Source of the DNA: a virus
Virus record (IMG/VR): IMGVR_UViG_3300037246_002191
Span: 1 to 28,195 of that record
DNA: 28,195 bases
Direction: 5' to 3' (one strand)
Made by a program: the position numbers and the translations under genes. The notes beneath the pieces were generated by a model. The model worked only from the letters and a program-made list of their open reading frames with translations. It did not search any database and was not told the origin of the DNA. Shown here one piece after another: positions 1 through 28,195 of the stretch (positions are counted from its first letter, which is position 1; every line of letters starts with the position of its first letter).

Positions 1-1
1 G

Positions 2-949
2 GCGAGCTTCCACCAGTTCGACAAGATGCACCTGGCGCGCAGCAAGATGGACGTGCCGTACACCACGAAGAAGGGCAAGCAGCGCAAGAAGGCGATCTTC
101 CCCGTGCGCGGCATCGTCAACCGCGAGCAGCTCAACGCGATCGTGAACACGTTGCAGATCAGGCGGCGCAAGGAGGACGTGCTCGACCTGCCGCCCAAGA
201 TATTCACCTACCCCGAGCTCGAGCTCGATCCCCCGACCGCCAGGATCTACGCCAAGATGCGCGACTTCGCGCTCATCGAGATCGCCGAGCTCGGCGACGA
301 CACGCCGATCTTCGCGCCTGGTGCCAAGTCCGCGCTCGAGGCAACCCTGCGCCTCGAGCAGCTGGCGCAAGGCTTCCTGGGCGGCATCCCCGAGCCCTAC
401 CTCGAGAAGATCACGCCGCTGATCGCCAAGAGCGCCGAGAAGATCGAAGGCCGGCCAGGCCACCTGATCTTCCCGCGCTCCACGAAGATCGAGTGGCTCA
501 CCGAGACGATCGACACCGTGCTGCGCCAGGGCGGTCAGCCATTCATCATCACCAGGTTCAACACGCCGGCGTTCTGGCTCGAGCAACAGTGGGAAGACAG
601 CTGCTTCCTGCATGGTGGCCTGAGCTCGCAGGCACGCAGCGACATGATCGAGGAGTTCCAGGCCGGCGGCCTGCGCGTCATGTTCGCCCAGGTGAAGCTG
701 TGCGAGGGCTTCAACCTCACCAAGTCGAACGACGGACTCTTCTACGGTCGTGACTGGAGCCCCGCTGTGAACGCGCAAGCCGGCGACCGAATGCACCGCA
801 TCGGGCAGACGGGCACGGTGAATATCCAGGTCCCGATCATGCTCGACACGTTCGAGGTGTACCTACACAAGAAGCTCTCCGCGAAGGAGCGAGACGCCGA
901 GCAGTCATTGCGGCGCGTCACGGTGGGCGAACTGAGAAAAGCACTATGA
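2..949 (+). CDS. SNF2-family DNA helicase/ATPase, C-terminal part (5'-truncated)
   Basis: The reading frame is open from the left edge of the window, so the N-terminal half with Walker A and B motifs is missing. What remains is helicase lobe 2 of a superfamily 2 SNF2/Rad54-like ATPase. Visible motifs are a 'LHGGLSS' stretch, 'LCEGFNLT' (motif V-like) and the hallmark motif VI 'QAGDRMHRIGQ' (bases about 772-810) with its arginine fingers. Such ATPases translocate on double-stranded DNA; phage versions lie in replication or recombination modules. The stop overlaps the next start as ATGA, so the two genes are probably translationally coupled. The first ATG seen (base 26) is internal, because the frame continues upstream of it. 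The family call is firm; the substrate and role in this phage are not known. Confidence 0.88.
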   Translation, partial: ASFHQFDKMHLARSKMDVPYTTKKGKQRKKAIFPVRGIVNREQLNAIVNTLQIRRRKEDVLDLPPKIFTYPELELDPPTARIYAKMRDFALIEIAELGDDTPIFAPGAKSALEATLRLEQLAQGFLGGIPEPYLEKITPLIAKSAEKIEGRPGHLIFPRSTKIEWLTETIDTVLRQGGQPFIITRFNTPAFWLEQQWEDSCFLHGGLSSQARSDMIEEFQAGGLRVMFAQVKLCEGFNLTKSNDGLFYGRDWSPAVNAQAGDRMHRIGQTGTVNIQVPIMLDTFEVYLHKKLSAKERDAEQSLRRVTVGELRKAL

Positions 950-1704
950 ACAAGCTCTTCTGGATCTGCGGCAAACCTGGCAGTGGCAAGACAACCCTTC
1001 TGCGCGAGCTCGAGGTGTGGCGGCCCGACCTGGCCTGCTTCGACGCGGACGCCTGCCGGTCCTCGCTCTACCCAGGGCTCGGCTACACGCTCAAGGATCG
1101 CATGGCGAACGTCAGCATCCTCACCGAGCTCGGGTGCCAGGTCGCGCGCTACGGTGGCGATTCGGCCGTGGCCGCGGTGACGCCTACGCACGAGCTCCGC
1201 AACCACGTGCAGCTGCGCGCCGACGAGCTCGGCGTGGAGCTGCACTTCATCCACCTGCACGGCCGGCAGCGTGCGCTCTGGGAGGGCAGCGTCTACGAGG
1301 AGTTCCTCCGCACGGGCCTGCACCTGGACATGAGCAAGCACTCGCCGCTCACCGCCGCGAACGAGGTGATCCAGTGCTGGCTCAAGCAGCCGGCACGGCA
1401 GCTGTTCATTGGTCGCTGGCAACCCTTCCACACTGGGCACCAGGCCATCATCTGCCAGGCGCTCGAGAACGGGCCGGTGGCGATCGGGGTGAGGCTCACG
1501 ACGATCGACAAGGACAACCCCGAGGGCGCGATGCGCCGCATGCTCAATATCCGCGAGGAGTTCAAGCACGACGACGTCGAGGTGTTCCTGTGCCCCGACA
1601 TCGACAGCATCCATATCGGTCGTGGCGTGGGCTACGACATTGTAAAGCACGCCGAGGTGCCAGGCGTCAGTGGCACCAAGTTGAGGAAAGAACGCAATGA
1701 GTGA
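946..1704 (+). CDS. Bifunctional APS-kinase-like P-loop kinase / NadM-like nucleotidyltransferase
   Basis: This 252-residue protein has two domains. Residues 1-140 form a P-loop kinase: Walker A GKPGSGKTT (9-17), then D33-A-D35 with R38 and a 'LGYTLKDR' stretch ending at R52 with N55, the pattern of adenylylsulfate kinase (CysC). Residues 150-252 form an HxGH nucleotidyltransferase: GRWQPFHTGH with H162 and H165, and near the C-terminus SGTKLR (242-247). Both motifs match archaeal/phage NadM-type NMN adenylyltransferases and, less well, ATP sulfurylase. The C-terminal domain is only about 100 residues, far shorter than ATP sulfurylase (about 390). A likely role is nucleotide or NAD cofactor metabolism, for example making NMN and then NAD, but the substrate is inferred. 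It starts at ATGA overlapping the helicase stop. A PAPS-synthetase-like role is the main alternative. Confidence 0.8.
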   Translation: MNKLFWICGKPGSGKTTLLRELEVWRPDLACFDADACRSSLYPGLGYTLKDRMANVSILTELGCQVARYGGDSAVAAVTPTHELRNHVQLRADELGVELHFIHLHGRQRALWEGSVYEEFLRTGLHLDMSKHSPLTAANEVIQCWLKQPARQLFIGRWQPFHTGHQAIICQALENGPVAIGVRLTTIDKDNPEGAMRRMLNIREEFKHDDVEVFLCPDIDSIHIGRGVGYDIVKHAEVPGVSGTKLRKERNE

Positions 1705-1945
1705 ATTAGACGACGGCAGCAAGAGCTGCATCAAGACCGAGTGTGTCATCCCGAGCGGCGTGATCCTGCCGTGGCTCCTCGCCCGCTTCCCCGAGCTCGC
1801 GCGAGACGCCAGGCTCGTGAAGATCGAGGACACCTACCGCGGCGGCTACAAGTTCACGATCGAGCACACCGTGCAGGAGCCGGTCCTGCTCAACCCGCCG
1901 CCGATCGCGCTCACGCCGCCGGCCGACGAGGTCACCGATGGATGA
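1697..1945 (+). CDS. Hypothetical protein, 82 aa
   Basis: This small gene overlaps the end of the kinase/nucleotidyltransferase gene by 8 bases and the start of the next gene by 8 bases. A GAGG-type ribosome binding site lies about 10 bases before the ATG. The protein has a mixed helical N-terminal half ('ILPWLLARFPELARDARLVKIED') and a short beta-like middle, and ends in a Pro-rich acidic tail. No membrane segment, signal peptide or known motif was seen. Its place in a run of overlapping genes supports it being real. Function is unknown. Confidence 0.68.
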   Translation: MSELDDGSKSCIKTECVIPSGVILPWLLARFPELARDARLVKIEDTYRGGYKFTIEHTVQEPVLLNPPPIALTPPADEVTDG

Positions 1946-2207
1946 GCGCACCGTCGAGCACCTGGTGGCCGCGGTTGCGGTGAGTCTCTACACCTACAAC
2001 GTCGCGCCGATCGTGCGCGCGACGGATCTCTACAATCACTTCTCGGGCCTGTGCGCCGAGATGCACGAGCTCCTCGAGCTCGTCGACAACAAGTGCTGGG
2101 CCACTGAGATGGCCGCACCGACGGCGCTCTGCTACTTGCAGCACGCGATGGACAAGTATGCCGGCGAGGCCGAAGAGCGCGTCCAGGTCAATCTGGGGGC
2201 CTGCTGA
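1938..2207 (+). CDS. Hypothetical protein, 89 aa
   Basis: The ATG overlaps the preceding stop, with a GAGG ribosome binding site six bases upstream. The protein looks all-helical and acidic, with a central stretch 'MHELLELVDNKCWATEM' and a conserved-looking Trp. I do not recognise the family. The stop is joined to the next start as TGATG, which suggests coupled translation. It belongs to the run of small accessory genes between the nucleotidyltransferase and the ssDNA-binding candidate. Confidence 0.68.
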   Translation: MDERTVEHLVAAVAVSLYTYNVAPIVRATDLYNHFSGLCAEMHELLELVDNKCWATEMAAPTALCYLQHAMDKYAGEAEERVQVNLGAC

Positions 2208-2485
2208 TGAGCATGCTCAAGAAGCACCAGGAGAGCATGCGCCAGGGGGTGATTCTTGAGCGTGATCGCTGCATGCGAATCCTGGCCGCGATTGCCGAGG
2301 ACCTGGGAAAGGCCCTCGAGAAGAAACTGATGAGCGCCGGCGAGAAGCACCTGGCCGAAGTTCGATTCAAGATTTGCCAGGGCATCATCGCCGTCGCGCA
2401 GATCAAGGTCATGTCTGGAGAAGATCCCAATGCCGAAGACACCCCGAAAGAAGGTCCTGGATTCGACCCCGATGCCGTGGGGTGA
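2207..2485 (+). CDS. Hypothetical coiled-coil-like protein, 92 aa
   Basis: The start is joined to the previous stop as TGATG. The protein is Lys/Glu/Met-rich and probably helical over residues 1-70 ('ILERDRCMRILAAIAEDLG'), followed by a disordered acidic Pro/Gly tail. There is no recognised domain. It overlaps the next gene by 56 bases, a larger overlap than elsewhere in the block, but both frames look coding. Function is unknown. Confidence 0.62.
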   Translation: MSMLKKHQESMRQGVILERDRCMRILAAIAEDLGKALEKKLMSAGEKHLAEVRFKICQGIIAVAQIKVMSGEDPNAEDTPKEGPGFDPDAVG

Positions 2486-2690
2486 GCACAAGGGGATCCC
2501 GATGGCCGACGTCGACCAGGGCTACCTGCTCTGGCTCTTCCGCCAGAAGTGGATCCGCGACTGGCCCGACATTCACGAATACCTGGTGGAGAACCAGGAT
2601 GCGCTTCTGCTCGAAGACGCCGAGAGCGAAGCGGATCAACCACGCGGCGAATTCACTTCTTACGAGGATTACATGCGCCATGGACACTGA
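2430..2690 (+). CDS. DUF3820-like small protein, 86 aa
   Basis: Residues 15-40 carry the signature MPWGEHKGIPMADVDQGYLL followed by WLFRQ. This matches the DUF3820 (QSregVF-type) motif, in which a 'MPFGKYKG..LADLP..YLLWL' pattern is typical. That motif occurs in many short phage and bacterial proteins and also beside DnaQ-type exonuclease domains. Its biochemical role is not settled. The rest of the protein is acidic and helical. A GGAGAAGA ribosome binding site precedes the ATG inside the upstream gene. Confidence in the motif is good; no function is claimed. Confidence 0.75.
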   Translation: MPKTPRKKVLDSTPMPWGEHKGIPMADVDQGYLLWLFRQKWIRDWPDIHEYLVENQDALLLEDAESEADQPRGEFTSYEDYMRHGH

Positions 2691-3207
2691 CCTTTCATTC
2701 GACGACAGCGAGTTCCAGACACAGATCGTTCCCCTAGCCGACATGCCGGCACTGATTGAAGCATCCAGGAAGCCGTGCAGTAACGGCAACCCGTGCGGCA
2801 CGCTCCAGCACCACATCCCCTGCTCGGCCAAGGTGCACCTGGTCACCAAGGTCGCGCGGCTCAACCTGACCAACGAATGGGTCCGCATCGAGGCCGGCGA
2901 CCGAATCATCGGCGACACCACCAGGACCGTCGTCAAGGTCGACTACCGCGCCGACCAGCACGCGTACCGAATGAAGTGGCTCGGCCTGCTTCGCAAGCTC
3001 GTGCACCGCAGCGCGCTCTGGCAGATCAGACCCGAGGCCATTGAGTTCCTGCGCGGCGAGCTCTCCATCCCGGCCAAGGTGCTCGTCAACCACGGCAACG
3101 TGTACTACGCATCCGAGGAGCAGATGTTCGTCGGCGAGTGCGGCAACAAGCTCGACCGGGCCTACTGGGACAACTACCGGATGACAGCCTATGACCCAAT
3201 CGACTGA
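2680..3207 (+). CDS. Hypothetical protein with N-terminal Cys/His cluster, 175 aa
   Basis: The frame is open further upstream, but the ATG at 2680 overlaps the previous gene by only 11 bases and gives a normal protein N-terminus, so it is chosen as the start. C33, C39, H44, H45, C48 and H53 are close together and could bind a metal; this is inference. The middle part (about 55-110) reads as beta-rich. Residues 115-175 mix helix and strand, with several Tyr and Asn near the end. I do not recognise the family. It sits among small overlapping genes ahead of the replication genes. Confidence 0.7.
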   Translation: MDTDLSFDDSEFQTQIVPLADMPALIEASRKPCSNGNPCGTLQHHIPCSAKVHLVTKVARLNLTNEWVRIEAGDRIIGDTTRTVVKVDYRADQHAYRMKWLGLLRKLVHRSALWQIRPEAIEFLRGELSIPAKVLVNHGNVYYASEEQMFVGECGNKLDRAYWDNYRMTAYDPID

Positions 3208-3388
3208 CCAGTACGAGGCGTTCCGCAAGCTCACCGACGAGCAGTACGCGCACTGCACGCTGACGGAGAAGCTCAACGTCTACCTGCAACACCACCCCAT
3301 TCGCGCGGTCGCGTTCCTGGAGGAGCTCGTCCGCACCATTTACCCAGCCTGGGACAAAGACAATGACAGACATCCAAGCACTGATTGA
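3191..3388 (+). CDS. Hypothetical protein, 65 aa
   Basis: This short gene overlaps its neighbours on both sides by 17 and 26 bases. The protein is probably helical, with a central hydrophobic helix ('IRAVAFLEELVRTIYPAW') and an acidic, His-containing C-terminus. No domain is recognised. The unusually large overlaps lower confidence slightly, but no better frame covers this stretch. Confidence 0.55.
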   Translation: MTQSTDQYEAFRKLTDEQYAHCTLTEKLNVYLQHHPIRAVAFLEELVRTIYPAWDKDNDRHPSTD

Positions 3389-3803
3389 CGGATACATTTC
3401 CACACGCCTGGCGTACGACGACGCGCACGAAATCTCGAGCGCAGCCGACAAGGAACACAAGGGCGCGAAGGCCAAGCTCGTCGAGGCCATGGTCAGCGAG
3501 CAGCAGACCGGCATGAAGATGGACTACGGCCTGGGCTTCAACCTCCGCAACCAGTTCAGCATCAGCTGCAACATGGAGAACGAGGAGGACGTGAAAGAGT
3601 GGCTGCACGAACGCTACGGCGACATCGAGCAGTTCACGACCCTCAAGGTCGCCAAGAAGACCGTCGAGGAGAGACTGAAAGCCGACATCGAAGGCGAGGA
3701 GCTCGACCAGTTCGACGTCCCCGACTTCATGAACTTGAAGACCCGGCCGGATGTATCGTGCACCGGTTGGAAAGCCTACTCAGCACAGAAAAGGAGCGAA
3801 TGA
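3363..3803 (+). CDS. Hypothetical phage replication-module protein, 146 aa
   Basis: Residues 1-50 look like a helical hairpin or coiled coil ('AADKEHKGAKAKLVEAMV'). A beta segment follows ('YGLGFNLRNQFSISC'), then a helical part 'VKEWLHERYGDIEQFT', and a C-terminal segment ends in 'DVSCTGWKAYSA'. Proteins of this shape are common in phage replication modules, but I do not recognise a named family. The stop (TGA) lies within the start region of the next gene, so the two are probably coupled and may work together. Confidence 0.72.
   Translation: MTDIQALIDGYISTRLAYDDAHEISSAADKEHKGAKAKLVEAMVSEQQTGMKMDYGLGFNLRNQFSISCNMENEEDVKEWLHERYGDIEQFTTLKVAKKTVEERLKADIEGEELDQFDVPDFMNLKTRPDVSCTGWKAYSAQKRSE
3791..3796 (+). 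promoter_or_regulatory. Ribosome binding site AAGGAG deciding the start of the 3803 gene
   Basis: AAGGAG lies six bases before the ATG at 3803 and only three before the in-frame ATG at 3800. Spacing favours 3803 as the main start. Confidence 0.65.
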
Positions 3804-4627
3804 TGGCGAGCAAGAAGAAGAACGGAATGACTGTCTGGAAGCCCCGCGAGTTCGACGGCAACGATCTGTTGCCGGTGAACGATGCAGTGGCACTCGCGCC
3901 CATCGAGGGCGTCCCCGAGCTCGTCGGCCGCGAGCATGTCGACCCGAAGGATCTACTGTTGCCGAGCCTGGCGCTCTTGCACGGGACGTCTGACGCGGTC
4001 CAGAACAAGCTGGACGGGGCCGAGGCCGGCCTGTTCATGCATACGGGCACGGAGGAGATCCTGCCCGAGGGCGCGCTGCGCCTGATCTTCGCCCACCACC
4101 ACAAGGGCAACGCGCTCTTCCCCAAGGAGGACGCACGCTACCAGGGCCTCGAGACGTGCATCTCGCGCGACCAGGTGGAAGGCACCGTGTACGGCTCGTG
4201 CGAGGAGTGCCGCAAGTGCCTGGACTGGGACGACGAGAACAACCTGCCGCCCCTGGGGGCCGAGACGCACCACTTCGTCGCCATGACCGACCGCGGGCCG
4301 GTGATGATGCGGTTCTCGCGCACCAGCTACAAGGCGGCCAACAAGTTCATCTCGTCGTGGATGATGTCGCGGAAGAACCTGTGGGCACATCCTGTGGTGG
4401 TTCGCATCGTCACGGGGAACAAGACACTGGCGACCGGCCAGGTCAAACTCTACCACCACATGCAGCTGGCCTGGCAGACGACGGAAAAGGTACCGGATGA
4501 GCTTCAAAGAGCGGCCTTCCAGCTCTACAAGGAGGTCGAGTCGAAACACGAAACCGGCAACCTCAAGTCCCATGACGAAGGCGCAGACGAAGCGAGTGAC
4601 GAGCTCTTCGATACACCACCAGACTAG
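3803..4627 (+). CDS. Cys-cluster protein with acidic tail, candidate ssDNA-binding protein, 274 aa
   Basis: The N-terminal 20 residues are basic. Residues 46-100 match a pattern common in phage replication modules: 'VDPKDLLLPSLALLHGTSDA', then a 'GLFMHTGTEEIL' strand. C119, C133, C136 and C139 could form a zinc site. The region after residue 160 is mixed alpha/beta with many aromatic and basic residues ('MMRFSRTSYKAANKFISSW'). The last 20 residues are strongly acidic (DEGADEASDELFDTPPD). A zinc site plus an acidic tail recalls single-stranded DNA-binding proteins such as T4 gp32 and T7 gp2.5. Its place directly before the primase-helicase also fits, but no OB fold can be proved by eye. An in-frame ATG at 3800 is an alternative start. 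Confidence 0.72.
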   Translation: MASKKKNGMTVWKPREFDGNDLLPVNDAVALAPIEGVPELVGREHVDPKDLLLPSLALLHGTSDAVQNKLDGAEAGLFMHTGTEEILPEGALRLIFAHHHKGNALFPKEDARYQGLETCISRDQVEGTVYGSCEECRKCLDWDDENNLPPLGAETHHFVAMTDRGPVMMRFSRTSYKAANKFISSWMMSRKNLWAHPVVVRIVTGNKTLATGQVKLYHHMQLAWQTTEKVPDELQRAAFQLYKEVESKHETGNLKSHDEGADEASDELFDTPPD

Positions 4628-4645
4628 ACAGCCCTGAACAAAAAC

Positions 4646-4681
4646 GACGGCCGCGGCGAGTTGAGGTTCGCTGCGGCCGTC
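4646..4681 (-). terminator. Hairpin with T-tract on the minus strand (possible intrinsic terminator)
   Basis: A perfect 9-bp inverted repeat (GACGGCCGC / GCGGCCGTC, 4646-4654 and 4673-4681) extends inward through G-T, G-C, C-G, G-C and A-T pairs to a small loop near 4662-4665. On the minus strand it is followed by GTTTTTGTT (4645-4637), the form of an intrinsic terminator. On the plus strand only a weak CTGCGTT follows. It fills the only sizeable gap in the plus-strand block. It may stop transcripts reading in from the virion block, or act in both directions. Confidence 0.6.
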
Positions 4682-4694
4682 TGCGTTAGAGCCC

Positions 4695-7600
4695 GTGCAA
4701 ATGGAACGAAGCCACTTCGGATCAGTGAAGGAAGCGTTCGCTACGCAACATGAGCGTAGCCTGGAAATGCTAGGAGTCGTCGTCAAAAAGGGTGGCGATC
4801 GACAATGGCAAGCGGTCGCCTGCCCCTGTTGCAGCGACACCGACGGCAGTGCCAGCATCGCGAAAGCGAGCGGCCATCTCCGCTGTCATCAGTGCGGACG
4901 CAAGCTCGATCTGTTCGAGTGGTGGGCCGAGAACAACGGGTGCTCGACCTGGGATGCGTGCAAGGCGATCGGGGAGATACTCGGGGTGCCGTTGCCGAAG
5001 ATGAAGAAGCGCAAGGGTCGTGAGGTTCAGAAGATGACCCCCGAGCGCCTCGACCGAGCGATCCACAATCTCATGGAGCTCGAGGAGGCGGGGCAGTCTC
5101 GAGCCTACCTCGAGAAGGCCGGCTTGTTCGACCCGGCGATGCTCGCCAGGTTCGGCGTCGGATGGCTCGAGGGGTGCCTGGTGTTCGCGCAGTTCTACCC
5201 GAACGGCGAGCTCCGTCAGCGGTACCGGAGGCACACGCCGGCGGCGAAACAAAAGTGGGGGTGGAGCAAGGGCGCCGGCGGGCCGATCGGCTTCTGGCCG
5301 TACATGGAGCTCCCCGACGACGCCGAGCTCCTGATCTGCGAGGGCGAGAAGGACGTGATGGCGGCCTGGAAGATCATGAAGCTCCACCGCCGCGAGGTGC
5401 CGATCTTCGCCTTCACCTGGACCGGCGGCGCCGGCGCTCCCGTGACGTCGGCCCTGATGCCCGAGGCGTGGCGAGGTCGCCGCGTGTGGGTCTGCTACGA
5501 CAACGACACGTTCCAGGGGCCGGACCTGAAAACGCACCGTGCGCCGGATCCTCGCAAGCTGAGAGACTTGATCCGCCGGCGCGACAACCTGGTGCACGGG
5601 GTGGCCGAGAAGTTCCAGGCCAACGGCTGCGACGTCCACCTGCTGCACGTCGACATCGACCCGATCGACCACCATGGCGCCGACCTGCGCGACTGGGCCA
5701 CCGCCGGCAAGACGTTCGCCGACTTCCCCCAGTGCGAGCTCGCCGAGCTCGTCGACCCGACAGACGACCCCGAAGAGGTGTCGCATGGCGGGGTGTTCAT
5801 GTCGGCCGGCAAGTACGTGACCACCAAAGGGTCGGTCGCGCTGATCGAGAAGAACACCCTGACCGTGCCGAGCGAGACGAACATCATCTGCCCGATCGGC
5901 AGCAAGCCCTGCTGCGGCATCTGCCCGGTGACCAGGCTGTTCTCCGAGCAGTTCATCGACTGGAAGATGTACCGCGGCGAGCTCCTCGCGGCGCTGATCT
6001 CTCCCAACCCTGACCGGCACATCATCACGAACCTGCTGGGCAAGCCACCTGGCTGCAACGAGTGCAAGCTCGAGCACCGCGAGTACGTGAACGGCGCCTG
6101 GTGGCGGGTGTCGCCTGGCGCGACCGACGAAGGCGACGGCACCGAGCTCTACAACGTGGTCAGCACCGACCGGCCGTCATTGTCGGGGGACGTCGGGATC
6201 ACCGGCTACGCGCATCACGTCAGCGGCAGCGTCGGGATCTTCGCCACCAAGCTCGAGCAGCTGGACAAGCCCGACGTCGATCTCGAGCTCTACCACCACG
6301 AGCTCCTGCCGATGACACCGTGGGCGACGAACGACCAGGCCGCGATCGACAAGCACGTGGACGAGATGGTGCACGACTACACGCACAACGTCAGCCAAAT
6401 CTACGGCCGGCCCGACCTGCACCTGGGCGTCATGCTCGTCGCGCACTCGGCGCTCTGGTACAACCTCGACGGCCACAAGATCCGGGGCTGGCTCGACGCC
6501 TGCTTCTTCGGCGAGACCCGTCGGGGAAAGAGTGAGACGATCAAGCGGCTGTTCGAGCACTGGCGCCTGGGCGCTTCGTTCACCTGCATGGAGAACTACT
6601 CGAGGGCGGGGCTCACGGTTGGCGGCGCCGAGAGCGGCACGCAGATGCGGCCTGGCCTGTGGCCGAAGAACAACCGGAAGATGATCTTCCTCGACGAGTT
6701 CCACCACATGTCCGAGCAGGGCATCTCGCGCAACGTCATGGTCCACTTGCAGAGCGCACGCGACGAGGGCAAGGTGTCGGCGCTCAAGGTCTACGGCGAC
6801 CTGAAACTGCCGGCGGCCTCGAGGCTCATCACGGCCGGCAACTGGAGCAAGCGGAACAAGCGGCACTTCCAGTACTACTGCCAGCACCTGCTCGACTTCT
6901 ACGGCGTCCCCGAGAGCCTGGCGCGGATGGACTTCGCCTGGTGCGTCCACGGCGACGTGCCGATGAAGCCCGAGGACGTCGAGCACCAATGGACGACCGA
7001 CCTGGCGCGAGCTCTGATCCTGCGGGCCTGGTCGATGGAGCCGCACCAGATCCACCTGGCGCCCGAGGCCGTGGCCCTGGCAAAGCAGACGTGCATGGAG
7101 TGGAACGCGATCTACGCCAGCGAGGAGCTCCCGCTTCACACCGGCATCGAGAAGTACCACAGCATCATCCGCATCGCCATCGCCATCGCGAACATGTGCT
7201 ACAGCCACCCCAAGGGGCGCGAGGCCGACTGCGAGGTCCGCGAGGTGCACGTCATGTGGGCGATCTGCTGGATCTTGAAGACGTGGGAGAACCTGCAGTA
7301 CGACCAGTTCAGCCAGCGAGTCATCCAGGCCCGCACCGTGACGCAGCCGTTCCTGGTCGAAGCGAGCTTCACCTGCCAGCTGGCCCTCGAGGACCCCGAC
7401 CACGCCATGGTCATCCTCTCGCGCCTGTCGGAGACGAACAGCATGCAGTCGCTCATGGGCTTCGTGCTCGGCAACGGACAGATCGAGGAGCAGCGGCACT
7501 TCACCAAGTGGCTCGGCTTCTTGCAGCGGTGCTCGGCCTTGCAGGAGCGGTCAGACAACCGCTACCACAACCAGTACGGACCGACCGAGGGGGCGCTCGC

Positions 7601-7796
7601 CATCCTGCGCCGGCTGATCCACCTGGCACAGACCGATCCCCAGGCGTACGTCGAGCGGTACAACACGATCGACAAGTGGTTCTGCGCCCCAGACAGCAAG
7701 ATGCCGCTGATGCCCAACCAGGTCGCCAACCCTGGCGGCCTCGAGCCCCTGGACAACACCGACCCGGAGAGCTTCCTCGATGACTGCCCCTTCTGA
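4695..7796 (+). CDS. Primase-helicase: CHC2 zinc finger, TOPRIM primase and MCM-like AAA+ helicase
   Basis: This 1033-residue protein probably primes and unwinds DNA at the replication fork. It opens with a CHC2-type zinc finger (C43, C45/C46, C64, C67). A DnaG-like RNA-polymerase domain follows with TOPRIM acidic residues E216, D269 and D271. Residues 395-460 hold a second Cys set (C399, C406, C407, C410, C454, C457), placed like the N-terminal zinc domain of MCM helicases. The helicase has Walker A GETRRGKS (606-613), an MCM-style 'SRAGLTVGG', Walker B MIFLDEF with D667/E668, sensor-1 N716, and 'PESLARMDF' with R744 where MCM has its SRFD arginine finger. This differs from the RecA-like DnaB/T7 gp4 type. 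The start could be GTG at 4695 (used for numbering) or ATG at 4701; neither has a strong ribosome binding site. The next gene overlaps its end by 17 bases. Confidence 0.9.
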   Translation: MQMERSHFGSVKEAFATQHERSLEMLGVVVKKGGDRQWQAVACPCCSDTDGSASIAKASGHLRCHQCGRKLDLFEWWAENNGCSTWDACKAIGEILGVPLPKMKKRKGREVQKMTPERLDRAIHNLMELEEAGQSRAYLEKAGLFDPAMLARFGVGWLEGCLVFAQFYPNGELRQRYRRHTPAAKQKWGWSKGAGGPIGFWPYMELPDDAELLICEGEKDVMAAWKIMKLHRREVPIFAFTWTGGAGAPVTSALMPEAWRGRRVWVCYDNDTFQGPDLKTHRAPDPRKLRDLIRRRDNLVHGVAEKFQANGCDVHLLHVDIDPIDHHGADLRDWATAGKTFADFPQCELAELVDPTDDPEEVSHGGVFMSAGKYVTTKGSVALIEKNTLTVPSETNIICPIGSKPCCGICPVTRLFSEQFIDWKMYRGELLAALISPNPDRHIITNLLGKPPGCNECKLEHREYVNGAWWRVSPGATDEGDGTELYNVVSTDRPSLSGDVGITGYAHHVSGSVGIFATKLEQLDKPDVDLELYHHELLPMTPWATNDQAAIDKHVDEMVHDYTHNVSQIYGRPDLHLGVMLVAHSALWYNLDGHKIRGWLDACFFGETRRGKSETIKRLFEHWRLGASFTCMENYSRAGLTVGGAESGTQMRPGLWPKNNRKMIFLDEFHHMSEQGISRNVMVHLQSARDEGKVSALKVYGDLKLPAASRLITAGNWSKRNKRHFQYYCQHLLDFYGVPESLARMDFAWCVHGDVPMKPEDVEHQWTTDLARALILRAWSMEPHQIHLAPEAVALAKQTCMEWNAIYASEELPLHTGIEKYHSIIRIAIAIANMCYSHPKGREADCEVREVHVMWAICWILKTWENLQYDQFSQRVIQARTVTQPFLVEASFTCQLALEDPDHAMVILSRLSETNSMQSLMGFVLGNGQIEEQRHFTKWLGFLQRCSALQERSDNRYHNQYGPTEGALAILRRLIHLAQTDPQAYVERYNTIDKWFCAPDSKMPLMPNQVANPGGLEPLDNTDPESFLDDCPF

Positions 7797-8145
7797 AAAT
7801 GCATCAAATGCATCATGCAAAAGCATCACGGTGACCGACAAGCTCTGCCGCCGAGTGTTCGTGCGGCTCGCCAAGAAGCTCGAGACCGAGTACGAGGGGC
7901 ATTTCCCCTACGTGAGCGCCGGCGATGCGTTCTTCGACCGACTCAACCACGTCGAGGCCAAGCTGCACCAGGCGCTCGAGCAGCGGCCACTCACCCGGGC
8001 CGAGATCGACAGCCTCGAGCTCCGCGCTTTCAAGGCGCTGCGCGCTACCATGGTGAAGGTCGCGAAGACTGTCACGCAGCCGCAGTTTCGCGAGGCGATC
8101 GACCTCGAGACCGGAAAGACCAGGCTGATCCCCGAGTATGACTAA
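7780..8145 (+). CDS. Hypothetical small helical protein, 121 aa
   Basis: The ATG lies inside the end of the primase-helicase gene (17-base overlap). The N-terminal 15 residues are low-complexity, coded by a 9-base tandem repeat. The remainder is mainly helical and charged, with 'KLCRRVFVRLAKKLETEYEG', 'FFDRLNHVEAKLHQALEQR' and a C-terminal helix rich in Lys. No domain is recognised. It is sandwiched between the primase-helicase and the resolvase, so a part in replication or recombination is plausible but not shown. Confidence 0.7.
   Translation: MTAPSENASNASCKSITVTDKLCRRVFVRLAKKLETEYEGHFPYVSAGDAFFDRLNHVEAKLHQALEQRPLTRAEIDSLELRAFKALRATMVKVAKTVTQPQFREAIDLETGKTRLIPEYD
7798..7815 (+). repeat. 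Tandem 9-bp repeat AATGCATCA x2
   Basis: AATGCATCA occurs twice in perfect tandem and is followed by TGCAAAAGCATCA, a partial third copy. This AT-rich patch stands out in GC-rich sequence. It codes for Asn-Ala-Ser repeats in the small helical protein and begins at the primase-helicase stop codon. Confidence 0.7.
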
Positions 8146-8599
8146 CGCGCTCGAGCTCCACGTCCGGAAGGTGGCCTGGGAGCTGCACGACCACCAGGTC
8201 GCCAGGCTCTACAAGATCCCGAACGACGTGAAGATGGAAGCCGGCGTGATCGTGCACGGCGAGCAGACCCCGTGCGACTTCATTGGCTTCACGGTCACCG
8301 GCCGAGCCATCCTGATCGAGTGCAAGATGTTCAAGGAGCTCTCGCTGCCGGTCGGCGACAAGGGCCTCAAGGCGCACCAGCTCAAGGCGATCACCGAGTG
8401 CCACAAGGCCGGCGGCATCGGGCTGCTCGTGTGGCAACGCGGCGCCGAGCTCGCGGTCATCGACCCCGACCAGGTGCTCGCCTACTCGAGGGGCCGGAAG
8501 TCCATCCCGTGGAAGGCCATCGCGGCCAAGTACAAGAAGCCGGTCACCTGCGAACCGCTCGAGTTCTTCCGGCCGTTCGTCACCGCACCTTGTCCATGA
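8138..8599 (+). CDS. recU: RecU-type Holliday junction resolvase, 153 aa
   Basis: RecU enzymes cut four-way DNA junctions using a PD-(D/E)xK nuclease fold. The visible catalytic set is D47 ('CDFIGF'), E61 and K63 ('LIECK'). It is followed by the family pattern 'SLPV' (69-72), 'HQL' (80-82), 'KAGGIGLLVW' and 'RKSIPWKAI' near residues 120-128. Length is close to the family's usual size, though slightly short at the N-terminus. In phages such enzymes clear branched DNA before packaging. The gene overlaps the upstream gene by 8 bases. Its last 20 bases overlap the 3' end of the oppositely oriented virion gene. A more general VRR-NUC/PD-(D/E)xK nuclease is the alternative, but the RKSIP and HQ motifs favour RecU. 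Confidence 0.85.
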   Translation: MTNALELHVRKVAWELHDHQVARLYKIPNDVKMEAGVIVHGEQTPCDFIGFTVTGRAILIECKMFKELSLPVGDKGLKAHQLKAITECHKAGGIGLLVWQRGAELAVIDPDQVLAYSRGRKSIPWKAIAAKYKKPVTCEPLEFFRPFVTAPCP

Positions 8600-11500
8600 T
8601 GCGGTTAGAGATTTCGAACGCCTGCTCGTCGTACGTCTCCTTGTCGATCAGGCCGGCATCGCGACTCCGCCGCAGCTTGTTGAGCTTCTCCTGGGCTCGG
8701 TTGATCTGGGTGTAGAGCCGGCGCTCTGCCGACGTGCGATTCTTCGCGCTGATCTGGCCGATGCGCTTGCCCTCGACACGCATGTCGTTCACCGTCCGGC
8801 TCGCACCGTGCGGAGTCTGCCGCAGGAACCGGTTGATGAACGGGCCGACGCCAGTGAAGGTCGACATACCCGGGTGGTCCTTGAGACCAGTGACTTCGTC
8901 AATCGCACGGAAGATCGACGTCGAGAAGCCGGCCGTGTAACCGCCGAGGAAGTGCTCGAGCTCGATCGGGTTGCCACCGAGCCGCATTCCATAGGTCCAC
9001 AAGAGTTGCGCGGTCCTGGAAGTGTCGCCGCGCATCTGCTCTTTCGGCTCGCGGCTCTGCTCAGTCCAGTAAGGCGTGATGTCCCGGCCACGGAAGAAGT
9101 CGTAGCCGGTCGTGAGCTCGGCGATGGGCTTGACCGCCTGCGGGATCATGCTCGACATCTCCGTGAAGTAGGGGAACATCGCGCTGCCGAGCATCGGCAG
9201 AATCTCATTGGGGTTGCTGTCCGTCAAGTTATCCATGAAGGCCATCGGGATCGAGCCGAACAGCATGCCGAGCTCGAACGGCAGCGGCAGCGAGATGATC
9301 GTGTCGCCGAGCTTCATGTTCAGGAAGTGAGACTTCCGCCACTGCGGCAGGTCCTTGTACCAGTCCTCGTCGTGGATCCACCACCAGTTGGCGAGCACCG
9401 GTAGCGTGATCGAGGCCAGGCCGTTCGCCATGGCCGCTCGCTGCAAGCGCCCACGCTCTTCGTCGTCACGGCCCTCCATACCCAGCACGGCGCGGATCAG
9501 CTTGCGCTGTCCAGCCAGGCCGGCCGCGAAGTAGGGAGTCATCTGGTTATACCAGCGTGCCATGTCGCCGGCCCGAGCGAAGTTGACGGTGATCTCCTTG
9601 GCCGCCTCGAGCGCCTCGTAGCCAACCTCGAGAGCCTCCTTGTCGCCGGTCCTGAGATCCTCGGCGTTCCGCTTGAACACGCGCTCGTACTCGCCGAGTC
9701 GGATCCAGCTCTCAGGCGTCGTCCAGAAGCTGGTCCACTTGTCGATCGCCTTGCGGGTCTGGTCGTGAATCCCCGCCGCCTGGCCGCGCATTTCCTTGCG
9801 GATCCCCTGGTTGTAGAAGGAAGCCGTGGACGCGCCCGACGCGATGAACATTTCGTACATCGCTCGCCTGGTCGGGTCGGGGTCCTTCTTCATCTTCTCC
9901 ATCAGCTTCTGGAAGCGCGGGGTAGTGCCGTAGCGCAGCTGCATCGCGGCGCCGGCATACACGCGGCGCAGACCGCCGAGGGGTTCGAACTTGCCGTCAC
10001 GGCTGAACACCGAGGCGGATGAGACGTCGCGGATCAGGTTGGCGACGGTGAAGGTCGGGTTCGCATCGGTAGCGAAGAACCGCAGGAACTGCGCCGGCGT
10101 CCGCAGCGCGAAGTCCACCACCCCCCACTTATCCGAGATCATCTGCATCGGAGCGCCAATCGACATGAGCGCCTCGAAGGCGGGCCTGTCGACCTTCATC
10201 CAGACCATCTTGCCGTTGTTCTGGCGAGCGAGCTTCCGCGCGTACTTGCTCGGCAGCGCCTCGATCTGCGCGTCGGACATCCGCGGCGTGTAGGCAATGA
10301 TCGGGTCCTTCTCGCCGATCGGCAGATCCTTCTGCGCGAACAGTGTGATGAGCGTATCGGAGAGCGGCTCACCCTCGAACATCTCGGCGAACACGCCGTA
10401 CTCCTCTTCTATTTCCTGCCGAGTGCGCCTGAGCTCCCCCAGCGCGAGCGGGTCGTTTTTGAGCTTCTCCTCCTGCTTGTCGAGGTTCTTCCGCATGCCC
10501 TCCTGGATCTGCCGAATGACCTGGTCGATGCGGTAGTCCTTCGGCACGTTGGCTCTCGGGATGAGCGTGACCAGACCGCCGACGTCAGCGTGGAGCGACA
10601 GCCCGTAGAGCGCGCCCACCACCTGGTTCTTCCGCGCCTTGACGATCATCGAGGTCGTCACGTCCTCCATCGCCTTCATCGGGTCCTCGAGCTCCCACGT
10701 CCCGCCTTCCTTCATGCGCTTCACGCCGGTCCCGCCTTCGGCCACGCCACGGCCTGGTGAGAAGCGAGAAACGCCGCCCTCGATGAGACGGACGAATGGA
10801 ATGTAGACGGTGCCCTCTTCCTTCATGCGGGTCGCATCCGCGAAGGTCAGGTTGCCGCCCTCGACCACCAGGTCGACCAGGCTGTCACTCCACGCCTTCA
10901 ACGCCGTCGCCTTGCCCACGAACTCGGGGTACAGCGCGAGGATGTCGGCGACACCGCGCACGTAGTCCGACTTCGGAATCGGCATCGAGAACTTCTTGCC
11001 GGCGAGCTCGGCCTTCTCGAACTTCTCGAGCGCCCGGGTGCCGTAGATGTAGTCGATGAAGTCGATGATCCGCTGGGCGCGGACGTCGCCCTTCGTGTCG
11101 CCGGCGACGTCCTTGATGATGTCGTAGAACGACTGGACGCCATGGACCTTGCGCCAGGCCAGGTCGTGCGGCCCGTTCTTCAAGTAGCTCTCTGCTTCCT
11201 TCGGCGCGGTCATCCCGAGCGTGTCGATCATGCGCGACGGGTCCTGCAAGATCGTCAGGTCCTTCAAGTCCACGTCCGACCGCTTGAGCCATCGCTCCTG
11301 GCTCTTCTTGAGCTCGATCTTGTCGTCGAAGAAGGCTTTGATGACGGCGTCCGAGACTTCCTGGAGCTCGCGCCTGTCGTACGGTTCGAACTCGAAGCCG
11401 GCGCGCCGCAGCGTCCGACCCATGCGCCGGCGGGAACCCATCTCTTTCCAGATCGCCAGGTTCTTCTTGAGGTCGTAGTACTGACCACCCTTTTTGATGA

Positions 11501-14500
11501 AGCGCGGGTGCCTGGCGAGAAACGCATTCATCTCTCTCGAGAACGCCGGCGCTGACGCCTCGAGCGTCTCCTCGCCGAGCACGTCGCGGACGATCCACTC
11601 GGCGAACGCCTCGGCGGCCTGCTCTTTCTTGGTGAGCTTCTGCCACCGTGGATAGTTCTCCAGAATCACCGGGATCTCGGCCTGGGCCGCGGGCGGCAAG
11701 CCCTTGCGCCAGCTGTCAACAACTGTCCAGAAACCGCCCCCACCGATGGCCGCGTGCAGCTGCCGTTGCAGGGAGTGACCCCACTCGTGCAGGTTCACGA
11801 CCAGCTCGAGCCCTTCCTGGGTCTGGATCAGGTTCTCGAAGACTTTGAACAGGCCGAGCGCCTTCTGCCGGCCCATGTGGCCGGCGTGCATCGCGATCTG
11901 CACCTCGGAGCCCTTCTTGGCGCCGAACCGCCGCTTGAACCAGCGGATGCCTGGCTTGTCCTGCTTGCCCCGCATGATCTGGTGGATGTAGGAGAGGTAG
12001 GTTTCCTCCTCCTTCGACATCTTGTCGCCCGGGTCCTCCTGCTGGCGGTACGGGTTGGCTCCGCGCCGCATGCTGTCCGGTCCGTACCGTTCACCGAAGG
12101 TCGGATCCACCTCCTGGCGCTCGGCCTTCACGGCCTCTGATTCGGCCTGTGCGGCCTCCGGCATCTTCGGGGTCTCGAGCTGGCGTAGATCCTCCTCGGC
12201 TTGAGCCTGGCGCAACCTCGCGGACATGACGGGATCCTGGCTGATCTCCGAGATGTCCAGGTCCTTCGCGAGCTCGAAGGCGTCACGGCGCGCCGCCATG
12301 CGCTCCTCGGCCGACCTGGAGAAGTCCTCCATCACGCGCAGCGCATCGCCGTACCGCTTGAGCAGGTCGTATGGCGCGCCCATCGCCTTGGCGATCCTCT
12401 GCAACTGCTTGCGCGACGTGGCGTGCTCCTTGATCTCCTCGGCCGTCGGGCGCCTGCCCTGGCGCTCGGTGACCGGGGCCTTCTCGGGGCCGACCTGGCC
12501 TCGCCTCACCTGCGCGCCGAGCTCGGTCATTGCCTCGGCGCCGGCGGCAGCGACCTTGCCGCGCTGCTGCTCGAGGAGCTCGGCCACCCGCTGCCGGTTC
12601 TCCGGGGTCGCGCCCTCCCTGCCGAGCCGCTGCACCTCGGCGTGGAGCTCCTCGGGGGTCAACGGCCTGGCGGCCTCGGCCTCGTCCTCCTGGCGCAGGC
12701 GCTCGAGCTCGCGGCCCGCCTCCTCGGCGGTGGGGGGTCGCTCGGGCTTGCCACCCTCGGGCGGCGGCTCGCCGATTGGCCGCGTCGGGAACTTCGACTC
12801 CTTGGGCGGGAAGACTTCGCCTTCCTTGGGCGGCCGGTAACGCTCACCCTTGAAGGGACCGTACAGTCGCTCGGGCTTCTCGCCTTCGACCAGGCGCGGA
12901 CGAGGCCCCTCGCCTTCGCCTTCCTTGGTGCCCAGCGTCTCGGGGTAGCCTTCCTCGCGGCGCATCTCCTCCTCGCCGCGCATCTCTTCTTCGATCGCCT
13001 TGTCGACCCGTTCTCGAGCTCGCCTTTCCAGAGCTTCTTGCGACCGCTTCCGGAGCTCCTCGTCGGCCGGCTTCGGCGGCTTCCCTGGCTTCGGCTTGGC
13101 AGTGCGCTCCTGCTCTTCCGCGCGGCGCATTTCTTCCTCGCCGCGCATCTCCTCTTCGATCGCCTTGTCGTACCGGCGAGCTCGCGCCAGGTCAGCCTCG
13201 AGGTCGATCTTCGCCGGCGGGGCCTTCCCTGGCTCGACGCCTTCGGCGCGCATCGCTTCGTCGGACTCCTCGCGTGTGAGCTCGCGAGCGCCCAGGCCCT
13301 CTTCCACTTCGGACACCTTCTTCGCGACCACGCCGCGTGAGACTCCGCGTGCCGTCCGGATTCCTTCCATCGTGCCAGGCGGCAGGAAGTCGATGTCGAC
13401 GGCCGACCGCTTCGCCATGCCCTTGAAGATGCCGAAGCCGATCATCGCCTGCGCGTAGCGCATCAGCGTGCTCTCGTTCGGGTCCTGGATGAAGTCGAAG
13501 ACCGCGAACTGCATCGTCTCGTTGATCGCAGTGAAGCCCAGGCCCTCGGCCCCGCCGGCGAGGAGCATCGCGCGGCGCCGCCACCCGGTCTTGCTGCGGA
13601 TCGCCTTCTCCGTCCACTTCCCGCCGGCGCCGATCGCCATGATGATCGGGGCCATCTTGGCGCCGTCCTTGAACGCCTGGTAGAAGCCCTCGTGCTGATT
13701 GAACGCGATGCCTTCGGCCAGGCCCTGGCCGGCAGCTGCGCCGAACGTGCCGCCGATCAGCGAGATGATCTTGGTGCCGCGCTCGCCCATCTGCGGCAGG
13801 CGCTGGAGACCCTTGCTCATCATCCATAGGCCGGCCTGCTGGCCCTTGCCCATGAAGCCGCCGGCGACCTTGCCGAAGCCGCCGAGCATGCCGACCGTCG
13901 CCGCCGAGCCGCGGAGGATCTTCTGGAAGTCATTGGTCTGCGCTGTCTCCCAGGCTCGCGCCGAGCCGGCCCGACCGAGTGCTCGTGCGACGTCCTCGCC
14001 GAAAATCTTGGCCTTGACCGCGATCGTGATTTCGGTGATGCCTGGCACCTTGCCGGCGTTGGTGTAGAGCTTGCCGTCCTCGCCTTCGATGTAGTTCGAC
14101 GGAGGCGTCCAGCCGACGAGGTTCATGCCGCCATAGACCAGTTGCAGCGGGAAGTTGGCATACGCCTCGCTGGTCTCGAGCGCGCCCAGCATCATCTCAT
14201 TGAAGACGCCCTTTGGAGCTCCTCGACCTTCCATGCTCGTGGGCTGGATGAAGCCGGTGGATGTCTCCGACTCGCGAGCGATCCAAGTCGCGATCTTCGC
14301 CGTCATCGGATGCGAAAAGACGTTCCACGACGGGTCGATCTCCTTCATCTTCGCGTCGATCTGCGCGAGCTTGTGGCGCTGGTCTGCCACCACGAGCGGA
14401 TCCATGACGATCGGCTCCATCTGCATCCGGTGTCGCGCCAGCTGCATTGGGTCCATGTCGGATGTGTCGATCGCGTAGCGTGACTTGTTGCGCTCCCGAT

Positions 14501-15173
14501 ACTGCTCGAGGCCCGAGCGCAGGAAGTCCTCGCTGCCGGCCCAGTCCAACTCTTTCAGCGCAGCGTTCAGCTTGACTCGCTTCTCGAGATGATTGTAGGC
14601 GAGCCGCTTGATCTCCGTGCGCCAGTCGACATAGGTCGCGTTCGGTGCGCGCTCTTTCGGCTCCATGCCGGCGGCTTTGATCCTGACGTTGGAGATCGCC
14701 AGCTGCTTGTCGAGCTCGAGGAACATCGCCTCGGCCCCTTTCTCGTCGCCAGCCTCGAGCAGCCGCATCGCCTCATCGTTGAACATCTTGGAGCGCGCCT
14801 CTGCCTCGGCGTCCCCTGGACCGATGAAGCCTGGCGGTGGTGGCTGCGGTCCCACAAACTCTTCGACGTCGGGGTAGAACTGCTCGTCCTCCAGTCGCAG
14901 GTTGCCTTGCTGCTCGGGGCCGACGTCACCGAACGGCATCTGACCTGGCGCGAGCGGTTCAGTGAGCAGGCCCTCCTCGTCTGGGTCGAACGGCTCAACG
15001 TCTTCTGCATCGAGCCTTTCCTGTGCGCGTGCGAGGTCGTCCGGGTCGCGGTTCACCAGGGTCTCGTAATCCTGGTAGTACCGCCCACCGCCCTCCTCAC
15101 CGAACGGCTCGGTGAGGGTGGTCGCCTCAGTCGTGCCCCGGATGTCGGGGGGTCCTTGTCGCTTGGCTGCCAT
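8580..15173 (-). CDS. Giant polyvalent virion protein with HEWGH metallopeptidase motif and LPD38-like C-terminal region, 2197 aa
   Basis: This is the last and largest gene of the virion block, probably an internal protein ejected with the DNA (inferred from position and size; T7 gp16 is 1318 aa). Residues 1-400 are acidic then helical. Residues 420-520 are Gly/Ala-rich and hydrophobic ('IISLIGGTFGAAAGQGLAEG') and could enter a membrane. Residues 640-960 are disordered, rich in Glu, Lys, Arg and Pro, with a duplicated 16-residue motif (669-684, 724-739). HEWGH (1129-1133) with Glu residues in 'EQAAEAFAEW' (1184-1193) marks a zincin metallopeptidase. Residues 1700-1950 resemble the LPD38 domain of phage polyvalent proteins ('DANPTFTVANLIRDV', 'YFAAGLAGQRKLIRAVLG'). 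No lytic transglycosylase motif was recognised. The start is joined to the previous stop as TAATG without a clear ribosome binding site, so coupling is likely. Confidence 0.88.
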   Translation of the reverse strand: MAAKRQGPPDIRGTTEATTLTEPFGEEGGGRYYQDYETLVNRDPDDLARAQERLDAEDVEPFDPDEEGLLTEPLAPGQMPFGDVGPEQQGNLRLEDEQFYPDVEEFVGPQPPPPGFIGPGDAEAEARSKMFNDEAMRLLEAGDEKGAEAMFLELDKQLAISNVRIKAAGMEPKERAPNATYVDWRTEIKRLAYNHLEKRVKLNAALKELDWAGSEDFLRSGLEQYRERNKSRYAIDTSDMDPMQLARHRMQMEPIVMDPLVVADQRHKLAQIDAKMKEIDPSWNVFSHPMTAKIATWIARESETSTGFIQPTSMEGRGAPKGVFNEMMLGALETSEAYANFPLQLVYGGMNLVGWTPPSNYIEGEDGKLYTNAGKVPGITEITIAVKAKIFGEDVARALGRAGSARAWETAQTNDFQKILRGSAATVGMLGGFGKVAGGFMGKGQQAGLWMMSKGLQRLPQMGERGTKIISLIGGTFGAAAGQGLAEGIAFNQHEGFYQAFKDGAKMAPIIMAIGAGGKWTEKAIRSKTGWRRRAMLLAGGAEGLGFTAINETMQFAVFDFIQDPNESTLMRYAQAMIGFGIFKGMAKRSAVDIDFLPPGTMEGIRTARGVSRGVVAKKVSEVEEGLGARELTREESDEAMRAEGVEPGKAPPAKIDLEADLARARRYDKAIEEEMRGEEEMRRAEEQERTAKPKPGKPPKPADEELRKRSQEALERRARERVDKAIEEEMRGEEEMRREEGYPETLGTKEGEGEGPRPRLVEGEKPERLYGPFKGERYRPPKEGEVFPPKESKFPTRPIGEPPPEGGKPERPPTAEEAGRELERLRQEDEAEAARPLTPEELHAEVQRLGREGATPENRQRVAELLEQQRGKVAAAGAEAMTELGAQVRRGQVGPEKAPVTERQGRRPTAEEIKEHATSRKQLQRIAKAMGAPYDLLKRYGDALRVMEDFSRSAEERMAARRDAFELAKDLDISEISQDPVMSARLRQAQAEEDLRQLETPKMPEAAQAESEAVKAERQEVDPTFGERYGPDSMRRGANPYRQQEDPGDKMSKEEETYLSYIHQIMRGKQDKPGIRWFKRRFGAKKGSEVQIAMHAGHMGRQKALGLFKVFENLIQTQEGLELVVNLHEWGHSLQRQLHAAIGGGGFWTVVDSWRKGLPPAAQAEIPVILENYPRWQKLTKKEQAAEAFAEWIVRDVLGEETLEASAPAFSREMNAFLARHPRFIKKGGQYYDLKKNLAIWKEMGSRRRMGRTLRRAGFEFEPYDRRELQEVSDAVIKAFFDDKIELKKSQERWLKRSDVDLKDLTILQDPSRMIDTLGMTAPKEAESYLKNGPHDLAWRKVHGVQSFYDIIKDVAGDTKGDVRAQRIIDFIDYIYGTRALEKFEKAELAGKKFSMPIPKSDYVRGVADILALYPEFVGKATALKAWSDSLVDLVVEGGNLTFADATRMKEEGTVYIPFVRLIEGGVSRFSPGRGVAEGGTGVKRMKEGGTWELEDPMKAMEDVTTSMIVKARKNQVVGALYGLSLHADVGGLVTLIPRANVPKDYRIDQVIRQIQEGMRKNLDKQEEKLKNDPLALGELRRTRQEIEEEYGVFAEMFEGEPLSDTLITLFAQKDLPIGEKDPIIAYTPRMSDAQIEALPSKYARKLARQNNGKMVWMKVDRPAFEALMSIGAPMQMISDKWGVVDFALRTPAQFLRFFATDANPTFTVANLIRDVSSASVFSRDGKFEPLGGLRRVYAGAAMQLRYGTTPRFQKLMEKMKKDPDPTRRAMYEMFIASGASTASFYNQGIRKEMRGQAAGIHDQTRKAIDKWTSFWTTPESWIRLGEYERVFKRNAEDLRTGDKEALEVGYEALEAAKEITVNFARAGDMARWYNQMTPYFAAGLAGQRKLIRAVLGMEGRDDEERGRLQRAAMANGLASITLPVLANWWWIHDEDWYKDLPQWRKSHFLNMKLGDTIISLPLPFELGMLFGSIPMAFMDNLTDSNPNEILPMLGSAMFPYFTEMSSMIPQAVKPIAELTTGYDFFRGRDITPYWTEQSREPKEQMRGDTSRTAQLLWTYGMRLGGNPIELEHFLGGYTAGFSTSIFRAIDEVTGLKDHPGMSTFTGVGPFINRFLRQTPHGASRTVNDMRVEGKRIGQISAKNRTSAERRLYTQINRAQEKLNKLRRSRDAGLIDKETYDEQAFEISNRIMDKVR
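12957..13170 (-). repeat. Pair of 49-bp direct repeats inside the polyvalent gene
   Basis: Bases 12957-13005 and 13122-13170 are near-identical copies 165 bases (55 codons) apart. Both encode DKAIEEEMRGEEEMRR in the disordered region. Differences are scattered and mostly synonymous, which suggests an in-frame duplication followed by drift under protein-level selection. Confidence 0.8.
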
Positions 15174-16609
15174 TACTGAACGCCGGCCAGAGGCATCCGA
15201 CCGGGCAGGTCCACGTACGGGCCGCGCGCTTGCTTCCTGGGTTCGGCCGTCGGGTACGGCTCGTTGGTGAAGTCGGTCCCGCCCTTCGCGGCGGCGCCGG
15301 CGGGAGTGATCTGTCCGCGCTCGGCAGCCTGGCCCGTGCCGCGGTGTTCCTTCAACACTGGCCCTTCATCTCGCTGCGCGGAATTCTTCACGTCCTCGTC
15401 GGTGAGCCCAGCGTCACGGAAGACTTGCTCGAGGTCCTTGCCCTGCATCGCGAAGTCGGCAGCGAGCTCAGTAATCATGCGGTTGAACTGCGCGTCACCC
15501 ATTTTCCTCTTGAGGAGGATCGCGTTCGCTCCCGTCGAGAACTCTTCGTACGCGGTGGTGTGGTTCTTGGTGAGCAGCTGCATCCCCTGGGTGTAGTAGG
15601 GCACCTTCGTTCCGTCGGGCATGATGCCGGTCTGTTTGGCGTACTTGACGCCCTGCGCGCCGAGCTTCTGGTTGAGCCACCGGCCGAGGTTCTCACCGTA
15701 GGTTTTGGTCTCGATCTCCCTCATCGTGTCGGCGTGGACGCCAGCCTTCGGGTCCTTCGCAACCATGTCCGCCAAAGCCGCCCATTCAGAAGCGAGTTGT
15801 CCCTTGTCGGTTCGCAGCGCGTCCATGAGCTTGACAGTCGACTCGATCGGCTGGAACAGGAACTTGTTGGTCTTCTCCATCTCTGCCTGAGCTTCCTTCC
15901 GCTGGGCCGAGCTCGTCGCTGCATAGAACTTGGCCGTCGCCAGCTTGTACTGGCGCACGTTCTGCTTTACCCGCTCGAGCGCGTTCATGCGCGCGGTCAG
16001 AGCTCGCTCGCGTGGCATGTCGGCGGCCTGCTTCTCCTGCTCGACGCGGGACGCCGACTTGACGAAGCCCTTTTTCCCGTCCTGCTCGATGCCCTGCGCC
16101 ATCTGCTGCTCGCCGCGCGCCGTGGCGGCCTGGTTCTGTGCCTGGAGCGCAGCCAGGCGCGGGTTGTCACCGCCGACCGGTGCACCGCCGGGGAGCTGGG
16201 TCTGCTGGACCAGGCCCTTGTCGGCCGCCGTCATCTGCGTGCGCGTGTCGAACTGGCGCTTCTGCTCGTCGAACTGCTCGCGCCTGGACGGGTCGTCCGT
16301 TGGGGCGCCACCTGCCTGGTCGAGCGTGCCCTCGGTGCCGAAGTTGGTGGTGCGAGGCTTGGCGGCCTGGTTCGCGGCCCGTTCGCGATCACGCGCGTCC
16401 CGAGATCGGCGGCGCTCCTGCCACTGCTGGTTCCACCGGTCGAGCTCGCGCTGGTTGATCCCCTCGTCGAACTCTCGAGCTCGCTCAGAGCGATCGAGGT
16501 TCCGCTGTTCACGGTTCTGGCGAGAGTCGTGCGCGATCTGCGCGGCTCGGTTGCCCGACTCCGCAGCCTGCAATTCGATTCGAGACTGGTCGAGTTTCCT
16601 GGTCGGCAT
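15173..16609 (-). CDS. Probable internal virion/ejection protein, charged coiled coil, 478 aa
   Basis: Residues 1-95 are extremely charged and helical ('RELDRWNQQWQERRRSRDAR'). Residues 100-210 are Gln/Ala/Gly-rich and probably flexible. Residues 215-420 are helical with a compact-looking part ('YYTQGMQLLTKNHTTAYEEF'). The C-terminus is Pro/Gly-rich. No known domain is seen. It lies between the 320-aa and 2197-aa proteins, the place of the second ejection protein (gp15) in T7-like gene order, and this placement is the main ground for the call. A GTG 15 bases upstream is in frame, but the ATG at 16609 has an ideal GGGAGG site seven bases away and is joined to the upstream stop as TAATG. Confidence 0.75.
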   Translation of the reverse strand: MPTRKLDQSRIELQAAESGNRAAQIAHDSRQNREQRNLDRSERAREFDEGINQRELDRWNQQWQERRRSRDARDRERAANQAAKPRTTNFGTEGTLDQAGGAPTDDPSRREQFDEQKRQFDTRTQMTAADKGLVQQTQLPGGAPVGGDNPRLAALQAQNQAATARGEQQMAQGIEQDGKKGFVKSASRVEQEKQAADMPRERALTARMNALERVKQNVRQYKLATAKFYAATSSAQRKEAQAEMEKTNKFLFQPIESTVKLMDALRTDKGQLASEWAALADMVAKDPKAGVHADTMREIETKTYGENLGRWLNQKLGAQGVKYAKQTGIMPDGTKVPYYTQGMQLLTKNHTTAYEEFSTGANAILLKRKMGDAQFNRMITELAADFAMQGKDLEQVFRDAGLTDEDVKNSAQRDEGPVLKEHRGTGQAAERGQITPAGAAAKGGTDFTNEPYPTAEPRKQARGPYVDLPGRMPLAGVQ

Positions 16610-17571
16610 TATGCGTCCTCCCACGAGATGGTCGTGGTCTTGTTGATCGGGTCGTAGGTGTAGACCGGGCGTTGGCCGGCGTGAGGTCCACTGGTCACGA
16701 CGTCGCCCTTGCCTTGCGGCCCGATGTCTGTCGAGCCGAATGGATCGTCGGCGGTCGGCTGGCTCACGATTGGAGCGCCGCCGCTGGCACTGGTGTCGCC
16801 GTCGCCGTTGCCGCCAGTCCCACCGCCTTCGCCTTCCTCGTCGCGGTCGGTCTCGGCCTCCTCCATCTGGTCCTTCTGGATCCAGTACGAGAAGTCCTGC
16901 TGCTCGGGCAGGAGGTTCGGGTTGGTGTAGTTCTGCGCCATGGCCTGGTAGAAGTTGCTTTGCAGCGCGGCGAGCGAGCCACGACCGCGCTTCTGCAACA
17001 TACCGGCGCCGGCCTGCAAGGCTGCGGTCGCCTTGTCCTGCTGCATCTGGATGCGCTGGTCGTTCATCGCCTGCGCGATGCGGTTCATGTTCGCCGCGGT
17101 GTCGCTCAGGTCCGCACCGCCGGACGTAGCCGCCAGCTGGTCCGGCGTCATCTGGAAGTTGCCTTCCTCGTCGACCAGGCTTCCACGGCTGAAATTGAGC
17201 CCGTAGTTGCGGGCCATCTGCTCGGCCATGTCCCGCAAGCTCGACTGCCCGAACTGCTGCGGGTCGGGCGTCTGCGTGTCGAGTGGCACAGGGCCAGCCG
17301 AGCCAGGCACCGGCGGGTTGAACATGAGCGGACCGCCGGTTTGGAAGCCAGGACTGCCGTCCATCATGGCGCCCATCGACTGCCGCTCCTGATCCTGCTG
17401 GTACTGGTCGTTCATCGACTGCATCTGCATCGACAGTGCGGTCGGGGGAAGACCAGGTACGTTGGTCATCGCCGGGTTGGTGCCCGGGGGGACTGGGGCT
17501 TGTGCCGTCGGCTGGCCTGGCTGCGGCTCGCCGGCGAGTTCAGCTCCTTGCTGGACTGAGAGGTCGGTCAT
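16609..17571 (-). CDS. Probable internal virion/ejection protein, 320 aa
   Basis: The protein is rich in Gln, Met, Pro, Gly and Asp. Residues 1-110 look disordered. Residues about 150-215 form a helical segment ('MNRIAQAMNDQRIQMQQDKA' followed by an Ala/Gln-rich stretch). The C-terminal 80 residues are acidic and Gly-rich and end in a short beta-like 'PVYTYDPINKTTTISW'. No known domain is recognised. Its position, first of three genes of rising size after the tail genes, matches the gp14 place in T7-like ejection sets; this is inference. The start overlaps the previous gene by 32 bases; an AGGTG site lies seven bases before the ATG. Confidence 0.72.
   Translation of the reverse strand: MTDLSVQQGAELAGEPQPGQPTAQAPVPPGTNPAMTNVPGLPPTALSMQMQSMNDQYQQDQERQSMGAMMDGSPGFQTGGPLMFNPPVPGSAGPVPLDTQTPDPQQFGQSSLRDMAEQMARNYGLNFSRGSLVDEEGNFQMTPDQLAATSGGADLSDTAANMNRIAQAMNDQRIQMQQDKATAALQAGAGMLQKRGRGSLAALQSNFYQAMAQNYTNPNLLPEQQDFSYWIQKDQMEEAETDRDEEGEGGGTGGNGDGDTSASGGAPIVSQPTADDPFGSTDIGPQGKGDVVTSGPHAGQRPVYTYDPINKTTTISWEDA
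16617..16622 (-). promoter_or_regulatory. Ribosome binding site GGGAGG for the 478-aa gene
   Basis: GGGAGG on the minus strand lies seven bases before the ATG at 16609. It decides against the upstream in-frame GTG, which overlaps this site too closely. Confidence 0.75.
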
Positions 17572-17743
17572 TGGTGGGCACCTGGTCGAGAGTGATCTGC
17601 GGAGCTTGCTGCAATCCCGCCATCAGCGGGTTCGCCTGCTCCCACGGCAGCTGGGAGATGGTCTTGAGGACGTTCAGGTAGAGCTCGAGGGGGATGGCTG
17701 CGTGGGTCGGCTGTTGCTGGGGCTTGTCGGTCTTGTTGTTCAT
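17540..17743 (-). CDS. Hypothetical protein, 67 aa
   Basis: This small gene starts at an ATGA overlap with the previous stop, which supports it. The N-terminal 16 residues are polar (Lys/Gln/Pro). Residues 18-48 form a likely amphipathic helix pair ('LELYLNVLKTISQLPWEQAN'). No domain is recognised. It is probably a small virion-block accessory protein. Confidence 0.65.
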   Translation of the reverse strand: MNNKTDKPQQQPTHAAIPLELYLNVLKTISQLPWEQANPLMAGLQQAPQITLDQVPTNDRPLSPARS

Positions 17744-18036
17744 GGCGATGTGCTCGGGTCAGGGACGCGGCCAGGGTCAGGCGGGAGCCGGCCCTGCTGA
17801 GTCCGCAGGTTGGTTGCTTGGGTTTCGGTCGCGACCGCCTGGTGCTCGATCTCGCTGTGCTTGAGGTGCAGGATCATGCGGTCGCGGTTGGACTTGTCCG
17901 TGAGCAGGTGCCAGTCCAGGCGCAGCACCGTAGCGAAGTCTTCGGCCGTGCCGGCGAGACCGCGGTCCCGAATCATCTGGTTGAGCAGCGCCTGCACGGC
18001 GGCCCACTCTCTCGGATCTAGTTCGAAGGGTTCCAT
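17740..18036 (-). CDS. Hypothetical helical protein, 98 aa
   Basis: The frame is open upstream, but that extension is Arg/Asp/His-rich out-of-frame-type sequence overlapping the next gene. The ATG at 18036 is therefore chosen; it is joined to the previous stop as TGATG. Residues 8-75 are helical ('EWAAVQALLNQMIRDRG', 'LDWHLLTDKSNRDRMILHLK'). The C-terminal tail is Gln/Pro-rich. Function is unknown; it lies in the tail-to-ejection gene interval. Confidence 0.68.
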   Translation of the reverse strand: MEPFELDPREWAAVQALLNQMIRDRGLAGTAEDFATVLRLDWHLLTDKSNRDRMILHLKHSEIEHQAVATETQATNLRTQQGRLPPDPGRVPDPSTSP

Positions 18037-18347
18037 CAGGGGTCGATATCGGGGTTGACGGTGCCGACGACGAACTCGAAGTCGATCGAGTCCGGGTTGA
18101 TCGCGCCACCGGTGGGGTTGAAGAGCACAATGCGGATCAGGTCGGTCGCGACGATCGTCCAGGTGATAATCAGGTCGTCCATCGAGGTCGCCGTCGTGAC
18201 CGGCGCCCACGAGACGATGTGCGTGCCGAGCGCGATGCCGGCGTGTGCGACGTCTTCGACGACGGTGCCGTTGCTCGGCACGTTGGGAAGGTCGATCGTC
18301 ATGCGACCAACGGTCAAGCCCTGGTAGATGGTGTCGAATCTACGCAC
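18036..18347 (-). CDS. Small beta-rich virion accessory protein, 103 aa
   Basis: The start is GTG at 18347, supported by GGAG seven bases upstream and an 8-base overlap with the fibre gene stop. The protein reads as a single beta-sandwich: alternating hydrophobic strands ('GTHIVSWAPVTTATSMDDLI', 'RIVLFNPTGGAINPDSIDFE') with acidic turns. It directly follows the tail-fibre-like gene, so it could be a fibre tip, chaperone or tail decoration protein. No specific family is recognised. Confidence 0.7.
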   Translation of the reverse strand: MRRFDTIYQGLTVGRMTIDLPNVPSNGTVVEDVAHAGIALGTHIVSWAPVTTATSMDDLIITWTIVATDLIRIVLFNPTGGAINPDSIDFEFVVGTVNPDIDP

Positions 18348-20352
18348 CGGTGGTCTCCAGGATGCGCCAGCGCGTGGCGGCAGGGTCGTACCAGAGCAGC
18401 GCAGACTCGTCGATCCCGAGCGTGATCGCTGCACCCGTCGGGGAGATGATGCGGTCGATGGCCGCCGCGGCTGCGTCCTGGTGGCCGAGGAGGAAGGCGT
18501 TGGCCCCGGTGTTGACGATGTGGAACATGTCGCCGACCTGGACGTTGAGGATGCCCTGGATGGTCCAAGGCCCGTTCGCGTCGGCGTCCTCGAGGAGCAC
18601 GAAGCGGCCCAGGTTGTTCGCCGGCAGGGTGAGCTGCACGACGCTGGCGGTCAGCTGCGCGAGGGTCGCCTCGTTGTGGCATTGCAGCCCGTCGCCGCGC
18701 GTGCGGCCGAGCACCCGTAGCGCCTGGTGCCTGGTCGCGCCGAAGCTCGGCATGGCATCCACGAAGAGGTTGCTCATGTCCTGGATGGTGCCGCCGTTCA
18801 GGATCACCGCCGGCGAGTTGATCTTGAAGGCTTGGAGATCGGTGAGCACCTGGCCGTTCACGTCGATGCTGCCACTGGCAGTCCAGAGCACGTCGGAGTA
18901 CTCGCCGGCGACGAACGCCTGGCGCCCGTTCGGCCCCGCGAAGATGGTGAACCAGTTGTTCGTGTTCGGCGTCGGGAGCACCGTGCCGAAAGAGATCGCG
19001 TTGACGTCGAAGCCGATGCCGATGTCGCCGAGCCCTGGGCCACCGAGGATCCACTCGTCGGCGGCCGTGCCCGTGAAGTCGAGCGGGTTCCCGCCCGTGC
19101 CGAAGAACGGCGAGAAGCGGAACGAGTTGGTCCCCGTATCCCAGAACAGGAAGATGTCCGGCGCCCCAACCGTGTTCCCGAACTTGAGCCCGGTGTTGTC
19201 GTCCAGGTGGACGTCGCCGGCGCCGAAGTCCGACTGCGCCGTGCCGAGGTTGTCGATCAGGCGAGCGTTGGTCGCGTCGTTCAGGAAGCTGCGGATGACC
19301 GACTTCGTGACGTTGCCGGCGAACGTCATCGCGTTGAACTGGAGCCCGATGTAGGCGGTCATCAACTCGAGGCCCGCGCCTGGCTGGAAGAGGCCGACGA
19401 CCGGCTGGACGCAATGCACCCCCCGGATCGTGCCGAAGTTGACGGTGGAGACTGCCACCGTGGAGAAGTTCGGGGAAACCGAGAGCCCAGTGAGGTTGGT
19501 CGCCGAGAGCGTGTCGCCGACCTGGCGGGTAATCAGCTGCGGCGTGAACGTGACCCCGATGACGTTGGCGATCGGCGTAGCCAGGACGCCGGCGCCGTCG
19601 TTCTCCATCTGCGGCTGCGCGGCATAGCAGAAGATTTGGTTCGGCTGCACCGCCGCTGTCGACGTCTCCAGGTTCGGCTGCGCGAGGAAGAGCGTGTGGA
19701 CCGCGAAGCCAGGCGCCACCGTCTGCAAGTAGCGACCCTGGTCGATCACCGTGCCGAAGATGAAGAGCCCGCTGTCGATCGTGATGACCGGAGCGACCCG
19801 GATGAATGCCGCGACGGCCAGGCCCGAAGACGGGATCGTCGAGTCCCACCGCACGACGTCGAGCACGCTGGTAACCGTCCAGTCGACGTCGATGCGGACG
19901 GGGGAGAGGATGTCGACGAATCCCAGGTCGGCATCGGTGGAGCCCCGCAAGGCCAGCACCTCGCTCGCAGCTGTTCCCCCGAACGCCGCCTGGCCGCCGG
20001 CGCGGCCGGCGAGCAGGAGGTACTGCAGGTGGTCGTCAGCACCGAGCCCGATCAAGCTCGAGTGGATCAGCTGCACGAACTCGACGCCCGTCTCGCCGGC
20101 GTCGACTCGCAGCACCCGGAGACCCTGGCCGACGTAGCTGCCAGGCGTGTCGGTCAGTTGCAGGAACGTGTCGACGGTCAGGTTCTCGAGCGCCCGCATG
20201 TCCGTGCAGAGCGCCGTCGACAACCTCGAGAGGTAGCTCTCGATCTGCTGAATCAGAATCTCCTGCGCGCTGGCCGCCTCCTCGAGGGAGCTCGCCTGCG
20301 GAGTCGCCTCCGAGACGAACGCTTCGAAGCTGCAAATCTCGAACGACGTCAT
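18340..20352 (-). CDS. Tail-fibre-like protein, 670 aa
   Basis: Residues 22-58 are a likely coiled coil. Residues 67-93 carry the phage-fibre motif TDTPGSYVGQGLRVLRVDAG followed by ETGVEFV. Residues 106-121 carry DDHLQYLLLAGRAGGQ. Both are repeated-module signatures of long tail-fibre proteins. The rest is beta-rich with many short Gly/Asn/Thr repeats, as in trimeric fibres ('DNTGLKFGNTVGAPDIFLFW'). The C-terminal 60 residues look like a small beta domain ending in 'ALLWYDPAATRWRI'. It probably helps bind the host surface. No C-terminal peptidase or lyase motif was seen. The start is an ATGA overlap with the nozzle gene stop. Confidence 0.85.
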   Translation of the reverse strand: MTSFEICSFEAFVSEATPQASSLEEAASAQEILIQQIESYLSRLSTALCTDMRALENLTVDTFLQLTDTPGSYVGQGLRVLRVDAGETGVEFVQLIHSSLIGLGADDHLQYLLLAGRAGGQAAFGGTAASEVLALRGSTDADLGFVDILSPVRIDVDWTVTSVLDVVRWDSTIPSSGLAVAAFIRVAPVITIDSGLFIFGTVIDQGRYLQTVAPGFAVHTLFLAQPNLETSTAAVQPNQIFCYAAQPQMENDGAGVLATPIANVIGVTFTPQLITRQVGDTLSATNLTGLSVSPNFSTVAVSTVNFGTIRGVHCVQPVVGLFQPGAGLELMTAYIGLQFNAMTFAGNVTKSVIRSFLNDATNARLIDNLGTAQSDFGAGDVHLDDNTGLKFGNTVGAPDIFLFWDTGTNSFRFSPFFGTGGNPLDFTGTAADEWILGGPGLGDIGIGFDVNAISFGTVLPTPNTNNWFTIFAGPNGRQAFVAGEYSDVLWTASGSIDVNGQVLTDLQAFKINSPAVILNGGTIQDMSNLFVDAMPSFGATRHQALRVLGRTRGDGLQCHNEATLAQLTASVVQLTLPANNLGRFVLLEDADANGPWTIQGILNVQVGDMFHIVNTGANAFLLGHQDAAAAAIDRIISPTGAAITLGIDESALLWYDPAATRWRILETTGA
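18355..18358 (-). promoter_or_regulatory. Ribosome binding site GGAG for a GTG start
   Basis: GGAG on the minus strand sits seven bases before the GTG at 18347, inside the end of the fibre gene. It supports GTG over later in-frame starts. Confidence 0.6.
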
Positions 20353-23300
20353 TTGCTCTGCCTCGGGACCAGGCCCAGGACGTGGTTGATGATTGTCAGG
20401 GGCTCCTCTGGCGCGAAGTTGCTGAGACGCACCCCCATGAAGTTATGGACCAGACGGCCCACGGGTCGGATCTGGCGACCCTTGCCGAAGCCAAGGTCAT
20501 AGACCCGCCCCTCGCCTGTGGCGCCGTCTGGATCCGTGACTGTGTCTTCGTCGATGTCGCTGTTCTGGAAGTCCCGCAGGAGCTCCGTTCGCAGCACGGT
20601 CGACACTTCTTCCTGCTCGTGCACGACGATCTGTCGCCACTCGCGCTTGCTGAAGTCATCGGTCCCGTAGTTCGCCGGCTTGAACTCGGCTCGGAACTCA
20701 ATCGGGCCGATCATGTACTCGTCGCCGACGCTGGGAATCTCGACACCCCAGTTCGGCGTCACGAAGAGCCTGGTTGCCGTCGAGGCGTAGACGAACCGCG
20801 ACTTCCACGGCACATCGAGGCCAGAGTCGGCCGGTCGCCAGAAGACGCACGCGCCCGCCATCCCCATGATCGACTGTCCCGAGAGCCCACTGAACCCGGA
20901 GATGCCGGACAGGTTGCCGAGACCAGGCACGCCGCCCACCAGGAAGCCCGCGTTGCTGTCGTCCAGGAAGCTCGAGCCGATCAGCGGCTCAATGCCCGCC
21001 GCGGTGACGGTTCCGCGAACGGTGCCAGTGGCGTTGGGGAATCCGACGCCATCGGTGTCGCCAACGTCCCAGATCCACACGAAGCCGTTGGTGTCGCCGA
21101 GGTAGATGCGCTCGTTGCCCTCGTCGTCCTTCGCCACCTCGATCGAAAGGAACTCCTGGCAGAACTCGAGGAGGGTGACGTTTCGCAGCTCGGTGTCCCA
21201 TACGAGAATCAGGCTCGCTCCCCGCTCGGTCTTCACCGTCGGGATCAAGAGGAGGTACTGCTCGCGCTTGGGGTAGTAGACGCCAGCTGCACCCACGGTG
21301 ATGCCGTTCGGATCACGGCGCATGTAGTTCGGGTTGTCGGGGTTCACGAACAGGTCGTTCATGACCGAGCTCTCAGGGACCATCGAGACGCCGCGCCCGT
21401 CGTAGAGCGCCAGGCCGCGGTCGGACAGCCACACCGTGCCGCTGGCGATCTGCGCGAAGCTCCGCGATGCGATGCAGCCGATGTCCCTGCCGATCAGGGT
21501 GGGCACCACGATCTCGATGATCGGCTGCTCGCGGAAGGCGACCACGTACGTCTTGCGCCGCTTGCAGATGAGCAGACGGTTGAAGTTGGAGTTGGCGCCG
21601 ATCAGCAGGTCGCCGTCGCCTGGGTCGACGTCGAGGAAGTTGATCGCCGGCCAGCACTCGGCCGCGATTGGCTCCGAGATGTAGAGCCGGTTCGGGTGGC
21701 CGCAGACGATGAAGTTGAGGCCCTCGTCGGTCGTGCCCTCGTACTCGCGATCGAGCTTGAGCTGCATGCCCTGCAAGGGGCTCAGGCCCGACGTCGGCAA
21801 CAGGCACTCGATCACCTCGTAGGCGGTGCAGTCGCCCTCGATCTGGATGAACTTGCCGAGGATGCACCGGTCGAACTCGGTGTCCTGGTCGCCCTGGATG
21901 AGATCGCTGTCGAACGTAACCCCCACCGTACCTGGCGGGTTTAGGTCGGGAACGTCGACCAGGCCCCACAGGCGGTTGCGGAACTCTTCGACCACCGCCA
22001 CGCACGGCATCGGCGCTTGGAAGTTGTCGAGCGGGTCGTTGATGAAGTCGAGCTCCGAGTCGCTCAGGCTGTCGACGAAGATCGACGTGCCTGGGATGTC
22101 GAAGCAGCCGACCTTCGCCATGACCGGGAAGTCGCCGCCAAGGATGGTCCGGTAGATGCAGATTTGGTCGATCTGGGAGTCGGCCGGAATGGAGACGCCA
22201 GCGAAGTTGAGGGTGACCTCGGCCGCCGGCGAGGCTGCGCTGACGTCCACGAAGATGTCGACCGGGTTCGGATCGGATTCCTTCTGCGTGCAGGCGTTCC
22301 GCAGCGTGTAGCGGTACTTGTAGATGCCAGGCGTGAGACCGCCGGCGGGGGAGAGCGCGACCGAGATGAACGACGCACTCGGCTCCTGGTCCCGGTAGGG
22401 CGTGTCGATCCCGGCGTTCTGAATGACCATCGCGGTCGGGTTGAACTTCTTGGGGATGACCGCGCCGTTGGTCAGGATGAGCACCGCCGGCGCATCGCCG
22501 AGCCCTGCCGACGTGCTCACGCACCCGAGCGGATTGAAGCTCCCGATCGCGAAGAGCGGGCCGAGCTGCGGAGTGAACTGCCCCGGGTCCGTGCTGTTCG
22601 GCACCGCGTGCGCGTACATGATCGAGGCGACCTGCACGTCATCGGTGCCGACGACCGCCCCCGTGGTCTTCATGTAAACCTTGCGCGGGCCGCCAGCCAG
22701 GTCGAGCGGGTCGTTCACGATCGACGCGCAGGTCAGGTAGACCATCTGCGGGTTGAGTCCGTCGTCCTGGCCCGACGAGTTGATCTGGCACGGCAGCACC
22801 GTCACCGCGGTCGGACTGGTGAAGCCTGCCGGCCCGTCGTCCCTGCCGTTCAGGTCGGTGTCCCACCTGGCGAAGTACTGGAGCAGGAAGGCCATCGCCT
22901 CATGGACGAGCGTGCCGCTGAATCGCTTTTCGGTGATCGTCGCGAGCGGGAACTCATCCCAGAAGGTGTCGCGGTCGTAGTAGAAGTTGCCCTGGCCGTT
23001 GACCTGGTCCGACACCGCATTGCCGTTGCCGCGGCCCAGGTCCATGACGTAGACCGTCTTCGTGCAGGCTTTCTGCACGATCTCCATTTGCTCGGTCGGG
23101 CCGCAGTTCAGGTCGCCGAAGTTCCCTTCCACCAGGTAGTCGGCCGAGATGACGTTGCCGTCACCGACGAGCGCCTTGACGTCCGCACTGCGAATGACGT
23201 CCTGACGCAGAGCACCGGCCAGGTCGTCGAACGACCGGCTGTCGAGGATGGTTGCTGCCTGGTTCGGTGCGTTGTCGATAACCACCTGAATGGCTCTCTC

Positions 23301-24185
23301 TGTTCCACCAGGTCCAGGAACGATGAGCCCAACGCCCTGGCTGCTCCACAGACACATCTGCGAGATGCCGTCCCACTCGTCAGCATTGAAAGTGAAGCGG
23401 CCGGCACCGGTGTTGGGGAAATCGTTGTTGTAGCCAAAGGTGTTGCGCCGACCGACCAAGAGGTTCGGCGTCAGGAAGCAGAGCCGGCCACACTCAAGCA
23501 CGGTGCAAGTGTCGTTGACCAGCGCCGGGTTCTGCACGACGTGAATTGCGAAGCCGGTGCCGACCAGGTTGGCCGTGCTGCCAGCCACGAACGTCGACTC
23601 CACGAAGCCGATGTTCGGCGAGTAGCCGACGTATTCATCGTCGTCGCCGCCCGCCGCCACGCCATCCCAGTCGGCGAAGAAGTCCGCGTGCGCCGGGTTG
23701 TCCCGATCGAACTCGAGCGTGAGCGTCTGCGAATCCTTCCAAGTCCCTGGCGTCACCGGGAGCCCGTTGAGCGTCACGGTCGGACCACGCTGCGGGTACA
23801 GCATGTTGTCCATGAAGTTGACGTTCGCGCCGTTGCGCGGCTTCCAGAGCCACGGCGTGTAGCGAGCCGCCGTCTGAGCAACGTGGCCGCCGATCGGGAA
23901 CACCAGCCCCTGGATGTTCTTCACGTTCTGGTTCGAAGACATCGGCCCGACAAGCAGCGCCGCATCCACGTTGCGCGCCGCGTTGTTCTCGAACCACGCC
24001 ACGGTCGCGGAGAAGATGACCTTCTGCACGTTGGAGTAGCGAGCCGGCGCCACCCGGATCCAGTCGTTCGGCGTAATCATGACCCGGTAGCCGTCGGTCG
24101 TGATGTTGTTGTTGTCCTCGTACATGTTCGTGATGTTCACGAACATTGAGATCGACGTGCTCTTCGGGTACTTGACGCCAGCCAC
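20349..24185 (-). CDS. Tail nozzle (tail tubular protein B-like) with long N-terminal extension, 1278 aa
   Basis: The C-terminal half reads as the beta-propeller of podovirus nozzle proteins: 'EEFRNRLWGL' (735-740 core), 'CGHPNRLYISEP', 'NSNFNRLLICKRRKTYVV' and 'TVWLSDRGLALYDGRGVSMV'. Before it, residues about 600-700 form a fibronectin-like part ('GIYKYRYTLRNACTQKESDP'). The N-terminal 600 residues have no counterpart I recognise. They are rich in Asn, Gly and Cys, with a wide spread of strands. At 1278 residues it is much longer than T7 gp12 (794). It probably forms the lower tail tube through which DNA leaves. A Ser-Gly repeat ('SGISGFSGLSGQS') lies near residue 1100. The start is GTG at 24185, with a strong ribosome binding site. 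Confidence 0.82.
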   Translation of the reverse strand: MAGVKYPKSTSISMFVNITNMYEDNNNITTDGYRVMITPNDWIRVAPARYSNVQKVIFSATVAWFENNAARNVDAALLVGPMSSNQNVKNIQGLVFPIGGHVAQTAARYTPWLWKPRNGANVNFMDNMLYPQRGPTVTLNGLPVTPGTWKDSQTLTLEFDRDNPAHADFFADWDGVAAGGDDDEYVGYSPNIGFVESTFVAGSTANLVGTGFAIHVVQNPALVNDTCTVLECGRLCFLTPNLLVGRRNTFGYNNDFPNTGAGRFTFNADEWDGISQMCLWSSQGVGLIVPGPGGTERAIQVVIDNAPNQAATILDSRSFDDLAGALRQDVIRSADVKALVGDGNVISADYLVEGNFGDLNCGPTEQMEIVQKACTKTVYVMDLGRGNGNAVSDQVNGQGNFYYDRDTFWDEFPLATITEKRFSGTLVHEAMAFLLQYFARWDTDLNGRDDGPAGFTSPTAVTVLPCQINSSGQDDGLNPQMVYLTCASIVNDPLDLAGGPRKVYMKTTGAVVGTDDVQVASIMYAHAVPNSTDPGQFTPQLGPLFAIGSFNPLGCVSTSAGLGDAPAVLILTNGAVIPKKFNPTAMVIQNAGIDTPYRDQEPSASFISVALSPAGGLTPGIYKYRYTLRNACTQKESDPNPVDIFVDVSAASPAAEVTLNFAGVSIPADSQIDQICIYRTILGGDFPVMAKVGCFDIPGTSIFVDSLSDSELDFINDPLDNFQAPMPCVAVVEEFRNRLWGLVDVPDLNPPGTVGVTFDSDLIQGDQDTEFDRCILGKFIQIEGDCTAYEVIECLLPTSGLSPLQGMQLKLDREYEGTTDEGLNFIVCGHPNRLYISEPIAAECWPAINFLDVDPGDGDLLIGANSNFNRLLICKRRKTYVVAFREQPIIEIVVPTLIGRDIGCIASRSFAQIASGTVWLSDRGLALYDGRGVSMVPESSVMNDLFVNPDNPNYMRRDPNGITVGAAGVYYPKREQYLLLIPTVKTERGASLILVWDTELRNVTLLEFCQEFLSIEVAKDDEGNERIYLGDTNGFVWIWDVGDTDGVGFPNATGTVRGTVTAAGIEPLIGSSFLDDSNAGFLVGGVPGLGNLSGISGFSGLSGQSIMGMAGACVFWRPADSGLDVPWKSRFVYASTATRLFVTPNWGVEIPSVGDEYMIGPIEFRAEFKPANYGTDDFSKREWRQIVVHEQEEVSTVLRTELLRDFQNSDIDEDTVTDPDGATGEGRVYDLGFGKGRQIRPVGRLVHNFMGVRLSNFAPEEPLTIINHVLGLVPRQSK

Positions 24186-25072
24186 TAGATCGGCCTCCCT
24201 TGCACGTCGATGATCTCAGGCGTGACGCCGAGCGAGCTCCGCTCGAGGCGCAGTCCGGTCGCCTGGCCGAAGCCGGCATCGTTCACTGCATTCAACAGGC
24301 TGAGATTCTGGATTCGGAACGCCGCCAGGCCCTCGAGCTCCACGTCCATGGTCGCCACGAAGTCATTGTTCACCGTGTCGCGCGTGTAGGAGAGCTTCAC
24401 GTTGCCCGACGCCGGCGGGAGCGCCAGCGGGGCAACAGAGCCCAGGATCGTCTCAACGCCGGCGACGTCGATCCAGATAAGCTGGAAGCCTTCGTCGGTC
24501 GAGACGCGGCCCTCGATCCTGGCCGGCGTCGTCAGGCTCATCTTGATGATCGCCACCGTGCGACTCGTCGCCTCGTAGACGAAGTTCGTCTCGAGCTGGT
24601 AGCTGAAATTGGTCGCCAGCTTGAACCAGGTCAGGTCCTCGCCGACGAGCACGAAGTTCGCCAGCACCAGGCTCCCGTTCAGCTGCTGGTAGGTGGTCCG
24701 GTTGTTCCACCGGTTCGGGTCCACCGGCCCGTCGGCCTGGAAGCTGTCGGAGGGGTAGGCGTCGGACGCCTTGAACGAAGGGATCGAGAACGGCTGGCGG
24801 ATGCTGATGCCAGCCTGGTCAGCGACGAGAAGCCACTCCCGTCCGCACTCGTCGGTGTACTTGTGGAGCCCGCACACCGCGCCGGCGAACCGCTCGTCGA
24901 TGCCGCGGATCAGACCCTTCCGCTTCGCCAGCTTGTCGACCTGGTTGATGATGCAGTTGATCGACGAATCGGTCATCTGGCCCGAGCCGTCGTCGAGCTT
25001 GCCGCCGCGGGTGTTGATCCCGACCCACGGCCGCCCTTGCGGACGAATTGGAAACTCCTGCCACTTGGTCAT
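24185..25072 (-). CDS. Tail connector protein with lectin-like (ConA/LamG) C-terminal domain, 295 aa
   Basis: Residues 10-95 resemble the N-terminal strand region of nozzle proteins: 'WVGINTRGGKLDDGSGQMTD', followed by a 'KRKGLIRGI' stretch and the first blade-like 'EWLLVADQAGISI'. Residues 105-295 look like a jelly-roll lectin (ConA/LamG) domain: 'SDSFQADGPVDPNRW' followed by strands around 'NGSLVLANFVLVGEDLTWF' and 'VKLSYTRDTVNNDFVATMDV'. The gene sits between the adaptor and nozzle genes, so it may be a split-off N-terminal nozzle part that gained a sugar-binding domain. It starts at an ATGA overlap. The lectin call is by pattern only. Confidence 0.7.
   Translation of the reverse strand: MTKWQEFPIRPQGRPWVGINTRGGKLDDGSGQMTDSSINCIINQVDKLAKRKGLIRGIDERFAGAVCGLHKYTDECGREWLLVADQAGISIRQPFSIPSFKASDAYPSDSFQADGPVDPNRWNNRTTYQQLNGSLVLANFVLVGEDLTWFKLATNFSYQLETNFVYEATSRTVAIIKMSLTTPARIEGRVSTDEGFQLIWIDVAGVETILGSVAPLALPPASGNVKLSYTRDTVNNDFVATMDVELEGLAAFRIQNLSLLNAVNDAGFGQATGLRLERSSLGVTPEIIDVQGRPI
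24194..24200 (-). promoter_or_regulatory. Ribosome binding site AGGGAGG for the nozzle gene (GTG start)
   Basis: AGGGAGG on the minus strand lies eight bases before the GTG at 24185, within the end of the upstream gene. It is the strongest site in the virion block and fixes the unusual GTG start. Confidence 0.75.
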
Positions 25073-26709
25073 ATCAGGAAGTTCTGGAGCTGGGTTGCGC
25101 GGAGGAGGGGAACGCGGGTGCCCTCAGTCTCAACAAACACGTCGGCCGCCGAGCGCATGATCGTCTGCCGGCCGCTGACCTTGCGGTTGTTCTTCCGAAC
25201 CAGCTTCGCGAGCTTCATGCCGTAGACCGACGCCAGGCGTGCCGAGTTCACCTCGTCGGTGTCGAGGAGCGTGGCGTGCGCCGCGGCCCCGTAGATCAGC
25301 ACGTCGATGTCCTGCTGCGGGATGAACGGAATCTGCATCGACGGTTGGGAGGGGAACACCTGGCGCGCGAAGTAGTCGATCTCGAGGTACGGCCCGTCGG
25401 TGTTGTCGTTCGTGTCGATCGACGCCACCAGGGCAGCTGGGAAGACGCGGATCGTCGGCCGGTCGTTCACCGACGCCTCGGTCATGATGTAGACCGACGG
25501 TTTGCCACCGGTGTCCGCACGGCCGGCGATGGCCTGGTGGAAGTCGAAGGGCAGCATCTCGCGCAGCGGGCCGGCGACGAAGTTGCCTGGTCGGACCATC
25601 TCGATCTCGCCGACGTTCTCGGGGAGCTCGTAGGTCGACTGCTGGTCCACCAGGTAGACACGCTCGGTGCGGCGCAGCCAGCCGTAGTAGCCTTCGCCGC
25701 GGATGATGTCGGCCTCGGCCTCGAGCACGAACTGCAAGTACGTGTCGCGCTTGGTGGAGCCTGAGTTGGTCGCGGTGTAGCGCGCGTCCCCGTCCTTCTC
25801 GACGAGCAGGATCACGCGATCGACCACCCGGTCGTAGGTGAACCGGTTGTGCGGCTGCACTGAGACCGGCTTGCGGAAGTCCTTGAGGGTCTCGACCGAG
25901 AACAGCGTGCAGCGCATGAGCGCCAGTGCGTCCTCGGCGAACGGGGAAGCACCGGCCGGCTGTGAGCTCAGGGCCGCCGAGAGGAACTCGAAGCCTGGCA
26001 CGCCGAGCGACGACCACAGCGGGTCCTCGGTGTCGGTGAAGCTCAGGATCGTGTTGTTCAGGTAGCGATCGTTCAGGTAAGCCTCGACCACCACCTGGTC
26101 GTCGCCGCGGCGCACGCGCAGGCGCATGTCCTGCCAGTGGCCCCGGTAGGGGTAGTTGCCTGTCCCGTCCCAGCTGGGGTCGATGTTCATGGCGATCACC
26201 GGGATCGTCACGCTGGCGAGCACCTGGGCGCCGTCAGGCTCGCTCGAGGCGCCCGCGGCCAGGTCGGGCACTCGTCGCTTCGGCGTCAGCTTGACGAGCT
26301 TGAGGATGGGCGCAGAGCCGTCCACCGGGCACGTCACGCGCACGCCGTACGCCTGGTCGTAGCAGTCGGGAGACTCCTCGGGCGGCGCCAGGTCGATCAG
26401 CAGGGGGTCCTTGGTGGCCCGCGCCAGGATCGTGAACGACGGCGGCGTGTCGACGCCGAGCGGGATCACGTTGTCGTGGCCCCAGACAGCCCGCACCACC
26501 TGGTCGGGGTTGTCCAGGGTATCGCCGTTCCAGAACACCTGCGTCCGCTGGAGGGGCGTCTCGAGCAGCTGAGTGCCCGCTGGGAGGGTCTCGACGTCGA
26601 CCGGCAGGATCGCCTCGTCGAAGAGCGCCACCTGGCCGCACGGCACGATGTAGCCGGTGCCGATCACTCCATCGACCCGGTTGAAGTTGTCTTTGAAGGA
26701 TTCGGTCAT
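25069..26709 (-). CDS. Head-tail adaptor with N-terminal lectin-like domain, 546 aa
   Basis: Residues 1-275 look like a LamG/ConA-type beta-sandwich: 'FKDNFNRVDGVIGTGY' at the start, then 'HWQDMRLRVRRGDDQVVVEA' and 'DPLWSSLGVPGFEFLS'. Residues 285-546 match podovirus adaptor (tail tubular A-like) proteins: 'STYELPENVGEIEMV', 'LEIDYFARQVFPSQPSMQIP' and a helical end 'DIDVLIYGAAAHATLLDTDE' with 'VYGMKLAKLV'. T7 gp11, the adaptor, has 196 residues, so the extra N-terminal domain is an addition. The adaptor would join portal and nozzle; the lectin domain might sit outside the neck. The start is joined to the previous stop as TGATG. Confidence 0.8.
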   Translation of the reverse strand: MTESFKDNFNRVDGVIGTGYIVPCGQVALFDEAILPVDVETLPAGTQLLETPLQRTQVFWNGDTLDNPDQVVRAVWGHDNVIPLGVDTPPSFTILARATKDPLLIDLAPPEESPDCYDQAYGVRVTCPVDGSAPILKLVKLTPKRRVPDLAAGASSEPDGAQVLASVTIPVIAMNIDPSWDGTGNYPYRGHWQDMRLRVRRGDDQVVVEAYLNDRYLNNTILSFTDTEDPLWSSLGVPGFEFLSAALSSQPAGASPFAEDALALMRCTLFSVETLKDFRKPVSVQPHNRFTYDRVVDRVILLVEKDGDARYTATNSGSTKRDTYLQFVLEAEADIIRGEGYYGWLRRTERVYLVDQQSTYELPENVGEIEMVRPGNFVAGPLREMLPFDFHQAIAGRADTGGKPSVYIMTEASVNDRPTIRVFPAALVASIDTNDNTDGPYLEIDYFARQVFPSQPSMQIPFIPQQDIDVLIYGAAAHATLLDTDEVNSARLASVYGMKLAKLVRKNNRKVSGRQTIMRSAADVFVETEGTRVPLLRATQLQNFLI

Positions 26710-27128
26710 CAGTCCACCTTGCAGCTCTTGTGCCTATTGCGGTTCTTCGGGTCGTCCCAGTACTGGCGGTCACCGGTCTCCTTGATCTTGCCGTGGAAGA
26801 GGGTCGCCGGAATCTGCATCGTCTTGCGGATCAGGCCACGGTTGCCGCCGTCCGCGAGCTCGCGCCTGGTCTTCTCGTTGTGGCGCGCATGCCTCGCCTC
26901 GATGCCGGCCGCCTGGCCGCTCGAGATGTTCCGCTCGCCGCCGTAGTGAACCCGCGAGCCCTCCTCGATGTGGTCGTGGTCCTTGCACCCTGACGTGTCG
27001 ATCGAGGCGCCGTAGACGCGCTGCATCTCCTCGCCGCACTCGCAGGTCGGTGCCGTCGGGGGATGGAACGCACGGGCGTCGATGTCGGTGACGAGCTCGC
27101 AGGGCTCGCAGGTGAACTGGTAGATCAT
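26709..27128 (-). CDS. FmdB-like zinc-ribbon protein, 139 aa
   Basis: The N-terminus 'MIYQFTCEPC' with C7/C10 and a second pair C29/C31 ('TCECGEEMQRVYG') matches the FmdB-type putative regulatory zinc ribbon. Phages often carry this next to capsid genes. The second pair is spaced CxC, not the usual CxxC, which is odd. Residues 45-139 are polar, basic and probably disordered or helical ('RHARHNEKTRRELADGG'). Its role in phages is not established. The start has no strong ribosome binding site. Confidence 0.75.
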   Translation of the reverse strand: MIYQFTCEPCELVTDIDARAFHPPTAPTCECGEEMQRVYGASIDTSGCKDHDHIEEGSRVHYGGERNISSGQAAGIEARHARHNEKTRRELADGGNRGLIRKTMQIPATLFHGKIKETGDRQYWDDPKNRNRHKSCKVD

Positions 27129-27181
27129 GAGATCGTGATGTGTCGGATTTTCTTACGCACACGGCGCGAGCGGTTGCCGCA

Positions 27182-27319
27182 TCAACCACCGCGGCCTTTC
27201 TCGATGACGTTCTTCACCACCTTGTGGAAGCAGTGGGGACAGAGGATCGTCATGCGCTTCTTCTCTCTCGAGACAGAAGCCATCGACCCGCACTTATCGC
27301 ATCGTCGTTCTTGAGCCAT
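27182..27319 (-). CDS. 45-residue zinc-binding microprotein
   Basis: A short ATG-initiated frame on the minus strand reads MAQERRCDKCGSMASVSREK and continues to a second pair in 'ILCPHC', ending in 'VIEKGRGG'. C7/C10 and C27/C30 form a CxxC...CxxC zinc-ribbon pattern with a basic linker. No other frame covers this interval, and the coding-like composition and paired cysteines support a real gene. It lies between the capsid-gene hairpin and the FmdB-like gene. No clear ribosome binding site precedes it. Function is unknown; binding nucleic acid is possible. Confidence 0.65.
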   Translation of the reverse strand: MAQERRCDKCGSMASVSREKKRMTILCPHCFHKVVKNVIEKGRGG

Positions 27320-27328
27320 GTGAGAAAC

Positions 27329-27356
27329 GGCGGCGCGGCTAGGGAACCGCGCCGCC
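27329..27356 (-). terminator. Strong GC hairpin after the capsid gene (possible partial terminator)
   Basis: GGCGGCGCGG and CCGCGCCGCC form a perfect 10-bp stem with an 8-base loop, 13 bases after the capsid stop. On the minus strand it is followed by GTTTCT, a weak T-tract. The tail genes lie downstream in the same direction, so it may only reduce read-through or protect the capsid mRNA end. Confidence 0.7.
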
Positions 27357-27368
27357 TCGCCAAGTCAC

Positions 27369-28195
27369 CTACGGGCAGCCGGCAACGCCGGTGCAGAGGG
27401 TGTCGATGAAGCCGATTGCATTGGGTGCCAGGACCTCGAGAGTCCCTTCCCATTCGACCATGCCCTTCGTCGAGCTACCGAGCTTGGCGAGCTCGACAGC
27501 GAGGACTGGGCGCAACACCGCAATCCTGATCTTGTTGGCTTCCGCAGTCGCCAATCGCGCGTTGTTCTGGTACCGGTGCAGGTACACGCGCTGGGTTCCG
27601 AAGTCCGACTGGTAGTAGTCCACGGTGTTGATGACCGTGCGGTCGGCTACCTGGATGTTGTAGCGGACCTGGGAATTCGGGTTGAGAGTCAGGTTCGAGA
27701 TCGAACGCTTCTGGACCGCGTTGGCCCAGATCGTGTCCGTCATCGCTCCCTTCTCCCACATCGCCTGCAAGTGCTCGTTGAGCGTGCACTCGTCGATGCA
27801 GTTCACCGGCGACACGCCGGCGACGGTCGTGACCGTTCCCATCTCGTCCGAGCTCAGTCCCAGCGTGGTCGCACAGGTGGGGTCAGCTGCCGACGCGTAC
27901 GCGTAGAAGCCGTCCATCTTGCGAGGCAACACACCGCCGGCGGCCGGCGGGTTGTTGCCCTGTGCGGTCTGGAACTGCCGGATGGAGTGCACGAGAGCGA
28001 ACTCGATGAATCGAGCGAGCTCCATGGACGCCTTCCGCAGCTGGTACACGTACTCGTCCCGAATGCCGGCGGTGTTGATGTCCCGCTGGGTGTCGGACAC
28101 GTCGAACGTGCGCCGGATGATATGGGTCAGGTTGCAGAGGCGCTTCCTGGGCACGAGCGTCGTGAAGTCCGCGTCACTGCCTTCCGGCACTGCTT
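27369..28195 (-). CDS. Major capsid protein, SU10/DUF5309-like (5'-truncated)
   Basis: The frame is open to the right edge, so the N-terminus is outside the window; the GTG at 28190 is an internal Val. The visible 275 residues match the SU10-type (DUF5309) capsid family. They include 'EGSDADFTTLVPRKRLCNLT', then 'FDVSDTQRDINTAGIRDEYV' with a Gln-Leu-Arg-Lys continuation, and 'ELARFIEFALVHS'. A C-terminal beta part follows ('VQVADRTVINTVDYYQSDFG' style strands) with 'KGMVEWEGTLEVLAPNAIG'. The protein forms the HK97-fold shell. About 50 residues are probably missing compared with the family's usual size. It is the first virion gene seen and is followed by a strong hairpin, fitting high expression. 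Confidence 0.87.
   Translation of the reverse strand, partial: AVPEGSDADFTTLVPRKRLCNLTHIIRRTFDVSDTQRDINTAGIRDEYVYQLRKASMELARFIEFALVHSIRQFQTAQGNNPPAAGGVLPRKMDGFYAYASAADPTCATTLGLSSDEMGTVTTVAGVSPVNCIDECTLNEHLQAMWEKGAMTDTIWANAVQKRSISNLTLNPNSQVRYNIQVADRTVINTVDYYQSDFGTQRVYLHRYQNNARLATAEANKIRIAVLRPVLAVELAKLGSSTKGMVEWEGTLEVLAPNAIGFIDTLCTGVAGCP

Follow-up and report, generated by a model that had tools for sequence, protein, structure and literature searches.

The question raised by this locus is what kind of protein unwinds and primes DNA for the phage that carries it. Replisomes are usually taught as two kits, namely DnaG with the 5'-3' helicase DnaB, or an archaeo-eukaryotic primase (AEP) with the 3'-5' helicase MCM. 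According to the initial annotation, the gene at 4695..7796 (plus strand, 1033 aa) joins a DnaG-like primase to an MCM-type helicase, and the profile and structure searches presented here bear this out. We consider it highly probable that the protein is the replicative primase-helicase of the phage, in which a DnaG-type primase is combined with an MCM-type helicase. The window, i.e. the whole analysed stretch of DNA, is a 28.2-kb virus record with a tailed-phage gene layout: virion proteins, among them an SU10-type major capsid protein and an adaptor, are encoded on the minus strand, and the plus strand carries a replication/recombination block.

The reading frame can start at GTG 4695 or at ATG 4701. 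A full-length relative with 62% identity to the window protein, L010 from a 47.6-kb viral contig, starts at the ATG equivalent to 4701, and this ATG, not GTG 4695, may be the true start of the fusion gene. Between the two genes there are 306, 229 and 435 differences at codon positions 1, 2 and 3, respectively, with dN of 0.32 and dS of 0.81. The excess of third-position differences and the dN value lying well below dS indicate that the fusion ORF is a functional gene. In addition, the genes flanking it on both sides are syntenic in the window and L010, and in an alignment of 70 relatives residues E218, D269, D271, K612, E668, N716 and R744 are invariant or nearly so.

Among the conserved neighbours on the plus strand are an upstream gene for a Pam3 gp34-like protein (3812..4627) and a downstream gene for a RecU-like Holliday junction resolvase (8138..8599), both retained in L010. 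The two neighbours encoded within 3363-4627 resemble gp33 and gp34 of cyanophage Pam3, which belong to families without assigned function, and such genes may travel with the DnaG-MCM replication module. Elsewhere in the window, an APS-kinase-like P-loop domain and a cytidylyltransferase-like domain are combined in one possibly NAD-related protein (946-1704), and the minus strand (8580-15173) encodes a virion-associated polyvalent protein of 2197 aa that contains an LPD38 domain.

Just upstream of the fusion gene, a hairpin with a 15-bp stem and the loop TTGAGG is found at 4646..4681 (plus strand), and its L010 counterpart is located at 5942-5979. In both records the stems comprise 15-16 bp, and about 15-20 bp separate the hairpin from the primase gene that follows. 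The loop is identical in the two, while the stem sequence is wholly different yet still paired, with minimum free energies of -32 and -35 kcal/mol and z-scores of -3.5 and -5.8 in the window and L010, respectively. Flanked by an A-run on the left, the hairpin looks like a terminator of leftward transcription. It may instead act in regulation or as part of an origin, and it may be separate from the fusion gene.

The N-terminal half of the protein is identified by its sequence as a DnaG-type primase composed of a zinc ribbon and a TOPRIM core, both on the plus strand. The zinc ribbon (4800..4934, residues 36-80) has the four ligands C43, C46, C64 and C67 expected of the CHC2 type of DnaG primases, with Cys in the usual His position in the window lineage. 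The family profile matched the DnaG zinc-domain structure 1d0q here (E 5e-11), and the window protein alone matched TIGR01391 dnaG over residues 29-159 (E 5.7e-7). The RNA-polymerase core with TOPRIM occupies 5040..5714 (residues 116-340), where the family shows no variation in the catalytic residues E218, D269 and D271 and almost none in R178 and K187. In PDB, the N-terminal family profile found Aquifex DnaG 2au3 (E 5.1e-29), and below it other DnaG proteins, the primase of T7 gp4 (E 1.6e-7) and, weakly, twinkle proteins. The window protein alone matched phrog_47, DNA primase, in PHROG (E 4.8e-13). Behind the TOPRIM core, the MCM half takes the place of the C-terminal DnaB-binding domain of cellular DnaG.

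By sequence profiles and modelling, the C-terminal half is an MCM-type helicase consisting of an N-tier, an AAA+ motor and a winged helix, all on the plus strand. The MCM-like N-tier (5802..6329, residues 370-545) is modelled as strand-rich and OB-like and contains a likely zinc site formed by C399, C407, C410 and C454, which are conserved among relatives. Its profile gave no credible sequence match to MCM N-domains in PDB, so that the N-tier assignment is drawn from the model. At the other end, a C-terminal winged helix is predicted in the full-length model at 7395..7583 (about residues 901-963), with helices 901-913, 917-926 and 933-945 and strands 949-952 and 960-963; generic winged-helix proteins were weakly found there by the family profile (best E 0.0065).

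The motor itself (6330..7379, residues 546-895) carries the complete set of landmarks, which align with SsoMCM and archaeal-virus MCMs. These are the Walker A GETRRGKS (6510..6533, residues 606-613) with the invariant K612; the helix-2 insert (6600..6665, about 636-657), in which SRAGLTVGG (636-644) is aligned with STAAGLTAAV of SsoMCM; the Walker B MIFLDEF (6681..6701, residues 663-669) with the invariant E668; the presensor-1 beta-hairpin (6771..6812, about 693-706), in which K698 is aligned with the lysine of SsoMCM IAKAG; the invariant sensor-1 Asn N716 (6840..6842); the arginine-finger segment PESLARMD (6909..6932, residues 739-746); and the sensor-2-like Arg R826 (7170..7172), aligned with SsoMCM LIRIS. 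SRAGLTVGG, IFLDEF (664-669), N716 and PESLARMD were all correctly placed in the initial annotation, and its suggestion that PESLARMD stands where MCM has SRFD is confirmed by the alignment of R744 with the Arg of SRFD. Both MCM hairpins expected there are present in the predicted structure, with strands 642-644 and 651-653 in the helix-2 insert and 693-695 and 704-706 in the presensor-1 hairpin.

Taken alone in Pfam, the window protein falls below the curated cut-offs, with 19.9 bits against 23.3 for MCM (E 4e-4) and 14.2 bits against 24.9 for the DnaG zinc ribbon, and its identification is therefore based on profile and structure searches. Relatives from BSP7, Wollypog and Youna2 exceed the MCM cut-off, and the strongest MCM scores among the DnaG-MCMs searched belong to the viral-contig relatives L043 5812-8757 and L056 5875-8796 (E 3e-15 and 1e-19). 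The Pfam MCM family (PF00493) was dropped as evidence by itself, since it is not MCM-specific: it matched in 14 of 14 control genomes, including bacteria without an MCM replisome, via related AAA+ proteins. In a single-sequence PDB search with the window protein, MCM6 and MCM7 came out at the top, MCM6 being first. When PDB was searched with the profile of residues 368-898, built from 67 relatives, the best 60 matches were MCMs without exception (SsoMCM E 3.6e-14). The AlphaFold model of the same residues (mean pLDDT 88.1, pTM 0.86) likewise had only MCM chains among its best 50 Foldseek matches in PDB (E about 1e-22 to 1e-20). Best structural matches to DnaB/RecA, SF3 or another AAA+ clade, named in the initial annotation as the outcome that would speak against MCM, did not appear. 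The Foldseek alignments cover 549-589 columns for a query of 531 residues and therefore should extend across the N-tier. Their rmsd of 6-12 A suggests a difference in domain orientation.

The helicase half was also compared with the family of BcMCM, an AEP-MCM protein from a B. cereus prophage that is reported to have 3'-5' helicase activity, an ATPase stimulated by ssDNA, and both primase and polymerase activity (PMC4538821). AEP-MCMs of Bacillus phages score 421-466 bits with the DnaG-MCM family profile over its whole length, which is close to the 433 bits of the window protein, and archaeal MCMs score only 30-55 bits, in matches that mostly cover the AAA+ region. In tblastn, AEP-MCM matched DnaG-MCM phages with E values down to 9e-58 over about 600 residues. 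These AEP-MCM proteins are carried by phage vB_BboS-125, which has a DNA_primase_S match, and by its relatives in viral contigs, whereas this AEP domain was not found in the window protein with Pfam. Judging from these sequence similarities, the helicase half shares descent with the BcMCM chassis, and this kinship of the motor with AEP-linked phage MCMs is a point beyond the initial annotation.

Phage MCMs all fall on one side of a quick tree of the AAA+ region and archaeal MCMs on the other, with support of 100; the AEP-MCMs group together, and the window protein is joined to L010 on a long branch of their own. In this tree the window lineage lies outside a set made up of the AEP forms and the other DnaG forms. 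A single DnaG-MCM clade is not rejected by the AU test (p 0.76), and the constrained tree had the better likelihood. Thus, one phage MCM chassis is combined with two unrelated primases, AEP and DnaG, and no direction of exchange is implied by this statement.

To understand how widely the fusion is distributed, we searched viral and cellular genomes. Scanning viral contigs with the single sequence gave no hits, and it took an alignment-based scan to reveal relatives in 258 viral contigs. Matches were present in 52 annotated phage records, two of them to the primase part only and one (vB_BboS-125) to the AEP form. Isolates with DnaG-MCM include Krampusvirus and related Microbacterium phages, Arthrobacter phage Wollypog, Bacillus BSP7/BSTP, Paenibacillus API480/SV21 and Weizmannia Youna2. 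Proteins of the DnaG form from phages have Pfam matches to both TOPRIM and MCM, and several also to the DnaG zinc ribbon. Among the species genomes of bacteria and archaea searched, 84,980 in number, matches along most of the length were restricted to four loci, all in metagenome-assembled genomes, which is why we regard DnaG-MCM as essentially a phage family.

The initial annotation took the design to be “uncommon” and the precedent for MCM in bacteria and phages to be limited to a few prophage types; its view of rarity needs revision, since the fusion is common in phages (the 258 contigs and about 50 sequenced phages with relatives) and phage MCMs extend beyond a few prophage types. DnaG-MCM represents a widespread layout of the replication machine and not a one-off, and it is apparently undescribed. 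In the literature we found no description of the DnaG-MCM fusion or its biochemistry; our search did not include the 2016 survey of dsDNA-virus replication proteins, so priority is unproven. A survey from 2018 stated that bacterial MCM helicases had until then been described only in phages and reported that MCM is linked to PrimQH-family AEP primases (PMC5862659). In public records DnaG-MCMs are labelled “DNA primase”, “DNA primase/helicase”, “DNA primase small subunit” or “DNA directed DNA polymerase”. The last label is borne, for example, by the DnaG-MCM of L002 (5959-8805, MW202657.1), a genome in which there is a separate PolA-type gene.

The gene content of these phages bears on the role of the fusion protein. 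No DnaB_C match was found in 24 records (the window and relatives, with eight complete phage isolate genomes among them), and in 20 records there was no match over the cut-off to AAA_25/RepA-type replicative helicases. PolA or DnaE polymerase is encoded in 18 of the 20 DnaG-MCM records tested. The exceptions are the window and L010, in which A-family polymerase, B-family polymerase and DnaE were not found, and therefore their replisome is either incomplete in these records or host-supplied. Genes adjoining the primase-MCM gene include recombination genes. Given the lack of DnaB_C and the frequent presence of PolA or DnaE, the simplest reading is that in these phages the protein acts as both primase and helicase at the fork.

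Alternatively, the helicase half may be an MCM devoted to origin melting or recombination restart, while host DnaB drives the fork. Host factors may indeed serve the window and L010 phages, in which no polymerase was identified, and origin binding by the winged helix and N-tier is conceivable. However, other family members come with replicative polymerases of their own and lack DnaB, and the physical joining of the primase to the motor suits a moving fork, so we consider such a restricted role unlikely.

Doubts may also be raised about the MCM identity of the motor, because the helix-2 insert and the presensor-1 hairpin are common to the whole presensor-1-hairpin AAA+ clade. A non-MCM member of this clade (Mg-chelatase/MoxR/ComM type) would be expected to remodel complexes and not to drive a fork; a weak Pfam match to Mg_chelatase (E 0.04) and the PF00493 matches to bacterial non-MCM AAA+ proteins agree with such an assignment. 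Nevertheless, it appears very improbable, since all the best fold and profile matches are MCMs, in alignments long enough to take in the N-tier, and the whole chassis is akin to BcMCM at the sequence level. There is hardly any chance that the protein is an ordinary primase-helicase of the T7 gp4/twinkle type, in spite of the T7 gp4 primase match and the “primase/helicase” labels, because the exclusively MCM matches of the motor and the absence of DnaB_C from the window and its relatives refute a DnaB/RecA-type motor.

For the replicative primase-helicase, the homologues and MCM biology allow us to propose a mechanism. MCM rings move with the N-tier in front, translocating 3'-5' along the template of the leading strand. 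By analogy, the fusion protein would form a hexamer, hydrolyse ATP and follow the same strand with the same polarity, its N-tier turned toward the fork. This would place the fused primases on the N-terminal side of the ring, near the exit of the excluded lagging strand, where they may make RNA primers for a polymerase encoded by the phage or supplied by the host. We think it somewhat more likely than not that these proteins define a widespread, hitherto undescribed class of phage replisome, in which a DnaG-type primase is placed at the front of a leading-strand 3'-5' MCM ring within one polypeptide, and in which AEP and DnaG have been interchanged on one MCM chassis.

The DnaG-MCM family mixes bacterial and archaeo-eukaryotic replisome parts in a single protein in hundreds of phages, and pairs one phage MCM lineage with either of two unrelated primases. 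Since cultivable isolates are available, the coupling of a primase to a leading-strand helicase becomes directly testable. Uninformative “DNA primase” labels on many phage proteins are corrected as well.

Comparison with known systems places the window protein between several of them. T7 gp4 likewise has a DnaG-type primase N-terminal to a hexameric motor, but its motor is of the RecA/DnaB type, which runs 5'-3' and encircles the lagging strand, in contrast to the AAA+ MCM of the window protein with its proposed 3'-5' movement on the leading strand. Archaeal and eukaryotic MCMs share with it the AAA+ landmarks and, going by its predicted structure, probably the two-tier fold, but have no fused primase. 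MCM-like helicase Cch of SCCmec is, as here, encoded by a bacterial mobile element, but, as described, without a fused DnaG-type primase (PMC7581432). The proteins of Krampusvirus, Wollypogvirus, BSP7/BSTP, API480 and Youna2, recorded as “DNA primase(/helicase)” without MCM naming, have the like DnaG and MCM architecture along their length, at 19-23% overall identity to the window protein. Finally, the BcMCM-type AEP-MCMs (B. cereus prophages, vB_BboS-125; phrog_18685) have the N-tier, AAA+ and C-terminal chassis in common with DnaG-MCM, but bear at the N-terminus an AEP primase unrelated to the DnaG/TOPRIM primase of the window protein. The phage primase-MCM as such was already known, and what is apparently new is a form with DnaG in the place that AEP occupies in BcMCM.
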